In this document: in pieces, positions 1 through 64,000 of the stretch | Numbering within the stretch: the first letter of the stretch is position 1 | How the letters are laid out: each line of letters starts with the position of its first letter | IMG/VR virus record: IMGVR_UViG_3300047445_000186 | Location: 193,829 to 257,828 of that record | Source: a virus | Direction: 5' to 3' (one strand) | Length of the DNA: 64,000 bases | Made by a program: the position numbers and the translations under genes | Notes under the pieces: generated by a model | The model's input: only the letters and a program-made list of their open reading frames with translations | Database searches by the model: none | What the model was told of the DNA's origin: nothing

Positions 1-12
1 CACGGCAGGACC

Positions 13-381
13 TTAAGCTTGTGCTTCGCGGACTTCTTCGAGCACTTGATAGATCAGAGCGCGAAGGTACTCTTCTTGCCAGTCGCCAACAGTCTGAGCC
101 ACTTCAGGTGTAGCCACTTCCATGCTGGACTTGTCGACGGTAGTTGTGCCACCCAAGCCGACTTGAACGTCCGCGCTTGGCGTGACGTCTACGACACGCT
201 GCCATTCAGTCGTTGGCGCATAGCTGCGAACGTGTTCTTCAACATTAACTCCCTCAGCAGGAATTGGAATGTTCAGTGAACGTGCGAGGCCTGGCGCGCC
301 ATCAGGCGTGTACTTCACGACCATGTGATGAGTAGCCATGTCAGTCGATTCAACGACCCAAGAGAAAACGAAAATTGTCAT
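13..381 (-). CDS. Hypothetical late protein at end of fibre block
   Basis: 122 residues, no family recognised. It lies at the end of the minus-strand fibre block and has its own late promoter core (TATTTA at 404-409 on the plus strand). An AAGGA-type ribosome binding site precedes the ATG. The sequence is acidic at its C-terminus and lacks signal peptide or membrane segments. Position suggests a virion or fibre-associated protein, which is inference only. Confidence 0.7.
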   Translation of the reverse strand: MTIFVFSWVVESTDMATHHMVVKYTPDGAPGLARSLNIPIPAEGVNVEEHVRSYAPTTEWQRVVDVTPSADVQVGLGGTTTVDKSSMEVATPEVAQTVGDWQEEYLRALIYQVLEEVREAQA

Positions 382-403
382 GATGTTCCTTAGAAGTTCG
401 AAC

Positions 404-409
404 TATTTA
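404..409 (-). promoter_or_regulatory. T4-type late promoter
   Basis: Read on the minus strand the core is AATAAATAG, a match to the T4 late core TATAAATA apart from one flank. It lies 22 nt upstream of the ATG at 381 and leaves room for a normal leader with a ribosome binding site. Confidence 0.7.
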
Positions 410-420
410 TTCTGGCCGGA

Positions 421-1425
421 TTAGCCGTTCATGGCGCCGTACGTGTTTCCCCAACCTGCGGGCCAGCTGATAATACTTGTGTTGTCAACGGCGGTTCCTG
501 GGGGTCCACCACCTGCACCACCTGTTTGGCCGGCGTTCACGCAACAACCGTCAGGTCCACCGCCACCAGCACCCCAGTTACCTTGGTTGCCGCCGGCCCC
601 GCCATCACCACCGGCAACAGCCCCACCGATAACTCCGCGACCTCCACCGCCGCCAGCGTAGTCCCAGCTCGCATTGCCACCGCCAGCACCGCTTGCAGCG
701 CCAGCACCGCCAGCTGCGTAGCCGCCGCCGCCGCCACTACCGAATCCACGGCCTCCTCCGCCACCGCCTCCTCCGCCATGATAGTAGTTCGTTGTTGGGT
801 ACTTGCCGCCAGTTGAAATACCATTTCGCGCTGCGCCGCCGCCACCGCCACCACCGCCGCCGCCACCAATTTGGCCGTAGTTATAGAGTGTCATCGACCC
901 GCGAGCAACAAGGGCTGGCCCACCGCCACCACCGCCGCCGGCTCCGCCGAGAGTGCCATTGTTTGAGGAAGCACCACCACCGCCGTTTCCACCTCTACCG
1001 ATGATGTATGAGTTGTTTGTAAGAATGATGTTTGACCCGGCAGCATAACCCTGCCCCATGTCCCACGCCCAGTTTCCAGTACTACCAGAGTAACAGACGT
1101 TGTTGTTCACGATGTCCGCGTAAACGGGGGAACCACCATTCCAGCCGTTCGCGAGAAGCTGATTCCGCAGGTTGTAATCCTGTGTGGCAGAACCGAGAGT
1201 CTGCCAGAATGTGAACGTTCTAGTCACATTCCGGAACGTGCCAACTTGAAGTGCGCCAGATGATGCAATCGTTCCGTACCCACCGCTTGAAGTACCAGCA
1301 GATACGTAATTTCCTGAGCCGTACCCGCCGTTATTTCGGTAGTATTCGCTTAGTGAAATTGGATTACCACCACCGAACTCACCCTGGAGCGTGCTGAAAG
1401 AAACTGAACCAGTTCCGATCGTCAT
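421..1425 (-). CDS. Glycine-rich tail adhesin (gp38-like)
   Basis: 334 residues. The first ~30 residues (STLQGEFGGGNPISLSEYY) match a short attachment module seen in phage tail tip proteins. Residues ~140-320 are dominated by runs of glycine (up to eight or more) alternating with Ala/Ser/Asn, the pattern of the polyglycine-II sandwich in T4-like gp38 receptor-recognition adhesins. Paralogue of the upstream gene at 1427-2830, with which it is co-transcribed (1 nt apart). Probably binds an outer-membrane receptor. Exact receptor and host range cannot be read from sequence. Confidence 0.8.
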   Translation of the reverse strand: MTIGTGSVSFSTLQGEFGGGNPISLSEYYRNNGGYGSGNYVSAGTSSGGYGTIASSGALQVGTFRNVTRTFTFWQTLGSATQDYNLRNQLLANGWNGGSPVYADIVNNNVCYSGSTGNWAWDMGQGYAAGSNIILTNNSYIIGRGGNGGGGASSNNGTLGGAGGGGGGGPALVARGSMTLYNYGQIGGGGGGGGGGGAARNGISTGGKYPTTNYYHGGGGGGGGGRGFGSGGGGGYAAGGAGAASGAGGGNASWDYAGGGGGRGVIGGAVAGGDGGAGGNQGNWGAGGGGPDGCCVNAGQTGGAGGGPPGTAVDNTSIISWPAGWGNTYGAMNG

Positions 1426-1426
1426 C

Positions 1427-2830
1427 TTAGTATCTCCAGTTGTCGGCCTCGATCAGGACGTTATCCGCCAGATCGCGCATCTGCATCGCCATACCACCAG
1501 GGCCTTCAGAGTTATTGATCTGGATTTCAATCAGATTACCACCTGGAATGAGATTGAATGTGTTCGAAGTGTACACTGCGCCGAAGCCCATGTTCGTGGT
1601 CAGTCCGATTTGAACACCGTTCACGTACATGTCGGTCATGATATTGTCGGTCGAACCAACAAGCTTACCTGTGACGTTCCCACCGCGATTATTCCACCAG
1701 ACTGAACGCCACCAGATTGAACCTGTGACCCCGGCCGCTTGAGCATTCTGATTCACCCACAACCAGTTCCAGATACCGGTATTCCAGCCAGGAGAAACGC
1801 CGTTCGTGTTGATACCGAGCGTTCTACCTTGGGAGGTGAACATGTTACCGAGAGTCGTCGCGCCCCAGTTGTTGAAGAAGCCGAGCACACGACCGAAAGA
1901 GCCGGCCCAGATCGGATAACCTGCACCTTCAGATGCGATCGCCCAACCAGCACCACCGCCTCCACCACCGCCAGCTTCCGTGTATCCACCACCAGCATAA
2001 CCTGGTTGGCCAAGATTACCGCCATTGCCGCCAGCGCCAGACAGTCCGCCGAGATTAGCACCACCAGCACCACCACCGTAGAATTCAGAGCGTGCGCCCC
2101 ATTGGCCAGCGCCCGGTCCACCGAAGTTATTTCCTGGAGCTCCACCGCCACCGCCACCTTGCCAGCCAGCTCCACCGCCACCACCGCCACCAGAGCCTCG
2201 GTTGTAGTACGGAGTCTTGCCACCAACGTATTGACGACCACCTGCACCGCCACCGCCACCACCGCCACCACCGGCAATGATGCCGTAGTTGATCAGGTAT
2301 GTTGGGTGACGAAGAACAAGTCCATGACCGCCCGTACCGCCTCCACCACCGCCAGTTGGAGGATCTCCGCCGTTACCACCGCCTCCGCCCTGACCGCCGC
2401 GGCCAACAATGTACCCGTTGTTGTACAGCGTCATCGTTGAACCAGCAGGAAGTGCATCAACGAAGAACGCGGCATCCGTAGAGCCGTAACCCGAGCTGAA
2501 CACGCCAACACCTGGATTGACCGTGACGGTCGCAATCAGAGGAACAGCGCCATTCCAACCTGCAGCCACAGCCGCCGCAGTCACGGAGTATGTCGCGCCT
2601 CGGTCAGAATAGATCGTGTCATTGAACACGAAGTTCTTGTTCAGACCTAGGAAGTTGCCGATCGAGATCGTGCCGGTGTTTGGCACGGCGCCTTGTTGAT
2701 ACGCGCTCGTAGGAGCAGGGTTCGAAACGTACGCGCCACCTTTGTAGTACTCATTCAGGCCGATGGGTCCACCACCGCCGAACTCATTTTGGATGTCTAG
2801 AAGACTGGCTGGGCCGGTAGGAACTGTCAT
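1427..2830 (-). CDS. Glycine-rich tail adhesin with C-terminal beta domain
   Basis: 467 residues. N-terminal module (LLDIQNEFGGGGPIGLNEYY) is homologous to that of the next gene. Poly-glycine-rich section at ~140-300, then a ~150-residue non-repetitive C-terminal domain rich in Trp and Asn that the shorter paralogue lacks. The ATG overlaps the stop of the upstream S74 fibre (2827-5511), so translation is probably coupled. Likely a receptor-binding adhesin mounted on or near the fibre tip. The extra C-terminal domain looks like a carbohydrate-binding beta sandwich, but I do not recognise the family. Confidence 0.78.
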   Translation of the reverse strand: MTVPTGPASLLDIQNEFGGGGPIGLNEYYKGGAYVSNPAPTSAYQQGAVPNTGTISIGNFLGLNKNFVFNDTIYSDRGATYSVTAAAVAAGWNGAVPLIATVTVNPGVGVFSSGYGSTDAAFFVDALPAGSTMTLYNNGYIVGRGGQGGGGGNGGDPPTGGGGGGTGGHGLVLRHPTYLINYGIIAGGGGGGGGGAGGRQYVGGKTPYYNRGSGGGGGGGAGWQGGGGGGAPGNNFGGPGAGQWGARSEFYGGGAGGANLGGLSGAGGNGGNLGQPGYAGGGYTEAGGGGGGGAGWAIASEGAGYPIWAGSFGRVLGFFNNWGATTLGNMFTSQGRTLGINTNGVSPGWNTGIWNWLWVNQNAQAAGVTGSIWWRSVWWNNRGGNVTGKLVGSTDNIMTDMYVNGVQIGLTTNMGFGAVYTSNTFNLIPGGNLIEIQINNSEGPGGMAMQMRDLADNVLIEADNWRY

Positions 2831-5511
2831 GCTTGACCTTTAAGAGCAGCGATTTCTGCTTTCAATGTTTTCATCTCGGTATTTAGGTCCTTCAGAGCCT
2901 CAATCAAAAGGCCAACCATGTTCCCGTACGCAACAGACAGAGTACCGTCAGCATTCTCAAGGACAGCTTCAGGCAGAACTGCTTGAACTTCCTGAGCGAT
3001 CACACCAGTTCCGCGCTGTTCATCTTCGATTCGAGTGAAGTTCACTCCGCGAATCTGCTGAACCCGATCCATGGCACCAGTGATAACCTCGATGTCCTTC
3101 TTCTTGCGGATATCCGAGAAAGCGGTAATGTCACCAGCCATCGTCAGATTGCCGGACATGTCCATCTGGAGTCTGTTCGCCGATGCCGACCAACCACCGA
3201 TACGGAAGACGTTGTCAGAGTCGAGACCCATGTTCAAACCGAACGCACCAACTCGGTGGAACGACATTGTCGCGCTTGTGGCACTCGGAGCGAATGCGCA
3301 CATATTACCAGACTGGCCTGTGTAACCGGTTCCATTCGTCGATTGGAAGTTCTGACCGCCAGTCCAGGTGTATGTGCCGCCGAGCGCGTTCGAAACGCTG
3401 TACGTATTCGATGCGTCAGTTGCAGAGGCTGCGCTTGTCGCGTACCCTGCATTCGTCGCGTACCCTGCGTTTCCAGTGATGTTGATCGTCCAGGTACCAG
3501 AAGCGCCACCGCCAGTTGCTGATGGAGCTCCGATCGAGTTGTACGAAATGGTCGTGTTCGCACCACCATTGAATCCTGTACCGGATGCAGCACCTGCTCC
3601 GCCATTGTTGAACGTGACGGTGTTCACCAATCCAATGTTGATGCTCGCGCTGCCGTCAAAGGCCACACCGTTGATGGTGCGGGCTGAAGAAAGCACTGCT
3701 GCAGCTGCAGCAGTTCCTGTTACGTTGATACCCCACGTACCAGAAGCGCCAGTACCCGTGAGAGATGGGGCGCCGATCGAGTTGTACGAGATTGTTCTAG
3801 CAGCCGATCCGTTGAACGTGCTGCCAGAAGCTGCGCCACCACCTGCACTTGACAGAGTGAGCGCGAAATTTGTGTTCACTGCGATGTCAGCAGAACCATC
3901 GAACGGAACACCGTTGATGTTCCGCGGCGTTTCCAAACGTGTTGCCGTCGTTGAAGTCGCTGCATTCCCGGTGATTGAGATACCCCAGGTACCTGTTGCT
4001 CCAGTACCATCCAACGCAACAGCTGCTGGATTAGAACCTGCAGTAACGCGACCCTTCGAGTCAACAGTGACCGATGTGTACGTGCCAGGAGTACCGACGT
4101 TCGTCAGAGCAAGTTGAGCATTACCGGCCGTTGAGCTTGCAAGATTGTCAACGGTCGTCATGATACCACCGCCAACATAAACGTCAACGACAAGATTACC
4201 GCCGCCGTCGAATGTCAGTCCATGCGCTTCCTTGATCGAGACAAGACCACCGACTGCAACGTTCACGCCATTGCCGGCAGAGGTGATAACTGGACCAGAG
4301 ATCGAGGTGTACGTGATTGGATCAGTGCCAAGAGCCGTGATTGTCGCGATCTGAATGAACGTACCCTTACCATTCACTGTACCGCCAGCAAGCGTGAAAA
4401 CGGCCTGCTGAGTCATCTCATTTGGATCGTTCGCGTCATTTGCGCGTGGCCAGGCACCAGTTGCTGCAGTGTAGATACCGTTCTGGCTTGCAGATGCTTG
4501 GTCCTTCACGAGGACACGATCACCAACCGAGAGAGCAACACCGTCAACAGTTTGCAGACCGCTCAAGGTGATTGGAGTTGAAGTCGCGACCCGAACTGGA
4601 GTCGTCCAGTGCAGACCTTGAACGTACACGTCCACGTAGTCTTTGTTCACGGCATCAGAGCCGGAAGTCGGAGTCGGAACACCAGTGATCTTTGCACCAC
4701 CAGACAAGATCAAGTTCCCAGTGATCGTGTCACCGGACTTCGAGACCTTCGTGCTTGTGAGCGTGCTCAGAGCCGAGGAAACCGTAGCTTGGCTGATTGA
4801 TGTCAGGTACGAGTCAATTCCAAGGATACGATTCACGTCAGCAGAAGAAGCCGTCAGAGCAGTCAGGAACGAGTACATTCCTGTGCTGAGGTGCTTGTTC
4901 GTATCTGCGATGTGGCCATTCACTGTCGCAGTCAGAGTCGTCAGATCAGTGAGCGCCTGTGGAACTGCGTTCAGATTCGCAGCAGTCAGAGTCGGCAGAT
5001 TCAGCGCATCGAGGAACGTGTTCTGATTCGCTGTCAAGTGCAGCGTCAGATCAGTCATGTGACCTGGAAGCTGATTCACCGAGGTTGCTGACAGGGTCGG
5101 CAGATTCAGACCATCGAGGAACGTGTTCTGATTCGCTGTCAAGTGCAGTGCGACATCAGAAGCGTGTGTACCGGCAGTCGAGGTGATCGTGTTCAGCTGA
5201 GTCTGAATCGACGATGTGACACCGTCAACGTAGTTCAGCTCGGTAGCCGTGAGCGTTCCAGCAAGACCATCCAGCAGAGTGTTCTGTGCTGGAGTCAAGT
5301 GCATCGCGTAATCGGATTCGTGCGCAGCACCGAGGGTACCGACGTTGATGAACGTCCAACCGAGCGTCGTCATGTACACGCGGAGCTGTTCAAGGTCCGT
5401 GCGATAGAAGAACTCGCCGACGTTAGGCGTAGAAGGATCAACGGTACCAGAAGGTACCGTCAGATTCATAATCGCAGAACCTTCTACGATTTGTGGACGG
5501 TCAATAAGCAT
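2827..5511 (-). CDS. Tail fibre with S74 intramolecular chaperone
   Basis: 894 residues. Residues ~15-60 carry the GEFFYRTD...L.VY type N-terminal module shared by fibres in this block. The middle contains repeated HLTANQNTFLD units and collagen-like GTGATGTWGI repeats with alternating Ala/Thr. The C-terminal ~110 residues form a peptidase S74 (endosialidase-type) chaperone: AFSDIRKKKDIE, RGTGVIAQEVQAVLPEAV, LSVAYGNMVGLLIEAL. These domains trimerise the fibre and then cleave themselves off at the Ser in FSD. First gene of a minus-strand operon starting at a late promoter (5535-5540). Confidence 0.92.
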   Translation of the reverse strand: MLIDRPQIVEGSAIMNLTVPSGTVDPSTPNVGEFFYRTDLEQLRVYMTTLGWTFINVGTLGAAHESDYAMHLTPAQNTLLDGLAGTLTATELNYVDGVTSSIQTQLNTITSTAGTHASDVALHLTANQNTFLDGLNLPTLSATSVNQLPGHMTDLTLHLTANQNTFLDALNLPTLTAANLNAVPQALTDLTTLTATVNGHIADTNKHLSTGMYSFLTALTASSADVNRILGIDSYLTSISQATVSSALSTLTSTKVSKSGDTITGNLILSGGAKITGVPTPTSGSDAVNKDYVDVYVQGLHWTTPVRVATSTPITLSGLQTVDGVALSVGDRVLVKDQASASQNGIYTAATGAWPRANDANDPNEMTQQAVFTLAGGTVNGKGTFIQIATITALGTDPITYTSISGPVITSAGNGVNVAVGGLVSIKEAHGLTFDGGGNLVVDVYVGGGIMTTVDNLASSTAGNAQLALTNVGTPGTYTSVTVDSKGRVTAGSNPAAVALDGTGATGTWGISITGNAATSTTATRLETPRNINGVPFDGSADIAVNTNFALTLSSAGGGAASGSTFNGSAARTISYNSIGAPSLTGTGASGTWGINVTGTAAAAAVLSSARTINGVAFDGSASINIGLVNTVTFNNGGAGAASGTGFNGGANTTISYNSIGAPSATGGGASGTWTINITGNAGYATNAGYATSAASATDASNTYSVSNALGGTYTWTGGQNFQSTNGTGYTGQSGNMCAFAPSATSATMSFHRVGAFGLNMGLDSDNVFRIGGWSASANRLQMDMSGNLTMAGDITAFSDIRKKKDIEVITGAMDRVQQIRGVNFTRIEDEQRGTGVIAQEVQAVLPEAVLENADGTLSVAYGNMVGLLIEALKDLNTEMKTLKAEIAALKGQA
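3143..3195. repeat. 53-bp direct repeat, copy 1 (S74 region)
   Basis: Identical 53 nt to 6191-6243, lying within the S74-proximal coding region of two adjacent fibre genes. A substrate for recombination between fibre genes. Confidence 0.9.
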
Positions 5512-5534
5512 AAACGTTCTCTGAAGTGACCGTC

Positions 5535-5540
5535 TATTTA
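5535..5540 (-). promoter_or_regulatory. T4-type late promoter
   Basis: Minus strand reads ATAAATAG, 23 nt upstream of the ATG at 5511. Drives the S74 fibre and the two glycine-rich adhesins. Confidence 0.75.
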
Positions 5541-5543
5541 TGA

Positions 5544-5885
5544 TCAGCCAGGCATTCCGTTCGCAGCATGCGTGACGTCACGTTGCTTCGCCAGATGGAT
5601 GTACAGCGAATGGAGCATCACGTACAGATCGATGTGATTCGCCGTCTGACCGATTTCGTCACCGGTTGCTGGATTTACCAGTGGGAACACGCCTTCTGGA
5701 TTGAATTCAACCCGAACTGCGCCAACTGGAGTAACTGGCTGATTGAAAGTCGTACCATTCAAAGTAACGACGTCTTCCTCAGTGAACGTGACGGTCTTCG
5801 CACCGGTCAGTGGATTGTCAAGAGTCACGCCCTTAGCACGGCGCCATGCCAATGCTTCTGCTACTGTTTCGCGATAATCAGCCAT
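5544..5885 (-). CDS. Hypothetical fibre-cluster protein
   Basis: 113 residues between two S74 fibres; its start overlaps the end of the upstream fibre gene by 8 nt. Sequence has a short beta-rich repeat-like pattern (TVTFTEEDVVTLNGTTFNQ) ending in a helical HSLYIHLAKQRD stretch. No family recognised; could be a small baseplate, fibre-attachment or fibre-assembly protein. Confidence 0.7.
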   Translation of the reverse strand: MADYRETVAEALAWRRAKGVTLDNPLTGAKTVTFTEEDVVTLNGTTFNQPVTPVGAVRVEFNPEGVFPLVNPATGDEIGQTANHIDLYVMLHSLYIHLAKQRDVTHAANGMPG

Positions 5886-6792
5886 TTTCGTTTTCCTTCA
5901 ATTTTGCTTCCAGTGCTTCCACCTTAGCTGTCAATTCTTTAATGGCCTCAATGAAGAGACCTGCCATATTTCCGTACGCAACAGACAGCGTGCCGTCTGA
6001 ATCTTCGTGAATCACCTCAGGCAGAACAACTTGAACTTCCTGAGCGATAACTCCGGTACCACGAACATCATCTTCGATACGAGTGAAGTTCACTCCTCGA
6101 AGCTGATTAACCCGAGCCAGAGCATCAGCGATTACCTCGACGTCTTTCTTCTTACGAATGTCAGAGAACGCGGTGATGTCTCCGGACATTGTCAGATTGC
6201 CGGACATGTCCATCTGGAGTCTGTTCGCCGATGCCGACCAACCGCCAATGCGGAAGTAGTTGTCAGGGTCAAGACCCATATTGATCGCGTACGCGCCACC
6301 TCTGTGGAACGACATCGCGGCGGAACCGCCATCAGTAGAGTACGCTTCCAGTGTATACGTGGTTTGACTACCTGAGTACGAGCCAGATCCTTTGTTTGAC
6401 CTGAAGTACTGAGTGGCTTCTGGCCAGGTGTACGATAGACCAACTGCACCAGAAATAGAATTCGTGTTCCCAGCAGTCGTTGCTGAAGTTGCGGTCGTTG
6501 CTGTAGTGGCCGTTGTAGCTGATGTGGCGGTCGTTGCCGATCCGGCCGTCGTAGCTGACGTGGCAGTGCTGGCATTACCATTCAGCGTGCCATTCAACGT
6601 GCCATTCAACGTGTTCGTGAACGTGATCTGCCCATCCGCTGCAATCGCCAAGATCGAACTGCCGAGCGCTCCCAAGTTACCGCGGTACAGAGTCGCAGTG
6701 CCATTTGGCGTATCAGGTGTCTTCAGAACGAAGTTGTTCGAAGCAGTGACGCTGTCGCCAAGCTGAATCGCTCGTAGTTTGAGATTGGACAT
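5878..6792 (-). CDS. Short tail fibre with S74 chaperone
   Basis: 304 residues. Begins MSNLKLRAIQLGDS, followed by a low-complexity Ala/Thr/Ser segment (~75-110) that is probably a beta-helical or coiled shaft, then a C-terminal S74 chaperone (~200-304: AFSDIRKKKDVE, RGTGVIAQEVQVVLPEVI, LSVAYGNMAGLFIEAI) almost identical to that of the 2827-5511 fibre. The late promoter core sits only 4 nt upstream of the ATG, and no ribosome binding site fits in the transcript, so a leaderless mRNA is predicted. Confidence 0.88.
   Translation of the reverse strand: MSNLKLRAIQLGDSVTASNNFVLKTPDTPNGTATLYRGNLGALGSSILAIAADGQITFTNTLNGTLNGTLNGNASTATSATTAGSATTATSATTATTATTATSATTAGNTNSISGAVGLSYTWPEATQYFRSNKGSGSYSGSQTTYTLEAYSTDGGSAAMSFHRGGAYAINMGLDPDNYFRIGGWSASANRLQMDMSGNLTMSGDITAFSDIRKKKDVEVIADALARVNQLRGVNFTRIEDDVRGTGVIAQEVQVVLPEVIHEDSDGTLSVAYGNMAGLFIEAIKELTAKVEALEAKLKENENG
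6191..6243. repeat. 53-bp direct repeat, copy 2 (S74 region)
   Basis: Perfect 53-nt match to 3143-3195. The two copies lie about 3 kb apart in the same orientation, so recombination would delete or swap the intervening fibre segment. Confidence 0.9.
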
Positions 6793-6796
6793 CGGG

Positions 6797-6802
6797 TATT
6801 TA
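6797..6802 (-). promoter_or_regulatory. T4-type late promoter abutting start codon
   Basis: Minus strand reads CATAAATACCCGATG: TAAATA, four bases, then the ATG at 6792. The same string also contains the TAA stop of the upstream gene (6800-7081). Identical TAAATACCCGATG spacing occurs at 29,199-29,209. Confidence 0.75.
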
Positions 6803-7081
6803 TGCCGCTGGGACGAGCATCTTTTCCATCAAACGCAGGTTAGCTTCGTTCCGTTCGAAACCGCTTGGAAGTTCACTTGCCATGGCCATCTCTTCACGAG
6901 TGCCTGAGATAGCGAGGCCATTCTTCAGACGGAACTGGATATCGTCGTTCACGAGCTCGTCAATTGCGAGACGGGCGCGTTCACGGATTGCGTTCTGAAT
7001 CCATTCGTCAGCACTCAGAGCGACATAATTTAGACCCTTGACTTCAATGTCAGTGAGTTCGATAGTGAATGTTTGAGACAT
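6800..7081 (-). CDS. Hypothetical small protein of fibre operon
   Basis: 93 residues, mostly alpha-helical by composition (DEWIQNAIRERARLAIDEL; RNEANLRLMEKML). No family recognised. It is 8 nt downstream of the first C1q-like gene and is probably transcribed from the divergent late promoter at 13,569. Possibly a fibre-assembly or structural accessory protein; not certain. Confidence 0.7.
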   Translation of the reverse strand: MSQTFTIELTDIEVKGLNYVALSADEWIQNAIRERARLAIDELVNDDIQFRLKNGLAISGTREEMAMASELPSGFERNEANLRLMEKMLVPAA

Positions 7082-7089
7082 AGTTTTCC

Positions 7090-7614
7090 TTATCCAATGA
7101 GGGTAATTGTGGTGCTGTTGTGATTTGATCTGTACATGCCTGGGCTGTTACCAGCCGGACTTGGCGCAGTGTTCACACTGATCTGAATGGTGTCGCCAAC
7201 AGCGAGCTGCACCATGGTCTGGAATAGTGAAGGGGTCCAAGCATCATTCGTGTACCAGCAATTGAATCCGTACACCGCGCCGTTCTTGATGATCCCGATG
7301 TAGCCGTACTTGATGTCAGTGGCGACCGTATTGTTCCCCGAGCCATTTACGATATGCGCCGTGGAAACGAAATACAACCCAGCTACTGGTGCCGTGAAAG
7401 TCGTATTGCCGGTCCAGGCTCCGCTATTGAGCGTTACCGAATTAATGTTCTGCGGGTATTCACTCACGACCGATCCGTCAATGATCGTTGAGCCGTGCAT
7501 GGCCGGGTAATTTGGGCTGATCACTCGCCCACCGCTGTCAATCTTGGCTCCGGCCGCGCCGAAGCTAAAGTCAGAACCACCCGTGAGTACGAAGCCATTG
7601 ATGTCCAGTGCCAT
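7090..7614 (-). CDS. C1q-like virion protein 1
   Basis: 174 residues. Short N-terminal attachment segment (~1-45) then a C1q/TNF-like jelly-roll domain (~50-174): GNTTFTAPVAGLYFVS, VATDIKYGYIGIIKNGAVYGF, LFQTMVQLAVGDTIQISVN. Paralogous to the next two genes, giving three tandem C1q-like proteins. C1q-type domains in phages usually form trimeric tips that bind surface ligands. The stop of the upstream gene overlaps its start. Confidence 0.8.
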   Translation of the reverse strand: MALDINGFVLTGGSDFSFGAAGAKIDSGGRVISPNYPAMHGSTIIDGSVVSEYPQNINSVTLNSGAWTGNTTFTAPVAGLYFVSTAHIVNGSGNNTVATDIKYGYIGIIKNGAVYGFNCWYTNDAWTPSLFQTMVQLAVGDTIQISVNTAPSPAGNSPGMYRSNHNSTTITLIG

Positions 7615-8156
7615 TACTTGACCAATCCACAGAAGAAGTTACCATGTCGATCCCCGCCGTACCAACCGTTTGCGGAGGACGCAGGACTTGGAGCCAGATT
7701 AATCGCGAAGGAAATCGTGTCACCAATTGCGCAGTCAACCACCGCAGACAATGAAACGTGCGAGTAGTGCGTTGCAGTATTCCAGTGGCTGAACGCCCAC
7801 GCTCCACCGTTCTTGATGATCGCGAAGTACCCGTACCCAACCGTGTCGTTCCCTTGAGCTAAACCATTCGCAATACCGTTCATGCCAGCCAAGTATCGGC
7901 CAGCTACAGGGCACGTGAACTTCCCAGTGCTGTTGTTCCAGGCGCCACCAGTGTTCAGATTAACTGAACCCATGACCGCAGAAGCAGTCCGTACGTTGTT
8001 ACCCTGGCTGCCGAAGTGCCCCTGAAAAGCGACGATTTGTTCGCGTGTCAGTCGGCCAGACGAGTCAACTTTCAACCACGGTGTTCCACCGTTGTCGATC
8101 GAGAAGTTCGTTCCTGCTGAAGAGGAGAGAGTAATCCCAGCTACGTTGAAAGCCAT
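7614..8156 (-). CDS. C1q-like virion protein 2
   Basis: 180 residues with the same design as its neighbours: N-terminal AGITLSSSAGTNFSIDNGG segment, then a C1q-like domain (STGKFTCPVAGRYLAGMNG, YGYFAIIKNGGAWAF, LSAVVDCAIGDTISFAIN). Overlaps both neighbours by 1 nt, indicating tandem duplication within one transcript. Likely trimeric receptor-binding or decoration protein. Confidence 0.8.
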   Translation of the reverse strand: MAFNVAGITLSSSAGTNFSIDNGGTPWLKVDSSGRLTREQIVAFQGHFGSQGNNVRTASAVMGSVNLNTGGAWNNSTGKFTCPVAGRYLAGMNGIANGLAQGNDTVGYGYFAIIKNGGAWAFSHWNTATHYSHVSLSAVVDCAIGDTISFAINLAPSPASSANGWYGGDRHGNFFCGLVK

Positions 8157-8698
8157 CAGCTAACCCTCGTAATCCAAATGTGGTGATGAGAATCAGGATA
8201 CCAGCCGTAATTGCCCGATGCCGCACCAGCATTAACGTTCTGCAATGGCGCGTTATTCACATGGAACCGAAGCGTGTCGCCAGCTGCGCAGTCGAACAGT
8301 TGGCAGGTACCGCCCTGACCCCACGAGTTCGTCTGTGAAATGTTGAAGTGCATGTACGCGGAGTTCACGTTGTTCTTAGAGAATCCAGCATACCCGTGCG
8401 TGCCGGCCGAGCCGTACCCGTTCATAATCCCAGCAGCCGAGCAGAGATAACGTCCAGCGATCGGGCATGTGAACACCCCAGACGCGATGTGACCGGACGT
8501 CCACGCGAACTGATTGAGCGGCCATGGACCATTCGAGGGGCTGTACTGATTCGAATCGGAACCGGGTGAGCCCTTCCATCCGCTGAAACCTGGCTGCTTC
8601 GTCACTGGAGCAGCGACACCAGCTGAATTGAACGCCATCCCACCAATAGTGAGTCCACCGCCAGAAACAATGATCTGTTGTCCGTTCGCGTCGATCAT
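8156..8698 (-). CDS. C1q-like virion protein 3
   Basis: 180 residues. C1q-like domain (~55-180): ASGVFTCPIAGRYLCSAAGI, YAGFSKNNVNSAYMHF, CQLFDCAAGDTLRFHVN, with a His-rich C-terminus (SHHHIWITRVS). The N-terminus (MIDANGQQIIVSGGG) matches the other two paralogues. Start overlaps the stop of the upstream gene (8695-9132). Confidence 0.8.
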   Translation of the reverse strand: MIDANGQQIIVSGGGLTIGGMAFNSAGVAAPVTKQPGFSGWKGSPGSDSNQYSPSNGPWPLNQFAWTSGHIASGVFTCPIAGRYLCSAAGIMNGYGSAGTHGYAGFSKNNVNSAYMHFNISQTNSWGQGGTCQLFDCAAGDTLRFHVNNAPLQNVNAGAASGNYGWYPDSHHHIWITRVS

Positions 8699-9132
8699 GA
8701 TGTCTGCGCCTTCGCTGGAACAACACTTGGATCAACTTCGATCAGAGCGAACTTGAATGTCTTTCCAGACTTGTTGTTATACAGGAACAGATCCTCTTCA
8801 CCTTCGACGATCGTGTAGTCACCGATACCATTCGAGAGTTGCAAGTCATTCGTGTAAATGTTTCGCCAGCGAAGTGAAGCAGATCCGAGATCGGCGACGT
8901 TCGTAACTGTCGGGAGGATGTGACTCACGCTGTTCACGTTCCCAACAGCTGCCGTTCCAGATGTGCTGAATCCACCAGCAACGAACGTGCCAGTCGACGA
9001 CAGCGTGCCGGAGATTGTCATTGAGAGAGCTGTAGTGATACCAGAGACGGAGTCGATCTTCAGACGATCAACGCCATCAACCATGAGGTATACGTCGGTG
9101 CCGGAGCCGGCTCTAATTCCTGCTGTTGCCAT
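8695..9132 (-). CDS. Small fibre-like protein
   Basis: 145 residues. Contains the fibre motif DLGSASLRWRNIYTNDLQLSNG at ~83-104, also recognisable in the 12,106 fibre (DLGSPTMMWRDIYVGPG), followed by TIVEGEEDLFLYNNKSGKTFKF. This module is usual near the C-terminal end of phage fibres. Probably a short fibre or a fibre-terminal subunit of the same transcript. Confidence 0.72.
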   Translation of the reverse strand: MATAGIRAGSGTDVYLMVDGVDRLKIDSVSGITTALSMTISGTLSSTGTFVAGGFSTSGTAAVGNVNSVSHILPTVTNVADLGSASLRWRNIYTNDLQLSNGIGDYTIVEGEEDLFLYNNKSGKTFKFALIEVDPSVVPAKAQTS

Positions 9133-9135
9133 AAT

Positions 9136-12066
9136 TTATACGATTGTCCAAGTTGAGCCGCTCGGGATTGTCACTGTTTTGCCAGATGCGATAGTGATCG
9201 GTCCAGCGGACATTGCGTTCTTGTTCGTCGTGACAGTGTAGTCGTTGTTCACGGTGATGTCATTCTCGAAGAAGATCTTGTCGCTGCCACCGCCTCGTGC
9301 AGCGACGGCTGCCGACAATACGTACGCAGTGCTCGCGGCTGTAGTGTCATTCGTGCCTGGTGAAGCGGTTGGGATCGTGACCGTGCCAGTGAATGTTGGA
9401 TTCACCTGTGGTGCGAATGCAGCCGTTTGCGCAGTGCTGACCGGCTTATTCACGTCACTCGTGTTATTCACGTTCCCAAGGCCGACTTGGGCTGCAGTGA
9501 CAGAGTGCGGATTTGAAGTATTGCTGAAGTGATCAGAGAACTGCTTCTGCAGCTTGCCAAATGCGCTCAGCACTGAATCGCCAGCAGTGATTACCGCGTT
9601 CGTAGCGGTACTCAGACCAGCCAGGATCGTTCCGAGGACACGAGACTCGGTGAAGTACTTATTCGTGCTACCTTCGGTCACTGCATCAGTCGAGCCGGGA
9701 GATGCAGTGATTTCAACGTACACTGAACCTGTCCAGCGGTACGGCTTGTTCGTATCCAATGCAACGTAGATCTTACCAGTCTCTCCAGTGCCAGGGAACG
9801 CAGCAAGATTCGCGGCTTCGAGAACGTCGTCAACGTAGCTTGGGAGCTGAGCCGTTGGGACCTTACCGCCAGAATCAAGAGATGCAACACCGTTCGCGGC
9901 GCCAACCAAAGAGGTGCTGACCTTAGCAGCCACGTCTGTGAGTGTCGCGAGAGTGCCGGTTGTCGGGAGCGTGACGTTCGTGCTGCCAGTGGCTGTCAGT
10001 GTGATACCACCGCCCGTGGTAGTGAAAGCAGCACCAAGAGTAAGATCACCGCCAATGGTCAGAACACGACTGGCATTGTTCAGCTTCCAAGTCAGGACCG
10101 TACCAGCCGAGGCCGTGTCGTTGTACTGATGAGTCAGGAAGAACGAGCCAGAACCGATGTTCTGCATCTTCACGGATGTCAGTGACAGTGCGCCCGTTGC
10201 CTTGTCGAACGTGAAGCCTGAATTTCCAGCAAGCGCGCCGCCATCGTTGAACTGAACTTGCTTATCGGTTCCAGCAACGCCTACAGAAGCTGGTGTCCAT
10301 GCAGCGTTCTTTCGAACGTAGTTCTGCCCATCTGACGGAGCATCGCCGATCTTCAGTGCGATTGCAGCAGCTTGCGCTGTGCTGACTGGCTTGTTCGCGT
10401 CACTGGTGTTATCCACATTACCGAGACCGACCATGGTGGCCGTGATACCAGACACGGTACCAGTGAAGGTTGGGTTTGCCTTGTCCGCCTTCAGATCCAA
10501 CGCGGTTTGCTGAGCCGTGCTGACTGGCTTGTTCGCGTCTGACGTATTCGTCACGTTACCGAGACCGACCATAGCGGCCGTGATACCAGACACGGTACCT
10601 GTGAAAGTTGGGCTGGCCTTGTCTGCCTTCAGGTCCAACGCCGTTTGCTGCGCTGTGCTGACTGGCTTAGCCGCATCAGACGTGTTCGTCACGTTACCGA
10701 GACCGACCATAGCGGCCGTGATACCCGTTACCGTGCCTGTGAAGGCAGGACTTGCCTTGTCTGCCTTCAGATTCAATGCGGACAACTGAGCAGTGCTGAC
10801 TGGCTTCGCGGCATCGGACGTGTTATCTACCTGATCCAGACCAACAGTAGTCTTCGTCAAACCAATGACCGTGCTACCCGTGAATGATGTCGTGCCTGTG
10901 AAGGTCGGATCGGAAACTACAGGACCTGTCAGATTGGTCGTCGTCCAGCCAACGCCGGCTGCGGCGTCAGGGTACGCACTAGTTGGTGCAGTGAAGTTCG
11001 ACGTGTACCGAGCCGCACCCTTTGTCCAGCGCAACTCGTCGATGTAGCCATTGAAGAAAGCGTAAACAGAAGGATTGTTCGCGTCAGTACCACCACTGGC
11101 GCCGAGTCGAGCAGGCTGATCAGTTCGCGTGGTCAACATCCCGTTCGTGCTGCTGCCGAAGTTAGTACCGCTTACCCACGCACCGGCCTTCTCCACACCG
11201 TCGATGAAAATCTTGATCTGTCCGCTAACGAACACTACGGCAATATGGTACCACGTGTTCGCCACAACTTCAGAACCGGTGTTCAGCGCCCAACGGCAGA
11301 ACCACCCAGGTACTGTGTTCGCCACCGTGTAGTTCTGGCTAACTGAGACGTACAGACGACCAGTCTGCTCGTAGATTTCCCAGCCGCCTCGGGCCGTACC
11401 GCCAGAGCCAGGCAAGGCGTGCATGAAGATCACTCGCTGCGTGCCGTTCACGACGTTCCAGCGGATGTGCGCCTCCCAGGTCATGGCCGAGGCCGAAGTC
11501 ATCGCACCAAGATCGAACTCTGGCCCGTTCGTCGTCAAGGTAATGTAGTCACCTGTACCGTCCAACGAGAGTGAGGTGCTACCGAATTTGGCTGCAGTTG
11601 TGCTCAGCTTCGCATCGCCAGTGGCTGTCCATGACAGACCCTTCTGGTCAGTGAAGGTTGTCGCGTTGTTCGCACCATCGAAGTGCAACAGCGAAACTAC
11701 GTACCCGAAGTTCGAATCCATCGACGAACCGGATGCCGAGTACATCCAGAGCTTGTTCGCGGTCGTGTCGAATACGATTGGCAGCGATCCAGTCGGCACA
11801 TTCACTGGAACCCCAGTCGGAGTTCCTGTTGTAGTTGGGATCGTGATGAAGCCACTAGTGGCAGTCGTCAGGAGCGCAACACCAGCACCGCCATCAAGCT
11901 GAATGTTCCCGCCTGGACTTGGTTGGAGCGTGAGATTGCTCGCACCCTTTACCAGACCTGGTGTTACTGTTCCGGCAACAGTCAGCCCGCCTGCGACGGT
12001 CGAAGTGCCTGTCCCTGTAACCTCAAGGAGATTCTTTACCTTGAAGTTCGGATTGATCGTTGCCAT
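9136..12066 (-). CDS. Large tail fibre: LamG-like domain and 46-residue repeats
   Basis: 976 residues. Short N-terminus (MATINPNFKVKNLLEVTGTG), then a concanavalin/LamG-like beta sandwich at ~135-360 (LLHFDGANNATTFTDQKG; FGSTSLSLDGTGDYITL; WEAHIRW; IKIFIDGVEKAGAW; YIDELRWTKGAARYT), then four 46-residue repeats of the VGLGNVTNTSDAAKPVSTAQ type and a beta-rich C-terminal part with one more degenerate unit. LamG-type domains bind glycans, so this fibre may recognise capsule or LPS. Second gene of the late operon starting at 13,542. Confidence 0.88.
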   Translation of the reverse strand: MATINPNFKVKNLLEVTGTGTSTVAGGLTVAGTVTPGLVKGASNLTLQPSPGGNIQLDGGAGVALLTTATSGFITIPTTTGTPTGVPVNVPTGSLPIVFDTTANKLWMYSASGSSMDSNFGYVVSLLHFDGANNATTFTDQKGLSWTATGDAKLSTTAAKFGSTSLSLDGTGDYITLTTNGPEFDLGAMTSASAMTWEAHIRWNVVNGTQRVIFMHALPGSGGTARGGWEIYEQTGRLYVSVSQNYTVANTVPGWFCRWALNTGSEVVANTWYHIAVVFVSGQIKIFIDGVEKAGAWVSGTNFGSSTNGMLTTRTDQPARLGASGGTDANNPSVYAFFNGYIDELRWTKGAARYTSNFTAPTSAYPDAAAGVGWTTTNLTGPVVSDPTFTGTTSFTGSTVIGLTKTTVGLDQVDNTSDAAKPVSTAQLSALNLKADKASPAFTGTVTGITAAMVGLGNVTNTSDAAKPVSTAQQTALDLKADKASPTFTGTVSGITAAMVGLGNVTNTSDANKPVSTAQQTALDLKADKANPTFTGTVSGITATMVGLGNVDNTSDANKPVSTAQAAAIALKIGDAPSDGQNYVRKNAAWTPASVGVAGTDKQVQFNDGGALAGNSGFTFDKATGALSLTSVKMQNIGSGSFFLTHQYNDTASAGTVLTWKLNNASRVLTIGGDLTLGAAFTTTGGGITLTATGSTNVTLPTTGTLATLTDVAAKVSTSLVGAANGVASLDSGGKVPTAQLPSYVDDVLEAANLAAFPGTGETGKIYVALDTNKPYRWTGSVYVEITASPGSTDAVTEGSTNKYFTESRVLGTILAGLSTATNAVITAGDSVLSAFGKLQKQFSDHFSNTSNPHSVTAAQVGLGNVNNTSDVNKPVSTAQTAAFAPQVNPTFTGTVTIPTASPGTNDTTAASTAYVLSAAVAARGGGSDKIFFENDITVNNDYTVTTNKNAMSAGPITIASGKTVTIPSGSTWTIV
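10385..10860 (-). repeat. Tandem 138-bp coding repeats
   Basis: Units recur at exactly 138-nt spacing (for example CCGAGACCGACCAT near 10,421, 10,559 and 10,697), encoding 46-residue fibre repeats. A degenerate unit lies near 9,390-9,490. Copy number is likely variable through slippage or recombination. Confidence 0.9.
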
Positions 12067-12105
12067 CAGTTTCCCTATCCACCATTGGCATGATGAGCTA
12101 GCTCA

Positions 12106-13542
12106 TCAGTTGTTAAAAATTACAGCTTGAAACTTTAGTTGAGTACTGTTCGTTGATGCTGGCGTAACTAGAAGACGAACATTTGCGCTGCCGTCGTAAT
12201 CAGCCGTAAAATCAACGAGATAAGTGCCACTCACAATGGTTCCATACTCTGAGATGTACACGTTATTCGAGTTCGTTCTACTGACCAGAATCTCTGTGAA
12301 CATCACTGCACCTGACACAGTGTCAAGTACCTGAACAACATATTTAGCTGAGCGATACGTGCTCACTGGCCATGAGTCGAGACTCACTTGCGTTACTGCT
12401 GCCGTGGTCAAAGCGCCAGCACGTTCACCGAACATCGCACCTGCTGAGAGCACGGTCGAAGTTGTTGTGCCTGTACCGAGCGCGATCGTTGGAGCTGCGA
12501 GCGAGCCGGCTGTCAGTGCACCTGCTACGGACAACGAACCGGCGATCGACGATGAACCCAGTCCAGACGTGGTCAGTGTGCCAGCGGTAATTGAAGCCTG
12601 AGTGTACAGTGGCAGATAATTCGGAGTGCCAGCCCCGTCGATCATCGTGAACCGATCGTTCGTCTCATCCCAGATGAACTTCACAATGCCATAATCACCG
12701 CGACGGACTTGGAAGCCGGCATCAGCGCTCGGAATACCTGTCGTGAATGAGCTGTTCAGCTCGATGATGTTATCGGAGATCAGAACAGTCTGAGTGTTCA
12801 CTGTAGTGGTCGTGCCAGAGAACGTGACATTTCCAGAGAACGTTTTGTTCCCGGCAATTGTCTGATCACCCGTAGTCCGAACAATCGTGCTGTCGCTGGA
12901 AGTCAGACCGTCAACGTACCCCTTGTTCACACCGTCTGTGGAGGTCGATGGATTCCCTACATTCAGTAGCTTCCGACCACCAAGGTCAATATCGTTCCCG
13001 AACAGGATCTTCACGCCTGCGGTATCGGTGATTACGCTTCCAGAGGTAATGTGTAGCGTGCCCTTGATAATCACGGCACCACCAGCACCGGTCTGCAGTT
13101 CCAAATTACCGGTGCCAGACGTCTGAATTCGCAGATTCTGATTAATGTCCGTGCTGAACGTGATCGTGTCTGACACATCCTCGAGGATCTTCTTGCCATT
13201 CATGTAGATCGAACCAGGACCTACGTAAATGTCGCGCCACATCATCGTTGGCGAGCCAAGATCGTACGTGATGTTCGCAGTCGGAATGATGCTTGCCGAC
13301 ATGTTCAGATTGCCGGTCATCGTGCCGCCGGCTAGTGGCAGGTAAGCACCAGTAGCGCTCGAAAATCCAAGGCGTTGCCAAGAACCGTTCACATAAACGT
13401 GCATACCTTTGACTGAGGTATCCGCGTCAGAGCGAAAGAACAGTTCTCCTTCATCAGCCGAGCCAGGGAAGGAAGTGCCAGAGTTGATCACCGGATTGGT
13501 GAACTTCGAACCTTCTTCGAGTTGAATGCCGTGGAACTTCAT
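12106..13542 (-). CDS. Tail fibre / structural protein
   Basis: 478 residues from the ATG at 13,542 (MKFHGIQLEEGSKF). An in-frame upstream ATG at 13,590 is rejected because it lies upstream of the late promoter. N-terminal module GTSFPGSADEGELFFRSD...VYVNGSW (~20-55) is shared with the other fibres; then DLGSPTMMWRDIYVGPGSIY and shaft-like repeats (TIAGNKTFSGNVTFSGTTTT), ending in a compact beta domain. First gene of the operon that continues to 6,800. Confidence 0.82.
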   Translation of the reverse strand: MKFHGIQLEEGSKFTNPVINSGTSFPGSADEGELFFRSDADTSVKGMHVYVNGSWQRLGFSSATGAYLPLAGGTMTGNLNMSASIIPTANITYDLGSPTMMWRDIYVGPGSIYMNGKKILEDVSDTITFSTDINQNLRIQTSGTGNLELQTGAGGAVIIKGTLHITSGSVITDTAGVKILFGNDIDLGGRKLLNVGNPSTSTDGVNKGYVDGLTSSDSTIVRTTGDQTIAGNKTFSGNVTFSGTTTTVNTQTVLISDNIIELNSSFTTGIPSADAGFQVRRGDYGIVKFIWDETNDRFTMIDGAGTPNYLPLYTQASITAGTLTTSGLGSSSIAGSLSVAGALTAGSLAAPTIALGTGTTTSTVLSAGAMFGERAGALTTAAVTQVSLDSWPVSTYRSAKYVVQVLDTVSGAVMFTEILVSRTNSNNVYISEYGTIVSGTYLVDFTADYDGSANVRLLVTPASTNSTQLKFQAVIFNN

Positions 13543-13568
13543 GTCTTGACCTGATGCTGGAACAGGAG

Positions 13569-13574
13569 TATTTA
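13569..13574 (-). promoter_or_regulatory. Late promoter, divergent pair (left)
   Basis: Minus strand reads CCTAAATACTCC, 27 nt upstream of the ATG at 13,542. Only 4 nt separate it from the rightward core at 13,579-13,584, forming a back-to-back late promoter pair. Confidence 0.75.
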
Positions 13575-13578
13575 GGCA

Positions 13579-13584
13579 TAAATA
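13579..13584 (+). promoter_or_regulatory. Late promoter, divergent pair (right)
   Basis: Reads GCATAAATAGCCC, 20 nt upstream of the ATG at 13,605 with an AGGA ribosome binding site between them. Shares one 16-bp segment with the leftward core. Confidence 0.75.
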
Positions 13585-13604
13585 GCCCATACAAGGATTG
13601 ATCT

Positions 13605-14498
13605 ATGTTCTCACTGCTGAAACAAATTCTCACCGAGGGTGGGAAAGCTACCGAAAAGCTCGGTACCGTTCGCGCCGATCAGGCTGCCATGAAGGCTGCG
13701 ATCGAGTTCGTATCGAAGACCACTGGCATGAAGGCCTCTGTTCTGGCCGATCGACTGCTCGGCTCTGCTCGCCTGACGTACAACGGGAAGCAGAAAGACA
13801 GCGGTGACGTGGACATCGCCGTGAATGAAACGGAAGTCGATAAGGACTCGATCGTTCAGAAGATGACCGATGCATGCGGAAATCCTCCACACGTCACTGG
13901 TGGTTCGACGTACAGCTTCGCGGTTCCGGCTGGTGAGATCAAAGTTCAGGTTGACCTGATGTTCGTGCCTGATGTCGATTGGGCAAAGTTCTCGCACTTC
14001 GCAGCAGAGAACAGCAAGCACAAGAGCGGCGTTCGTAATGAGCTGATTCACTCGGCCCTGAAGTACTCGATGAAGGCAGGTCAGGACGTTCGTGTGAAGG
14101 ACAAGGAAGGGAACGACATCGTTCGCGCTTCGCGTGCGTACAAGCTGGACGTTGGTGTCGAGCGCCTGTTCAAGGTTGCCCCAATCCGCAAGGACGGCAA
14201 GGGTCGCGTGAAGGGCGTGAAGCCAGCGAATCCAGACGAAGTCGAGCAGACTCTAAAGGACCTCGGTCTGAAGCGGAACTTCAGCAAAGAACCTGACATC
14301 ATTCGCGACCCGACCACGTTCGCGAACATGCTCTTTGGTCCAGACGTTTCGCCAGATGACATGGCCTCGACCGAGCAGATGATCGCGCTGATCGCGAAGT
14401 ACAAGAAAAAGTACGCGGCCGAGATCTTCCGTGACGCGGTGAAGGGGATCAAGCGCCTGAAGTTCCCGGTTCCTGACGAACTGAAACAGTACGAGTAA
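13605..14498 (+). CDS. Pol-beta-type nucleotidyltransferase with prohead-cleavage signal
   Basis: 297 residues. Residues 53-70 carry the nucleotidyltransferase signature G53-S54...S66-G67-D68-V-D70, with a third carboxylate at about D117 (KVQVDLMF). The N-terminus MFSLLKQILTE-GG resembles the capsid-targeting propeptides of T4 internal proteins, with an L-x-E (L9-T10-E11) site for the prohead protease. It is transcribed from its own late promoter beside structural genes, not with metabolic genes. I infer a nucleotidyltransferase packaged in the head and injected with the DNA, possibly acting on host tRNA, RNA or protein. Substrate unknown. Confidence 0.75.
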   Translation: MFSLLKQILTEGGKATEKLGTVRADQAAMKAAIEFVSKTTGMKASVLADRLLGSARLTYNGKQKDSGDVDIAVNETEVDKDSIVQKMTDACGNPPHVTGGSTYSFAVPAGEIKVQVDLMFVPDVDWAKFSHFAAENSKHKSGVRNELIHSALKYSMKAGQDVRVKDKEGNDIVRASRAYKLDVGVERLFKVAPIRKDGKGRVKGVKPANPDEVEQTLKDLGLKRNFSKEPDIIRDPTTFANMLFGPDVSPDDMASTEQMIALIAKYKKKYAAEIFRDAVKGIKRLKFPVPDELKQYE

Positions 14499-14504
14499 CC
14501 GACC

Positions 14505-14536
14505 GTTACGAAGTCTGGCCGGCCATGGTGTACAAT
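14505..14536 (+). promoter_or_regulatory. Early promoter: GTTAC box, N20, TACAAT
   Basis: GTTACG (14,505-14,510), 20 nt, then TACAAT (14,531-14,536). The -10 is flanked by the dyad CATGGT/ACCATG (14,524-14,529 and 14,539-14,544). The ATG follows the -10 by 5 nt, so the transcript is predicted to start at or next to the start codon. Confidence 0.65.
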
Positions 14537-14541
14537 TTACC

Positions 14542-14859
14542 ATGACCAAACCATCTACCCCGCGGCAGATGAACAAGACCGTGGCCGAGTACTTCGAGGC
14601 CAGTGGGTGGAGTTCGTCCCTGTTCGTCGAGCACGCGAAGTACGTGTTCGCAGAGCTCAAGGAAGCTCAGATCATCATCGGCCGGACCGTGATCCACGTC
14701 GAAAAAGGTCCGAAGAAGATCAAAGTGTACGTGCACTACGCCGGGAAGTCGCGTGAATTCGTGACGATCACGGACCGGTACGGCATGCCGATCGAGGTGT
14801 ACCACTACAAGTCCAGTCCTGAAGCTCTGCTGAAGGCGATCAGGGACCACCTGGTCTGA
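14542..14859 (+). CDS. Hypothetical protein, leaderless
   Basis: 105 residues, no family recognised. Mixed alpha/beta composition, with VIHVEKGPKKIKVYVHYAG and a helical C-terminus. Monocistronic: its own promoter lies directly upstream and a bidirectional terminator lies 20 nt downstream. No ribosome binding site is present; the -10 element is 5 nt before the ATG. Confidence 0.72.
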   Translation: MTKPSTPRQMNKTVAEYFEASGWSSSLFVEHAKYVFAELKEAQIIIGRTVIHVEKGPKKIKVYVHYAGKSREFVTITDRYGMPIEVYHYKSSPEALLKAIRDHLV

Positions 14860-14879
14860 CGGTGTTTAGCTAAACAAAA

Positions 14880-14899
14880 GAGGGACCCTAGGGTCCCTC
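14880..14899. terminator. Bidirectional terminator between convergent genes
   Basis: Perfect palindrome GAGGGACCCTAGGGTCCCTC. Reading leftward it is followed by TTTTGTTTAG, a good T-tract for the fibre gene 14,927-16,771. Part of a ~35-nt segment repeated in inverted orientation at 62,022. Confidence 0.88.
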
Positions 14900-14926
14900 G
14901 GCTGTTTCTGGTGGCACGGTAAGTGC

Positions 14927-16771
14927 TTAGGCACCGCACTTGCACATGCCGGCCTTCAGCTCGTCGATCTGAGCTTGCTGGGCCTTCACAGCTTCAACGA
15001 GCAGACCAACCAAGTTACCGTACGCGACCGACAGGTAACCTTCTTCGTGCGTTTCAACAGCTTCAGGAGCGACAGCAATGACGTCCTGAGCGATCAGACC
15101 AGTACCACGGATACCGTCGTGAATGCGGGTGAAGTTCACACCAGTAAGCTTCATGACCTTAGCGATCGCGTCTTCGATCGGCGTAATGTCCTTCTTAGCG
15201 CGGCGGTCAGAGAAAGCCGTGACGTTACCCTGAGCGGTGATCGCGCCACCAGCGTAGATGTTACCCGTCATCGAAGCGCCACCTGCAACACGAAGAGCGC
15301 CGTTGTCAGCGTTCCAGTTACCGGAGTTTGCACCGCTCTGAGCGATCAGGTACTGACCGTACGCGGCGTTCGTTGCCACGGTGTTCACACCTTGGACGTT
15401 ACCCGTATTGGAAACGATAGCACCACCACCAGAAGTGATCTGACCAGTTGCGTAGATCGCACCAGCGGTCGAGATCGCGGATGTTGCGTGCGTGAACGTG
15501 ATGCCGTTGATGACCAGATTGCCGGACATCGTGGAACCATCGCGACGGACGTAGTTCGCGTTCGCCACGGTTGCTGAGACGTATCCAACTGCATTGCCGA
15601 GCTGGCCAACTTCAGTCAGATTCTGATTGTCCCAGAGCGTTCCCCATGCACCCCACGAGCCGACTGTACCGCTGTCATCGTTCACACGGAAGCGCAGACC
15701 GCGAGCAGCAGTTTCTTCAAGGTTCCAGTTCGCTGCGATCTGCAGACCACGAGCGCCTGCTGGAGCAGATTGACCCATCAGCGTCAGACCAACTTGGTAT
15801 TGGCCGATGTCAGACGTGAAGTAGCTGTCAAAGCCGGAGATCGAGTAAGCGGGGAATGTCGTTGGAGCTGGGGAAGCGGTGCCTGCATCACCGAAATCAT
15901 AGAACAGAGTTGGACGGCCGGAGACGCCAGTCCAAGGCACGTTCGATGCGTTCGTTGCATTGATCGCGTTCGTGGCGTTATTTGCGTTGTTCGCAGTAGA
16001 TGCGTTCGTCGCGAATCCGACGCTCAGGGCGGATTGGGATGCCCACGTTGGAGCAGCAGCACCACCAGAGAGCAGGACTTGCAGCGCAACACCAGCGGCT
16101 GTCGTACCGATCTGCGAAGTGCTAGCGCCGTAAGCGACACCACCAGCGATCGTCGAAGTAGAACCCGTACCACCGCGCGTGACAGCGAGGGTACCAGTCG
16201 CCATGTTCGATGCGTTCTGATAAAAAGCGCCTTGTTGACCGTCAAGCAGGTCAGCGTCAAGAGTCGAACCAGCGCCGTCATTGCCAGCGTGCCAGACTTG
16301 TTGACCGAGCCATGTCAGACCCGCATCGAGAGACTGAACGCTGATTCCAAGCCCTGGAGTGAGGGTGCCACCAGTCGACCAATTCGTACCTTGACCGATA
16401 TTCAGATTGCCGTTCAGACCTTCGAGAACGACTGGCAGCGCGCCGCCATTCTGATTGCCGATCAGGATACGCTGAACACCGGTGTTCTTCGTGACGCGCA
16501 GAACATCAGGAACTGTCAGTGGGCCTGTCAGGACACCACCACCTGTGCTCAGGTACAGATCAGGCGAAACGGCCGAGGTCCAACCTTGTTGAACTTGCGA
16601 GCCGAACTGGCCTGGGTTCGAGTCCTTGATGAACCCGAACAGGTACAGACCCGACGAACCGCCGATCGCGCTGTCTGTTTTGTAGAACAATGCACCGTCT
16701 GATGCTTGTCCTACGGTAGGCAGCGTCGGACCGTAAGAAATGAGTGCGCCGCCGTTGAGGATCTTTGCCAT
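14927..16771 (-). CDS. Tail fibre with S74 chaperone, third copy
   Basis: 614 residues from MAKILNGGALISYG at 16,771; the GGAGC ribosome binding site 5 nt upstream and late promoter at 16,807 decide this start over ATGs further upstream. N-terminal fibre module (ASDGALFYKTD...LYLFGFI), shaft with LLDGQQGAFYQNASNM (a motif typical of phage fibres), Asn/Ala-rich spacer, then S74 chaperone (~500-614: AFSDRRAKKDITPIEDAI, RGTGLIAQDVIAVAPEAV, LSVAYGNLVGLLVEAV) and a C-terminal CKCGA. It stands apart from the main fibre block, on the far side of the nucleotidyltransferase gene. Confidence 0.9.
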   Translation of the reverse strand: MAKILNGGALISYGPTLPTVGQASDGALFYKTDSAIGGSSGLYLFGFIKDSNPGQFGSQVQQGWTSAVSPDLYLSTGGGVLTGPLTVPDVLRVTKNTGVQRILIGNQNGGALPVVLEGLNGNLNIGQGTNWSTGGTLTPGLGISVQSLDAGLTWLGQQVWHAGNDGAGSTLDADLLDGQQGAFYQNASNMATGTLAVTRGGTGSTSTIAGGVAYGASTSQIGTTAAGVALQVLLSGGAAAPTWASQSALSVGFATNASTANNANNATNAINATNASNVPWTGVSGRPTLFYDFGDAGTASPAPTTFPAYSISGFDSYFTSDIGQYQVGLTLMGQSAPAGARGLQIAANWNLEETAARGLRFRVNDDSGTVGSWGAWGTLWDNQNLTEVGQLGNAVGYVSATVANANYVRRDGSTMSGNLVINGITFTHATSAISTAGAIYATGQITSGGGAIVSNTGNVQGVNTVATNAAYGQYLIAQSGANSGNWNADNGALRVAGGASMTGNIYAGGAITAQGNVTAFSDRRAKKDITPIEDAIAKVMKLTGVNFTRIHDGIRGTGLIAQDVIAVAPEAVETHEEGYLSVAYGNLVGLLVEAVKAQQAQIDELKAGMCKCGA

Positions 16772-16806
16772 TTGTGCTCCAGGACTTCTGGGTAAATTCG
16801 ATCCAG

Positions 16807-16812
16807 TATTTA
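16807..16812 (-). promoter_or_regulatory. T4-type late promoter
   Basis: Minus strand reads GGCTAAATACTGG, 36 nt upstream of the fibre ATG at 16,771. Confidence 0.75.
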
Positions 16813-16837
16813 GCCCGAACCTCCTCTCTGGACGAAC

Positions 16838-16860
16838 TTGTAACGTCTGTTCGTTACAAT
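16838..16860 (+). promoter_or_regulatory. Promoter with TTGTAAC/GTTACAA dyad
   Basis: TTGTAAC (16,838-16,844) and GTTACAA (16,853-16,859) form a perfect 7-bp inverted repeat whose right arm contains the -10 TACAAT (16,855-16,860). A second dyad, TGTTC/GAACA, also encloses the -10. The same TTGTAAC/GTTACAA arrangement precedes the sugar-isomerase gene at 36,611. Confidence 0.6.
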
Positions 16861-16881
16861 TGAACATTCATAGGAGAGTAC

Positions 16882-17934
16882 ATGGAACATATGCAATTGG
16901 GGCATCTGAACAACGATTTTCGGACGTGCCTGCATCATCTGAATGCGCACGGCATGACTGCGCACCCACGTGGAACGACCACGAAAGAGCTGCTGAATTA
17001 CAACATTTCGCTCGGCGATCCACGCAATCGGATCATCAATTTCCCTGATCGGAAGACCAATCTGAAGTACCTGCTCGGTGAATTCTGCTGGTATCTCGCT
17101 GGTGACAACGACCCTGACAGCATCATCCCGTACAGCAAGTTCTGGGACAACATCCGCAATTCTGGCGACATGCCGGGATACGCGAAGGGCACGATCAATT
17201 CGAACTACGGCTATCGTCTGTTCGGTCTGGACAACGAGATGCTCGTTCCGCATGTCGAGAAGGCAATGACTCCGTACGGTTGCGATGAGACCGGTGCAGT
17301 CGTGATCGAGCCGCATGAGACGACAGTGATTCGTGGTCAGAGCCAGTGGGCAGCAGTAGTCGACATGCTCAAGGCCGACAAGGATTCGCGTCAAGCGATC
17401 ATGAACATCCATCGCCCAAGTGATCGTCACGTCGGGAACAAGGACGTTGCATGTACCCTGACCCTGCAGTTCTTCATTCGTGAGAACAAGTTGTTCATGA
17501 TCACGAACATGCGATCGAACGACATCATTCTCGGCTTCACGAACGACGTGTTCCAGTTCACGATGCTGCAAGAAGGCCTGATGGTTCAACTGCGTGAAAC
17601 GTACCCTGAGCTTGAGCTCGGCGCGTACTACCACAATGCAGGTTCGATGCACATCTACGACAGGCACTTCGAGATGGCGAACAAGATCGTCGCTGACGAA
17701 CGAGCACTCGAGCTGTCAATGGTTCCAATGGATCGATTCGACTCCGAGATTCTGGACAGCCTGGTCGAGATTGAAACTGAGTGGCGCAAGGACGGCATGA
17801 AGAAGGACTTCAACTTCAATCTGTACACCTCGTACCAGAAGCTCACACCGTACTGGCAGAACCTGATTCAAATGTGCTTCGCCGAAGATGGTGAAGCAAT
17901 GCACGCCGTGTTCGGCATCCCAGAGGAGCATTGA
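16882..17934 (+). CDS. dCMP hydroxymethylase-like (thymidylate synthase family)
   Basis: 350 residues. TS-fold enzyme: catalytic Cys in KDVACTLTLQF (C191), MRSNDIILG (R211-S212), and AGSMHIYDRH near residue 256. The residue equivalent to TS Asn177 (E. coli), which recognises the uracil 4-oxo group, is Asp here (GFTNDVF, D222), as in T4 gp42 and MilA-type cytosine hydroxymethylases. I therefore read it as making 5-hydroxymethyl-dCMP with methylene-tetrahydrofolate. The genuine TS of this phage is at 53,603. GGAG ribosome binding site; starts a plus-strand operon. Confidence 0.82.
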   Translation: MEHMQLGHLNNDFRTCLHHLNAHGMTAHPRGTTTKELLNYNISLGDPRNRIINFPDRKTNLKYLLGEFCWYLAGDNDPDSIIPYSKFWDNIRNSGDMPGYAKGTINSNYGYRLFGLDNEMLVPHVEKAMTPYGCDETGAVVIEPHETTVIRGQSQWAAVVDMLKADKDSRQAIMNIHRPSDRHVGNKDVACTLTLQFFIRENKLFMITNMRSNDIILGFTNDVFQFTMLQEGLMVQLRETYPELELGAYYHNAGSMHIYDRHFEMANKIVADERALELSMVPMDRFDSEILDSLVEIETEWRKDGMKKDFNFNLYTSYQKLTPYWQNLIQMCFAEDGEAMHAVFGIPEEH

Positions 17935-17935
17935 A

Positions 17936-18112
17936 ATGGAAATGGCATTTGCGCTGTTGCTAGTTCTGATCGGAGGCTTCGGCCTTCTGGTCGGCTTGAA
18001 CTTCAGCCACAAGGAAGGTGACGGCGACATGTCGACGTTGTACGCCATAATTGGCGGTGCTTGGGCTGCTGGCCTTTGCACGTTCGCAGCGAAAGTGATG
18101 CACCTCACATGA
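17936..18112 (+). CDS. Small membrane protein, two TM segments
   Basis: 58 residues with two hydrophobic stretches (~4-20 LALLLVLIGGFGLLVGL-like and ~36-54 AIIGGAWAAGLCTFAA), joined by a charged loop (HKEGDGD). Translationally linked to the hydroxymethylase gene, 1 nt after its stop, with a GAGGAG ribosome binding site inside it. Inner membrane location expected; function unknown. Confidence 0.7.
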   Translation: MEMAFALLLVLIGGFGLLVGLNFSHKEGDGDMSTLYAIIGGAWAAGLCTFAAKVMHLT

Positions 18113-18318
18113 GCGATAACCTGGTTGGATATAGAGGCGCGACCACTATGGACACCGGGTATTTCTACTGTCCTTATCCGTTCGGGTCTACTGAAGAGCA
18201 GATCCGAGCGATAAACGCGAGCCTTGAAGCATCGCGTCTGACGGAAGAACAACGTGCGTTCCAGCAGAAGCTCGCAAAGAGCATCAAAGACACACCGAAG
18301 GTTCCATGGAAAAGCTGA
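18109..18318 (+). CDS. Hypothetical small protein
   Basis: 69 residues, ATGA overlap with the upstream membrane protein. C-terminal half is a charged helix (STEEQIRAINASLEASRLTE). No family recognised. Confidence 0.65.
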   Translation: MSDNLVGYRGATTMDTGYFYCPYPFGSTEEQIRAINASLEASRLTEEQRAFQQKLAKSIKDTPKVPWKS

Positions 18319-18773
18319 CAATCATTGCGTACTACAGGCCTGAAAGCGATAAGAACGCGTTCGCCATCCGCGGCGAAGTCTCTGAACGGTACGAGTCGCT
18401 ATACAAGTGGCTGAGTGGCGGGAAGTGCTCGGCTCGGTCCGTGTACAGCGACATGCCGTGGGACGTGATCGTTTTCGATGATCCATTCGATGAGCAATCG
18501 TTCCTCGTGTTCTATGAAGGTGACATCGAATTCAGCACCATGCAGGGAGACGAGCCGTACCGTCCGCTGCCGAAGATCAAGTACAAGCAAGGTGTCGTGC
18601 CGGCCGAAGAGCGAGTGATCGGTCAGTCGTACCTTGGGAACTGCGGGCACTATCACGTTCATCAGGACCCGAACCGGGATTTCATGGGCGAACTTGCAGA
18701 CACTTTGGCCGCCGAGATCTCTCGGGAGATTGACAACGAGATCCTAGAACAGCTCCGCAAAGAATTCACTTAA
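18306..18773 (+). CDS. Hypothetical protein
   Basis: 155 residues, overlapping the upstream gene by 13 nt. Contains a central DVIVFDDPFDEQSFLVFYEG segment and a C-terminal acidic helix. No family recognised; last gene of the hydroxymethylase operon. Confidence 0.72.
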   Translation: MEKLTIIAYYRPESDKNAFAIRGEVSERYESLYKWLSGGKCSARSVYSDMPWDVIVFDDPFDEQSFLVFYEGDIEFSTMQGDEPYRPLPKIKYKQGVVPAEERVIGQSYLGNCGHYHVHQDPNRDFMGELADTLAAEISREIDNEILEQLRKEFT

Positions 18774-18777
18774 AGTC

Positions 18778-18783
18778 TAGAAT
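18778..18783 (+). promoter_or_regulatory. -10 element TAGAAT next to start codon
   Basis: TAGAAT, six bases, then the ATG at 18,790. No ribosome binding site precedes the helicase gene, so its mRNA is predicted leaderless. No clear GTTAC box at the 20-nt position. Confidence 0.5.
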
Positions 18784-18789
18784 ACCTCA

Positions 18790-20535
18790 ATGAGATACGA
18801 AAAACAAATTCTCGAGGCGTACGATCGCCTTGAGTTCAAACCACGTGGTCGTCAGGTCGAAGACATCGACACGATCATGACCTCGTTCCTCGATGAGGGA
18901 TTCAAGACCGTGATTCTGTCGGCTCCGACTGGCACGGGTAAGTCGATCATTGGTGCCGTTACTGCTGAAGCTCTGCACCGCATTCGCTGGCCGGATCTGA
19001 ACGCGAACGCGAGCTTCTTGCTCACGCCAACGAACATTCTGTCTCAGCAGTACCACGACACCTTCCAAGAAGGACGTGATCCGAATGACACGCGTTTCCG
19101 GATGATCAAGGGCGCTGGGAACTTCCCATGCGAGGCTCTTAGCACGGAGTCTGAACCGCAGACCGCCGAGTCGTGCGCGCTCCGTCTGTTCCAGAAAGAG
19201 CAGATGACTTCGATGATCGACACGTTCTGCAATGGATGTGACTTCGCCCATCAGAAGAAGATGCGTGACAAGTCGCGCCATCTGATCACGAACTACGCGT
19301 ACTACTTCATCGATCGGATGTACATGGAGATGCTCGCGAAGCGAACCGTGTGCGTGTTCGACGAAGCGCATTTGCTGAACGATCTGTTCACCGAGCACAA
19401 CGCGATCTACTTCAGCGATTCGCGTCTGAAGAAGATGGCCGAGGAAATCAACGAAGGCCTATCGCTCGGGCACACTGAAGTGTTCAAGATCCTGAAGACG
19501 GTGAAGACGGATCTGAATGCCGGGAAGATCAACGATCAGACGTACATGAACTATCTGCACCAGCTTGCAGACGCGTACGGGCAAGTCACTGAAGCGGCTC
19601 AAGAAGCGGCTGAACGTGAAGTGCGGAATCCGAAGAAGTACCTGCAACTCTCGCGCCTGTCGAAGAAGTACTTCGGCCTTGGCTGCAAGATTGGTGACCT
19701 TGTTGAGTACGGGTACCCACATGCATTCGAGTACAAGGAACGGAATCCGAAGTTCAATCAGCACGAAGACGAAATCTCCGTGAAGCCAATCTTCGTTGGC
19801 GACATGTTCGACAAGCTGATCAACGCAGATTACAACCTACTGATGTCGGCAACGTTCAGCGAGCAGTTCGCTCGTCGTACCCTGACCCTCGAGAACGCGA
19901 AGCACATCCGTCTGCAACCTTCGTTCCCGAAAGAGAACAAGAAGGTCGTGTTCTACAAGCCGCAGAATCTGAACTTCACCTCGCTGAAAGAGTCGAAGAC
20001 AGTGAAGCAGCTTCAAGCGACCTGCTACGAGATCGCGAAGCACCACACCGACAAGGGTGAACGTGGTATCGTGCTCGCTCCGAGCTTCGCGCTGAATGAA
20101 GGCATTGCCGCTGCGTTCGACGTGATGGGTCTGAAGGCACGAGTGTTCGAGCACAAGCGCGGTGAGAAGCTCGCTGAAGTTCTGGGTCGATTCAAGCGAC
20201 ACACTGACGGACCTGCAGTGATGCTCACTCCGTCTGGCTTCGAGGGTATGGACTTGGCTGGTGATCTGAGCCGTTATCAGATCATCTTGAAGGCACCGTT
20301 CGGTTCGCTGGGTGAAGCGCGGATGAAGAAGATTCTGGCAACGTGGCCTGACATTTACTCGCTGCTTTGCACGATGAAGCTCGTTCAAGGTGCTGGTCGT
20401 TCGGTCCGTGGGCCAGATGACTACGCCACGACGTACATGCTCGACACGAACATTCAGCGTCTCTGGACAGCGAAGAACATGGAATGGGCTGATGAGTTCC
20501 AGACGATCTTCACTTCGATGCTGAGCGACGACTAA
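18790..20535 (+). CDS. XPD/DinG-like superfamily 2 helicase
   Basis: 581 residues. Walker A SAPTGTGKS (K51), DEAH box VCVFDEAH (D191-H194), and C-terminal motifs PSGFEGMDLAG and QGAGRSVR (motif VI). Between motifs Ia and II there are four cysteines (C114, C129, C147, C150) spaced as in the iron-sulphur cluster domain of XPD/DinG helicases. Expected activity: 5'-3' DNA (or R-loop) unwinding in repair or recombination-dependent replication. Monocistronic, leaderless start; followed by a hairpin terminator. Confidence 0.88.
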   Translation: MRYEKQILEAYDRLEFKPRGRQVEDIDTIMTSFLDEGFKTVILSAPTGTGKSIIGAVTAEALHRIRWPDLNANASFLLTPTNILSQQYHDTFQEGRDPNDTRFRMIKGAGNFPCEALSTESEPQTAESCALRLFQKEQMTSMIDTFCNGCDFAHQKKMRDKSRHLITNYAYYFIDRMYMEMLAKRTVCVFDEAHLLNDLFTEHNAIYFSDSRLKKMAEEINEGLSLGHTEVFKILKTVKTDLNAGKINDQTYMNYLHQLADAYGQVTEAAQEAAEREVRNPKKYLQLSRLSKKYFGLGCKIGDLVEYGYPHAFEYKERNPKFNQHEDEISVKPIFVGDMFDKLINADYNLLMSATFSEQFARRTLTLENAKHIRLQPSFPKENKKVVFYKPQNLNFTSLKESKTVKQLQATCYEIAKHHTDKGERGIVLAPSFALNEGIAAAFDVMGLKARVFEHKRGEKLAEVLGRFKRHTDGPAVMLTPSGFEGMDLAGDLSRYQIILKAPFGSLGEARMKKILATWPDIYSLLCTMKLVQGAGRSVRGPDDYATTYMLDTNIQRLWTAKNMEWADEFQTIFTSMLSDD

Positions 20536-20546
20536 CCCGGTACAGG

Positions 20547-20570
20547 GATGGAGGGTGTTCCCCTCCATCT
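20547..20570 (+). terminator. Hairpin terminator overlapping next promoter
   Basis: GATGGAGGG/CCCTCCATC, 9-bp stem with TGTTC loop, immediately followed by TTAGAATG, which is the -10 of the next gene. The T-tract is poor, so termination may be incomplete. Confidence 0.6.
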
Positions 20571-20576
20571 TAGAAT
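20571..20576 (+). promoter_or_regulatory. -10 element TAGAAT next to start codon
   Basis: TAGAAT, five bases, ATG at 20,582. Same leaderless arrangement as the upstream helicase gene. Confidence 0.5.
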
Positions 20577-20581
20577 GATTC

Positions 20582-21700
20582 ATGGCAAATCAACCTCTCG
20601 CAAGAAAAGCAAAGCGCGAGCAGAAGGCAACACGCTCCACCCGCCGCCGACTGTCAGATAATCCCAGACACGCAGTTTACGAAGACAACTTCATGGATGA
20701 ACCACAACTAGAAAATTCGCGGAACGCAGGGCCTGATGGCGTTGTGTTCGGTGTGTACGGTCTCGATGACTGGGTCACGAACACATACCTCCGAAATGCC
20801 GTCGAAAAAGGCATGAACACCCTCAGCCTTGAGGGCACATGGATCACCCCGTCGAGCTGGAAGCTCCATGAGTGGGTCACGGCGAAAGCTGAGCGATTCA
20901 ACTTCATGTCGGCCAATCGTGCTCTCGCATGGTTCAGCTGGGGCATGATCGAACTGACCCTGACATCGGGTAAGCTCTGCATCGAGCTGAACGGTACGCC
21001 AGAAGAAGTCGTCGCATTCGTTGCATCGGTTGACGGTGAAATGAAGCGCGCCGAGAATCTGATCGAGTGGATCTACAACACGAAGGGCGACAGCATCTCG
21101 GTTCCGCTGAACTATCGTGCAGCAGTTCCAGGCGCGTACCCTTGGCTCCCAACGGAGATCGGTGAGTACATCGACGGGTACATGAACTCGAACGCGAGTG
21201 TGCTCGTTCTGATCGGCCCTCCAGGCACCGGCAAGACGTCGTTCATCAAGCAGCTCATTCACCGCTCTGGCAGTGACGCGAAGATCACGTACGACGAGAA
21301 GGTCATGAGCGACGACTCGCTGTTCGCAGGGTTCGTGGAAGACGATGCAAAGTTCCTGATCATGGAAGATGCGGACGCATTCCTGAAGAGCCGAGCCGAT
21401 GGGAACACGATGATGCATCGCTTCCTGAACGTGTCGGATGGTTTGATCTCGGCCCGCGACAAGAAGCTCGTGTTCAGCACGAATCTCCCGTCGATCCGTG
21501 ACATCGATGACGCGCTTCTCCGGGCTGGTCGCTGCTACGACGTGATCGAGTTCCGTGCTCTCACGCGAGCTGAAGCCGAGCCAGTGGCTGCCGAGCTTGG
21601 GCTGGAGCTCCGAGATGGTGCCGAGTTCACACTGGCCGAGCTGTTCAATGAGCAACCTTCCAGTGGTCGTAAAAATGTTCGAAAGGTCGGATTCGTATGA
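20582..21700 (+). CDS. AAA+ ATPase
   Basis: 372 residues. Basic N-terminus (~1-30), a ~150-residue unrecognised domain, then an AAA module: Walker A IGPPGTGKTS (K218), Walker B FLIMEDAD, sensor 1 VFSTN, and second-region-of-homology DIDDALLRAGR with arginine finger. Resembles FtsH/Bcs1-type AAA cores with a phage-specific N-terminal domain that would select substrates. Possible partner of the ClpP-like protein at 63,312, but no ClpP-docking loop (IGF/LGF type) was identified. Heads a six-gene overlapping operon. Confidence 0.82.
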   Translation: MANQPLARKAKREQKATRSTRRRLSDNPRHAVYEDNFMDEPQLENSRNAGPDGVVFGVYGLDDWVTNTYLRNAVEKGMNTLSLEGTWITPSSWKLHEWVTAKAERFNFMSANRALAWFSWGMIELTLTSGKLCIELNGTPEEVVAFVASVDGEMKRAENLIEWIYNTKGDSISVPLNYRAAVPGAYPWLPTEIGEYIDGYMNSNASVLVLIGPPGTGKTSFIKQLIHRSGSDAKITYDEKVMSDDSLFAGFVEDDAKFLIMEDADAFLKSRADGNTMMHRFLNVSDGLISARDKKLVFSTNLPSIRDIDDALLRAGRCYDVIEFRALTRAEAEPVAAELGLELRDGAEFTLAELFNEQPSSGRKNVRKVGFV

Positions 21701-21888
21701 AGAAAGTTCTCCTCTCCCTCGCCGTTCTGACAGCCCTCATGGGCTGTGGCAAGATCGATCGCATGACTGCTGCATGGGCCGGTGACGGCACGAAGACGTG
21801 CGTTGACGGTGTCACGTACCTGCAGTTCACGAGCGGCGCGACTCTCCAAGTGGACCGGACTGGCAAGCCAGTTCCTTGCGGCAAATGA
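21697..21888 (+). CDS. Small lipoprotein
   Basis: 63 residues. N-terminal MKK, hydrophobic VLLSLAVLTAL, lipobox LMGC with Cys17, then a short mature domain with two more cysteines that may form a disulphide. Predicted outer- or inner-membrane lipoprotein exported by the host. ATGA overlap with the AAA ATPase. Could act in superinfection exclusion or lysis; no direct evidence. Confidence 0.78.
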   Translation: MKKVLLSLAVLTALMGCGKIDRMTAAWAGDGTKTCVDGVTYLQFTSGATLQVDRTGKPVPCGK

Positions 21889-22178
21889 CAACGATCTCGT
21901 CCCGCAAGGGGACGACTTCAAATAGCCTGACGTTCGATGACCTAACCGACGCAGAGCTCGAGCTGATCTCGGCCTTGGTCTACAATGTACGACTCGGCAA
22001 GGGAAGTATCTATCGCGAAGCTGCGTACGATCTGATGAACAAGATCGAATCCTTCAAGCAGGACGATGACTACATCAGCCGAGCCAGTGCACTCGTGGAC
22101 CCTGAATGTGATGTGCTTGACAGCCATGGCACGCCAGCGTTCACGATCCGTAATCAAGACTACGAAGTCGTCGTATGA
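21885..22178 (+). CDS. Hypothetical protein
   Basis: 97 residues from the ATG at 21,885, which overlaps the lipoprotein stop. Helical middle part (DAELELISALVYNVRLGKGS, YDLMNKIESF). No family recognised. Confidence 0.7.
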   Translation: MTTISSRKGTTSNSLTFDDLTDAELELISALVYNVRLGKGSIYREAAYDLMNKIESFKQDDDYISRASALVDPECDVLDSHGTPAFTIRNQDYEVVV

Positions 22179-22762
22179 GCATAAACAAATTTCTGATCGA
22201 GGGTCTCGATCGTCTCGGCAAAGACACCCTGATCGATGGGATCATGCACCAGCGCGGGTACCATCAGGTCCTGCACTTCTCGAAGCCACGTCATCTCGCT
22301 CGGTACATGCCAAGCCCAACGGGCATGACTGCAGCCGAGATGGAGAGTGTCTCGTTCAAGGAGTACCAAGAGCAATCGTTCAGGACAATGTTCGCGATGC
22401 TCCGCAATCTGCCGTACACTCAGATCATTTGCAATCGGGCGCACCTTGGCGAATGCGTGTACGCTCCCCTGTACCGCGGGTACGCAGGCGAGTACGTGTT
22501 CGACATCGAGAAGCAGTTCTTGAAGGGCGATTCGCGAACCATTCGTCTGATCCTGCTCACTGAAGACTTCAGCGTGTCGAAGCACTTCGTCGATGACGGT
22601 GAGTCATTCGACATCGCAAAGCGCGAGCAAGAGCAGGACCTGTTCAAGGCTGCGTTCGAGAAGTCGTGCATCAGTGACAAGCGAATCGTGAACGTCACCG
22701 ATCGCGAAACTGGCGGCTATCGCTCGAAGCAAGACATTCTGCTTGAGGTCACCTCACTATGA
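22175..22762 (+). CDS. Thymidylate-kinase-like nucleotide kinase
   Basis: 195 residues. P-loop FLIEGLDRLGKDTLI (G10-K16) has the thymidylate-kinase form (GLDRxGKDT), and NRAHLGECVYAPLYRGY corresponds to the substrate-binding DRx region. Likely phosphorylates a deoxynucleoside monophosphate; with a hydroxymethylase in the same window, hydroxymethyl-dCMP is a plausible substrate (T4 uses gp1 for this). Family assignment is good, substrate is inference. ATGA overlaps at both ends. Confidence 0.72.
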   Translation: MSINKFLIEGLDRLGKDTLIDGIMHQRGYHQVLHFSKPRHLARYMPSPTGMTAAEMESVSFKEYQEQSFRTMFAMLRNLPYTQIICNRAHLGECVYAPLYRGYAGEYVFDIEKQFLKGDSRTIRLILLTEDFSVSKHFVDDGESFDIAKREQEQDLFKAAFEKSCISDKRIVNVTDRETGGYRSKQDILLEVTSL

Positions 22763-23151
22763 TCCGCGCACCATTCAAGGGGACGATCTCGATCAATCGC
22801 CGCTCTGACGACAAGATCAGCGTCTCGTTCGTCGACGATGCATCGCGAACCGAATTCCTCGATGTTCAGCTCTCAATGTCAGAAATGATGAGCGCCCTCA
22901 CTGGCCTGGCGTACGTGCCGGTTAAAGGTGAGGTTCGCGGGCTTGACGTGGTCGGCAAGGAGCGTGTTCGCGAGAAGCGCTCGATCACCTACCCTGGAAG
23001 ATCATCCGATCGCAGTGTCATGCAAAAGTGGCTCACTGAGAACGCCCAAGAAGAGGGCTGGACCGTTGACTCGTACCTTGGTTCGCAGTCGTCGATCTCG
23101 TACAAGGACGGCGAAACGATCCTGAACTACGCGGTGTTCAAGTTCGTCTGA
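22759..23151 (+). CDS. Hypothetical protein
   Basis: 130 residues, last gene of the operon, ATGA overlap with the kinase gene. Beta-rich N-terminal half (GTISINRRSDDKISVSFVDD) and a C-terminal GWTVDSYLGSQSSISYKDGE. No family recognised. Confidence 0.7.
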   Translation: MIRAPFKGTISINRRSDDKISVSFVDDASRTEFLDVQLSMSEMMSALTGLAYVPVKGEVRGLDVVGKERVREKRSITYPGRSSDRSVMQKWLTENAQEEGWTVDSYLGSQSSISYKDGETILNYAVFKFV

Positions 23152-23160
23152 ACGGGAAAA

Positions 23161-23176
23161 GGGCCCATCAGGGCCC
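23161..23176. terminator. Bidirectional hairpin between convergent genes
   Basis: GGGCCC-ATCA-GGGCCC; because GGGCCC is self-complementary the hairpin reads the same on both strands. It is preceded by AAAA on the plus strand, giving a weak T-tract for leftward transcription. Confidence 0.6.
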
Positions 23177-23196
23177 AGTTCCGGTAGCGCGGTCGA

Positions 23197-23379
23197 TCAG
23201 ACGTCGAGCAGAGCCTTCAGCTTGTCGATGTGCTTCTCGATGCCCTCGAGCTGCTCCTTCGAGATCTTCGCGCGGATCGCCGCCGTGGTGAGCTGCGTCT
23301 TCATGCGCTCGTGGATCGGGGGCGGTGCACGACGTTCACGTGCGGGTTTTGCTTCCTTGGTGGCAGTGGCTGTGGCCAT
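23197..23379 (-). CDS. Small basic helical protein
   Basis: 60 residues from the ATG at 23,379 (AGGAG ribosome binding site 7 nt upstream). N-terminus MATATATKEAKPARERRAPPP is Ala/Lys/Arg/Pro-rich like histone tails; the C-terminal ~30 residues are a leucine/isoleucine-spaced helix (SKEQLEGIEKHIDKLKALL), possibly a coiled coil. Only minus-strand gene in this part. Possibly nucleic-acid binding. Confidence 0.65.
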   Translation of the reverse strand: MATATATKEAKPARERRAPPPIHERMKTQLTTAAIRAKISKEQLEGIEKHIDKLKALLDV

Positions 23380-23406
23380 GATCAATCTCCTGGTTTAATC
23401 GACCAC

Positions 23407-23476
23407 CATCGGCCGATGTGTCTAATGTATCCCGAACCTGGCCAAACGTGTTTGGCGAATTGTAATGAACTGTAAC
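23407..23476 (-). promoter_or_regulatory. Leftward promoter with palindromes
   Basis: On the minus strand GTTACA (23,471-23,476) and TACAAT (23,459-23,464) precede two palindromes: GCCAAAC-GT-GTTTGGC (23,441-23,456) and CATCGGCCGATG (23,407-23,418). These look like operators in the leader of the small basic protein gene. Roles not established. Confidence 0.45.
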
Positions 23477-23537
23477 AGCCGGCCAACTCAGTATTTCATC
23501 GTCCCAATTTGGCCCCGAGAAGCCTGAACAATTCGGT

Positions 23538-23543
23538 TACAAT
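23538..23543 (+). promoter_or_regulatory. -10 element TACAAT
   Basis: GGTTACAAT upstream of the YqeY-like gene; the GTTAC and the -10 overlap here as at 16,853 and 36,575. The TTGGGGAA leader provides a ribosome binding site. Confidence 0.5.
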
Positions 23544-23566
23544 CTCCTTTGGATTTGGGGAACTCT

Positions 23567-24007
23567 ATGACACTAATATTTGAAATCAAAGCGGCCCAAT
23601 TGGCCGCTCGTAAAGAACGTCGGGCAGCGGATGTTGCTGTGCTGACGACCCTGATCGGTGAGGCGGAAATCATCGGCAAGAACGATGGAAATCGCGCAGT
23701 CACGGACCAGGAAGTGCAGGCCGTAATTAAGAAGTTCATCAAGAATATCGATGAGGTTCTGAAGGTCGTAAATCCTGGGTCTGATCAATTCACGACCGCT
23801 CAGGAAGAGAAGATTCTTCTGAGCACGTTCCTGCCTGTGCAGCTCTCTGAAGCTGACCTGCGGCTGATCATTCAAACCGTGATCGATGCACATCAGCTCG
23901 TGGCTCCAAAGGGTCTCGGTGTTCTGATGAAGGAACTGAAGGACTCGCATAACGGCACGTACGATGGTGCGCTTGCCTCGAAACTTGCAAAGGAATTGTT
24001 GAAGTGA
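23567..24007 (+). CDS. YqeY/GatB-C-terminal-like protein
   Basis: 146 residues from the ATG at 23,567 (GGGGA ribosome binding site). Matches the YqeY pattern: N-terminal LIFEIKAAQLAARKERRAAD, TLIGEAEIIGK, then VQAVIKKFIKNIDE, EEKILLSTFLPVQLSEADLR and GLGVLMKELKDSHNGTYDGA. Cellular YqeY resembles the tRNA-interacting tail of GatB. The start of the DNA glucosyltransferase gene (GTG) overlaps its stop. Role in infection unknown; tRNA binding is the family-based guess. Confidence 0.75.
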   Translation: MTLIFEIKAAQLAARKERRAADVAVLTTLIGEAEIIGKNDGNRAVTDQEVQAVIKKFIKNIDEVLKVVNPGSDQFTTAQEEKILLSTFLPVQLSEADLRLIIQTVIDAHQLVAPKGLGVLMKELKDSHNGTYDGALASKLAKELLK

Positions 24008-25173
24008 AAGTTGGTGTAGTTAAACTTGGTGCTCGCATTACCTGGGAAACCGACGCAGCTGTCGGTCCTGGTGAAGCGATCTCGATCTGCAAGGCACTCA
24101 CGCGAGGTGGGGCTGAGGTCCATGTGTTCACGAAGATTCTGGCGAAGGACACGCTCGATCCGTCGATTCAGTGGCACAATACGGTTGGCAGCGATGCACG
24201 TTCAATCCATGCAGGTCAAGACCTCGACACGACCGGTCTCGATGCTCTGCTCGTGATTAACGGGAATGTGAACTTCTTCGGTGGCGCCGAAGATCGTGCT
24301 CAGATTCTGAATTACACGATCATCAATCGGTTCGCGGGTCCGGTGATCTACGTGATGTGCGACCCTGAACTGCCGATGCTGCAGATCTGGGAGAACGTCT
24401 CGAAGAAGCAAGTCGATCCGAAGTACAACTGGGAGAACGTGTACGCTGAGTCGGACATTCGTGTCACGAAGCCGATCAATGTGCTCTGCCAGCCGTTCAA
24501 TGTTCAGGCAATGCAGGAAACGTGGAAGAGCAAGAAGGGCGCTGTGCCACTCGGCACGATGTTCCACTTCCCGATGGAACGCTTCCCGCTCCTGAACGAG
24601 TGGCTAGATTACGCCGAAACTCCGGCAGTCGATCTGCTCTACGGCGGTACGGCTCGTGGTGGGCGCCGCATTCCGAATCTGTACAAGTGGTACTGCGGTC
24701 TGCCTGAAGATCTGAACGTCGAAATCTTCGGCAAGATCGACAATGAAGACTTCGAGAAGCACAACAAGATCGGGAAGCTTCCAGTGAAACGGTACCCAAC
24801 GTTCACGGGTATGGTGAAGTACTCTGAAGTGCTACCAAAGATGAACAACGCTCTTGCGCATCTGGTCACTGGCGATCCGTCGTACGAAACGCTCGATCTG
24901 ATTCCTCAACGCGTTGCCGAGTGCATCGCCGCTGGGAACATCGTGTTCATCGACGCGAACATCGACAAGAGCCGTCGGATCTATCCTGTTGGAACCGAGG
25001 CGCATGACTTCCTGTACGTGCAGACGCAAGATGAACTCGTCGAGCGACTGCGTGTGCTGAAGGAAGAGCCAAGTCTGCGCTCCACTCTGTGGCAGCAACA
25101 GACGATCGCAACGAACTTCAACGCCGACACGTTCACAAAGTCGTTGGTCACGAAGATCGCGGAGTTCGTATGA
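24004..25173 (+). CDS. DNA glycosyltransferase, T4 beta-GT homologue
   Basis: 389 residues, GTG start overlapping the upstream stop. Aligns along its length with T4 DNA beta-glucosyltransferase (351 aa): INGNVNFFGG versus T4 VNSSINFFGG; YVMCDPELP with the catalytic Asp (D120, T4 D100); LLYGGTARGGRR (R218, R221/222 for T4 R191/R195); YPTFTGM; and RVAECIA (R303, E306 for T4 R269/E272). E24 matches T4 E22. It should transfer a sugar from a nucleotide sugar to 5-hydroxymethylcytosine in DNA. Sugar identity (glucose or another) cannot be told from the sequence. Confidence 0.9.
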   Translation: MKVGVVKLGARITWETDAAVGPGEAISICKALTRGGAEVHVFTKILAKDTLDPSIQWHNTVGSDARSIHAGQDLDTTGLDALLVINGNVNFFGGAEDRAQILNYTIINRFAGPVIYVMCDPELPMLQIWENVSKKQVDPKYNWENVYAESDIRVTKPINVLCQPFNVQAMQETWKSKKGAVPLGTMFHFPMERFPLLNEWLDYAETPAVDLLYGGTARGGRRIPNLYKWYCGLPEDLNVEIFGKIDNEDFEKHNKIGKLPVKRYPTFTGMVKYSEVLPKMNNALAHLVTGDPSYETLDLIPQRVAECIAAGNIVFIDANIDKSRRIYPVGTEAHDFLYVQTQDELVERLRVLKEEPSLRSTLWQQQTIATNFNADTFTKSLVTKIAEFV

Positions 25174-25358
25174 CCAGGAAGCAGGAGCTCGAATCTCTTG
25201 CTCGCAAGAAGGATGCATTCATGACACAACACGAAATTATCGAAGCGCTCGAAGAGATCATCCGTGAAGCGGATGAGCGGGATGATTTTCCCGAAGTGCC
25301 ACAAGGCATGGTTGAGACCTGGACTCTACAAAGTCTGATCAACAGGATCAAGAAGTAA
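25170..25358 (+). CDS. Hypothetical small acidic protein
   Basis: 62 residues, ATGA overlap with the glycosyltransferase gene. Almost entirely charged helix (QHEIIEALEEIIREADERDD). No family recognised. Confidence 0.68.
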   Translation: MTRKQELESLARKKDAFMTQHEIIEALEEIIREADERDDFPEVPQGMVETWTLQSLINRIKK

Positions 25359-25364
25359 TAAAAT
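25359..25364 (+). promoter_or_regulatory. -10-like TAAAAT next to start codon
   Basis: TAAAAT, six bases (GGGGTC), ATG at 25,371. The GGGG could also serve as a ribosome binding site for a read-through transcript. Confidence 0.4.
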
Positions 25365-25370
25365 GGGGTC

Positions 25371-25865
25371 ATGCCTTCTCTGAACCAATTCAAGAAGCTT
25401 GACCCCGAGCTTCGTAAAGACCTGATCGAGCGAGTGATCCTTCGTAAGAAGCGATTCCTCGCTCTGACTGGCAAGCGTGGTACGTTCGATCCGTCGACGT
25501 GCGACGTTCTGCTGGTTGGCGATCGACCGGCCCCATCGGCCCCTGATGACGCGAATTTCCATTACACTCCATTCGGTGCCCTCTGGAACTCCTCGTTGTA
25601 CGTGAACATGGAACTACACAAGGGCGGAATCGATGAAGCTCGGTTGGCCTGGGTGAACTCGGCCGACTTCCATGGCGTGCCTCAAGACTATTCGGTTCTC
25701 GATCTGCCGTGGAAACACGTGATCGCTCTCGGAGGAGCGGGATCGAAGTGGCTGAAAAAATCGCCGCAGAAAATTCCGCACGAAATTTTTCACCACCCCA
25801 GTTCTTGGAAACGATTCCACTCCAAGGAACCGTACCCGCTGATTGACTACCTGAAGACGATATGA
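25371..25865 (+). CDS. Possible uracil-DNA-glycosylase-fold protein
   Basis: 164 residues. Features resembling the UDG superfamily: CDVLLVGDRPAPSAPDD in the position of the GxxPG loop, HYTPFGALWNSSLYVN, HVIALGGAGSKWL and a terminal HHPSSWKRF resembling the HPS motif. Catalytic residues of known families are not clearly conserved, so activity is uncertain. It could instead be a base- or nucleotide-binding protein of the DNA-modification pathway; it sits just after the DNA glycosyltransferase. Confidence 0.45.
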   Translation: MPSLNQFKKLDPELRKDLIERVILRKKRFLALTGKRGTFDPSTCDVLLVGDRPAPSAPDDANFHYTPFGALWNSSLYVNMELHKGGIDEARLAWVNSADFHGVPQDYSVLDLPWKHVIALGGAGSKWLKKSPQKIPHEIFHHPSSWKRFHSKEPYPLIDYLKTI

Positions 25866-26146
25866 CCCCGAAGATTCTTGCGCGCATGATCACCCCACGT
25901 CCGTTCTACGCGATGTGGCAGCGGGGGCTTGTCACGCAAGATGGTCGAACATTCGAGTGGATGAACCGTCAGCCGTATTACACACGCAATCTCGAGGTTG
26001 GTGATCGCGTATGGATCGCGAAGCGCCTCCCTGTTTCAGGATACGACTGGTGCTTTGAGGTCTATCAGATCACGATCGAGCAGACCGATTACGGCACGCC
26101 AAAGCTCTGGCTTGGCAAAGGTCGGCAACTGCTCTTGCCCACCTGA
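25862..26146 (+). CDS. Hypothetical protein, possible PUA/ASCH-like fold
   Basis: 94 residues, ATGA overlap with the UDG-like gene. VGDRVWIAKRLPVSGYDWCFEVYQITIE resembles the beta-barrel core of ASCH/PUA-like domains that bind modified bases or RNA. The resemblance is weak and is offered as a hint only. Confidence 0.5.
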   Translation: MTPKILARMITPRPFYAMWQRGLVTQDGRTFEWMNRQPYYTRNLEVGDRVWIAKRLPVSGYDWCFEVYQITIEQTDYGTPKLWLGKGRQLLLPT

Positions 26147-26214
26147 TCCTCCTCTCAGGACGCCGCGAAGGTGTCCGAATGTAACAATGCTTCTATTCCC
26201 ACGGAGCATTGTGA

Positions 26215-26901
26215 ATGCACTTCAACACCCCTACACTGGTCACTCTGACCGCCCCATCTTGCGCTGGCAAGAGTTACCTGCTCGAGGCAATGGTTGACAG
26301 CCTTGGCATGCAGCGTATTGTGTCCACCACTGATCGCGCTCCACGAGCCGGTGAAATCGAAGGTGTGCACTACAACTTCATCACGACGAACGAATCTCTG
26401 CAGTACGAAGCTGAAGGAAAGTTCGCCGAGCTTGTGACGTTCAATGGCACTCGGTACGGTGTCACTCACGAGGAAATGGAGAAGAAGCTCGTTCCTGGTG
26501 CACCAGCTCCGATCGTGATTCTCGAGCCGAACGGTGTGAACATCTACCGCCAGTACTGTGGTTCGAAGAACTGGTCGATCTTCACCGTGTTCGTCTCGAC
26601 GCCTGAAGCCGTTCGCCTTGAACGCCTCGCTGCTCGTACCACTGCTGATCTGCTGAACATTGCAGTGAATGGCGGTGATCTGGAGAAGAGCCTTCTTGCA
26701 CGCGGCAATTTGTTCGACCGGTTCGAGAAGATCGTTCACGCGAACAACAAGCGCCTGAAGGCGATCATCGAACAAGAACGTCTCTGGGCTGCCACGAACC
26801 TGTGGGATGCGCAGATCACAGGTCAAGACCTGAACGTTGCACTCTCGCACCTGAAGCAATCGATCGCCAGCCGTAACGCCCGCTCCGCAATCTACGCCTA
26901 A
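26215..26901 (+). CDS. Guanylate-kinase-like nucleotide kinase
   Basis: 228 residues. P-loop TAPSCAGKSYLL (K19), STTDRAPRAGEIEGVHYNF (the GMP-binding segment of guanylate kinases), and KFAELVTFNGTRYGVTHEEM. Guanylate kinases have TRxPRxGExxGxxY; this matches closely. Probably converts dGMP (or hydroxymethyl-dCMP, like T4 gp1) to the diphosphate for phage dNTP synthesis. Substrate not determinable here. Confidence 0.78.
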   Translation: MHFNTPTLVTLTAPSCAGKSYLLEAMVDSLGMQRIVSTTDRAPRAGEIEGVHYNFITTNESLQYEAEGKFAELVTFNGTRYGVTHEEMEKKLVPGAPAPIVILEPNGVNIYRQYCGSKNWSIFTVFVSTPEAVRLERLAARTTADLLNIAVNGGDLEKSLLARGNLFDRFEKIVHANNKRLKAIIEQERLWAATNLWDAQITGQDLNVALSHLKQSIASRNARSAIYA

Positions 26902-26903
26902 TC

Positions 26904-27233
26904 ATGAAAACCCTCGCCGTAGTACTGTTCATGCTCGGTTCGCACGCTTATGCAGGTGCATTCCTCACTGGGAAAGACCTGCTTCGCCAATCAACTGAAT
27001 TCACGACTGGCTTTGTGGCCGGTGCGGTGGACAGCTTGAGTGGTGCTGGTCTCGTGTGCGTCCCGCCGCAGACCAAGCTCGGTGAGGTTCATGAGCTGGT
27101 AATCGCATGGGTGAAGAACAAGCCAGAACGTCGTGATGGAGCAGCAGTTGAGCTGTTGTTCGAGGTTCTGACGAATCGCTACCCATGCGTAAAGCAAGCC
27201 CCGACTCTGTCAGCACGTCGGGCAGACGTTTAA
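26904..27233 (+). CDS. Rap1a/Tai-like secreted protein
   Basis: 109 residues. Signal peptide MKTLAVVLFMLGSHAYA with AYA cleavage. The mature part has FTTGFVAGAVDSLSG, CVPPQTKLGEVHELVIAWV, KNKPERRDGAAVELLFEVL and YPC, the pattern of the Rap1a/Tai family named for type VI secretion immunity proteins. It should be periplasmic with one disulphide. It may protect the infected cell from a periplasmic effector or act on the host envelope. 2 nt after the kinase stop. Confidence 0.68.
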   Translation: MKTLAVVLFMLGSHAYAGAFLTGKDLLRQSTEFTTGFVAGAVDSLSGAGLVCVPPQTKLGEVHELVIAWVKNKPERRDGAAVELLFEVLTNRYPCVKQAPTLSARRADV

Positions 27234-27273
27234 CTCTCGGCGAAAATCGCCGTTTTAACCACTGAAGGAAACT

Positions 27274-27555
27274 ATGACAAAAGCAATCAACAAAGCACTG
27301 CAAACCCCTGAAGCCCAAGCTCTCCTGGCCGCTGGCCTGAAGCTGAAGTCGACCAAGCGTCAACTCGCGAACGGCACGATCGCCCTGACCGGCCGCGTGA
27401 AGAAGCGCGCTGTGTCGTACAAGATCACGGCCACTGGTTCGGTCTTGAGCAATGAGTTCGTCGCTCGTCGCGTTCTCGAATCCACCGAAGGTCAACTGTA
27501 CCGCGCTGGTCTCCGCGCTGCTGCTGAACTGCTCGCCAAGCGCAAGGCTGCCTGA
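27274..27555 (+). CDS. Hypothetical basic protein
   Basis: 93 residues, strongly basic and Ala/Leu-rich (LLAAGLKLKSTKRQLANG, RVKKRAVSYKIT), GAAGG ribosome binding site. May bind nucleic acid. No family recognised. Stop overlaps the next start. Confidence 0.68.
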   Translation: MTKAINKALQTPEAQALLAAGLKLKSTKRQLANGTIALTGRVKKRAVSYKITATGSVLSNEFVARRVLESTEGQLYRAGLRAAAELLAKRKAA

Positions 27556-28076
27556 TGCAGTTGTACACCGCTCCCGAGCCCGTACCGTTCGGCCTTGATC
27601 CAGTTCCGTCTGTGTTCTTGGCTGGTTCGATCGAGCAGGGTACCGCAATTGACTGGCAGCACGAAGTGCTGGACGAGATCAGCGATCTGCGGGTAGTGGT
27701 GTTCAACCCACGACGCAAGGCATGGGACGCGTCGTGGGTGCAATCAATCGACAACCCTCAGTTCAACAAGCAAGTGAACTGGGAGCTCGACAATCTGTCT
27801 CGTTCAGACATCGCGTTCTTCTACTTCGATCCAAAGACGAAGTCGCCAATCACGCTCATGGAACTTGGTTTCATGCTTGGCCAATCCATGCAAGGTGGAT
27901 GGTACGAGATCATCGTGGTTTGCCCAGACGGCTTTTGGCGTCAAGGGAATGTCGAGATCATGTGTGCTCGAGCCGTCGTGGCTGATGGCACTCGCGTTTC
28001 GTACGTGACCGAGCTTGACGCAGGGATTTCGATTCTACGCGACGACATTGAACGCCAGCTGGAACGCGCGATTTAA
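27555..28076 (+). CDS. Nucleoside 2-deoxyribosyltransferase-like protein
   Basis: 173 residues. SVFLAGSIEQGTAIDWQ, VVFNPRRKAWD, FNKQVNWELDNLSRSDIAFF and SPITLMELGFMLG match the nucleoside 2-deoxyribosyltransferase-like (type 2) family, including the Asp-rich and Glu-containing ELG active-site region. Such enzymes exchange or hydrolyse bases on deoxyribose, or clear modified nucleotides. Ends tail-to-tail (4-nt overlap) with the minus-strand SDR gene. Confidence 0.78.
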   Translation: MQLYTAPEPVPFGLDPVPSVFLAGSIEQGTAIDWQHEVLDEISDLRVVVFNPRRKAWDASWVQSIDNPQFNKQVNWELDNLSRSDIAFFYFDPKTKSPITLMELGFMLGQSMQGGWYEIIVVCPDGFWRQGNVEIMCARAVVADGTRVSYVTELDAGISILRDDIERQLERAI

Positions 28077-28630
28077 AGTCCCGTATCAGACGAGATCAGA
28101 CGGAGCGGAGCTCCGTTGTTCTTGAACGTGAACGCAAGTTCTAAGAGTTGCTTGACTGCTTCGGTGGTCAAGCACTTTTTCGTATCGAAGCCAGGGTGAT
28201 GCTTCAAAAATAGCTCAGTAGCGACCATGCCAAATCGGACCGTCGTGACTTTGCATGCGTAAGTCGAGTTGTTCGTCAATTTCGCTGCTTCCTCAAGACC
28301 GATCTTCGCGATTCGGTACTCCCACCATCTCTGATTCTCCGTGACCGCATCGACGACCGTGCTCGATGACGTGACCATGTGTGTTTTCCGGCTCTTGTTC
28401 GCGGCTGCCCATTCCAGAGCGAGCTTCGTCTGCGCAGAGACATGGTACGCATTGTTCAAGAACACGTCAGCGATCAGAGATTTCTCGATGATCTGTTTCT
28501 GAACGTCCTCAAGCGAGATGTCCTGCCCATCTGATTTATCGAAGCCGATTACTTCGTAGCCAAGTCCGCTTAGGACTTCAGCGCCAAGCTTACCGATTCC
28601 GGCCAGATGGCCCGTGATTACGGCGATCAT
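28073..28630 (-). CDS. Short-chain dehydrogenase/reductase-like protein
   Basis: 185 residues, shorter than the usual ~250. Rossmann motif ITGHLAGIG (variant of TGxxxGIG), FLNNAY for NNAG, SSSTVV with candidate Ser88-90, and WEYRIAK with Tyr105 and Lys109. All catalytic residues present. Overlaps the upstream dioxygenase gene by ATGA, so the two are co-translated under a late promoter. Substrate unknown; late timing suggests modification of a virion or envelope component and not nucleotide metabolism. Confidence 0.75.
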   Translation of the reverse strand: MIAVITGHLAGIGKLGAEVLSGLGYEVIGFDKSDGQDISLEDVQKQIIEKSLIADVFLNNAYHVSAQTKLALEWAAANKSRKTHMVTSSSTVVDAVTENQRWWEYRIAKIGLEEAAKLTNNSTYACKVTTVRFGMVATELFLKHHPGFDTKKCLTTEAVKQLLELAFTFKNNGAPLRLISSDTGL

Positions 28631-29199
28631 GTGATCAAGTGCCCGATAGGTTCGCTGAATCGCAGCGAAAGAGAAACACGGATCGTGTTCTTGAAGTTCT
28701 GAACGTTGTGCGCGGTGCCGACGTTCAGCCAGTACGGTTTGTTCAGCTCAACGCGCGAGATCTCGGTTGCGTTCTCGTACTTCGCGTACCCAAGCGTGCG
28801 TCTTGCGTTCGTGCCACCGTCGAACGGATCATCTTGCACGTCAACATGTACGTGCAGTTTCTCGGCCTTGCCTTCGGGCTCGTAGAACACGGTGTGCGTG
28901 CCATCGCAGTGATGGATCGGAAAGTTCAGCGCCAGGAACCGATCGTCCTCTAGATCTGCGTGAACAGGAATGTCGCTGTTCGGCATGATCACAATCAGCT
29001 GCGCAGCATCGACGAACGGTAGAACACCGCTTACCTCGAGAGCTTCCGAGAGTTCAGGCGCGGCCGCCAAGAGCTTCGGTAGATCTAGCGTCAGGAAGCG
29101 AGGAACCTTGATCGAATAGAAGTTCACCTGACGCAGAATGGCACGCGTTAACGCGCTCTTGAACGTGTACTCGGGCTGGAATGGTTTGAAACGGAACAT
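28627..29199 (-). CDS. 2-oxoglutarate/Fe(II) oxygenase-like protein
   Basis: 190 residues. Candidate facial triad HxD (H80, D82 in IPVHADLEDDR) and distal His164 (NVGTAHNV), with Arg at RVSLSLRF for 2-oxoglutarate binding. Double-stranded beta-helix spacing fits the prolyl-hydroxylase/aspartyl-hydroxylase-like group. Late promoter core lies 4 nt upstream of the ATG (TAAATACCCGATG), predicting a leaderless late mRNA. Forms a two-gene operon with the SDR. Substrate unknown. Confidence 0.68.
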   Translation of the reverse strand: MFRFKPFQPEYTFKSALTRAILRQVNFYSIKVPRFLTLDLPKLLAAAPELSEALEVSGVLPFVDAAQLIVIMPNSDIPVHADLEDDRFLALNFPIHHCDGTHTVFYEPEGKAEKLHVHVDVQDDPFDGGTNARRTLGYAKYENATEISRVELNKPYWLNVGTAHNVQNFKNTIRVSLSLRFSEPIGHLIT

Positions 29200-29203
29200 C
29201 GGG

Positions 29204-29209
29204 TATTTA
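29204..29209 (-). promoter_or_regulatory. T4-type late promoter abutting start codon
   Basis: Minus strand GGTAAATACCCGATG. Spacing and flanking bases are identical to those at 6,792-6,802. Confidence 0.7.
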
Positions 29210-29216
29210 CCAAGTC

Positions 29217-29265
29217 GTTACGACGTTACAGATTCGTCGTCCCAGATCCTCGGCGCTGGTATAAG
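29217..29265 (+). promoter_or_regulatory. Early promoter with two GTTAC boxes
   Basis: GTTACG (29,217) and GTTACA (29,225) direct repeats, then TGGTATAAG with an extended -10 at 29,260-29,265. The ATG chosen for the gene is 9 nt beyond. The GTTAC boxes are further upstream (29 nt) than in the five 20-nt examples. Confidence 0.5.
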
Positions 29266-29274
29266 ATGCCAGTC

Positions 29275-29658
29275 ATGCTACAAACGACCTACAAACTGAA
29301 CACGCTCACGGCCACCGGCTGGGTCCGTTCGGAAACGACCGAGCTGAACGTGGGCGACAAGATCACGTTCAGGTGCAATGGCCGCGGTCGTGGTGGTCAC
29401 TTCAACGTCACGGCGATCGTGACGAAGATCAAGCGGAAGACGATCGACTGCACGGAAGCCGAGCGCTCGTACCGCCCAGGAACTCCCTGGTGCGTGAACA
29501 AGGAAGATGTCACGATTATGCGTGAAGCGCCGACCGTGTTCCTTCCGCTCGAGATGTCCGAGCGCGCGATCAAGCGCAGGATGGAAACCGCGTGGGACCT
29601 GCCCGGTGGATTTCTCGACAAGATCAATCTCGACATTCCCGTGCGGGAAATGAAATGA
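29275..29658 (+). CDS. Hypothetical protein
   Basis: 127 residues from the ATG at 29,275; the ATG at 29,266 touches the -10 element and cannot be on that transcript. Beta-rich N-terminal half (GDKITFRCNGRGRGGHFNVT) then ERAIKRRMETAWDLPGG. No family recognised. First gene of a small-gene operon extending to 31,721. Confidence 0.68.
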   Translation: MLQTTYKLNTLTATGWVRSETTELNVGDKITFRCNGRGRGGHFNVTAIVTKIKRKTIDCTEAERSYRPGTPWCVNKEDVTIMREAPTVFLPLEMSERAIKRRMETAWDLPGGFLDKINLDIPVREMK

Positions 29659-29735
29659 AAAACCTCGTTCGCGTTCTCGCGCTCCTGCTCGCGTGCGCGA
29701 TCGTTCTCTCTGGCGTAATTTGGGTGACACGATGA
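29655..29735 (+). CDS. 26-residue single-TM peptide
   Basis: MKNLVRVLALLLACAIVLSG then VIWVTR. One transmembrane helix, start overlapping the upstream stop and stop overlapping the downstream start. Coding is supported by the ATGA couplings on both sides. Confidence 0.5.
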   Translation: MKNLVRVLALLLACAIVLSGVIWVTR

Positions 29736-30007
29736 GACTTGTGCTTTTCTTCACGGACGGCGATGGCTGCTCCTGGTCCGCAGACACGACCCTCCCGTTC
29801 GAGTGGGAGTCGGCCGAAGCTGCGATCGTCGAGTTCGAGCGAGCCTGCAAGACCGCGTTCGCCGAGCGTCAGCAGACATTCATGTTCGCAGGTCACGAGC
29901 TCTCGCCGGACGCATTCTACCCGCGCGATTCGTACTTGCAACCGAAGTACCAAGCTCCGTCGATCATGACGGTCGATGAGTGGTTCGAAAACTACGGAGG
30001 TCAATGA
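29732..30007 (+). CDS. Hypothetical protein
   Basis: 91 residues from MRLVLFFTDGDGCSW; ATGA overlap with the TM peptide. Acidic, with Phe/Glu/Ala-rich helix in the middle. No family recognised. Confidence 0.66.
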   Translation: MRLVLFFTDGDGCSWSADTTLPFEWESAEAAIVEFERACKTAFAERQQTFMFAGHELSPDAFYPRDSYLQPKYQAPSIMTVDEWFENYGGQ

Positions 30008-30390
30008 TGGCTGCAACAATCCAGTGGCAGAAGAACTGCTACGGCTGCACGGAAGCGGAACTTCGTGACGGCCTTGCGCGAGCGATCGCGCTGAGCGGAC
30101 CGGCGATGATCGCGATGTCGATCCTGTCGGACTCGCAGGAAATTCTCGAGGGGCCGAAGGGCGACAAGGATCTCGCGAGACAGTTCATGAACCGCGCGAA
30201 GTGGGTAATCGCCGAGCACATGCCGCGGATGATCCACGCGGGCTGGGAAGGTCGCCAGCTCTACCATGACGAGAACGTCTGGAGCTCGTGGAAGCCGATC
30301 GAAAAGGGCGATCTCGAAAGGTGGATGGCGCGTCAAGGCGACCGGAACTACGAGATGCGCAAACTGTTCATTGAAGAAAAGAGGGACTGA
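30007..30390 (+). CDS. Hypothetical protein
   Basis: 127 residues. The GGAGG ribosome binding site (29,996-30,000) gives ideal spacing to the ATG at 30,007 and poor spacing to the one at 30,004. Helical, with CYGCTEAELRDGLARAIALS and HMPRMIHAGWEGRQL. No family recognised. Confidence 0.7.
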   Translation: MAATIQWQKNCYGCTEAELRDGLARAIALSGPAMIAMSILSDSQEILEGPKGDKDLARQFMNRAKWVIAEHMPRMIHAGWEGRQLYHDENVWSSWKPIEKGDLERWMARQGDRNYEMRKLFIEEKRD

Positions 30391-30391
30391 C

Positions 30392-30787
30392 ATGAAAGCT
30401 TGGGACAAATACAAGACGAACCTGCCGTACCCGTCGAAGAGCGAGTTCACGACCACGTACTACTACCGTCGTGGCGAGCTGATCGCGAAGAAGCTCGGTG
30501 ATGCAACGGCGGTTTACGAGCCGAACTGCATGACCGTCGCGCTCGACCAGTGCGTGACCGAGAAGGTCGTCGACGAAGCCGCATTCAAGAAAGCGCGGAA
30601 TGAGTACGGCACGGAAGAGCGCCGGCTGCAGGAAGAATTCGAGAAAGATCTGTACGAAGATCTCGGCATCGTCGGCCACCCAAAGGCCTCGCGCCTGTAC
30701 GGCATGGCCTGGGAAGACGGACACGCGAACGGGTACAGCGAGGTGTACAGCCGTGCTGCGGTGCTGGTCGATCTGATCAAGGACTGA
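30392..30787 (+). CDS. Hypothetical protein
   Basis: 131 residues (MKAWDKYKTNLPYPSKSEF). Ends with YGMAWEDGHANGYSEVYS, the short ExGHxxGYxEV helix motif common in small phage early proteins. Function unknown. Confidence 0.7.
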   Translation: MKAWDKYKTNLPYPSKSEFTTTYYYRRGELIAKKLGDATAVYEPNCMTVALDQCVTEKVVDEAAFKKARNEYGTEERRLQEEFEKDLYEDLGIVGHPKASRLYGMAWEDGHANGYSEVYSRAAVLVDLIKD

Positions 30788-30790
30788 CGC

Positions 30791-30994
30791 GTGCACAGGC
30801 AGAAAATCCTGATCGACAAGGTTCGGCCTGTGCACTCTGGCGGGCGATTGCACGCGCTGATCCACACGATCCCCGAGCCGTACCAATCGCAGTTCTTGGC
30901 GGATACCGATCCAGCGCTGCTTGTTCGCTCGAATCGAGGGAAGGTCATGATTCCGTTCCTCGTGTGGCAGCGCTGGATGCAGAAACAGGTGTGA
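30791..30994 (+). CDS. Hypothetical small protein (GTG start)
   Basis: 67 residues starting at a GTG 3 nt after the upstream stop. Basic with Trp-rich C-terminus (VWQRWMQKQV). Coding supported by placement between two tightly spaced genes; no family recognised. Confidence 0.55.
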   Translation: MHRQKILIDKVRPVHSGGRLHALIHTIPEPYQSQFLADTDPALLVRSNRGKVMIPFLVWQRWMQKQV

Positions 30995-30995
30995 C

Positions 30996-31181
30996 ATGGG
31001 AACACGTCAATATCAACTAGGATTGCGGCACGCTGAGAAAGGCGTGCCGTACATGAGCCATCGGAAATTCCCGTACAACGGAAGATCCGATCAACGCAGT
31101 TACGACCACGGATATCGAGATGGTAAGAGCCCTCCTCACAGCAGAACGAATTCGACAAATCGGAACGGTCCAGCCGTTTAA
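30996..31181 (+). CDS. Hypothetical small protein
   Basis: 61 residues, containing SYDHGYRDGKSPPHS, resembling the DxGYxDG motif repeated in small phage proteins. Overlaps the next gene by 62 nt in another frame, which is unusual for this tidy operon, so one of the two starts may be misplaced. Confidence 0.5.
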   Translation: MGTRQYQLGLRHAEKGVPYMSHRKFPYNGRSDQRSYDHGYRDGKSPPHSRTNSTNRNGPAV

Positions 31182-31359
31182 CGTGTCGCTTGATGCTCTC
31201 CAGTACGTGGCTGGTCAGCTCTCGGCGCGGTGCAGCACCTTCGAGGAAGTTCTCGAGCAGGAGTCGTATCTCGAAGATCTCGAGAACGCGGTTCGGAAAC
31301 TGCGCCTCGCGTACGAAACAGCAAAGGCGTTAGCGCCAGTCAAAGGAAGAAGATCATGA
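31120..31359 (+). CDS. Hypothetical protein
   Basis: 79 residues, helical with FEEVLEQESYLEDLENAVRK. Stop overlaps the next start by ATGA. The start may be internal (no strong ribosome binding site at 31,120). No family recognised. Confidence 0.6.
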   Translation: MVRALLTAERIRQIGTVQPFNVSLDALQYVAGQLSARCSTFEEVLEQESYLEDLENAVRKLRLAYETAKALAPVKGRRS

Positions 31360-31628
31360 GTTTGCCAGTTCAGATGGAAGCAATCAAGAAGAGCATGCAG
31401 AAAGACACGATCTCGTCTTTCTGGACGATGCTTCAAGAACTCGACTCCGTTGCTCGAGATACGAAGGACAAGGTCCTGATGCACTGGGTCGTGTGCTGGT
31501 ACAAGCAGTGGAATGCGATCACGAACGACGAGAAGGTTCCGTCGTGGCTGCGTGATCAAGCGAACACGTACACCGACACGCTGATCGACAAGCTCACGGA
31601 ATCGGCAGCCAAGAATCTCGAGGGCTAG
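31356..31628 (+). CDS. Hypothetical protein
   Basis: 90 residues from MSLPVQMEAIKKSMQKD; ATGA overlap with upstream gene and GGAAGAAGA ribosome binding site. Helical, Trp-rich middle (LMHWVVCWYKQWNA). No family recognised. Confidence 0.68.
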   Translation: MSLPVQMEAIKKSMQKDTISSFWTMLQELDSVARDTKDKVLMHWVVCWYKQWNAITNDEKVPSWLRDQANTYTDTLIDKLTESAAKNLEG

Positions 31629-31631
31629 ACT

Positions 31632-31721
31632 ATGAACTGGCATCTTGTCTGGACTCTGTCTCCAGTCTGGGGACCCATTCTCGTACTTGGCCTCGCGCTG
31701 ATCGTGAAAGGGGAGTTGTAA
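31632..31721 (+). CDS. 29-residue single-TM peptide
   Basis: MNWHLVWTLSPVWGPILVLG then LALIVKGEL. A hydrophobic stretch with a terminal Lys, 3 nt after the upstream stop. The second such peptide in this operon (see 29,655). Its stop codon lies inside the left arm of the GTAAC/GTTAC dyad upstream of the UvrD-like gene. Confidence 0.45.
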   Translation: MNWHLVWTLSPVWGPILVLGLALIVKGEL

Positions 31722-31767
31722 CGGTGCCGATCACCGTTACAGATTGACCCTGCAAGTGTGGTACAAT
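31717..31767 (+). promoter_or_regulatory. Early promoter with paired GTAAC/GTTAC dyad
   Basis: TGTAACGGT (31,717-31,725) and ACCGTTACA (31,733-31,741) form a perfect 9-bp inverted repeat. GTTACA is exactly 20 nt from the -10 TACAAT (31,762-31,767). A second perfect dyad, AGTGTGGT/ACCACACT (31,755-31,762 and 31,780-31,787), encloses the -10 and the start codon. ATG is 6 nt after the -10: leaderless. Confidence 0.68.
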
Positions 31768-31773
31768 TCACCC

Positions 31774-33315
31774 ATGAACACCACACTGAACCCTGTCGCC
31801 GAAGCTGCTGCCGCAGTCTTCCTGCCCAGCCCTCAGCAAGCGGACTTCTTCAAGTGGATCCTTGAAGGCGTTGGCTCCTGCGTTCTGGAAGCTGTCGCTG
31901 GTGCCGGCAAGACGACCACGCTGATTCAAGCGCTTGGCCTGATGGTCGGAACGATCTTCCTCGGTGCATTCTCGAAGAACATCGCGGTCGAGATCGAAGC
32001 ACGCGCGCCGAAGAAGCCGGGTCTGTTCATCAGCACGATGCATGCTGCTGGTTTCAGGGCCTGGCGCCGCGCCGCTCCGAAGGTCCGCATCGACGAAGAC
32101 AAGTGCCGGAACATCTTCCGCAATGCGTGCCTGAAGTACCCCGAGTACAAGCCATTCGAGCAGCCGGTCCTGAAGCTCGTCGAAATGGCAAAGCAATCCG
32201 CCGTCGGTATCACGAAGTCCGAAGCTGACCGGAACGTGTGGGTCGAGATCATCGAGCACTTCGACATCGAGACTTTCGACGAAGAACTCGGCGTCGACAA
32301 CACGAACAAGATCATCAGCCTCGCTCGCAAGACCCTGCAACGTTCGCAAGAGATGGACATGGACGCCGTTGACTTCAACGACATGATCTACGCGCCGCTG
32401 TTCCACAACGTGCGTATGTTCGAACACGACTGGGTGCTGGTTGATGAAGCCCAAGACACGAACGAGATTCGTCGCCTTCTCGCCCTGCGGATGCTGAAGC
32501 GCGGTGGACGTCTGGTCGCAGTTGGTGATCGTCACCAAGCGATCTTCGGTTTCACCGGTGCCGATTCGAAGGCACTCGAGATGATCGCGACGGCCGTGAA
32601 CGCGAAGCTCCTCCCGCTCACGATCACGTATCGCTGCCCGAAGTCAGTCGTTGCTTACGCAAAGCAATGGGTGAACCACATCGAAGCTGCCGAAACCGCG
32701 CCTGAAGGCGTCGTGTCCCACGGTGATGTGAACAACCTGTTCAGCCTCGCGGTTCCTGGTGACGCAATCCTCTGCCGCTTCAACGCGCCGCTGATCAAGT
32801 ATGTGTATCAGTTCATCGCCCGCGGTATTCCCGCGAAGGTCGAAGGTCGCGAAATTGGCGAAGGTCTGAAGGTCCTCGCACGTCGCTGGAAGGTCAAGAA
32901 GCTCGCTGCCATGACCGACAAGCTCGACGCGTACCTCGAGCGTGAAGTCGCGAAATGGCGCGTGAAGGAACAAGAAGCGAAGGCCGCCGCGGTCGAAGAC
33001 AAGGTGAACTGCCTCCGCGTGATCATCGATCGCGTCGCCAAGATCGATCCGAACTGCGCGAATCCGGTCGAACGCGTTTGTGAAGAAGTCGACGCGATCT
33101 TCACCCAAGAAAAGGGACAGAAGGTCGTGCTGTTCAGCTCGATCCACAAGGCCAAGGGTCGCGAATGGCACAAGGTTGTTTGGCTCCAAACCGGTCCTTC
33201 TGCTTGGGCTCGCAAGGAATGGGAACAAGAGCAAGAGGATAACCTCTGCTACGTTGCAGCAACTCGTGCAAAGCACGAACTCTGCCTGGTCGATATCTCG
33301 AAGGAAGAAAAGTGA
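31774..33315 (+). CDS. UvrD/Rep-like superfamily 1 helicase
   Basis: 513 residues from the leaderless ATG at 31,774. Motif I EAVAGAGKTTT (K46), Ia-like STMHAAGFRAW, motif II VLVDEAQD, motif III VAVGDRHQAIFGFTGA, motif IV TYRCPKSV, and C-terminal HKAKGREWHKVVWL and YVAATRAKHEL (motifs V-VI). Complete UvrD-like core but short insertions, a compact phage form. Likely 3'-5' DNA unwinding in replication, recombination or repair. Overlaps the next gene by 4 nt. Confidence 0.9.
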   Translation: MNTTLNPVAEAAAAVFLPSPQQADFFKWILEGVGSCVLEAVAGAGKTTTLIQALGLMVGTIFLGAFSKNIAVEIEARAPKKPGLFISTMHAAGFRAWRRAAPKVRIDEDKCRNIFRNACLKYPEYKPFEQPVLKLVEMAKQSAVGITKSEADRNVWVEIIEHFDIETFDEELGVDNTNKIISLARKTLQRSQEMDMDAVDFNDMIYAPLFHNVRMFEHDWVLVDEAQDTNEIRRLLALRMLKRGGRLVAVGDRHQAIFGFTGADSKALEMIATAVNAKLLPLTITYRCPKSVVAYAKQWVNHIEAAETAPEGVVSHGDVNNLFSLAVPGDAILCRFNAPLIKYVYQFIARGIPAKVEGREIGEGLKVLARRWKVKKLAAMTDKLDAYLEREVAKWRVKEQEAKAAAVEDKVNCLRVIIDRVAKIDPNCANPVERVCEEVDAIFTQEKGQKVVLFSSIHKAKGREWHKVVWLQTGPSAWARKEWEQEQEDNLCYVAATRAKHELCLVDISKEEK

Positions 33316-33674
33316 AAATTCAAATTCAAGGAAAGCCAGAGTTCGAGATCAGCCTGACGAAGGAGCACGTGCTCCTTCTCATGAAGCTCTCAAGCTGCCA
33401 CTACGATTCGCGTTGCAAGAACGCCAGCCAGCCTCGCGGTTTCCTGTTCGGCTGGAACAACATCCTCGGCCTCACGCCCGACGGCGAGACCCTCCCGATT
33501 CGCGCGACTTGGCACGAACTCGACACGGTCCTGAAGATCATCGAGATGCCGCCGCCCCTGACCGCGGACGAGATCCATCTCCGCGCCGAAATGCAGCGCT
33601 GCTTTTTCGCAGCTTTCCGCCTGGCAAACGAGGTCTACAGTGCGTGGACAGTGACACTCGAGGACCCAGCCTAA
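33312..33674 (+). CDS. Hypothetical protein (GTG start)
   Basis: 120 residues, GTG overlapping the helicase stop. Contains SSCHYDSRCKNASQPRGFLF (two Cys, one His) and a helical C-terminus. No family recognised. Confidence 0.68.
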   Translation: MKIQIQGKPEFEISLTKEHVLLLMKLSSCHYDSRCKNASQPRGFLFGWNNILGLTPDGETLPIRATWHELDTVLKIIEMPPPLTADEIHLRAEMQRCFFAAFRLANEVYSAWTVTLEDPA

Positions 33675-33758
33675 GAACCTATCACTGAGCGCGACGAAAG
33701 TTCCCTGACGTCACCTCGTGTCGCCGAGCCTACCTTCAAACCACCTTAGGAGAATGCA

Positions 33759-34016
33759 ATGCCGAAAGAGAAAGCAGTGATCTTCCGTGTTCTGATCGAG
33801 CCGAAGTCCCTCGCCCGCGTGCTTGTCCACGCTGTTGAGCTCGACGCTCAGAACTTCCATGTTCAGGACGATCGTGGTGGCACGGGTTACTGGCACGTGA
33901 ACTTCACCGACATCCAACGGAACGTCGTTCGACAGATCGTCGGTCCTGGCGTCGACATTCAAGATCTCGACGAACATGGCCGCCCGATCCGGGTGCTAGC
34001 CTTCGCTGAGGAGTGA
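33759..34016 (+). CDS. Hypothetical protein
   Basis: 85 residues with TTAGGAG ribosome binding site. Beta-rich (RVLIEPKSLARVLVHAVELD). The 84-nt gap upstream (33,675-33,758) has no clear promoter. No family recognised. Confidence 0.7.
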   Translation: MPKEKAVIFRVLIEPKSLARVLVHAVELDAQNFHVQDDRGGTGYWHVNFTDIQRNVVRQIVGPGVDIQDLDEHGRPIRVLAFAEE

Positions 34017-34018
34017 AC

Positions 34019-34174
34019 ATGGACGAGTTCTACCAATACCACCTGAGCGAACAAGGTCGGGCAGAGATTGCCAAGAAAGCCGAGGAACTCAGGAAGAAGC
34101 TCGAAGAAAGCCGCGAGAAGCGCGTGCCATTCAAGCTGCACGACATCGGCCAGCGCGGGGTTGCTGAAAGCTGA
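34019..34174 (+). CDS. Small charged helical protein
   Basis: 51 residues: MDEFYQYHLSEQGRAEIAKK followed by a Glu/Lys/Arg helix (KAEELRKKLEESREKR) and GQRGVAES. A ribosome binding site (GAGGAG) lies in the end of the preceding gene. Probably a single long helix or coiled coil. Confidence 0.6.
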   Translation: MDEFYQYHLSEQGRAEIAKKAEELRKKLEESREKRVPFKLHDIGQRGVAES

Positions 34175-34197
34175 ACGCTATCTGCCACCTAATGCCT
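34174..34197. repeat. 24-bp dispersed inverted repeat, copy 1
   Basis: Perfect reverse complement of 57,068-57,091 (core CTATCTGCCACCTAATGCC). This copy is immediately followed by the -10-like TATAAC of the next gene; the other copy overlaps the first GTTAC box upstream of a leaderless gene. Confidence 0.88.
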
Positions 34198-34198
34198 G

Positions 34199-34204
34199 TA
34201 TAAC
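34199..34204 (+). promoter_or_regulatory. -10-like TATAAC
   Basis: TGTATAACT directly after the 24-bp repeat, 22 nt upstream of the next ATG with its GGAG ribosome binding site. Confidence 0.45.
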
Positions 34205-34225
34205 TCGCACCTCATGGAGAATTGA

Positions 34226-34447
34226 ATGGCTTCGATAGGAAACGGACGATGCTGCTGGGTTCTAGTTCCCGCGAAAGCAGGACAAGAAGCAGTGTTCTGC
34301 GAGAAGCCGACGGGGTACGACATGCCTCGCGACGACGATGGAAATCGACATCGCAAGTACCGCACGTTCTGCCCAGAGCACGAGGTGATCGCAAGTAAAC
34401 AGGACGAGGATGAGACTCGTTCGCATGAGGACTACGGGGACTCTTGA
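34226..34447 (+). CDS. Small Cys/His protein, possible zinc binding
   Basis: 73 residues. Cysteines at CC (9-10), C25 (VFCEKP), C49 and H52 (FCPEHE) suggest a zinc-binding knuckle or ribbon. TGGAGAATTGA leader supplies a ribosome binding site. Acidic C-terminus. Function unknown. Confidence 0.66.
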   Translation: MASIGNGRCCWVLVPAKAGQEAVFCEKPTGYDMPRDDDGNRHRKYRTFCPEHEVIASKQDEDETRSHEDYGDS

Positions 34448-34500
34448 TCCCGAACCCAAATGAAGGTTGCATATGACGTCGTGATTGGTCGGCCAGCGTG

Positions 34501-34506
34501 TATAGT
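34501..34506 (+). promoter_or_regulatory. -10 TATAGT next to start codon
   Basis: GTGTATAGTTCTAGCTATG: the -10 lies 7 nt before the ATG at 34,514, matching the leaderless pattern elsewhere in the window. Confidence 0.5.
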
Positions 34507-34513
34507 TCTAGCT

Positions 34514-34978
34514 ATGCGCCTAGGCGCCGACATTGCGACTTCGTTGATCTTCGACAAGAAGCACTGGTTGATGGAACAGACCGCGAACATGAGAGTACAC
34601 GACGTATCGTTCGCGACCCTTCGAAATATGGTGTACCTCTCAGAGGCGCGCTGGAACCAATGGAGCAGAGAGATGGACAAACCGCTGGACAAATCTGAAA
34701 TCACGATTCGCAAGGGTGGTGGAATGTCGATCGTCGGCGCAGACGCCACGAACCTCTACCGCGCCGTGATGCTCGGGCAGGCACTGAGGATGTACGCGAA
34801 GACCAAGATGCTCGCGACACGGAATGCGACTCCGAGCGTGATGCTCAGGATGGCGGCCGAATACTCTGGCAAGACGTACAAGCGTGGCCAGTACGTGCAG
34901 GCGGCCGATGATCTCCAGATCTGGATCGACACCATGAAGGCCGCGTTGCCGATCAACTACGAGGACGAGAAGTCATGA
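34514..34978 (+). CDS. Hypothetical protein
   Basis: 154 residues from MRLGADIATSLIFDKK. An upstream in-frame ATG at 34,460 is rejected because it precedes the -10 element and has no ribosome binding site. Helical; AVMLGQALRMYAKTKM in the middle. No family recognised. Followed by ATGA-coupled genes. Confidence 0.68.
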   Translation: MRLGADIATSLIFDKKHWLMEQTANMRVHDVSFATLRNMVYLSEARWNQWSREMDKPLDKSEITIRKGGGMSIVGADATNLYRAVMLGQALRMYAKTKMLATRNATPSVMLRMAAEYSGKTYKRGQYVQAADDLQIWIDTMKAALPINYEDEKS

Positions 34979-35199
34979 CCTGGCTGAAGCTCTACCGCTG
35001 GTGGAAAGGCGGTCGGTGGGTGAAACACGAGAACAAGTGGTACCTCGCTGACGTGAACGGCTACATCCGCGGCGAGTGTCTGAGCGACGAAGGGCGACCA
35101 TCGTACTTCTCATGCCACGCCGATTTCAAGGGGAACCAAGCGGTCGAAGACTACCGCGCCCCGTACAAGAATTCCCCATTCAACAAGAAAGCAAAATGA
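34975..35199 (+). CDS. Hypothetical small protein
   Basis: 74 residues, ATGA overlap at both ends. N-terminus MTWLKLYRWWKGGRWVKHEN is Trp/Lys-rich, then a YLADVNGYIRGECLSDEG strand region. No family recognised. Confidence 0.68.
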   Translation: MTWLKLYRWWKGGRWVKHENKWYLADVNGYIRGECLSDEGRPSYFSCHADFKGNQAVEDYRAPYKNSPFNKKAK

Positions 35200-35657
35200 G
35201 CTACCGCCTTTACACCTTCGTGAACCACATCTACATGAGCGAGAAGCAGTTCGGTATCCAGACCGCGCACCTCGTCTCGACGATGATGAACAACGTCGCC
35301 GAACTCAAGGGCGAAGACATGCGGTCGTACCACAAGGTGCATGCATGGGCCGCTGAGTCACCAACGATCATCATGTGTCAGGGTGGGAACGTTGCAATGC
35401 TGACTGAGTTGTACGAGAAGTTGAAGCCTCTCGCAGCCGATCTGCAGTTGCCCGTCGCGAAGTTCCACGAAGATGAACAGAGCCTTGGTGGTGTAATCAC
35501 CTGCGTCGGGGTTCTCGTTCCTGAGTACCTGTTCGACGCTGAAGTGGTATGGATCGCTGGTTCTCCAGTGTTCACGATCACGCAAGACAACCCGCGCCCT
35601 GCAACTCTGCTCGAGAACGAGTTCCTGGGGATCGTGAAGATCGCGCGTCTCGCGTAA
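35196..35657 (+). CDS. Possible peptidyl-tRNA hydrolase 2-like protein
   Basis: 153 residues. Resembles PTH2 in layout: KQFGIQTAHLVSTMM in place of the GKxAAQxxHA helix, WAAESPTIIMCQGGN for the strand after it, then LYEKLKPLAADLQLPVAKFH and a late VGVLVPEYLF. Sequence identity is low and the catalytic residues are uncertain. Could act on stalled peptidyl-tRNA; otherwise unknown. Confidence 0.4.
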   Translation: MSYRLYTFVNHIYMSEKQFGIQTAHLVSTMMNNVAELKGEDMRSYHKVHAWAAESPTIIMCQGGNVAMLTELYEKLKPLAADLQLPVAKFHEDEQSLGGVITCVGVLVPEYLFDAEVVWIAGSPVFTITQDNPRPATLLENEFLGIVKIARLA

Positions 35658-35667
35658 GGAGTCTCCC

Positions 35668-36153
35668 ATGACTGATGACAACATTGACAAGTTCTTCAAC
35701 GATGCAGGGTTCGCCGCTTGGCACGCCAAGATCGCGCTCACGATCGCTAAAAGTGGTCATCAGCTCATGGGCGTGTTCGATCATGAAGGCACCATGGCAA
35801 GCTTCACGTATACGATTGGTCTTGAGAAACAACTCGGATTCGAGCTGATCGTGTTCGGCCTCCCGTACAAATATGCAGGTCTACTTCTGAATTACATCGC
35901 GGCTCAAGTGAAAGCTGGCGAAAAGCTGGTCCTCGATGTACCAGATCAGCGGTGGGCGCAGATTCCGCTGCTGTTCAAGAAGGCCGATGAAAGAGCGCGA
36001 GGATACGTGTGCCAAGCTGATCGGTACTACGGGCACGATGTGCAGACCGTCCAGATCGTGCTACCCGATAAGAATGCTCGTTTTCCTGGAGACGCGGAGT
36101 ACGATATTGAGTACATGGAACCCCGCCAATCTCTGCTCTATGACCCAACATAA
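35668..36153 (+). CDS. DUF4262-like protein
   Basis: 161 residues with an AAGGAG ribosome binding site. MASFTYTIGLEKQLGFELIV, FGLPYKYAGLLLNYI and QIVLPDKNARFPGD match the DUF4262 pattern (YTIGL, PEL/FEL, GLP, late Q and FPGD). Function of the family is not known. Overlaps the next gene by 14 nt. Confidence 0.7.
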   Translation: MTDDNIDKFFNDAGFAAWHAKIALTIAKSGHQLMGVFDHEGTMASFTYTIGLEKQLGFELIVFGLPYKYAGLLLNYIAAQVKAGEKLVLDVPDQRWAQIPLLFKKADERARGYVCQADRYYGHDVQTVQIVLPDKNARFPGDAEYDIEYMEPRQSLLYDPT

Positions 36154-36532
36154 AATCGTTCACGTCCTCGTTCCAGTCCATGATCAGGGCCGCAAGGGCC
36201 CTGTCGGGGTTTTGATTCTGCATCATGTCGAAACAGAGATGTGGTTCATGCCTGCCGATTACCTTGGCGACGAGACGGCGAAGGAAGCGGCCTCGAGAAT
36301 TCTACGGGACCGAACGTTCATCGACATTCCGTCTTCGCAGTTCCGGTTCGTTGCGCATCGTGGAGGCATGACTGAAGTGTTCATGCTCTCTCAGACACCC
36401 CTGACGGTGGCCGAGGTGGACCGAGTGACACCGACCGGCGAGTATGATATGGCTACACTAGGCTCGCCAGTCGATGTCCTCGGCTCACGTGTCGAGACTG
36501 ACATTCTCAGGGATCTTTCGTACTGGTCCTGA
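36140..36532 (+). CDS. Hypothetical protein, Nudix-like layout without Nudix box
   Basis: 130 residues. GPVGVLILHHVETEMWFMPA and ETAKEAASRILRD sit where a Nudix strand and Nudix helix would be, but the GX5EX7REUXEEXGU catalytic motif is absent. Function unknown. Confidence 0.62.
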   Translation: MTQHKIVHVLVPVHDQGRKGPVGVLILHHVETEMWFMPADYLGDETAKEAASRILRDRTFIDIPSSQFRFVAHRGGMTEVFMLSQTPLTVAEVDRVTPTGEYDMATLGSPVDVLGSRVETDILRDLSYWS

Positions 36533-36560
36533 ACCCGACATCCCGGGTGTGAGGTTCAAG

Positions 36561-36582
36561 TTGTAACGATTTCGGTTACAAT
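36561..36582 (+). promoter_or_regulatory. Promoter with TTGTAAC/GTTACAA dyad
   Basis: TTGTAAC (36,561-36,567) and GTTACAA (36,575-36,581) form a perfect dyad whose right arm merges with the -10 TACAAT (36,577-36,582). Closely similar to the element upstream of the hydroxymethylase gene (16,838), suggesting the two are co-regulated. Confidence 0.6.
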
Positions 36583-36610
36583 TACATGCATAGCTTACTG
36601 GGAGACATGC

Positions 36611-37351
36611 ATGTCAACAAACCTCGCACTTCAGTGCATTGAACGTCAAATCGAAGCGCTTCGTGCGCTTCCCACCCTCGTCGAAACCTCGGAGGAATAC
36701 AAGAAGATCGTCACGATCGTCACTGAGGTCGCGTTGAGCGAGCACGGAGCTCGTGTCCTGCTTGCCGGCGTCGGCAAGAACTCGAACATCGCGTCCAAGG
36801 TCAGTCAGACCATGGCCAGCCTCGGCATTCCGTCGATGCCGTTGAATGTCTCGCACCTTGGTCACGGCGACTACGGCTTCATTGGGAAGTACGATGTGAT
36901 CATTCACATCAGCCGTTCTGGCATGACCCGTGAAATGCTGGAAGGGATCGAGCACATCTCGCTCATTCGCCCATTCGTGACGCAAATCCTGATTCACTGC
37001 AAGGCCGGCAAGGTCAAGAACGAGCATGCCGAGATTGAGCTCTTCCTGCCTGATGTCCTCGAAGGCGATGAGCATGGTCTTGCACCAACAACCTCGACGA
37101 CCGCGCTGCTCTGCATTCTGGATTGCATCTCGGTTCAAGCATCGGCGAACATCGAGTTCGAACGTCTGGACTTCCTGAAGTTCCACCCTGATGGCGCACT
37201 CGGCGAAATGCTGAAGGCCGAGAAGGCGAAGAAGGTTCACACTGATATTTCGGCCGCCGTTCCTGTCGAAGGCGTGCCAATCAATGATCCAGCGATCGCA
37301 GCATTGGTCACTCCTGAATCCGCTGAAGCAGCACGAAAGTTGGTTGTATGA
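36611..37351 (+). CDS. Arabinose-5-phosphate isomerase-like SIS protein
   Basis: 246 residues. SIS fold with the KdsD/GutQ pattern: VLLAGVGKNSNIASKVSQTM, SHLGHGDYGFIGKYDV, HISRSGMTREM (sugar-phosphate loop), LAPTTSTTALLCILD and FLKFHPDGALGEML. Lacks the C-terminal CBS pair of full KdsD, as in short isomerases. Expected to interconvert ribulose-5-phosphate and arabinose-5-phosphate. In this phage context it is most likely a sugar source for a nucleotide-sugar used on DNA or fibres, not for host Kdo synthesis. Heads an operon with the fused nucleotidyltransferase/kinase. Confidence 0.82.
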   Translation: MSTNLALQCIERQIEALRALPTLVETSEEYKKIVTIVTEVALSEHGARVLLAGVGKNSNIASKVSQTMASLGIPSMPLNVSHLGHGDYGFIGKYDVIIHISRSGMTREMLEGIEHISLIRPFVTQILIHCKAGKVKNEHAEIELFLPDVLEGDEHGLAPTTSTTALLCILDCISVQASANIEFERLDFLKFHPDGALGEMLKAEKAKKVHTDISAAVPVEGVPINDPAIAALVTPESAEAARKLVV

Positions 37352-37509
37352 ACGTCGTAAACATTGGCCTCAAGACCTTTGACGACGCGGGCCTGGATTG
37401 GGATGCGTTCGTGTCGCTGAAACACGAGAATGGAAACACTGAAGACATCCGCCTCACTGAACTTATTGAACGGATCGTAGAGCGGAAGATCAAGGAAAAA
37501 CAAGAATGA
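37348..37509 (+). CDS. Small protein between sugar genes
   Basis: 53 residues (MNVVNIGLKTFDDAGLDWDA ... LIERIVERKIKEKQE). ATGA-coupled to both the isomerase and the nucleotidyltransferase/kinase gene. Too short for a recognisable fold; C-terminal half is a charged helix. Perhaps an assembly subunit for the flanking enzymes. Confidence 0.6.
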   Translation: MNVVNIGLKTFDDAGLDWDAFVSLKHENGNTEDIRLTELIERIVERKIKEKQE

Positions 37510-39116
37510 ATATCGTGATTGTTGCGGGTGGGCTTGGTTCCCGCCTCGCTCCACTGACAAACAACGTGCCGAAGTTCCTCGTGAACATCGGGAAGAACAC
37601 GGGGTATGTGGAGCAAGTTCGGTACTGGGCGAAGCAAATTGATTTTTCTCCGTTCAGCGAAACAAATGACACGCTCACCGTGATCGTTCACAGCGCGTAC
37701 GAAGCTCTGATCAATGCGTACCACAAGGTGTACTTCCCGAACATTCCGCTGATCGTGCAAACGGTTGACGTGGCGAACGGCTCTGCACACGCGATCTTGA
37801 GTACATGTCGTCATTTGAACGGCAAGCCAGTGGTCTTCCAGTGGTGCGACGTTATGCCTGCCGTTCCGCTTCCAGATTTCGACAAGGAACAGAACGCGAT
37901 CTTCACGAACTACGATCACTCAAATCGCTATGGCCTTTCGTATGCGAAGACTCCAGGCGGTGGGTGCATTCCTACACCTCAGCCGGATGGCAAGGGTGGT
38001 GTGTTCGGCATGTACTACATCGCGAACTTCCACACGAGTGTGACGTCCCATGATGGTGAAGACTTCGTTGACGTGATCACCCAGTACGGCAAGATCCAAG
38101 AAGTGAAGCTTGATGGCATCATCGACTGGGGCGACATGCCTAAGCTGAATCAGACCCGTGATACGGCTGATGCCGCACGTGAGTTCAACAGCATCTCGGT
38201 CCAAGGGAACTTGGTCATGAAGTCCGCGCTGAACAAGCAGGGCGAAACGCTGATCGCTCGTGAGATCAATTGGTACCGCAAGGTCCACAAGGATGGGTAC
38301 GGCGTTTCGATCCCTGAGATCTGGCCAGCAGATGACGGCAAGAGCTTCATCATGGACAAGGTCGAAGGCGAGCCGATCTTCAAGGTCTGGCCTGCACTTG
38401 ATCCTCAAGGACGTGGAATCGTTCTGCGGAAGATCTTCGAGCAGCTCGATCGCCTCCATGACGATGGTGATCTGTTCGCCGTAGGGACTGACACTGTTCT
38501 GCGTGACGTGAAGATCGAAGCTTGTGACAAGCTCCTTGCTCGCTATCGCGAAATCAAGGACGTGATCAAGGCGTTCGGCCCTATCACGCACGTGAACGGT
38601 CTGTACATCGGCGATCTGAATCCAGAGGTCACGATCCACAAGCTGTACGCACGTCTGCACGAGCACTATGCTGGCACAGAAGATTACAGCATGATCCACG
38701 GTGATCTGCAGATGTCGAACAGCATGATCGATACCAGCAATCTCGAAGTGTCGTTCATCGACCCACGCGGTTATTTCGGCAAGAGCGAGCTCATGGGTCT
38801 GCCAGATTACGACATCGCGAAGGTTTACTACAGCCTGAGCGGGTACGATCTGTTTAACTACAGCCGCGATTTCCACATCAAGGAACTCGCTGACGGACAT
38901 CTGGAGTTCGAGATTCCGAAGCCGAATCTCGATGGATGCGAAGACGTGATGGGTGAGCGATTCTGGCACCAACATCGCCTGTGGCTCGCGGTGATCTGGA
39001 TCGGTCTTGCAGGGTACATCAAGAACGACCCGGTGAAATCACTGTGCGCGCACTACCACGGCCTCGCGATCGCGGAACAAATCTTCCGCGACACGTTCGA
39101 TCCGTTCAAGCCATGA
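37506..39116 (+). CDS. Fused sugar nucleotidyltransferase and APH-like kinase
   Basis: 536 residues. N-terminal domain (~1-235): VAGGLGSRLAPLTNNVPKFL, the GGxGxRLxPLTxxxPK signature of sugar-1-phosphate nucleotidyltransferases, with QWCDVMP for the metal Asp. C-terminal domain (~240-536): APH/choline-kinase fold with IHGDLQMSN (H398-N405, catalytic D400) and FIDPRG (D419). A single chain could phosphorylate a sugar or alcohol and activate it as a nucleotide adduct. Its partner isomerase makes arabinose-5-phosphate, so an activated pentose is the natural guess. Substrate is inference. Confidence 0.82.
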   Translation: MNIVIVAGGLGSRLAPLTNNVPKFLVNIGKNTGYVEQVRYWAKQIDFSPFSETNDTLTVIVHSAYEALINAYHKVYFPNIPLIVQTVDVANGSAHAILSTCRHLNGKPVVFQWCDVMPAVPLPDFDKEQNAIFTNYDHSNRYGLSYAKTPGGGCIPTPQPDGKGGVFGMYYIANFHTSVTSHDGEDFVDVITQYGKIQEVKLDGIIDWGDMPKLNQTRDTADAAREFNSISVQGNLVMKSALNKQGETLIAREINWYRKVHKDGYGVSIPEIWPADDGKSFIMDKVEGEPIFKVWPALDPQGRGIVLRKIFEQLDRLHDDGDLFAVGTDTVLRDVKIEACDKLLARYREIKDVIKAFGPITHVNGLYIGDLNPEVTIHKLYARLHEHYAGTEDYSMIHGDLQMSNSMIDTSNLEVSFIDPRGYFGKSELMGLPDYDIAKVYYSLSGYDLFNYSRDFHIKELADGHLEFEIPKPNLDGCEDVMGERFWHQHRLWLAVIWIGLAGYIKNDPVKSLCAHYHGLAIAEQIFRDTFDPFKP

Positions 39117-39343
39117 ACGAAGGCACGTTCAGTGCCGAAGATTTGGTAGCGTGCTATGCGCCGCCAAATCTTCGCTCAGTAATGCCTGGGAACAAAGTGA
39201 TGCTCCGCTCTGGCGGGCCAGAGATGATCGTTACTGGCGTTGACGCCGGTGGCTACGCAATTTGCGTGTGGCCAAATGACGCTGGGATCCTACAGCGCCG
39301 AGCATTCGCTCTCGAATGCTTGACTTGTTATGGTGCTAAGTAA
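39113..39343 (+). CDS. YodC-like (DUF2158) small protein
   Basis: 76 residues, ATGA overlap. PGNKVMLRSGGPEMIVTGVD, YAICVWPND and RAFALECL fit the DUF2158/YodC pattern (GDxVxLKSGGPxMTV ... CxWF). Function of the family is unknown. Last gene of the sugar operon. Confidence 0.72.
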   Translation: MNEGTFSAEDLVACYAPPNLRSVMPGNKVMLRSGGPEMIVTGVDAGGYAICVWPNDAGILQRRAFALECLTCYGAK

Positions 39344-39396
39344 GGCGCTTGCCACCGCGAAGCCACCACAACCAAAGGTTCCAACCGTGTGCCATA

Positions 39397-39939
39397 TCAG
39401 ACCTTGATCTCTTTGCCGTTGCAGTAGTACATCTTTGCATCAGGCTTAACCGTCTGCGTTCCGCGCTCTACCACAATCCCGTGTTCTTCGATGAACTTGA
39501 AGAACTCGGGCGTCAGGTCACGAGCGCGAAGCCCGTAGAAGTGGAACTGCACTGGCATTGGAATCTGGCCATTGATTGCAGCGAACGCATCTGAACGAGC
39601 GCGGCCTTCATGGCCCTTGACCTTCACGGCTTCAGGAGCTTCTGGCTCTCCTTCGATGTCCAAGATCAGAAATGGCGCGCCGATCGCCTTCCCATCACGC
39701 ATCTTCTGCTCGAGGTTCTTCGCGTCATCGGCGCGATCCGCTTCCAACGCAAGCTTGCGGAACGTGTTCGGCTTCATCCAAGCCACGCAGCCGCGGTACA
39801 TCACGTTCGCGTTATTAGGCGTTGCGCCCAGACCATCCACATTGTCGAACGTCGTATTTCCAACGTTGTAAACGCCGTCCACGTTGTTCGGCGACGGCAG
39901 GGATTCGTTCAGGTTCGAGACTTCTTGGAGCAGTTTCAT
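39397..39939 (-). CDS. Late protein with prohead-cleavage-like N-terminus
   Basis: 180 residues from MKLLQEVSNLNESLPSP. L10-N11-E12|S13 matches the L/I-x-E prohead protease site of T4 internal proteins, and the late promoter (39,964) supports expression with capsid genes. Body includes VMYRGCVAWMKPNTFRKLA, GHEGRARSDAFAAIN and IPMPVQFHFYGLRARDL; the HEGRAR stretch is reminiscent of nucleotide- or phosphate-binding loops but I do not recognise the family. Likely a head-internal, injected protein. Confidence 0.62.
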   Translation of the reverse strand: MKLLQEVSNLNESLPSPNNVDGVYNVGNTTFDNVDGLGATPNNANVMYRGCVAWMKPNTFRKLALEADRADDAKNLEQKMRDGKAIGAPFLILDIEGEPEAPEAVKVKGHEGRARSDAFAAINGQIPMPVQFHFYGLRARDLTPEFFKFIEEHGIVVERGTQTVKPDAKMYYCNGKEIKV

Positions 39940-39963
39940 GATCATGCAAGGTATGTGAACCCG

Positions 39964-39969
39964 TATTTA
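39964..39969 (-). promoter_or_regulatory. T4-type late promoter
   Basis: Minus strand GCGTAAATACGGG, 24 nt upstream of the ATG at 39,939. Back-to-back with the rightward early promoter for 40,032. Confidence 0.7.
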
Positions 39970-39982
39970 CGCTGCCAGAACG

Positions 39983-40022
39983 AGGTTACGCGATGTACGA
40001 TTCACCATCGCATCACTAACCT
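39983..40022 (+). promoter_or_regulatory. Early promoter within two nested dyads
   Basis: -10 TACGAT at 39,996-40,001, inside CGATG/CATCG (39,991-39,995; 40,006-40,010), itself inside AGGTTA/TAACCT (39,983-39,988; 40,017-40,022). The ribosome binding site CTGGAG follows. A GTTAC occurs at 39,985-39,989. Confidence 0.55.
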
Positions 40023-40031
40023 GGAGACAAA

Positions 40032-40313
40032 ATGCGTTCTGGCAGTTTTGGTTACCGTGAAAATGGCGGCTCGAAGGTCACAAAGGCCTCGCTGCAAGAA
40101 GGAATCTTCTCGATGGATTTCATCAGCACGCTGCAGCACCAGCCGCTGGACATCGCGAAACAGGTCTGTCTCGAGCGAATCGACAATTCGACCGCCACGC
40201 CCGAGAACAAGATGAAGGCGCAACAAGCGGTCACGAAGGCAGCCAGCCTGAAGAATCTTCTCCTCACGACTTCGAACTTCAGCCTCGCGCATCAAGGCAT
40301 GAAAGTTCTGTAA
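40032..40313 (+). CDS. Hypothetical protein
   Basis: 93 residues, GGAG ribosome binding site. Helical and charged, with PLDIAKQVCLERIDNS and MKAQQAVTKAASLKNLL. Monocistronic between two promoters. No family recognised. Confidence 0.7.
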   Translation: MRSGSFGYRENGGSKVTKASLQEGIFSMDFISTLQHQPLDIAKQVCLERIDNSTATPENKMKAQQAVTKAASLKNLLLTTSNFSLAHQGMKVL

Positions 40314-40358
40314 CGGTTACCGACTCGTTACAGAGTCGGCCCAGGTTTGGTGTACAAT
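40308..40358 (+). promoter_or_regulatory. Early promoter: GTTAC dyad, N20, TACAAT, nested dyads
   Basis: CTGTAACG/CGTTACAG (40,308-40,315; 40,326-40,333) is a perfect 8-bp dyad; GTTACA is exactly 20 nt from the -10 TACAAT (40,353-40,358). The -10 also lies between CCAGGTTTG and CAAACCTGG, a perfect 9-bp dyad (40,341-40,349; 40,371-40,379) overlapping the ribosome binding site. Normal leader. Confidence 0.68.
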
Positions 40359-40386
40359 GCACCATCGCATCAAACCTGGAGCTTGA

Positions 40387-40611
40387 ATGCCGCGAACGCA
40401 AGACGAACTCTCGGCTGCTTTTGACCTCGTCAAGAACAGCACGCACTGGAAGAAGCCGATCAACGCACGTGTCGCCCTGACGGATGAGCAGGTCGACGCC
40501 GTGCACGAAGCCGTGATCCACTTCACTGGCTCGATCGCCACGATCACGAACCTCCCGAACGGCAAGCGCCACGTCCGCGCCGCCGGGTACTACGCCACGA
40601 TCGGAGCTTGA
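40387..40611 (+). CDS. Hypothetical protein
   Basis: 74 residues, leader CCTGGAGCTTGA gives a ribosome binding site. Helical with VDAVHEAVIHFTGSIATITN. First gene of a run ending at the Fpg-like gene. No family recognised. Confidence 0.7.
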   Translation: MPRTQDELSAAFDLVKNSTHWKKPINARVALTDEQVDAVHEAVIHFTGSIATITNLPNGKRHVRAAGYYATIGA

Positions 40612-40612
40612 C

Positions 40613-40900
40613 ATGCTGAAGTTCAAACTGGGCCAGCGCGTCGTCGCGACCCGCACGATCCACAAAGGCGCCGTTGGCACGATCGCGATGATCCCCTCCT
40701 CGCTGCGCGAAGGCAAACGCTGGGTGTACGTCCAGCGCGATGATCGCGTGTCGCCGACCTGGTTCTTCGAGGACGAGCTCGAGGCGACGACCGAGCGCGT
40801 TCAAGACCTTCGCGCTCGCCTTGCCGTGATGCAGAACGACCCCACGCACGCCTTGATGGCGACCACCATTTCCAAACTGATCGGAGAACCGAATGTCTGA
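40613..40900 (+). CDS. Hypothetical protein, SH3/KOW-like N-terminus
   Basis: 95 residues. LGQRVVATRTIHKGAVGTIA and WVYVQRDDRVSPTWFFEDEL resemble a small SH3-like or KOW barrel. Helical C-terminus. Overlaps the next gene by 8 nt. Function unknown. Confidence 0.66.
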   Translation: MLKFKLGQRVVATRTIHKGAVGTIAMIPSSLREGKRWVYVQRDDRVSPTWFFEDELEATTERVQDLRARLAVMQNDPTHALMATTISKLIGEPNV

Positions 40901-41189
40901 CTTCCACATCGACCTCGATTTCGTGCTCGAAGAAACGCGGAACAAGATGAACCGCGTGTGCGTCCAAGGCGAGCTGCGCGCGGAGCTGAAGAAGCGCGCG
41001 ATCACGAGCCGCGTTCTCCAGGAGAACGGCCCGGCCGGCGGGAACCCGCTCGTTCGTTTGTACGGCACGCGCCGCGCGCTCGAGACGTACGTTCGTGAAG
41101 AGTACTGCAAGGAAAACGGGGCCGAAGACGCCGAGTTCCACATCGGGTTCATCAAGCGAAACGAGGGTCGCAGCCATGGCCAAGTCTAA
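40893..41189 (+). CDS. Hypothetical basic protein
   Basis: 98 residues, basic middle (RAELKKRAITSRVLQEN). No family recognised. Overlaps neighbours by 8 and 14 nt. Confidence 0.66.
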   Translation: MSDFHIDLDFVLEETRNKMNRVCVQGELRAELKKRAITSRVLQENGPAGGNPLVRLYGTRRALETYVREEYCKENGAEDAEFHIGFIKRNEGRSHGQV

Positions 41190-41448
41190 GTTGCTCAGCA
41201 TCAACGACGTCTGGGACGCTCGTCGTGTCTCGAAGTACCTCGGGCCCATGCTGGTCGATCTCGAAGATTCGATTATGAAGACCCCGACGGGGCCGGCCCG
41301 CGACGTCCTGACCGAGGCGAACATCCTCGTGATGCAGGCCCAGGCGCTCCTTCACGCGTTCGATGGGCGATGCGTGAAGGAGCACTACCAGCGCACGCCA
41401 GAAGATTGGGCGGCCGAGCTCCCAAAGGACGGAGGGCATGATGCCTGA
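41176..41448 (+). CDS. Hypothetical protein
   Basis: 90 residues from MAKSKLLSINDVWDARRVSK. Helical, with a DVLTEANILVMQAQALLHAF amphipathic stretch. Overlaps the Fpg/Nei gene by 8 nt. No family recognised. Confidence 0.66.
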   Translation: MAKSKLLSINDVWDARRVSKYLGPMLVDLEDSIMKTPTGPARDVLTEANILVMQAQALLHAFDGRCVKEHYQRTPEDWAAELPKDGGHDA

Positions 41449-42304
41449 AGGACCTGAAGTGAAACGGATCGCGGCGGGCCTCGAGTCCCTCCAAGGGAAG
41501 ACGATCGCAAGCGGGCAAGTCGTGTCGGGCCGTTATCTGCGCGGCCAAGAGATCACGTTCGAGACGATCATCGGCGCGAAGGTCGAGCGCGTGATCTGCA
41601 AGGGGAAGCTGATCGCGTTTCACTTGAAGGGTGCCGAGGGGCCGCTGGCGATCTTGAGCACGATGGGGATGATGGGCCGTTGGATCGTCTTGACCGAGGC
41701 GAACAGCGACTTGGATGCGCACCGTCGTGTCGAGCTCACGTTCGATGACGGCACAATCGCCGCGTTCTTCGACCCTCGGAATTTCGGCACGTTCAAGATC
41801 GTGTCGTACGCCGAGATGAAGCGGAAAATGCAGGAGCTCGGCCCCGACATCCTCACGGCGCCAGGGCACTGGCATGCAATCGCCCTGCCCGAGTTCTACG
41901 AGCGCGTTCGCCGATTTGGCAAGGATCTCTCGCTTGCCGAAGGGCTTCTGGACCAACGAATCTGCTCTGGCTGTGGGAACTACATCAGGGCCGACGCGAT
42001 GTGGCTGGCGCGCTTCTCGCCCAAACGGCGCATGTCCGAGATGACTGACGCCGATCTGAAGCGGATCTGGATCGCGATGCATGAAATCGCGATCGCGGCG
42101 GCCGAGAACAAGGTCCCACCACTGCACATGGACGGCGAAGGGCATCACAGCGCTCTGATCCAGATCTCGAAAGAGATCAGCGCCGTCGGCGAATTCTTCA
42201 ACCTCGCTTATGGCCAGCCCGAAACTGCAAGTGGCGGTATGATCGAGTCTTACAAGGACTCGAATGGTCGCACGGTGTGGTGGTGCCCCAAGGAACAGAA
42301 ATGA
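41441..42304 (+). CDS. Fpg/Nei-type DNA glycosylase
   Basis: 287 residues from the second of two adjacent ATGs, giving the essential N-terminal MPEGPEVK (Pro2 nucleophile after Met removal, Glu3). KGKLIAFHL carries the conserved Lys, FFDPRNFGTF the Arg/Asn loop, LLDQRICSGCGNYIRADAMW the helix-two-turn-helix, and the C-terminus SNGRTVWWCPKEQ a degenerate zinc-finger end. Acts on oxidised bases by beta/delta elimination. Why a phage with modified cytosines needs it is unclear; it may tolerate or repair oxidised DNA. Confidence 0.88.
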   Translation: MPEGPEVKRIAAGLESLQGKTIASGQVVSGRYLRGQEITFETIIGAKVERVICKGKLIAFHLKGAEGPLAILSTMGMMGRWIVLTEANSDLDAHRRVELTFDDGTIAAFFDPRNFGTFKIVSYAEMKRKMQELGPDILTAPGHWHAIALPEFYERVRRFGKDLSLAEGLLDQRICSGCGNYIRADAMWLARFSPKRRMSEMTDADLKRIWIAMHEIAIAAAENKVPPLHMDGEGHHSALIQISKEISAVGEFFNLAYGQPETASGGMIESYKDSNGRTVWWCPKEQK

Positions 42305-42498
42305 AAATCGACAATCTCTCGAAAATCCTCGCAGTTATCACCGCTGCTGGCAAAGGTGAGCACACGATCTGCGCCGAGCATGACGCAATCTTCTTGTTGC
42401 CGTCAGATGAAATCGAAGAAGACAGCGTCGCTGGGAAACAGCTCATCGAGCTTGACTGTTTTTACGACGAAAGCTCGGGCTGGGCGGTCTTCGTATGA
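42301..42498 (+). CDS. Hypothetical small acidic protein
   Basis: 65 residues from MKIDNLSKILAVITAAGKGE; ATGA overlap on both sides. Acidic C-terminus. No family recognised. Confidence 0.68.
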   Translation: MKIDNLSKILAVITAAGKGEHTICAEHDAIFLLPSDEIEEDSVAGKQLIELDCFYDESSGWAVFV

Positions 42499-42764
42499 GC
42501 GTGTGGTTCGGCGGCTGTAGCAGCCCTCCAATGGAGGACCCGAATGAGTACGATGTCGTGCTCACCAAGATCACGGCTGAAGATCGATTCAAGGTCTGGT
42601 GGCGAGTGCGCTATCTCACGCTCCTCGATGGAGTGAGCGCGAAACGGCTGATCGACAATCTGCCGCAGACGTTGAAGACACACGTGACAGATTGGCGAGC
42701 TGAAAGCATTCGTCAAGAATTTGCCGAGGTTGGTGGGATAATCGAAGTGAAGCGATCAAAATGA
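42495..42764 (+). CDS. Ribosomal L7/L12 C-terminal-domain-like protein
   Basis: 89 residues. From about residue 20: DVVLTKITAEDRFKVWWRVR, LLDGVSAKRLIDNLPQTLKT, RAESIRQEFAEVGGIIEVK, matching the KVxVIKxVR, GLxxAKxLVxxxP and GAxVxVK of the bL12 C-terminal domain that recruits translation factors to the ribosome. The N-terminal dimerisation domain is missing. Possibly competes for or diverts elongation factors during infection. Confidence 0.62.
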   Translation: MSVWFGGCSSPPMEDPNEYDVVLTKITAEDRFKVWWRVRYLTLLDGVSAKRLIDNLPQTLKTHVTDWRAESIRQEFAEVGGIIEVKRSK

Positions 42765-43162
42765 AGAAGTGCAAACACATCACCGCGTGGACGGACTACC
42801 CTTTCGTCGAACTCGGCGATACTGCGGGTGAGCTCGCGCCGATTCGCCACGTGAACGTGATCTCATACGATGGTGACAAGTACGTCACGGTCTCGTTCGA
42901 AGATAACGGGTCGCATCTCGAAGTCAAGGCCGGGTACCTGTACCAGAAGGCCACTCGATACGGCGGCTCGAAGCAGATCAGCACGCTGAAACTCGCACGC
43001 ATGGGCGATGGCAAGGTCTATCGCCACCATGTTCGCTGGGAGCGCGAGTTCGCGAGACGTGAACGGCAGTTCATGCAACATTGCCGTGAAACGCCGTGGT
43101 GCGAAGATGACGTGCATCTCGTGACCGCAACCGACCCAATCGCCATCTACGAAGGAGCGTGA
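42761..43162 (+). CDS. Hypothetical protein
   Basis: 133 residues; ATGA overlap with the L12-like gene. Beta-rich first half and a C-terminal Arg/Glu/His helix (RWEREFARRERQFMQHCRET). No family recognised. Confidence 0.68.
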   Translation: MKKCKHITAWTDYPFVELGDTAGELAPIRHVNVISYDGDKYVTVSFEDNGSHLEVKAGYLYQKATRYGGSKQISTLKLARMGDGKVYRHHVRWEREFARRERQFMQHCRETPWCEDDVHLVTATDPIAIYEGA

Positions 43163-43422
43163 TGTTCTCACCAATAGAAAAAGAAATCTTCGCCAAAATC
43201 CTCAGCGAGGCAGAAGATGCAATGAGCAACAACGGGTGCAATGACTTCGAGGTCAAAGTCACACGAAAGAACAAAGCTGATCTGTTGGTCTTCATCAATG
43301 AGATGTGTCCGAACAGCGACGAGGAAGAGCGCCTGGTTGAACAGGTCGAAACCGGCACCGTGTACTTCGTCGACTGGTTGCTACTCGCGTACCTGAAGCA
43401 CAAGATTCTGAACACGAAATGA
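43162..43422 (+). CDS. Hypothetical acidic protein
   Basis: 86 residues from MFSPIEKEIFAKIL. GGAG ribosome binding site ends 4 nt before a GTG; the ATG at 43,162 has the better spacing. Helical, acidic. No family recognised. Confidence 0.68.
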   Translation: MFSPIEKEIFAKILSEAEDAMSNNGCNDFEVKVTRKNKADLLVFINEMCPNSDEEERLVEQVETGTVYFVDWLLLAYLKHKILNTK

Positions 43423-43631
43423 GCACTCCACGCTTTACAATCGAGGTCGAGTGGCAAGTGCTCGCGACCCAAAAGGCCGTGCTCGTTGTCACTGACCAGC
43501 AGGACATGCTGAATCAACTTGCTGCGCACGACGCGCAGATTCGCAGCACTGCGCTAGTGACCAAGGCGAAACGTGACAAGCACGGAAAGTACGAATTCCA
43601 TGAACTGAGCAAGGACTGGGACCTGCCATGA
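43419..43631 (+). CDS. Hypothetical small protein
   Basis: 70 residues; ATGA overlap at both ends. Strand-helix-strand layout (TIEVEWQVLATQKAVLVVTD). No family recognised. Confidence 0.66.
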   Translation: MSTPRFTIEVEWQVLATQKAVLVVTDQQDMLNQLAAHDAQIRSTALVTKAKRDKHGKYEFHELSKDWDLP

Positions 43632-43813
43632 GCCGCGGAACCGGCGTTCTGACGCTGAACACGATGTGGCCCGATGATTTCGGGAACGTGTACGTGCAGT
43701 ACATTCCTCTGTGTGTGGACGACTTCGGCAATCAGTGGGCGGAGCGCTGGGTTTTCGGCGACTGGTGGGGATCGCGTTATTACTTCTTTACAGGAGAGCC
43801 AGATGGAGATTGA
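43628..43813 (+). CDS. Hypothetical small protein
   Basis: 61 residues, Trp/Asp-rich (WVFGDWWGSRYYFFTGEPDG), overlapping the next gene by 11 nt. No family recognised. Confidence 0.64.
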   Translation: MSRGTGVLTLNTMWPDDFGNVYVQYIPLCVDDFGNQWAERWVFGDWWGSRYYFFTGEPDGD

Positions 43814-44264
43814 AGACTTCTACACGTACCTGTACAACGGTGCGGCGGCCGTAGTTGCTGACAAGACGGAGCACGTGCCGATGATGTTCGCCCTGCTTGA
43901 CTCAGGTGGAATCGCGGTCATACCGACTCCAGGCATGACGAAATCACAGATGGAATCGTTTCAAGAGTACCTTGTGCAGCAGCCGCCAATTCGAGCGGCT
44001 GCTCTGGTATTCGAAGCGTACGGAGTTCGCGTTCAACATCCTGAGGAGCTCCCTCGGAACACGAGCATCGCAAATCACCCAGGCAGATTCGAAGCGGTCG
44101 TGATCAGCATTCTCACGCATGGCCGTCAGGCATTCATTCAATGCGAGATCGATCGCACGAATGACACACTCGCGAAAGCACCGTTCAAGTGGATGAACGA
44201 GAAAGGTGGTGGTCCAGTCGGGGTTGGTCGCTTCATTCGAGGTTCAGGATTGAATGGCTCATGA
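43803..44264 (+). CDS. Hypothetical protein
   Basis: 153 residues from MEIEDFYTYLYNGAAAVVAD. Ends the operon before topoisomerase; contains PPIRAAALVFEAYGVRVQHP. No family recognised. Confidence 0.68.
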   Translation: MEIEDFYTYLYNGAAAVVADKTEHVPMMFALLDSGGIAVIPTPGMTKSQMESFQEYLVQQPPIRAAALVFEAYGVRVQHPEELPRNTSIANHPGRFEAVVISILTHGRQAFIQCEIDRTNDTLAKAPFKWMNEKGGGPVGVGRFIRGSGLNGS

Positions 44265-44271
44265 AGCACGA

Positions 44272-44277
44272 TAGAAT
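44272..44277 (+). promoter_or_regulatory. -10 TAGAAT
   Basis: GATAGAATAGC, 27 nt upstream of the topoisomerase large-subunit ATG, so a conventional leader is possible. Confidence 0.5.
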
Positions 44278-44304
44278 AGCGACTGAATTTCATCCGAAAG
44301 CTAC

Positions 44305-46209
44305 ATGACAAAACACATCGCACAAACGTACCAGGTGCTCGACGAGATCGAACACGTCCGTCGCAGAACGGGCATGTACGCAGGCAGCACCGAGCTGCAG
44401 ACCGCCAGTGAGTGGGTGTACGACCCGATCGAAAAGAAGATGGTCAAGCGGACTATCTCGTACATCCCAGCGCTGGTGAAGGTCTTCTCCGAAATTCTGG
44501 ACAACGCAATCGACGAGCATCGTCGCCAGCCCATGGATTCGATTCGCGTCGAGTTCGATCCAAGCGGCATGATCAGCGTTCAAGACTCTGGCCGAGGCAT
44601 TCCAGTCGAGATTCACCCGCAGACCGGGAAGTACGTCGCTGAGACGATCTTCTCGAACATGCGAGCTGGCTCGAACTTCAATGACAGCGAAGACCAACAA
44701 CTGATCGGCACGAACGGCGTCGGCTCGACCCTGACGAACATTCTGTCGAAGCACTTCCGCGTCGAATCTTGCGATGGCAAGAAGCTTCTCACGCAAGACT
44801 TCTATGACGGTCTGCGCGAGCGCACCGAGCCGAAGATCAAGCCTGACACGAAGAACCGCACGAAGATCTCATTCGTTCCTGACTACGAGTTCTTCAAGCT
44901 CCAAGGTCTCGATGGTGATCACGCGCTGAAGATGACGAAGAAGATCGTCGATGCAGCCGCATGTAATCCCGCTGTGAAGTTCTACGTGAACGGCGAGCGG
45001 ATCAACGTGCGCGACTTCGGCGATTACATCGGCCTGTACTCAGACGAGTACGTGTACGACGACACCGAAGACTGGAAAGTCGGGGTCTCGGCATCGGACG
45101 GTTTCGAGCAGATCTCGTTCGTGAACTCGGTCGAGACATACCAAGGCGGAACGCACGTGTTCTACGTGATGGACCAGATCACGGAAGCTGTCCGTGCATT
45201 CATCAAGAAGAAGCACAAGATCGAGGTGAAGCCAGCCGACATTCGGAATCACATGCGCGTTTACATCAGCGCGAACGTGAACCGTCCGAAGTTCTCCAGC
45301 CAGACGAAGGAGAACATGATCAGCCAGCCCGGCACTTACAAGACCACGTGGTCAGTGCCAGACAAGATGATCAACAAGCTCTTGAAGAGCCCAATCATTC
45401 AGTCCGTTCTGGATTGGGTCACGGCGAAGAGCAAGGCGGCCGAGCTCGCGGAACTGCGGAAAGCTGGTAAGGACATCGCGAAGGCGAATCCAAAGCGCGT
45501 TGACAAGTTCACTGATGCAGTCGAGAAGCGCGATCGCCACCTGTGCGAATGCTACTTCACCGAAGGCGACTCTGCTCGGAACTCGATTCAATCGGCTCGA
45601 GGGAAGAACAAACTGATCGGCTCGTTCTCGCTGCGTGGCAAGCCACTGAATGTGTACGACACCGAGACGAAGGAAATCCTGGCGCCCCGCAAGAACGGCG
45701 ACATGAGTGAATTCGCGAACGTGATGGTCGTCACAGGTTTGCAGTTCGGTGAAACGATCAATCACGTCAGCCAGCTCCGGTTCGGTAAGCTCGTTGTTCT
45801 GTCTGATCAGGACTTGGACGGCTTCCACGTGACCTCGCTGGTCCTGAGCTTCTTCGCGAAGTACTGGCCAGAACTGTTCAAGCTTGGCGTGATCTACCGG
45901 ATGAACACCCCGTTGTACATCGCGACCACGACCAAGGGCGATGTGTTCGAGTTCTTCACCGAAGAAGAGTACGAGACCTGGGCAGCCACGGCACCGAAGC
46001 ACAAGGCCGATTACTTCAAGGGTCTGGGTGGTTTCGATACCGAGACGTTCGAGCGCTTCCTCGAGAATCGCGAGCGTTATCTGACCCGCATCACTGCGCT
46101 CGAAGCCGCCGACTTGGCGAAATTCGAACTCGCGTTCTCGAACACTGAACAGGACGCTCGTAAAGAGTGGCTCCAAGACATTCGGTACTTCGAGCCAATC
46201 GGAGAATAA
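44305..46209 (+). CDS. Type II topoisomerase ATPase (large) subunit
   Basis: 634 residues, an intact GyrB/T4 gp39-gp60-type protein. GHKL ATPase: EILDNAIDEH (Bergerat Asn), VQDSGRGIPV, NGVGSTLTNI. TOPRIM: TEGDSARNS (E420) and LSDQDLDGFH (D501-D503-D505), ending with KYFKGLG-type ADYFKGLGGF. Unlike T4, where this subunit is split into gp39 and gp60, it is a single continuous gene. Works with the 46,856 gene to relieve supercoiling at replication forks. Confidence 0.94.
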   Translation: MTKHIAQTYQVLDEIEHVRRRTGMYAGSTELQTASEWVYDPIEKKMVKRTISYIPALVKVFSEILDNAIDEHRRQPMDSIRVEFDPSGMISVQDSGRGIPVEIHPQTGKYVAETIFSNMRAGSNFNDSEDQQLIGTNGVGSTLTNILSKHFRVESCDGKKLLTQDFYDGLRERTEPKIKPDTKNRTKISFVPDYEFFKLQGLDGDHALKMTKKIVDAAACNPAVKFYVNGERINVRDFGDYIGLYSDEYVYDDTEDWKVGVSASDGFEQISFVNSVETYQGGTHVFYVMDQITEAVRAFIKKKHKIEVKPADIRNHMRVYISANVNRPKFSSQTKENMISQPGTYKTTWSVPDKMINKLLKSPIIQSVLDWVTAKSKAAELAELRKAGKDIAKANPKRVDKFTDAVEKRDRHLCECYFTEGDSARNSIQSARGKNKLIGSFSLRGKPLNVYDTETKEILAPRKNGDMSEFANVMVVTGLQFGETINHVSQLRFGKLVVLSDQDLDGFHVTSLVLSFFAKYWPELFKLGVIYRMNTPLYIATTTKGDVFEFFTEEEYETWAATAPKHKADYFKGLGGFDTETFERFLENRERYLTRITALEAADLAKFELAFSNTEQDARKEWLQDIRYFEPIGE

Positions 46210-46210
46210 G

Positions 46211-46426
46211 ATGTTCATACACGGCAAGCGGTACTACACCGATGGGAAGACGACTGCGCAGTTGGAGCACATGCTTCAGCTCGCGAAAGACGAACTCGTT
46301 CATTACAGGATCGCTTGCCGGAACTATCCTCCTGGTCGCATGGAGCGGCATGGAACGCCGTTCATCATGCGGCTCGAAGCGAACATCAATGAAATCCAGA
46401 CTGCATTGAAGGACGATCACTCGTGA
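46211..46426 (+). CDS. Hypothetical small protein between topoisomerase genes
   Basis: 71 residues, GGAGAATAAG ribosome binding site. Helical with ALKDDHS end. Part of a four-gene run between the two topoisomerase subunits; no family recognised. Confidence 0.65.
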   Translation: MFIHGKRYYTDGKTTAQLEHMLQLAKDELVHYRIACRNYPPGRMERHGTPFIMRLEANINEIQTALKDDHS

Positions 46427-46668
46427 CAGCAGACCTCCCAGGAAATCCGTGGACGATCACGTACGTTGCTCGCCACCCGCGCACTGCAAGCGACGTCGAA
46501 AAGAAGTACGTCCAATTCGGCCGGCACGCGAACAACGCCGCGATCTTCAAGGAAGTTCGGCGTGATCTGGCCGAGATCCGTCTGTGGGACATCTATGATG
46601 GACACACGAACGAGGCACGTGAAGGCGCGAAGGCCGCACTCCGCCGAATTCTCGATCGGGAACCATGA
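46423..46668 (+). CDS. Hypothetical small protein (GTG start)
   Basis: 81 residues, GTG overlapping the upstream stop. Basic helix in the C-terminal half (NEAREGAKAALRRILDREP). No family recognised. Confidence 0.62.
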   Translation: MTADLPGNPWTITYVARHPRTASDVEKKYVQFGRHANNAAIFKEVRRDLAEIRLWDIYDGHTNEAREGAKAALRRILDREP

Positions 46669-46856
46669 TCGACGCTAAGACACTCGAGTTCATCAAGACA
46701 ACTCTGAACGAATCGCAGCAAGAGCATCACTATCTTCCGGGTCATCATGCGGCGAATGTGGAGCATTGCCGCCGGATCTTGAATCGCGAGATCAAGATCC
46801 AAAAGAACCTGAAATTGCTCGGGCAGACTGCAGAACAAGAACATAAAATTCAATAA
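46665..46856 (+). CDS. Hypothetical small helical protein
   Basis: 63 residues; ATGA overlap upstream, 1-nt overlap with the medium topoisomerase subunit. His-rich helix (HHYLPGHHAANVEHC). No family recognised. Confidence 0.62.
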   Translation: MIDAKTLEFIKTTLNESQQEHHYLPGHHAANVEHCRRILNREIKIQKNLKLLGQTAEQEHKIQ

Positions 46857-48232
46857 TGGCAAAAGAACTTCCGAACTACAAATTCACGATGGCGGCGTCA
46901 GCGCTTGAGCTGAGCGCGTCTCAGTTCATCGACGACAAGCTTCGCCTATATTCCGCGCACTCGAATATCCGTGGCATTCCATTCATTGGTGACGGCTTCA
47001 AGCAGTCCCATCGGAAAGCTCTATGGGGCATGATGCGCCGCGGCGAGAACGCCGACAAGGACACCGTCGAGCGTATCGCAGCAGCTGGTGCTTCAGCAAC
47101 CGATTACCACCACGGTGTCGGCTCGTTCGAAGGCACGATCGTTGGGATGGCGCAGGACTATGCGGGCTCGAACAATCTGCCGCTCTTCGAAGCGCATGGC
47201 CAGTTCGGCAATCGTCTGAACAAGCTCGCGTCTGCTTCGCGGTACATCAAGACGAAGTTCAGCCCGATCTTCCGTCAACTCTTCCGCAAGGAAGATGACC
47301 TGATCTTCGAGCACAACATGTCAAATGGCATGGCCGTCGAACCGAAGTACTTCACACCGATTCTGCCGCTCGTGCTGATCAACGGCGCCGAAGGCATGGG
47401 CACTGGTCACAGCACGTACATCTTGTCGTACAAACCCGACGACATTCGCGCCGCTGTCTTGAAGCTCCTCGATGGAAAGACCCTGAAGCCGAACGGCCTG
47501 CTCCCATGGTGGCGCGGTTTCAACGGCACGGTTTCTCGCGATCCAGTGTCTGGCCAGATCTCGATCGAAGGGAAGTACGAGCTGAAGGAAGGGCGATCGC
47601 CGACAATCACGATCACCGAGCTTCCGATTGGCGCGCAGTCCGATTCGTACGAAGCCGTTCTGCAGAAGCTCGAAGACAAGGGTGTGATCGTCTCGTACGA
47701 CAATCTGTCTGACAAGCGTGGCTTCGAGTTCATCGTGTCCATTCCCCGGATCGCGACAATGATGTCCGACGAGGAGATCAAGAAGACGTTCAAGCTCATT
47801 AGCCGTGAAACCGAGAACCTCACGGTCTGGGACGGTGATGGTGTCCTCACTCGGTACGAAACGGTTGAAGACCTCCTCACTGAGTGGACCGTATGGCGTG
47901 TCGAGCGGTACGAAGACCGTCGCCTTGCACTGATCAAGAAGATCGAGGCCGACATCACGTGGGCCAGCCTGAAGATCCGCTTCATTCGGTTCTACCTCGC
48001 GAACTACAAGTACTTCCGTGACACGGCGAACAAGGAGCTGAACGCTCGTCTGATCGCTGAAGGGTTTGATCGCCATGACGAGCTGCTTGCGATGCCGATG
48101 CGGAACCTCACGCACGACAAGATCAAGGAACTCGAGGCGGACGTCGAAGATCTGAAGCTGAAGTTGGCCAGTCTGCAGAAGGACAACGCGATCGAGATGT
48201 TCAAGCGCGAGCTGAAAGAACTGAAGCTGTGA
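46856..48232 (+). CDS. Type II topoisomerase DNA-cleavage (medium) subunit
   Basis: 458 residues, T4 gp52/GyrA-type breakage-reunion protein. HRKALWGMMRR at residues ~43-53, HHGVGSFEGTIVGMAQDYAG and GQFGNRLNKLASASRYIKTK with the active-site Tyr130, then EGMGTGHSTYI and the tower and coiled-coil parts. Forms the cleavage core with the 44,305 protein. Size matches T4 gp52 (~442). Confidence 0.94.
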   Translation: MAKELPNYKFTMAASALELSASQFIDDKLRLYSAHSNIRGIPFIGDGFKQSHRKALWGMMRRGENADKDTVERIAAAGASATDYHHGVGSFEGTIVGMAQDYAGSNNLPLFEAHGQFGNRLNKLASASRYIKTKFSPIFRQLFRKEDDLIFEHNMSNGMAVEPKYFTPILPLVLINGAEGMGTGHSTYILSYKPDDIRAAVLKLLDGKTLKPNGLLPWWRGFNGTVSRDPVSGQISIEGKYELKEGRSPTITITELPIGAQSDSYEAVLQKLEDKGVIVSYDNLSDKRGFEFIVSIPRIATMMSDEEIKKTFKLISRETENLTVWDGDGVLTRYETVEDLLTEWTVWRVERYEDRRLALIKKIEADITWASLKIRFIRFYLANYKYFRDTANKELNARLIAEGFDRHDELLAMPMRNLTHDKIKELEADVEDLKLKLASLQKDNAIEMFKRELKELKL

Positions 48233-48441
48233 TCTACTCCCGACCACAGGCGGCTCCCGCGTTCGCGCAAAAGGAGCTCGTGATCACGGACGATCGCACT
48301 GTCGATCCAGCGGTTCTGACTGTTGAGCTTGATGGGCAGCTCATCCTGGCGAAACCATCTGGTGATCCGTTCTCGATGTTCGATCTATTCTCGATCGTCG
48401 GGGCCCTTGGGCACGGGGTTGACTACTCCGAGATCCACTGA
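48229..48441 (+). CDS. Hypothetical small protein (GTG start)
   Basis: 70 residues, GTG overlapping the topoisomerase stop. Beta-rich (LTVELDGQLILAKPSGDPFS). Followed by a strong terminator. No family recognised. Confidence 0.6.
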   Translation: MIYSRPQAAPAFAQKELVITDDRTVDPAVLTVELDGQLILAKPSGDPFSMFDLFSIVGALGHGVDYSEIH

Positions 48442-48469
48442 CCAGAAACTGAAGTTCACTCTGAACTCA

Positions 48470-48501
48470 GGGCGGTAGAATGAAAGTTCTACCGCCCTTT
48501 T
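48470..48501 (+). terminator. Intrinsic terminator with embedded -10
   Basis: Perfect 11-bp stem GGGCGGTAGAA/TTCTACCGCCC with a TGAAAG loop, then TTTTGG. Its left arm and loop contain TAGAAT (48,476-48,481), which could be the -10 of the next gene: transcripts starting there would lack the left arm and escape termination. Confidence 0.85.
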
Positions 48502-48511
48502 GGTTTCTGAT

Positions 48512-48820
48512 ATGTCCTTTTCAAAACTGCAACCCGCCCACAAGTACGTGACCGAGATCGCGCAGATGCCGACGACCGAACACTGGGCCGTCGTGTACGA
48601 CGAATCATTCACGTATGACGATGGGTACGGCGACGATCGTCATGGCAAGAGCTACTCCACGAAGTCATACATGACGTACCTGTCGTTCGACAATGTCGAG
48701 CAGGTCATTGCGTGGATCCATGAGAACGAGAACACGAAGTACGGCTCGCCAAAGACCTTCCGCGTTCTGCATGTGAAGCCAGGTGCCGTGAACAAGCAAG
48801 TGTCGATCTCGATCGAATGA
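48512..48820 (+). CDS. Hypothetical protein
   Basis: 102 residues from MSFSKLQPAHKYVTEIAQMP. No ribosome binding site is seen in the 15 nt upstream. Beta-rich with a DDGYGDDRHGKSYSTK loop. ATGA overlap with the first DnaJ gene, so it may be a J-protein partner. No family recognised. Confidence 0.65.
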   Translation: MSFSKLQPAHKYVTEIAQMPTTEHWAVVYDESFTYDDGYGDDRHGKSYSTKSYMTYLSFDNVEQVIAWIHENENTKYGSPKTFRVLHVKPGAVNKQVSISIE

Positions 48821-49728
48821 ATCCGTACCTCGTTCTCGGTCTTGAACGGACAGCTACCAAGAAGCAAGCCAAGGTAGCGTACCGCAAGCTCGCCATGATC
48901 CATCACCCGGATCGGGGCGGGGACAAGGCGCGCTTTCAAGAAATTCAGGCCGCCTGGGCCTGGATCGAGAGCGACAAGCCGGTGCCCCCGGAGACACCCG
49001 AGCCGGCCGTTGAGAAGACATACACGTCTTCGTTCACAGACCCACAGGGCCGCACGAGGCCACCTCCACGACCGTCTCCGGGCTTTCAGTCCGATCGCCC
49101 GACGCAGACCAGAGCCGGTAAGCCGGCTCCAGGTTACGAGGCGAAGGGTCCGCCAAAGCTGCCGAAGACGAAGACGCACGGTCGAGATCACTCGGTTGTT
49201 CTCGAGGTCACGCCACAGCAAGCCGCTCTTGGCTGTATGGTTCCGTTCTTACATACAGATTACGGACGGCCTTCAAAGCTCGAGCACTGGGTTGCTCCAG
49301 GCTCTGGCCCGTACACGGTGTACTGCAGATTCGTGACGGACGAGATGATCGGCTCGCAAGCGCATTCGGTCGGAATTCATGTCACGGTCAAGATCATCAC
49401 GCCGAACACGCATGAGTTCATGCACGAGTCGGAGCTGAACGAGAAACCAACTGGGAACATGAAGGTCACGCTTCGCGTTTCAGCATTGGCGCTTTTCACC
49501 GGTGGTCTGCTCGAGACGAAGGACTACCTTGGTGAGACGGTTCCTGTGGTGATGCCACCTGGGTACGATCCAAGCAAGCCGCTCGTGGTGAACAACAAGG
49601 GGTATGGACCGAAGAATAATCGAGGAGATCTGTACGTGCACGTCGAACCGGTCTTCAAGGATCCGAGCAAGTTAACAACAAGTGATAAGACGCTCTTGAC
49701 GCGTCTTTACGAACAGGTGAACAGATGA
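48817..49728 (+). CDS. DnaJ-like co-chaperone 1
   Basis: 303 residues. J domain at ~1-55 ([42 protein letters not shown] intact), a Pro-rich linker (~57-110), and a DnaJ C-terminal substrate domain ([31 protein letters not shown]). No zinc-finger repeats, so a CbpA-like (type II) J protein. Would deliver client proteins to host DnaK. Followed directly by a second DnaJ gene (ATGA). Confidence 0.88.
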
Positions 49729-50573
49729 GTGATTTGTACGCGACGCTAGGTGTCGCAAAGAATGCGTCGCAAGACGAGATCAAGAAGGCATACCGAAAGC
49801 TTGCGCAGACGCATCACCCTGACAAGGGCGGTGACGAAGCGAAGTTCAAGGAAATCCAGACTGCGTACGACACGCTTGGCGACGAGCAGAAGCGAGCTCA
49901 ACATGATCGCGGTGGGAACGGTCACCAACCATTCGGCGCGTACGGAAATTCGCAGATGGACGACATCTTGCGGCAGATGCGTGAGTCCATGCATCGAGCG
50001 CAGCAAACGTTGCACATGCAGATTCGCGTTCCAATCGCGAAGGCATTCAAGGGCGAGAAGCTTCCGATCACTGTGAACGGCCGCTCGATCGCGTACCAAG
50101 TGAAGGCAGGTATTCCGCAAGGCGTGACGTACATCGACGAGATCCCGTTCGAAGACAAGATGCTCCGCGCCGAAGTCTCGATCGTGATCGATGGTGGACC
50201 ATTCCGCTTCATTCGCCCAGGCACGATGGACGGCAGATTCTTCAGCGGCGATCTCGAAGCCGATATCGAAGTCGACGCGCTTGATCTGATCCTCGGTGGC
50301 TGGACTGTCGTGACTGACTTCCTTGGTAAGCAACTTCAAGTCCGCATTCCTGAAGGGTTCGATCTCGCTACTCGTCTACGCGTTGCTGGCCACGGGTACT
50401 CGCACTGGGTCGGCGATGCGCAAAGCGAACGCGGTGATCTGCATCTGCGCGTGATTCCGAAGTTCGGCACAATCAAGGATCTCGACGTGAAGAAGATTGA
50501 GGACCTCGCAGCTCGAGTTGTTGCAGCGCATGCCGAGCCTGAAGCTCCCGCTGCGGCTGAAGGAGAAGTGTAA
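49725..50573 (+). CDS. DnaJ-like co-chaperone 2
   Basis: 282 residues. J domain ([43 protein letters not shown] intact), G/F-poor linker, and C-terminal domain ([66 protein letters not shown]). CbpA-like without zinc fingers. Paralogue of the preceding gene but diverged, suggesting different clients. A long Ala/Glu-rich C-terminal tail. Confidence 0.9.
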
Positions 50574-50587
50574 CGCCCATTACACTC

Positions 50588-50619
50588 GTTACAAACTCGA
50601 CCGGCGGATGTAGTACAAT
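50588..50619 (+). promoter_or_regulatory. Early promoter: GTTAC box, N20, TACAAT
   Basis: GTTACA (50,588-50,593), 20 nt, TACAAT (50,614-50,619). TGTAACG at 50,570-50,576 pairs with CGTTACA as a dyad. The leader contains CCATCG/CGATGG and a GGAG ribosome binding site. Confidence 0.65.
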
Positions 50620-50648
50620 CAACCCATCGCACAACGATGGAGTTCCAA

Positions 50649-50861
50649 ATGAAGCTTGCTTATCTGCCAGTCGCATCCAATCCCGCTGCACTGGACGTGT
50701 TCCTGGCCCGCGACGCTGGTCCTCACCACGTCGGGTACGTCGAACTCGAAGATGGCGTTTTCAAGTTCCGCCCGAACGACGCTGGCGCGGACATCGGCTT
50801 CATGGAAGCGCACAGCGAAACCTCCGCTGCCACAGCAGTCTCGGTCGGCCGCCCACTCTAA
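50649..50861 (+). CDS. Hypothetical small protein
   Basis: 70 residues from the ATG at 50,649 (GGAG with good spacing); the ATG at 50,637 overlaps that site. Acidic, beta-rich (HHVGYVELEDGVFKFRPND). Starts an operon that continues to about 52,595. No family recognised. Confidence 0.68.
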   Translation: MKLAYLPVASNPAALDVFLARDAGPHHVGYVELEDGVFKFRPNDAGADIGFMEAHSETSAATAVSVGRPL

Positions 50862-50873
50862 AGGAGCACGAAC

Positions 50874-51143
50874 ATGGGAAAGCTCAATCTCACTTTCACC
50901 CTCCTGAAGACCGAGAACCTCACGGTCAAGGCCGGGAAGAAGATGAAGACCGAGGAGGCGTACTTCTACCAGGGCTCGAACGGCGCGAAGGTCGCGTTCC
51001 ACGCTCATCCCACCCGCGCCTGGAACTGGGTGCTCGTTCCCGAAGGTTCGAACGAGCTCGGTCAGGTGATGGCGAACGCGGTGATCGACGAATTCTGCCG
51101 AGTCGGCGCCGAGCCCGAAGCGATCAAGTCCCTGTCCGTCTGA
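50874..51143 (+). CDS. Hypothetical protein
   Basis: 89 residues, AAAGGAG ribosome binding site. Strand-rich N-terminus (LNLTFTLLKTENLTVKAGKK) and Trp-containing middle. No family recognised. Confidence 0.68.
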   Translation: MGKLNLTFTLLKTENLTVKAGKKMKTEEAYFYQGSNGAKVAFHAHPTRAWNWVLVPEGSNELGQVMANAVIDEFCRVGAEPEAIKSLSV

Positions 51144-51152
51144 GGAGTTCCC

Positions 51153-51437
51153 ATGAGCTTCAACATCCCTCCGCATGACCATGTCCTGCGCCCGTTCATC
51201 GATCTCGAGCAGATCGCGAGCTTGCAGTTCGCCGAGAATCGCATGAAGCTCCGCGGAATCGTGAAGACCCGCGTCGAGGGACGGAAGATGCTCGCTGCGA
51301 ACAAGGAAATCAAGTTCCTGTTCATGCTCGCGGAAACCGTGCATGACGATCTGGTCCTGATCCGCGTGGACAAATTCTCGCAAACCGTCGAATGGAACTT
51401 CGGTTCCCTGTTGCAATTCCAAGGAGATCAAGTATGA
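51153..51437 (+). CDS. Hypothetical protein
   Basis: 94 residues, TGAGGAG ribosome binding site, ATGA overlap with the next short gene. Helix then strands (KFLFMLAETVHDDLVLIRVD). No family recognised. Confidence 0.68.
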   Translation: MSFNIPPHDHVLRPFIDLEQIASLQFAENRMKLRGIVKTRVEGRKMLAANKEIKFLFMLAETVHDDLVLIRVDKFSQTVEWNFGSLLQFQGDQV

Positions 51438-51568
51438 CCGGTCGCGAACTCTTCCGCAAGTACGTTCTGGCAGGTCTCTGCACGAACACCGTGTACCTCT
51501 GGGACGATCTGTCTCCTGTGATGCAGGAGCGCTGGAACCTCCTCGCCACTCAGCTCAAGGAAGTCTGA
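51434..51568 (+). CDS. Small helical protein
   Basis: 44 residues (MTGRELFRKYVLAGLCTNTV, then YLWDDLSPVMQERWNLLATQ, LKEV). ATGA-coupled to the upstream gene and ends 1 nt before the next ATG, supporting coding. Helical; function unknown. Confidence 0.58.
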   Translation: MTGRELFRKYVLAGLCTNTVYLWDDLSPVMQERWNLLATQLKEV

Positions 51569-51569
51569 C

Positions 51570-52193
51570 ATGTCGCTCTTGAACGACAAAACGTGGCTGA
51601 TGGAACAAGCCCTCCCCCTCCCCAAACAGAGAGTCGAAAAGATGTACGCAGGACTTCGCAAGGTTATCAGTGGCGGCCAAACGGGCGCTGATCAAGCAGG
51701 GCTGATCGCTGCTGCGAAGATGAAGATTCCGACTGGTGGCACTGCCCCAGCGAATTGGATGACGCAAGCGGGTCCGAACCCCCTGCTCGAAGTTCTCGGC
51801 CTGAAGGCGGAAGGCACGCTCAGAACTCGCACGATCAAGAACATCACGGACTCCGTCGGCACCGTGCTCCTGACCGTCTCGCCGAACTCGCCTGGTTCGG
51901 TCCTCACGCGGAACGAGTGCAAGCGCCAAGGGAAGCCGATCCTCGAGATCGACCTGGTGCCTGTTCTCGAAGGCCTGCAGAAGGGTGGTGGTCAAGACTT
52001 CGCGAACCTCGTGCAGAAAGAAAGCGCGAAGGTCACGCAGTGGATGATCACGGAAGGCGTCACGGTCTTGAACGTCGCCGGCAACCGCGAACGCGGCGAA
52101 GCCCTGATGACGACCACAGCCGTCACGACGATCTTGACGAACGCGTTCAAGGCACTCGACAACGTCGACGCAATCGTGCGGGAATTCGCATGA
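51570..52193 (+). CDS. SLOG/LOG-fold putative molybdenum-carrier-like protein
   Basis: 207 residues. VISGGQTGADQAGLIAAAKM, GGTAPANW, RTRTIKNITDSVGTVLLTV and KRQGKPILEIDL match the putative molybdenum carrier/SLOG family (SGGQTGAD, RT.xNV.DSDGT, KP). SLOG domains bind nucleotides and appear in nucleotide-signalling and defence contexts. Role here unknown; a cofactor or nucleotide sensor is possible. Confidence 0.75.
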   Translation: MSLLNDKTWLMEQALPLPKQRVEKMYAGLRKVISGGQTGADQAGLIAAAKMKIPTGGTAPANWMTQAGPNPLLEVLGLKAEGTLRTRTIKNITDSVGTVLLTVSPNSPGSVLTRNECKRQGKPILEIDLVPVLEGLQKGGGQDFANLVQKESAKVTQWMITEGVTVLNVAGNRERGEALMTTTAVTTILTNAFKALDNVDAIVREFA

Positions 52194-52390
52194 GCACGAA
52201 ACTGCACGTACTCGTGAAGGTCGTTTACAGCGACTTCGACATCGCGGTGCCCACGCCGATCGCTGTTTCGGCGAACGTGGAACGCCTTCGCATCGAAGCG
52301 GCTGAGCTGAACACGAAGCTCACGGCCGAAGAGCGTCGCGTGGAAACGCACTACAAGGTGCAGGGCCAGGTGAAGTTCCTCGATGTCTGA
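52190..52390 (+). CDS. Hypothetical small protein
   Basis: 66 residues from MSTKLHVLVKVVYSDFDIAV; ATGA overlap upstream. Strand-helix layout. No family recognised. Confidence 0.65.
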   Translation: MSTKLHVLVKVVYSDFDIAVPTPIAVSANVERLRIEAAELNTKLTAEERRVETHYKVQGQVKFLDV

Positions 52391-52595
52391 GTTCACACCA
52401 GGAACGGACGAGGACATCGAGCATCTTGAGTTCCGTGTCAGGACTGCCGCGAAGGTCCTTGCTGACGTGGATGTCCAAGACCAGCTCGCGTTCATGGCGA
52501 ATCTGATGTGGCTGAAGCAGAACCATGAGAATCTCGAGATCAGCCGAATGCTTCGCCATCGAATCCGTGAAGAGGAAGCGCGATTCCCTAAATAA
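52383..52595 (+). CDS. Hypothetical helical protein
   Basis: 70 residues, overlapping the upstream gene by 8 nt. Fully helical (EFRVRTAAKVLADVDVQDQL). No family recognised. Its stop TAA lies inside the late promoter TAAATA of the next gene. Confidence 0.66.
   Translation: MSEFTPGTDEDIEHLEFRVRTAAKVLADVDVQDQLAFMANLMWLKQNHENLEISRMLRHRIREEEARFPK
52589..52594 (+). promoter_or_regulatory. T4-type late promoter abutting start codon
   Basis: CCTAAATAAGGGCATG: the core is followed by 5 nt and the ATG at 52,600. The AGGG overlaps the expected transcription start, so the ribosome binding site is probably not transcribed in full. Confidence 0.7.
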
Positions 52596-52599
52596 GGGC

Positions 52600-53019
52600 A
52601 TGCTGATCACTGAACTCTTCTCCAAAGACACGACTCTCACAGTCGTGAAAGACACGCCACAGGAATTCTCGACTCGATCCAAGATTGCTGGGCGCGTCAT
52701 TGAGTTCACCGCAAAGCTCGCTGCAGGCAGCTGGTTGATCTTCTTCGTCGAGAAAGATCCTGACGGCAAGAGCATTTACGACACCACGACCCCCACTGGA
52801 AATGGTGCTGAGTTCGAAGTGTTCTCGATGGTCTTCCAAAGCCTTCGCGAGTTCATCAAGAAGCGCAATCCAGAGAAGATGGACTTCGCTGCCGCTGGAA
52901 CCAATCGCGCAAGTCTGTACCGTCGGATGCTGAAGCGTTTGGTGGGGTATGACTTCACCGAAACCAAGCCGCAACCTGGCGTTTCAGGGTTCAAGATCTT
53001 CAAGCAACCCAAGACCTGA
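52600..53019 (+). CDS. Late protein, paralogue of 59,489-59,971
   Basis: 139 residues. Shares LITELFSKDTTLTVVKD (versus KIFEILNTNTTLTVVKDNGK) and a matching FTAKL/EFRMD core with the minus-strand gene at 59,489; both end in a helix-rich RASLYRRMLKRLVGYDF / RAKLYNRFIKRWKLNGYTY segment. Short N-terminus with I-x-E at residues 3-5 (ITE), weakly like a prohead-protease site. Late promoter 5 nt upstream. Likely a structural or head-internal protein; function unknown. Confidence 0.65.
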   Translation: MLITELFSKDTTLTVVKDTPQEFSTRSKIAGRVIEFTAKLAAGSWLIFFVEKDPDGKSIYDTTTPTGNGAEFEVFSMVFQSLREFIKKRNPEKMDFAAAGTNRASLYRRMLKRLVGYDFTETKPQPGVSGFKIFKQPKT

Positions 53020-53032
53020 TGTAGCTCAGGTT

Positions 53033-53058
53033 TCATGCGCCTTACAATAGGTGCATGA
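53033..53058 (+). promoter_or_regulatory. Early promoter with dyad across -10 and ATG
   Basis: -10 TACAAT (53,043-53,048), six bases, ATG at 53,055. TCATGC/GCATGA (53,033-53,038; 53,053-53,058) forms a perfect 6-bp inverted repeat across the -10 and start codon. Confidence 0.55.
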
Positions 53059-53603
53059 CACTCACAGACAAAAGCAAGTTCCTCGCGTTCTTGCTGAGGC
53101 ATAAGCCGCAAGAAGCAAACCTGATTCTCGACAAGCAGGGCTGGTGCCCGATCGCTGACATCACAGCGAACACCGAGATCACCTTCGAAGATTTGATCTC
53201 GATTGTCGACACCGATAAAAAGGGTCGGTACTCGTTCGATCAGCCGAAGCAGTCCTCGCAAGCGCCGACAAAAATCCGCGCAAATCAAGGGCACAGCACC
53301 GACAAGGTCAAGCTCTCGTTCAAGACGGCCGTTCCTCCAGTCGTTCTGTACCATGGCACTTCAGCCGAAGCTGCCGTTCAAATCTGCCGCATTGGCCTGC
53401 TCGCGATGAGCCGCCATCACGTCCATCTCTCTGCTGACATCGAGACTGCCCGCACCGTCGCATCCCGGCGTAAGGGCAAGACAGCGATGTTCCTCGTGGA
53501 CGCTAAGCGAATGCTCGCCGACGGGTTGAAGTTCCAGCTCTCTGAGAATGGAGTCTGGTTGGTTGACGCCGTACCCGCTAAGTACCTTACACAGGAAACT
53601 TAA
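53055..53603 (+). CDS. kptA: RNA 2'-phosphotransferase KptA/Tpt1
   Basis: 182 residues. Matches the KptA/Tpt1 family end to end: SKFLAFLLRHKPQEANLILD, QGWCPIADI, KGRYSFD, KIRANQGHS, PPVVLYHGT, GLLAMSRHHVHLSAD and SENGVWLVDAVPAKYL. Transfers the 2'-phosphate left at an RNA splice or repair junction to NAD+, giving ADP-ribose-1''-2''-cyclic phosphate. Overlaps the thyA gene by 1 nt. Its product is the substrate of the macro-domain protein encoded downstream. Confidence 0.92.
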   Translation: MTLTDKSKFLAFLLRHKPQEANLILDKQGWCPIADITANTEITFEDLISIVDTDKKGRYSFDQPKQSSQAPTKIRANQGHSTDKVKLSFKTAVPPVVLYHGTSAEAAVQICRIGLLAMSRHHVHLSADIETARTVASRRKGKTAMFLVDAKRMLADGLKFQLSENGVWLVDAVPAKYLTQET

Positions 53604-54541
53604 TGGATAACATGTACACCTTCGAAGACGAATACCTGGATCTGCTCGATTTCATTCTGAAGCGCGGCGAAGACCGCGGTGATCGCACTGGAACTGGAAC
53701 ACGCGCCGTGTTCGGCCAGCGCCTGCAGATTGATTTGAAGCAGGGTTTTCCGATCATGACGACCAAGAAGGTCGGTCTGAAGTCAATCATCTCTGAGCTC
53801 CTCTGGTTCGTTGAAGGCAGTGGTGATGAGCGGCGTCTGTGTGAGATTCTGTACGGTACCCGTGACGCTGCAAAGCGCACAATCTGGACCGACAATGCGA
53901 ACTCCTCGTACTGGAAGCCGAACGCAGAATTTGAGGGTGACCTCGGACGCGTCTACGGTGTTCAGTGGAGGCACTGGAAGAGTCTTACACTGAAAGAATC
54001 CGGGGCCCACGTCGATCATTCTGGTGGTTCCGAGACACATTTCGACGCGAAGGTTCTCGTGCAAGAGGTCGATCAACTGAAGCGAGTGATCGATACCCTG
54101 AAGACGAACCCGACCGATCGTCGTCTCGTCCTGACGGCCTGGAACCCAGGCGAACTCGGCTCGATGGCTCTGCCACCATGCCACATGTTCGCGCAGTTCT
54201 TCTTGTCGAACAAGAACGAGCTGAGCTGCCAAATGTACCAGCGCTCGGTTGACGTGTTCCTCGGCTTGCCGTACAACATCGCGTCGTACGCAGCACTGAC
54301 GCACATGATTGCTCGAGTGATCGGTGCTGAGGTTGGTGAGCTGATCATGGTTCTCGGCGACACGCACATTTATCAGAATCACATCGATCAAGTGAAGCTC
54401 CAGCTCAGCCGCGAACGATTCGATCTGCCAAAGCTCGTGATCAGCGGTGAGCAAAAATCCATTGACGATTTCAAGCTCGCCGATTTCTCCCTTGAAGGTT
54501 ACCAGTGTCACGAAGCGATCAACGCCACAATGGCGATCTGA
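53603..54541 (+). CDS. thyA: Thymidylate synthase
   Basis: 312 residues, all canonical features: RTGTGTRAVFGQRLQIDLKQ, WFVEGSGDERRL, ALPPCHMFAQF with Cys193, QRSVDVFLGLPYNIASYAAL with the uracil-specificity Asn225, and DTHIYQNHIDQVKLQL. Makes dTMP from dUMP and methylene-tetrahydrofolate. Its Asn contrasts with Asp222 in the TS-family enzyme at 16,882, showing the phage uses both enzymes. The last 37 nt overlap the next gene. Confidence 0.95.
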   Translation: MDNMYTFEDEYLDLLDFILKRGEDRGDRTGTGTRAVFGQRLQIDLKQGFPIMTTKKVGLKSIISELLWFVEGSGDERRLCEILYGTRDAAKRTIWTDNANSSYWKPNAEFEGDLGRVYGVQWRHWKSLTLKESGAHVDHSGGSETHFDAKVLVQEVDQLKRVIDTLKTNPTDRRLVLTAWNPGELGSMALPPCHMFAQFFLSNKNELSCQMYQRSVDVFLGLPYNIASYAALTHMIARVIGAEVGELIMVLGDTHIYQNHIDQVKLQLSRERFDLPKLVISGEQKSIDDFKLADFSLEGYQCHEAINATMAI

Positions 54542-55026
54542 AGCCATCGGTTTTCTATCGGTACATCCGCCCGGCTCGGTTCCTTGAGAACCGCGCTGAG
54601 GTCGTCGTATCGCCGAACGGTGGGGTGTGTCTTCGTTTCGAGATCTACAGCGGTCAGCTCTGGTTCACGTTCGCTCGTGGATCTTCAAAGGACCGATTCT
54701 CAAAGGACGTCGCTAAGAAGATCGCGGATCATCGCTCGATGTCGGCACGAATCGTTCCAATCGGCGATATCACTCCGTTCGCAGGAATTCTGCCAAAGGT
54801 CACGAAGGATACGGACGAGCTGATCACGCTCGTGATCGACTGGTGCCTGACTTGGTCAGCCCCTGAAACGCCAACTGGGAAATTCCTTCAGGTCGAGTAC
54901 GATGAGCTCGCGAAACAGCTCGCGGAAATTCGCTTGAAAAATTCCCAGCAAGAAAAAACCGCCGAAGAATGGAAATCCATTCAGGCTGCAGCAAATTTCG
55001 CAGGACAATATCGTGCTCCAACGTGA
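54505..55026 (+). CDS. Hypothetical protein (GTG start)
   Basis: 173 residues. GTG at 54,505 has an AAGG ribosome binding site inside the thyA end; no upstream or nearby ATG fits. Helical C-terminus (LAKQLAEIRLKNSQQEKTA). Lies between kptA/thyA and the macro gene, all tightly overlapping. No family recognised. Confidence 0.62.
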   Translation: MSRSDQRHNGDLKPSVFYRYIRPARFLENRAEVVVSPNGGVCLRFEIYSGQLWFTFARGSSKDRFSKDVAKKIADHRSMSARIVPIGDITPFAGILPKVTKDTDELITLVIDWCLTWSAPETPTGKFLQVEYDELAKQLAEIRLKNSQQEKTAEEWKSIQAAANFAGQYRAPT

Positions 55027-55534
55027 AGGCAATCTCCTTGACCATGTCAAGGCTGGGATCATCGTTCAACAAGTGAACGCCCAAGGCGTAATGGGATCTG
55101 GGATCGCGAAATCGATTCGAGATAAGTGGCCGGTCGTCTGGGAAGAGTACTCAAGGGTGGTTCGTCAGAGCACGATTGACATGGGCGCCGGGTACATGGG
55201 GATGATCATTCCAGTCGAAGTCGAGAAGAACCTCTGGGTCGTGAACATCGTCGGCCAACAGTTCTATGGTCGTGAACCTGGGAAACGACCTGGCGGACGG
55301 TACACCTCGTACGACGCGCTTGACCTCGGCTTCCAGCGACTAGGCGCATTCGCTCTCGAGAACATGATCGTCGAAGATGGGCACTACACTGGATACCCGC
55401 AAATTCACTTCCCCTTGATCGGCTGCGGTCTTGGTGGCGGTAAGTGGAGTGTCGTTCAGGCGCTGATCAAGGATCGGCTGCCTGGATTCCACAAGTTCCT
55501 TTGGACCCTTCCGGGGACGAAGGTACCGGCCTGA
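55013..55534 (+). CDS. Macro-domain protein (ADP-ribose phosphatase-like)
   Basis: 173 residues, GTG start overlapping the upstream stop. AGIIVQQVNAQGVMGSGIAK (phosphate-binding loop of macro domains), WVVNIVGQQFYGR and PQIHFPLIGCGLGGGKW. Related to Poa1p/Appr-1''-p processing enzymes. It should bind or dephosphorylate ADP-ribose phosphate products such as those KptA releases, completing an RNA 2'-phosphate removal pathway. Confidence 0.85.
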   Translation: MLQREGNLLDHVKAGIIVQQVNAQGVMGSGIAKSIRDKWPVVWEEYSRVVRQSTIDMGAGYMGMIIPVEVEKNLWVVNIVGQQFYGREPGKRPGGRYTSYDALDLGFQRLGAFALENMIVEDGHYTGYPQIHFPLIGCGLGGGKWSVVQALIKDRLPGFHKFLWTLPGTKVPA

Positions 55535-55538
55535 CGCC

Positions 55539-55544
55539 TAAATA
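55539..55544 (+). promoter_or_regulatory. T4-type late promoter
   Basis: GCCTAAATATCAGG, 31 nt before the ATG at 55,576. Confidence 0.72.
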
Positions 55545-55575
55545 TCAGGTCAAGAACACCGCTTAGCGGGATTAT

Positions 55576-55749
55576 ATGGGACAACACATCAACACAAAGT
55601 CTACCAAGCGCAAGGTCAAAGAGCACGACGAAGGTGCTCGCCGTCAGCGCACGTCTTTCAAGCAGTACCTCCGGAATCTGGAAGAGTCCCTGCTTGAAGA
55701 AGAACTGGAAGACGACCTCGACGACTTGACAGGCTTGAACGACGAGTAA
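55576..55749 (+). CDS. Small acidic late protein
   Basis: 57 residues. Basic first half (TKSTKRKVKEHDEGARRQRT), then an acidic tail of Leu/Glu/Asp (LEESLLEEELEDDLDDLTG). Resembles T4 small prohead core/scaffold proteins such as gp67 in size and charge, but I cannot confirm homology. L-E-E occurs twice and could be prohead protease sites. Late promoter 31 nt upstream. Confidence 0.6.
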   Translation: MGQHINTKSTKRKVKEHDEGARRQRTSFKQYLRNLEESLLEEELEDDLDDLTGLNDE

Positions 55750-55774
55750 CCCGGTTGGATTGAGGTTTGGTCTG

Positions 55775-55780
55775 TAAATA
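55775..55780 (+). promoter_or_regulatory. T4-type late promoter
   Basis: TCTGTAAATAGCAG, 24 nt before the ATG at 55,805. Drives 55,805-57,053. Confidence 0.72.
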
Positions 55781-55804
55781 GCAGATCAAACTCCGAGTCC
55801 AACC

Positions 55805-56281
55805 ATGTTCGTCGTTCCCCTGATCGGTGACAGCATTGATGTCGGTGCAGGTGTTACGCACACTGTACTGTCTTATGCTGCGCTCAAAGATCAACCTGCA
55901 GTGTACGTTGAAAGCGAAGGTGCTGACACGCAAAGTGTCGAGTTCTCCGCGATCAAGAAAATCAACGGCACCCCAGTCACCCTGAGCACCAGCAAGATCT
56001 TCACTGCTAGTTCGCTCGTGAAGCGCACTGTCCAGCTCCCGCAGCCGGGTGACAAGGTCACTGTTGGCGGCCAGGTCCTGAAGGTAAAGGCTCTGAAACT
56101 CCGAGAACATGGAAAGCTGACGAACGGTCTGCTGGTAGCAGGTGTACCAGAAGGCTCGGACGAAGTAACCACGGTTCGCGCATCTCAGATCGATCGGATC
56201 GAACGCGCGAATGGCGACACGAATTTCAAGCGTGCCGCTTTCCTGTCTCTGTACAAAGAGTTTCTTGGTGTCAAAGGGTAA
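55805..56281 (+). CDS. Hypothetical late protein
   Basis: 158 residues. Beta-rich (VAYVE-like VYVESEGADTQSVEFSAIK, VTVGGQVLKVKALKLR), no family recognised. No ribosome binding site is obvious in its leader. Co-transcribed with the YiiX-like protein. Confidence 0.68.
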   Translation: MFVVPLIGDSIDVGAGVTHTVLSYAALKDQPAVYVESEGADTQSVEFSAIKKINGTPVTLSTSKIFTASSLVKRTVQLPQPGDKVTVGGQVLKVKALKLREHGKLTNGLLVAGVPEGSDEVTTVRASQIDRIERANGDTNFKRAAFLSLYKEFLGVKG

Positions 56282-56283
56282 TC

Positions 56284-56901
56284 ATGTCTCTGTTCAACAC
56301 GGTTCTGAATGCAATTTCCGTCTTCGTCGGTAAGACGCACTGGAAGACGAAGAAAGAAATCTCGGCTGATCACAAGGAAGTGATCCGTCAGCTGCTCGCT
56401 AAGGACTACTACATCATCCTTACGAACAACAGCAATCACCTCTCCTCGTACGCAATCAGCTTCGCGCAGTTCCTGATCACTGGCAAGTTCGGCTTCTGGT
56501 CGCACATCCTGATGAATACTGAAGGCGAAGTCCAGACTGACGAAGACTTCCGTCTGATCGAAGCCGTTGGTGATGGCGTGCACTTCACCCCGTTCGACGA
56601 GGTGTTCAAGGTTCAGAAGGTCGCACTGATGAAGCCAAAGAGCATGACGATCGACAAGTGGACGGCAGTTCTCGAGAAGGCGAAGACCGAACTCGGTAAG
56701 CCGTACGACACGATCTTCGATCTGAAGAGCGACTCGGCTCTGAGCTGCGTTGAACTCGTCCGCACTGCCCTGATGGCCGAGCCAGACTACATGCAGAACT
56801 TCGCTGCATTTGAGAACATGGTTCAATCGCACAAGAACCTCACGCCTGGCATGTTCTACACATGCCCAGACTTTGAAGTTGTTTTCGCGGTGAAAGCATG
56901 A
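56284..56901 (+). CDS. YiiX-like permuted NlpC/P60 amidase fold protein
   Basis: 205 residues. FGFWSHILMNTEGEVQTDE with candidate His (SHI) and ALSCVELVRTAL with candidate Cys give the circularly permuted NlpC/P60 (YiiX/DUF830) order His then Cys. GKPYDTIFDLKSDS lies between. Such domains are Cys amidases or hydrolases of peptides, lipids or amidated molecules. Late expression suggests a virion or lysis-associated enzyme. Overlaps the next gene by 4 nt. Confidence 0.7.
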   Translation: MSLFNTVLNAISVFVGKTHWKTKKEISADHKEVIRQLLAKDYYIILTNNSNHLSSYAISFAQFLITGKFGFWSHILMNTEGEVQTDEDFRLIEAVGDGVHFTPFDEVFKVQKVALMKPKSMTIDKWTAVLEKAKTELGKPYDTIFDLKSDSALSCVELVRTALMAEPDYMQNFAAFENMVQSHKNLTPGMFYTCPDFEVVFAVKA

Positions 56902-57053
56902 AGATCCTTAGCGACACGAACGTCACCAAGGCGGATCTCGATGCGGTGAAGGCGGCTTATCGTCGTCGACTTCGCGAACTTCGGGTTATCGTGTACGGCG
57001 GTGCTGTACTGAACTTGCTCACAACTGCATTCCTCGTTCTGACAAGATCGTAA
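56898..57053 (+). CDS. Small membrane-anchored protein
   Basis: 51 residues: MKILSDTNVTKADLDAVKAA then YRRRLRELR and a C-terminal TM helix (VIVYGGAVLNLLTTAFLVLT). ATGA overlap with the YiiX-like gene. Cytoplasmic N-terminus with membrane tail; may be a lysis accessory or holin-like protein, but the fold is too small to tell. Confidence 0.6.
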   Translation: MKILSDTNVTKADLDAVKAAYRRRLRELRVIVYGGAVLNLLTTAFLVLTRS

Positions 57054-57067
57054 GGGGGCGAGTTTAG

Positions 57068-57091
57068 AGGCATTAGGTGGCAGATAGCGTT
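57068..57091. repeat. 24-bp dispersed inverted repeat, copy 2
   Basis: Reverse complement of 34,174-34,197 (core GGCATTAGGTGGCAGATAG). Its last three bases begin the GTTACA box upstream of the 57,137 gene. Confidence 0.88.
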
Positions 57092-57130
57092 ACAGTTTTC
57101 TGTGAACGTTACGAATTCATGGCGTACAAT
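57089..57130 (+). promoter_or_regulatory. Early promoter with two GTTAC boxes and -10 dyad
   Basis: GTTACA (57,089) and GTTACG (57,108) direct repeats; -10 TACAAT (57,125-57,130), six bases, ATG at 57,137. TTCATGG/CCATGAA (57,116-57,122; 57,135-57,141) is a perfect 7-bp dyad around the -10 and start codon. The spacing of the boxes differs from the 20-nt class. Confidence 0.6.
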
Positions 57131-57136
57131 ACATCC

Positions 57137-57421
57137 ATGAACGAACAACCCCTCCTGCAAAAAGTCGAACAGGTCTACACGGTCAGGATCGTCGGTGAAT
57201 TCACGATGATCACGCCGAAGGACGACTTCAGCCAACCGTTCCGAATCCGGGAAAAGGACGGAGTGTTCATCGTGTCCAAGGGCTGGACCGAGCGGGTCTG
57301 GGAACCACTGAAGTGGCAGAAGAAGAAATCCTGCGCCACGATGAACGAGGTGTACGACTACCTCATCAAGGACTGGAACAAATCCGCCAAGATCGCCGGC
57401 ATGAGCAGGACTCCCATATGA
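57137..57421 (+). CDS. Hypothetical protein, leaderless
   Basis: 94 residues, no ribosome binding site. Beta-rich N-terminal half (VYTVRIVGEFTMITPKDD) and basic C-terminal half (WQKKKSCATMNEVYDYLIKD). Overlaps the next gene. First of a five-gene run of small proteins. Confidence 0.68.
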   Translation: MNEQPLLQKVEQVYTVRIVGEFTMITPKDDFSQPFRIREKDGVFIVSKGWTERVWEPLKWQKKKSCATMNEVYDYLIKDWNKSAKIAGMSRTPI

Positions 57422-57627
57422 ACGGCGAGTACGTCCACAAGCCCCAGCCGAGGCCCGGCAAGTGCCACATCTTCAAGTCGTGGAACGGGTTCTGGTACCT
57501 GAACTCGAACAACGTGGAGGACTGGGTCCTCGCTGATAAGGCCCGCGTGCACTGCATCACGCGGAACAACGTCATTCGCGAACGCAATCGCGAGATTCTC
57601 GAAGCATCGCTAGGAGTTCTGAAATGA
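57418..57627 (+). CDS. Hypothetical small protein
   Basis: 69 residues; ATGA overlap at both ends. PGKCHIFKSWNGFWYLNSNN then a basic helix. No family recognised. Confidence 0.66.
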   Translation: MNGEYVHKPQPRPGKCHIFKSWNGFWYLNSNNVEDWVLADKARVHCITRNNVIRERNREILEASLGVLK

Positions 57628-57893
57628 GCCAACTCGTGATCTACAACTGGTCCTGCAAGAAGCTCAAGGACCAGCTCGTTCTGACCGGCTTCGTGTCTGG
57701 TCATCCCACCGTTCCCGACGGGAACTTCGTGAACGCGACTTCGCCGGTCGTCGGGATCGTGCAGAAGCACAATCAGACGTTCGCGCAGACCAAGAGCGGT
57801 CGCGAGTACCGCCTCGGCTTCGTTTCGACTGAGCACGAGACGTCGCACCCGAACGCCCGCGAGGGCTTGATCAAACTGTTCTCGAAAGGCTGA
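57624..57893 (+). CDS. Hypothetical protein
   Basis: 89 residues, beta-rich (VIYNWSCKKLKDQLVLTGFV, SGREYRLGFVSTEHET). No family recognised. Confidence 0.66.
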   Translation: MSQLVIYNWSCKKLKDQLVLTGFVSGHPTVPDGNFVNATSPVVGIVQKHNQTFAQTKSGREYRLGFVSTEHETSHPNAREGLIKLFSKG

Positions 57894-57895
57894 TC

Positions 57896-58180
57896 ATGAC
57901 CGCTTTCTACCCAAAGCCACACGGACCGGAACCTCGCTTCGAGCTGAAGGTGTACTGGGCTGACGCGTGCAATTGCTTGCACGTGAACACGGTCGTCTTG
58001 CACACTCCCTCGAGCGTCGAAGCGTTCGCGAAGCGCGAGATGAAGTGGGAAGCCACGGTCCGCTGCGTCTGCCCCGCTCTCGAGATCGACGTGGAAGGCG
58101 ACTTCGTCGGCGTCTCGCACCCCCAAGACCTGTTCGAGCGTCGGAAAAGCGACGCTGTCGTGGAGAATTGGCAGCTATGA
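57896..58180 (+). CDS. Hypothetical protein with Cys residues
   Basis: 94 residues. ADACNCLHVNTVV and RCVCPALEIDVEGD give four closely spaced cysteines, possibly metal binding. No family recognised. ATGA overlap with the next gene. Confidence 0.64.
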   Translation: MTAFYPKPHGPEPRFELKVYWADACNCLHVNTVVLHTPSSVEAFAKREMKWEATVRCVCPALEIDVEGDFVGVSHPQDLFERRKSDAVVENWQL

Positions 58181-58341
58181 CACGAGTGAAAGTCACGATC
58201 ACGTCTGAAAATGGCGAAGTGCTTGACACAATCTTTGTGGATGGCACATACCTTGAGGGTACCGCCGCCCACCCCGAGAACATGCTTGGCGCTGCGATAG
58301 TTGAAGTCATCGAAGAAAACTTCGAGACCTCTGAGAGCTGA
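58177..58341 (+). CDS. Hypothetical small acidic protein
   Basis: 54 residues from MTRVKVTITSENGEVLDTIF. Acidic C-terminus. Last gene before a new promoter. No family recognised. Confidence 0.62.
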   Translation: MTRVKVTITSENGEVLDTIFVDGTYLEGTAAHPENMLGAAIVEVIEENFETSES

Positions 58342-58342
58342 T

Positions 58343-58393
58343 CGTTACACTTTCGGCGATCGTTACAAGGTGGGCGCGTGGATGTTGTACAAT
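58343..58393 (+). promoter_or_regulatory. Early promoter: GTTAC box, N20, TACAAT
   Basis: Two GTTACA direct repeats at 58,343 and 58,362, 19 nt apart; the second is exactly 20 nt from the -10 TACAAT (58,388-58,393). GGATGT/ACATCC flanks the -10. ATG at 58,400 is 6 nt beyond: leaderless. Confidence 0.65.
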
Positions 58394-58399
58394 ACATCC

Positions 58400-58696
58400 A
58401 TGAACAAAATCACCTTCTCCACCGGCCCCGGTTCCAAGGACATCCTGCTTAACGGCATCGTGATCGGTCACATGACCGGTGGCCGCGAAGTCTGGGTGGA
58501 ATTCGGCAATCACGAGTTCGTCGCGCGCTTCAAGTACCGCTCGCCCATGGTGGTCGCGAAGTACACGATCCGCGAGCTCCTGAAGCGCCGCACACCCGAG
58601 GAAATCCTCGCGAAGGTCAAGGCTGGTGTGTACGCCGGAACGCAGCTCCAAGAGCTCGGCATCCCACACTACTGGGCGACGAAGGAAGCACGATGA
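58400..58696 (+). CDS. Hypothetical protein, leaderless
   Basis: 98 residues. Strand-rich N-terminus (ILLNGIVIGHMTGGREVWVE) and helical C-terminus. No ribosome binding site. Overlaps the next gene by ATGA. No family recognised. Confidence 0.68.
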   Translation: MNKITFSTGPGSKDILLNGIVIGHMTGGREVWVEFGNHEFVARFKYRSPMVVAKYTIRELLKRRTPEEILAKVKAGVYAGTQLQELGIPHYWATKEAR

Positions 58697-58968
58697 TCGA
58701 GATCGAAATCACCTCCGCCGAATCCACGAACGGGTGGTTCCTGATCTGCGGTCATGGTTGCGACACGGTCGCCGAGGCCGAGCGGTACATGCAGATGAAG
58801 CCCTCGGCCCTGCGGTACCGCGTGAACGGCGGTGATTGGGTCGGCCCAGAAGCTGCGCCTCCAGCTCCGCCCGCTCCGAAGCCGGAACCCCTCGATCACG
58901 CGGTCAAGATCAACCAGACCGCGCTGAAAGAAGTCATCCGCATTCTGAAGGAGTTCGAACAGCGATGA
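58693..58968 (+). CDS. Hypothetical protein with proline-rich linker
   Basis: 91 residues. N-terminal domain (IEIEITSAESTNGWFLICGH), a PPAPPAPKPEP linker, then a basic helix (AVKINQTALKEVIRILKEF). No family recognised. Confidence 0.66.
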   Translation: MIEIEITSAESTNGWFLICGHGCDTVAEAERYMQMKPSALRYRVNGGDWVGPEAAPPAPPAPKPEPLDHAVKINQTALKEVIRILKEFEQR

Positions 58969-59168
58969 TCACCACACGCATTGCCCCAGGAATGTACAAG
59001 ATCTCGGACGGAACGAACGAGGTTGAAGTCTTCCGGAACGATTTCTGGGACGGCCCTGCGTGGATCGCGCTAGCCTGCTGGGACAAGCACACCGTCACAG
59101 ACCCGGTGCCGACCAAGCGCCAGGCTGTGATTCACGCGAAACAAATGCTCGAAAGGAAAAAGTCATGA
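58965..59168 (+). CDS. Hypothetical small protein
   Basis: 67 residues from MITTRIAPGMYKISDGTNEV; ATGA overlap at both ends. No family recognised. Confidence 0.65.
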   Translation: MITTRIAPGMYKISDGTNEVEVFRNDFWDGPAWIALACWDKHTVTDPVPTKRQAVIHAKQMLERKKS

Positions 59169-59482
59169 GCGCGTCCTTGTTGGAATGGACTCTGCACTTC
59201 AACTTGCGCTCGCCCGAGGGGCGACAGTTCCAAATTCGCCCATGTGGAAATCTGCCGCTCTTTCTCGTGTTCCTGAACGGCGAGTACATTTTGCACGGCC
59301 GAATCGACAAGTTCAAGCCGAAGAAGAAGCAGGTCTGGGAGATCTGCTTGCCCGATAATCTTCGCGAGCCGATCGTGACGTATCAGCCCGATGACATCGA
59401 CACGTTCTTCAAGGACCTGATCGCGGGCAAGTTCGAACCGGAACTTGCGAGTGTTCTGCCGCAGCCAGCAGGCGTTCACTAG
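59165..59482 (+). CDS. Hypothetical protein
   Basis: 105 residues from MSASLLEWTLHFNLRSPEGR. Beta-rich, ending near the convergent late gene (6 nt apart). No family recognised. Confidence 0.68.
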   Translation: MSASLLEWTLHFNLRSPEGRQFQIRPCGNLPLFLVFLNGEYILHGRIDKFKPKKKQVWEICLPDNLREPIVTYQPDDIDTFFKDLIAGKFEPELASVLPQPAGVH

Positions 59483-59488
59483 TCTCGA

Positions 59489-59971
59489 TCAGCACTCCTG
59501 AGTTTCCTTGTAGTACTCATCCTCGATGAACGCGTGGTAATCGGCGAACGCGTCACCATCGACCTTGCGGTACGTGTACCCGTTCAGCTTCCAGCGCTTT
59601 ATGAACCTGTTGTACAGCTTCGCTCTGCTCGGGCCCTTTGTCTTGTCTGCTTCGAAGAACACGACTGATGGCTTGAGCATCTTGAGCGCATCCTCAAGGA
59701 ATTTCTTCGCGGCTGCGAAGATCGCGAGCTGATCACCATCCCCCGTGGCGTCGTACGTTTCGCCATCTTCATTGTAGCGATCGTCGTCCTCATCGTCCTC
59801 GCCATCGCCTAGTTGGACGAATGTGAAGTTCCATTTGCTGTCGTCCGGCCACCTGTCCATTCGAAATTCAATCTCGCGGCCACCGAACTTGGCTCGAGCC
59901 CGGTAGGATTTCCCATTGTCTTTTACGACAGTGAGAGTGGTGTTCGTGTTCAGGATTTCGAAGATTTTCAT
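59489..59971 (-). CDS. Late protein, paralogue of 52,600-53,019
   Basis: 160 residues. KIFEILNTNTTLTVVKDNGK and FGGREIEFRMD match the 52,600 protein; this copy carries an extra acidic loop (GEDDEDDDRYNEDGETYDAT) after the shared core. I-x-E at residues 3-5 (IFE). The late promoter core lies 5 nt upstream of the ATG. Convergent with the preceding early operon. Function unknown; likely head-associated. Confidence 0.62.
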   Translation of the reverse strand: MKIFEILNTNTTLTVVKDNGKSYRARAKFGGREIEFRMDRWPDDSKWNFTFVQLGDGEDDEDDDRYNEDGETYDATGDGDQLAIFAAAKKFLEDALKMLKPSVVFFEADKTKGPSRAKLYNRFIKRWKLNGYTYRKVDGDAFADYHAFIEDEYYKETQEC

Positions 59972-59976
59972 ACTCC

Positions 59977-59982
59977 TATTTA
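59977..59982 (-). promoter_or_regulatory. T4-type late promoter abutting start codon
   Basis: Minus strand CGTAAATAGGAGTATG: the core is followed by 5 nt and the ATG. GGAG overlaps the expected transcription start. Confidence 0.7.
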
Positions 59983-60012
59983 CGAGGTGTTCGTCCCGGT
60001 CCTGATTCGAGG

Positions 60013-60060
60013 ACTCCAGTGCGGTGTATCTTTCTTACGATACACCCTCATCACTGGAGT
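60013..60060 (+). promoter_or_regulatory. Two-tier hairpin upstream of RNA ligase gene
   Basis: Outer stem ACTCCAGTG/CACTGGAGT (60,013-60,021; 60,052-60,060), inner stem GGTGTATC/GATACACC (60,023-60,030; 60,039-60,046), apical loop TTTCTTAC. The outer right arm contains the TGGAG ribosome binding site 4 nt before the ATG. A -10-like TACGAT (60,036-60,041) lies in the loop and inner arm. Confidence 0.65.
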
Positions 60061-60064
60061 TCAA

Positions 60065-61180
60065 ATGTTTCCCTCGATCGCAAAACTTGACGACTTGCTG
60101 CCGTTCGTTCAATCGAACAAGCAGATTCGCGTAAAGCCGTGCGACACGACTGGCCATACGGTCGTGTGCTACATGGTTCAAGACGAAGACACGTTCGACG
60201 GGGATCATCATGAATTCGCACGTGAATGCCGTGGTATCTCGTTCGACAAGAACGGCAAGATCAGCGCCCGCACGATGCACAAGTTCTTCAACGTTGGCGA
60301 GCGTCCTGAAACGCAGCCTGACGTGATCAACTGGCGGGAAGTCACGCGGATCATGGAGAAGCGCGACGGCTCGATGGTAACACCTGTGTTACTCACCGAG
60401 AAGACCTTCAAGTTCAAGACGAAGAAGTCGTTCACGACTCCCGAAGCTGGACTGGCCGACTCGATCTGCCGTGAAGATCTGAACAAGTACCAGTGGGTGC
60501 TCCGGCTCCTGCAAGGCGGGTACACGCCGACTTTCGAGATCACTTCGCCACGGTTCCCGATCGTGGTCCGATACGAGAAGGACGAGCTCACGCTCCTGCA
60601 TGTTCGCGAGAACGCGACTGGCCGGTACCTGTCGGCTGACGATCTGAAGTGGCTGCTTCCACCGTTCGCGCTTGTTCTCGATCACTCTGGCGAGTTCAAA
60701 GTGGACGGCGTTGTGAGCTGGGACAAGCTGAAGGTTGCGTCTGAAACGGCCGAAGGCATGGAAGGTTGGGTGATCCAGTTCCGATCAGGCGAGATGGTGA
60801 AGCTGAAGACGAAGTGGTACATCGATTTGCATCACTCCGTGACGTTCACACGTTGGCGCGACATTGCTCGCACCGTCTGTGCTGATCAGTCTGACGACTT
60901 GAAGGCTGCGTTCGCAATGGTTGGTCGCTCTGTCGAGCCGATCCTCCAGGTAGAGCGGAAGATCAAGTCTCGGATCGAGACTGTGGAACTGCTGGTGCGA
61001 GCATGTGTGCTGCACGCGAAAACGAACGGAATGTCGATCAAAGAAACGGCGCTGCACTTCAAGGAGAACGAGTTCTTCGGGCTGATCATGCGTTCGTTCC
61101 GTGATCAAGAAATCAACTGGGTAGAGTTCTACGAGAAGCACTACCTTGAACGAGACTTTGGATTGGAAGTTGTAGCATGA
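60065..61180 (+). CDS. RNA ligase, T4 Rnl1-like
   Basis: 371 residues (T4 Rnl1: 374). Motif I MEKRDGSMV with adenylated Lys99, the same number as in T4 Rnl1; upstream RGISFDKNGKISARTMHKFF and NVGE, later GYTPTFEITSPRFPIVVRYE and GWVIQFRSGEMVKLKTKWY (motifs IIIa-V). The C-terminal ~120-residue domain is helical as in Rnl1. Seals broken RNA, classically tRNA cut by host anticodon nucleases. Overlaps the next gene by 4 nt. Preceded by an unusual hairpin leader. Confidence 0.92.
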   Translation: MFPSIAKLDDLLPFVQSNKQIRVKPCDTTGHTVVCYMVQDEDTFDGDHHEFARECRGISFDKNGKISARTMHKFFNVGERPETQPDVINWREVTRIMEKRDGSMVTPVLLTEKTFKFKTKKSFTTPEAGLADSICREDLNKYQWVLRLLQGGYTPTFEITSPRFPIVVRYEKDELTLLHVRENATGRYLSADDLKWLLPPFALVLDHSGEFKVDGVVSWDKLKVASETAEGMEGWVIQFRSGEMVKLKTKWYIDLHHSVTFTRWRDIARTVCADQSDDLKAAFAMVGRSVEPILQVERKIKSRIETVELLVRACVLHAKTNGMSIKETALHFKENEFFGLIMRSFRDQEINWVEFYEKHYLERDFGLEVVA

Positions 61181-61629
61181 GTTACTTTGATGAAGAGCGG
61201 GAGCCGCCAAGTAAGCAGGGTGAGAAGTACCTGCGCCCAATGGGCGTGAATGCTCCGCACTATCCGAACAAGTTCGAGCGGAAGAAGCTCGTGCAGATTC
61301 TGCAGAAGTCTGGAGGAGCCAGCGAAGAAGAGGTTCGCGAGCGCAAGGGTAATCGCCAAGCGCTCGCGCAAGCCCGCCGCTCTGACTATGGGAACGGGTC
61401 GAACAAGTCTCGCCTCGCGCTTCGTCGGGTTCGGAATGAGGTTGCTCAGCGCCTTGGCTTGAACGTGAACGATCCGAAAGTCACGGCCGCGACAATGCAG
61501 GAGATCTGCGCGCCTTCAGTTCGTGACCGATGGTTCAGGCGGCCAACTGCAGCCTTTCAAGCAGCATGGGCCGCGCGCGGGCTGAAGGACAAACTGAACA
61601 CACCAAGTCGTCCGAGGAAAAAGAAATGA
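61177..61629 (+). CDS. Hypothetical basic protein
   Basis: 150 residues, strongly basic, especially the C-terminus (LNTPSRPRKKK). Contains RSDYGNGSNKSRLALRRVRN. No family recognised. May bind nucleic acid; coupled to the RNA ligase gene by ATGA. Confidence 0.68.
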   Translation: MSYFDEEREPPSKQGEKYLRPMGVNAPHYPNKFERKKLVQILQKSGGASEEEVRERKGNRQALAQARRSDYGNGSNKSRLALRRVRNEVAQRLGLNVNDPKVTAATMQEICAPSVRDRWFRRPTAAFQAAWAARGLKDKLNTPSRPRKKK

Positions 61630-62003
61630 AAAATCCTGAACCCTCTTACCTCGCGTTCGCGGAAGCGATTCGCGTGCAAATCAAGCAGATCTTCGACGCA
61701 CCTCCTGACGCGTCGACTTTGCAATGGCAGATCCTTCACCTTGTTGATCAGCTTGCCGATTGCGGTCGAACGTCGATCCGTCTCGCTGGGCCGAGCATCA
61801 TGGTCCCTCAAGGTCTTGACCGAGACGGGATCATAAAGTTCATGGACGACATCAGCAAGGCCAGCGAACCTGCGACGATCACTGACGCGCAGATCGATCA
61901 GATCCTGCTCGAGTCCGGGACAACTGGTGAAAAGCAGGTCTGGTTCCAACGGCCAGAAGCTCGGAAAGCTGTCAAGAAAGCATTCACGCTCGGACAGCAG
62001 TGA
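61626..62003 (+). CDS. Hypothetical protein
   Basis: 125 residues from MKNPEPSYLAFAEAIRVQIK. Helical; ends just before the shared terminator. No family recognised. Confidence 0.68.
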   Translation: MKNPEPSYLAFAEAIRVQIKQIFDAPPDASTLQWQILHLVDQLADCGRTSIRLAGPSIMVPQGLDRDGIIKFMDDISKASEPATITDAQIDQILLESGTTGEKQVWFQRPEARKAVKKAFTLGQQ

Positions 62004-62021
62004 GGCTCACCAGAAGCAACC

Positions 62022-62048
62022 GAGGGACCCTAGGGTCCCTCTTTTGTT
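62022..62048. terminator. Bidirectional terminator, second copy
   Basis: GAGGGACCCTAGGGTCCCTC then TTTTGTTTAG, an excellent rightward terminator. Together with flanks it repeats the 14,880 terminator in inverted orientation. Confidence 0.9.
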
Positions 62049-62081
62049 TAGCTATACACCCAGCGCACCGGGTGTCTCTCG

Positions 62082-62861
62082 TTAAGCTCTACGAACTCCA
62101 TCCTGACGGACGCCGTCGCTGAAGGAATGACGAGTTGCGGTTGGCTTCGCGTCTGGGCTGTCCAGGTGGCGGAGCAGTTCAGCAACGAGTGGCGAACGCT
62201 GAATGTCGCTGTAGCTGAACTCAACCACGTTGACCATGTTCGTTCGACCAGCGAGCTTACGGCAGATCCACTCAAGGCCGTTCTCAGTGACACCGCGAAG
62301 ATCGCACTGCGATGCGTCACCGTTCACAACGAATGTCGAATAGTTACCAGCACGAGTGACGAACAGTTTGATCTGATCGATTGTCGTGTTCTGTGCTTCA
62401 TCAAGAATCACGTACGAGTTGTTGAATGTTCGACCGCGCATGTACGCGAGTGGAGCGAATTCAACCTTGCCAGTATCAAGCAGCTTCTTGGCCATCGTGA
62501 CGCCAACCAGTTCTTCCATGGCGTCGAGCAGAGGACGCAGGTAAGGGCTGATCTTTTCTTCGAATGTACCAGGAAGGAAGCCAAGGTTTTCACCTGCTTC
62601 GCAGATTGGACGAGTAAGAACGATCTTCGAAACTTCATTTGCGAGAAGCTTCTCAATCCCGACGGCCATACAGAGGAATGACTTACCAGATCCAGCAGGA
62701 CCGGTGCCAATCGTGAGTGGAGCTGTTCTGAGAGACTCAAGATAGAAACCTTGAGCAGCAGTACGAGCTTGTGGCTGGAATTTCAGACGGATAACCTTTT
62801 GGCTTTCTTGGCTAATTGGTTGTGGATACTTCTGACGTGTGGTAGCGAGCTTACGACCCAT
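62082..62861 (-). CDS. PhoH-like ATPase
   Basis: 259 residues. Walker A TIGTGPAGSGKSFL (K60), Walker B SYVILDEAQN, and KIVLTRPICEAGENLGFLPG plus VVNGDASQCDL, diagnostic of PhoH. Common in large phages as a putative RNA-associated ATPase/helicase induced under phosphate limitation. GGAGG ribosome binding site; late promoter core at 63,077 lies about 215 nt upstream. Confidence 0.9.
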   Translation of the reverse strand: MGRKLATTRQKYPQPISQESQKVIRLKFQPQARTAAQGFYLESLRTAPLTIGTGPAGSGKSFLCMAVGIEKLLANEVSKIVLTRPICEAGENLGFLPGTFEEKISPYLRPLLDAMEELVGVTMAKKLLDTGKVEFAPLAYMRGRTFNNSYVILDEAQNTTIDQIKLFVTRAGNYSTFVVNGDASQCDLRGVTENGLEWICRKLAGRTNMVNVVEFSYSDIQRSPLVAELLRHLDSPDAKPTATRHSFSDGVRQDGVRRA

Positions 62862-63054
62862 TTGATCCTCCTACAGGACTGGGTGTGGTTGTGGAACGTC
62901 TGCCGATTGGAGACGCACGGTAACGATCAGAGGGGCATGTGAAAACCGCTGCAAAGCACATAAGCACTTGCCGATAGTAGGATTTGCCCTTGACGTTCTC
63001 AAGAACACTGCAGACGTGATGCTGCACTGTAGAGACTGGAAACTTAAGATGCAC
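62851..63054 (-). CDS. Possible small protein before PhoH
   Basis: 67 residues from a GTG at 63,054, overlapping the PhoH start. VCSVLENVKGKSYYRQVLMC looks coding-like, and a late promoter lies 22 nt upstream. No ribosome binding site and no family recognised. It would fill the 62,862-63,076 interval, which otherwise holds nothing I can name. Confidence 0.3.
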   Translation of the reverse strand: MHLKFPVSTVQHHVCSVLENVKGKSYYRQVLMCFAAVFTCPSDRYRASPIGRRSTTTPSPVGGSNGS

Positions 63055-63076
63055 GTTGCAACTTCGTTGTATTCGG

Positions 63077-63082
63077 TATTTA
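63077..63082 (-). promoter_or_regulatory. T4-type late promoter
   Basis: Minus strand GCCTAAATACCG. Serves the possible small gene and PhoH. Confidence 0.65.
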
Positions 63083-63130
63083 GGCGGCCGGCGCCTATAA
63101 GTATCTTTGTAACATCAAATGGAGTACACA

Positions 63131-63346
63131 ATGTCCGGAGTATGGGTTGACGAGAAAGTCGTCGAAATTGCACCGCCAGATACTTGGCCATCACTTGGGT
63201 TGGATTCGTTGTTCGTTGTAAAGAATCAGCTGCTCGATAAACTCTTCCTGTCGCGCGGTATGCCTGCTTATCAGGTCCCGTTGAATCGCGCACTTGCACA
63301 GGTCGAAGTCTTTATTTCGCAGAAGATGGGCTCTTCCGCTTTTTAG
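63131..63346 (+). CDS. Hypothetical small protein
   Basis: 71 residues from MSGVWVDEKVVEIAPPDTWP; GGAG at 63,121 with 6-nt spacing favours this ATG over the one at 63,119. Its last 35 nt overlap the ClpP gene on the other strand. A CTATAAG -10-like element lies near 63,095. No family recognised. Confidence 0.6.
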   Translation: MSGVWVDEKVVEIAPPDTWPSLGLDSLFVVKNQLLDKLFLSRGMPAYQVPLNRALAQVEVFISQKMGSSAF

Positions 63347-63971
63347 CTGCTGGTTTTTTAGCTGGAGCTTCGATCACAGGTGGCTGATCGAAGTAGTCCA
63401 CAACCTGGTCAATCAGGCCGAACTTCTTGCATTCTGCCGGAGTGAGATAGCGATCAGATGGCGCGAACAAGATATCGCGGATCTGCTTCTCAGTCATGGT
63501 AGTGTGATTCAGGAAGTGCCTAATGAAGCGGCGCTCGAGCATCAGATTCGATTCATGCGCTGCGACCAACTCATGCATCTTGCCGTACGTCTGGCCGGCG
63601 AATTGATGCGCCATCACTTCGGTGTTCTTCGTCATCGTGCGAAGACCCTTGTATCCGGCTGACACGAGAAGAACGCCCATCGACATCACAGCACCGATAC
63701 CGACCGTTGCGATCGGGAGGCGTGATGTCTCCATCAAGTCAATCACTGCGAAACCTTCGGTGCAATCGCCACCAACGGAGTTCACGAACATCGTGAGCGG
63801 CATGATTTCACCCTGTGAAGTCAGATTCGACTTCAAGATGAAATCACATGCAGCGTGCGATGTATCAACATCGACTTCGCCGAAGAACATGTGGCAACCC
63901 ATCGACTCAAGGCTGCTCATGTCGTATCCGAGACCGCCTCCATCAAGAAGGGCTTCAGAGATTTTACGCAT
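63312..63971 (-). CDS. ClpP-like serine protease
   Basis: 219 residues from MRKISEALL at 63,971 (AGGAG with 6-nt spacing). Catalytic triad: Ser97 in IGAVMSMGVLLVSAG, His122 in EVMAHQF, Asp173 in SDRYLTPAECKKFGLID. Standard ClpP size with a Lys/Pro/Ala-rich C-terminal tail. Phage ClpP proteins may take over host ClpX/A unfoldases or act alone. Possible relation to the AAA ATPase at 20,582 is unproven. The window edge (AATACTTG on the minus strand) may be part of its late promoter. Confidence 0.9.
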   Translation of the reverse strand: MRKISEALLDGGGLGYDMSSLESMGCHMFFGEVDVDTSHAACDFILKSNLTSQGEIMPLTMFVNSVGGDCTEGFAVIDLMETSRLPIATVGIGAVMSMGVLLVSAGYKGLRTMTKNTEVMAHQFAGQTYGKMHELVAAHESNLMLERRFIRHFLNHTTMTEKQIRDILFAPSDRYLTPAECKKFGLIDQVVDYFDQPPVIEAPAKKPAAKKRKSPSSAK

Positions 63972-64000
63972 GATGAACTCCTGTATCTCGAACAAGTATT

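Follow-up and report, generated by a model that had tools for sequence, protein, structure and literature searches.

By its sequence, a three-gene cassette found in the genome of a jumbo phage corresponds to the already described ORF055c/ORF053_052c pair of phage RB69, and it is its combination with genes of the 5-hydroxymethylcytosine (hmC) type that is new. We consider it somewhat probable, with slightly better than even prospects, that this phage makes arabinosyl-hydroxymethylcytosine by means of a pentosyltransferase of the beta-glucosyltransferase (beta-GT) fold, fed by the NDP-arabinose of the cassette. The most interesting lead is the exchange of donor modules among the beta-GTs of jumbo phages, which the comparison of their loci suggests. 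The cassette lies in a window of 64,000 nucleotides, i.e., positions 193829-257828 of the 331,776-base (332-kb) virus record IMGVR_UViG_3300047445_000186 (G000), whose features are collected in Table 1.

Table 1. Features of the window relevant to the proposed DNA modification (window positions, unless stated otherwise).
Feature	Positions	Strand	Basis or context
CGTTACAAT element	16852..16860	+	dyad 16838-16859, upstream of the dCMP-type thymidylate-synthase-family enzyme
dCMP-type thymidylate-synthase-family enzyme, probable dCMP hydroxymethylase	16882..17934	+	PF00303; residues
Thymidylate-kinase-like protein, candidate modified-dNMP kinase	22175..22762	+	phrog_761 1.6e-5; near beta-GT in relatives
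GGTTACAAT element	23535..23543	+	upstream of the YqeY/beta-GT gene pair
Beta-glucosyltransferase homolog, proposed DNA pentosyltransferase	24004..25173	+	PF09198 3.7e-17; phrog_7922 4e-46
Guanylate-kinase-like protein	26215..26901	+	PF00625 4.8e-15; near beta-GT, conserved in relatives
GGTTACAAT promoter-like element	36574..36582	+	right arm of dyad 36561-36581, before the cassette
SIS-domain sugar-phosphate isomerase, KdsD/RB69 ORF055c-like	36611..37351	+	246 aa; phrog_5670, SIS residues
Small ORF in the isomerase/fusion gap	37348..37509	+	53 codons; an ATGA overlap on either side; not conserved
Nucleotidyltransferase (N-terminal)/APH-fold kinase (C-terminal), RB69 ORF053_052c family	37506..39116	+	536 aa; Pfam, phrog_4098
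GT4-like glycosyltransferase	record positions 128217-129359 (L007:874-2016)		four records of at least 310 kb

The three open reading frames of the cassette (36611-39116) are coupled by two ATGA overlaps, and PHROG and Pfam matches agree with the first-pass annotation, which had recognized in them a KdsD-like SIS isomerase and a fused NTP-transferase/APH-kinase. The isomerase matched phrog_5670, "arabinose 5-phosphate isomerase" (PHROG, E 8.7e-66), and, among solved structures, phosphosugar isomerases (2.4e-20), while its score against the KpsF/GutQ profile TIGR00393 (NCBIfam; 3.3e-23, 82.6 bits) lies under the curated cut-off of 203.7, the protein being shorter than the family profile. Residues K56, E108, E151, and H192, which we take to be K59, E111, E152, and H193 of KdsD, are invariant in all 23 phage isomerase homologs, and the protein presumably converts ribulose-5-P into arabinose-5-P. 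Both domains of the fusion protein, NTP_transferase and APH, scored above their Pfam cut-offs, and the protein matched phrog_4098 (PHROG, 1e-115). Its AlphaFold2 model (pLDDT 91.6) found the sugar-1-phosphate nucleotidyltransferases RmlA and MurU as the best folds (Foldseek); the best 50 Foldseek rows were nucleotidyltransferase matches, and the kinase domain is supported by Pfam and motifs. Residues G9, R13, K23, D115, D207, D210, H398, D400, N405, and D419 are invariant in 30/30 homologs.

The 53-residue ORF, earlier taken for a linker protein, was rejected as a conserved component, since no homolog was detected in the 29 cassette loci searched; it had no Pfam, PHROG, or NCBIfam match, and the small ORFs of RB69 (054c) and CHI14 are hydrophobic and dissimilar to it. 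In two loci (L056:8596-9795 and L057:451-1608) the isomerase frame, judged by eye, continues into a GIY-YIG endonuclease-like stretch, and a comparably long frame at L138:2989-4188 perhaps has a similar extension. In the bacterial ADP-/GDP-heptose route (GmhA-HldE-GmhB), a SIS isomerase is followed by an anomeric kinase and a nucleotidyltransferase joined in one protein. The cassette appears to follow the same logic by analogy, although its kinase comes from the unrelated APH family and its presumed substrate is a pentose.

At the DNA level, no match of the cassette to phages was found, its relatives being detectable at the protein level. The domain fusion, which had been thought unusual, has matches in 369 phage records and the isomerase in 268; among the matches listed, nearly all are T4-like. 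Scanning IMG/VR with the fusion alignment brought up two sets of loci: 7 with 50-57% identity, whose contigs range from 7 to 343 kb in length, and 22 of the T4-like kind with 31-37%. Nor is the route undescribed, as had been claimed, because the cassette was published in RB69, whose DNA carries arabinose and whose ORF055c and ORF053_052c were proposed in 2018 to synthesize UDP-arabinose for it (Thomas et al. 2018, PMC6024577). The isomerases of the jumbo phage and of the RB69/Mosigvirus locus are 45% identical, and the fusion shares about 32-37% identity with its T4-like members; the two genes adjoin in the same order, and in some members a small ORF lies between them. As both cassette proteins belong to the same families as those of RB69, where the DNA is arabinosylated, we read the cassette as an arabinose donor module. 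The analogy with RB69 drawn in the first-pass annotation stands for the cassette and has to be corrected for the base: arabinosyl-hmC had been assumed there, whereas the RB69-type base was reported in 2026 to be 5-arabinosyl-hydroxycytosine, in which the sugar sits directly on C5 and whose precursor is the product of a 5-hydroxy-dCMP synthase that belongs to the thymidylate synthase (TS) family (PMC13390438).

The surroundings of the cassette differ between the two groups of phages. In 22/22 T4-like phages, genes for a HAD protein, an RB69-type TS enzyme, a 303-aa transferase-like protein, and a kinase are located less than 10 kb from the fusion, and none of these neighbors had a match in the 7 jumbo loci. 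Likewise, neither the window's record (G000) nor its relative G001 yielded a homolog of RB69 ORF050c (U32), ORF051c (HAD), or the in-cluster transferase, and ORF003c was not found by tblastn. Unlike the RB69/Mosigvirus locus, with its HAD phosphatase, 5-hydroxy-dCMP synthase, and in-cluster transferase, the jumbo phage carries, at separate loci, a dCMP-type TS enzyme that keeps the folate residues, and a beta-GT homolog.

Several variations of these loci were observed. ORF050c of RB69 (L008:26495-27661) belongs to the peptidase-U32 family (PF01136, 7.4e-11), which includes the RNA cytosine hydroxylase RlhA. U32 was rejected as a marker of the hydroxycytosine type, as Pseudomonas phage PspYZU05 showed no match to it and only 10/22 T4-like phages did. 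Seven of the 22 T4-like loci (L068-L070, L072, L074, L081, and L083) retain the fusion, HAD, and TS genes with no isomerase homolog in the flank, and may use another pentose. In Shewanella phage Thanatos, TH1_060 is a homolog of RB69 ORF053_052c and hence of the jumbo fusion; it was assayed with xylose-1-P there, and the activity reported, that of a UDP-xylose pyrophosphorylase, is attributed to the neighboring TH1_063 and not to the fusion homolog, a point against our reading. The Thanatos modification is reported as a deoxypentose bound directly to cytosine (PMC12838424).

Which cytosine derivative is made should depend on the TS-family enzyme. In an alignment of 48 TS-family proteins (E. 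coli numbering), the catalytic cysteine (C146) was present in all, and position 177, Asn in thymidylate synthase, was Asp in the RB69-type, jumbo, and T4 enzymes. The RB69-type enzymes carry N169 and V173 (23/23, in T4-like cassette phages, e.g., L008:25500-26213), whereas D169 and G173 are kept in the jumbo (6/6) and T4-type (5/5) enzymes and in all other TS-family proteins aligned. Asp169 contacts the folate pteridine (PMC6514825). In the TS tree, the RB69 type formed one clade (100/100) and the jumbo enzymes a separate group (87/94) outside it; the deep branches are long, their order is unresolved, and no sister relation of jumbo and T4 enzymes was supported. The window's enzyme, like T4 gp42, combines the dCMP-type Asp with the folate Asp/Gly pair, and we infer from these residues folate-dependent hydroxymethylation of dCMP. 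It could also be a dCMP methylase, whose product would offer no hydroxyl to the beta-GT. The same data bear on the possibility that the jumbo phage makes the RB69-type base, i.e., that its TS enzyme hydroxylates dCMP and some transferase puts arabinose directly at C5. The sugar cassette is indeed the same as in the phages reported to contain 5-ara-dC, yet the TS enzyme falls outside the RB69-type clade and retains the folate residues lost there, and the HAD, in-cluster transferase, U32, and ORF003c genes were not found as described above; we consider this reading quite unlikely. Asn/Val in place of Asp169/Gly173 was seen in the reported hydroxy-dCMP synthases and in no other TS-family enzyme examined, and is a possible diagnostic signature of the former.

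The acceptor of the sugar, in the preferred reading, would be served by the beta-GT homolog. It is only 26-29% identical to T4 beta-GT, but all the listed catalytic residues of the latter (E22, N70, D100, R191, R195, D258, R269, and E272) are present. The match is based on sequence; a structure model built from two sequences had a pLDDT of 33 and was set aside. The search for the fusion across phage genomes and for its co-occurrence with beta-GT genes, recommended in the first-pass annotation, revealed the cassette, the beta-GT homolog, and a second, dCMP-type TS-family enzyme together in all six jumbo-type records of at least 150 kb (the window's own and five relatives) and beta-GT in 0/22 T4-like cassette records, counts that are not phylogenetically independent; the two jumbo-type contigs on which beta-GT was absent are fragmentary, measuring 7 and 114 kb. 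The earlier proposal of an activated pentose for the beta-GT finds indirect support for the jumbo phages in this co-occurrence; its parallel with RB69 has to be amended, since no beta-GT occurs in those T4-like records. The cassette and beta-GT genes are about 11 kb apart and do not form one operon, which we count against our reading.

A role unrelated to DNA is also conceivable, with the cassette acting in the glycosylation of the surface or fibres or in the metabolism of the host envelope. Such SIS proteins supply arabinose-5-P for KDO and capsule in bacteria, and a capsule-linked isomerase is among the best PDB matches of the window's protein. The consistent association of the cassette with hmC-type genes and beta-GT in the six large jumbo records, and with modification genes in every T4-like phage, argues against such a role, KDO or capsule genes were not noticed in the cassette flanks, and we regard it as very improbable.

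The pathway to arabinosyl-hmC may be envisaged as follows, its reactions, the sugar identity, the linkage, and the use of this donor by this glycosyltransferase all being inferred from sequence. The SIS protein would form D-arabinose-5-P from ribulose-5-P, the APH-fold kinase domain would place a phosphate onto the anomeric carbon, a phosphatase would take off the 5-phosphate, and the nucleotidyltransferase domain would form NDP-arabinose, probably UDP-arabinose. As the HAD of the RB69 cluster was not found in G000 or G001, removal of the 5-phosphate is left to a host or an unrecognised enzyme. In parallel, the TS-family enzyme would produce 5-hydroxymethyl-dCMP, to be raised to the triphosphate by phage kinases and incorporated by the polymerase, and finally the beta-GT homolog would transfer the pentose to hydroxymethylcytosine in DNA. 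The thymidylate-kinase-like protein, a candidate for one such step, is conserved (50-64%) in the pentose-cassette (type I) loci and weakly matches the kinase of the T4-like cluster. In contrast to the T4 glucosyl-hmC pathway, the jumbo phage encodes a pentose-activation cassette, and a gp56-type dCTPase (PF08761) was not found in any of the six jumbo records, T4, RB69, and CHI14 being positive; full replacement of cytosine is therefore doubtful.

Alternatively, the beta-GT may act as it does in T4 and add glucose taken from host UDP-glucose, and a second sugar, made by the cassette, may be attached by the GT4-like transferase to glucosyl-hmC or elsewhere. The T4-like catalytic core of the beta-GT and the presence of the GT4-like gene in four large records favor this, and that the GT4-like protein could be the pentosyltransferase is a point against our reading. 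However, this protein has homologs of 37-38% identity in three other large jumbo records and is less conserved than the beta-GT (62-71%), and in the window's record it lies 80-100 kb away. Moreover, divergent jumbo beta-GTs are accompanied by a dedicated donor cassette, which would be needless with host UDP-glucose, and a phage-encoded donor cassette argues otherwise. We therefore hold this alternative to be unlikely, though less so than a base of the RB69 type.

The divergent enzymes were recovered with an alignment query, which found 16 beta-GT contigs, whereas the single sequence matched nothing. Six of them are 59-71% identical, and all but one 13.7-kb fragment also have the pentose cassette on that contig; the remaining ten, some of which are duplicates, are 38-47% identical. 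Near the divergent beta-GTs, a CofD-like/HAD fusion (PF01933) and a MobA/IspD-like nucleotidyltransferase were identified in 11/11 contigs (the ten and the 462-kb LR756500), in loci L124-L133 and L009 (e.g., L133:11173-13877 and L126:12601-15272), while no SIS or nucleotidyltransferase/kinase fusion was found in the stretches examined around them. None of the papers listed by a literature search for CofD in phage DNA modification mentioned CofD. The pentose-cassette group (99/100) was nested among the other sequences of the beta-GT tree (enclosing branch 88/83), which fits the replacement of one donor module by another, and the constant presence of the CofD-HAD/MobA-like pair is expected if each cassette serves its own glycosyltransferase. 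T4 position 190, beside Arg191, is A, P, or T in the seven beta-GTs of the pentose-cassette group and F, L, or M elsewhere, a correlation only. The combined proposition, namely that a jumbo-phage clade produces genuine arabinosyl-5-hydroxymethylcytosine through a pentosyltransferase of the beta-GT fold and that jumbo-phage beta-GTs swap whole donor modules (SIS and nucleotidyltransferase/kinase for a pentose, CofD-HAD and MobA-like for a possibly non-sugar or phosphorylated group), is put forward tentatively, its chances falling a little short of even.

If true, sequence predicts in jumbo phages the base that RB69 was credited with in 2018, before that assignment was corrected, and what varies in phage DNA glycosylation is suggested to be the donor and not the fold of the transferase. 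Different hmC sugars should alter the sensitivity to type IV restriction, DNA-glycosylase, and CRISPR defences, which makes the two donor modules a natural comparison.

The TTGTAAC/GTTACAA dyad, noted earlier as common to the cassette and the hydroxymethylase operon, is real, occurring twice in the window (16838 and 36561; none expected) and three times in the 332-kb record, the third copy preceding a gp32-like gene. We rejected the dyad as a specific regulatory link between the two: ahead of their isomerase and TS genes, relatives mostly retain just GTTACAAT, exact or nearly so, the left arm is not conserved, and the right arm belongs to the genome-wide motif [CG]GTTACAAT, with 18 sites in the record. 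Seventeen of them are on the + strand, many just upstream of start codons, and the reversed motif had no match in the record. The GGTTACAAT form occurs only at the two sites listed in Table 1. A scrambled 8-mer control was nearly as frequent as GTTACAAT (16 vs. 21), and scrambled 9-mers occurred 5 times each, vs. 16 for CGTTACAAT and 2 for GGTTACAAT; the enrichment therefore relies mainly on CGTTACAAT, the strand bias, and the position before genes. We read [CG]GTTACAAT as a promoter-like phage element.

Other genes of the same phage region were also recognized. A nucleoside 2-deoxyribosyltransferase-like protein (27555-28076; PF15891, 2.2e-29) is encoded between beta-GT and the cassette, and a formamidopyrimidine-DNA-glycosylase-like protein (41438-42304) near the latter, as in G001 (L012:10310-11329). 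In addition, a circularly permuted YpsA SLOG protein (51570-52193; 2.3e-25) and a Tpt1/KptA-family RNA 2'-phosphotransferase (53055-53603; 9.4e-45) were found.
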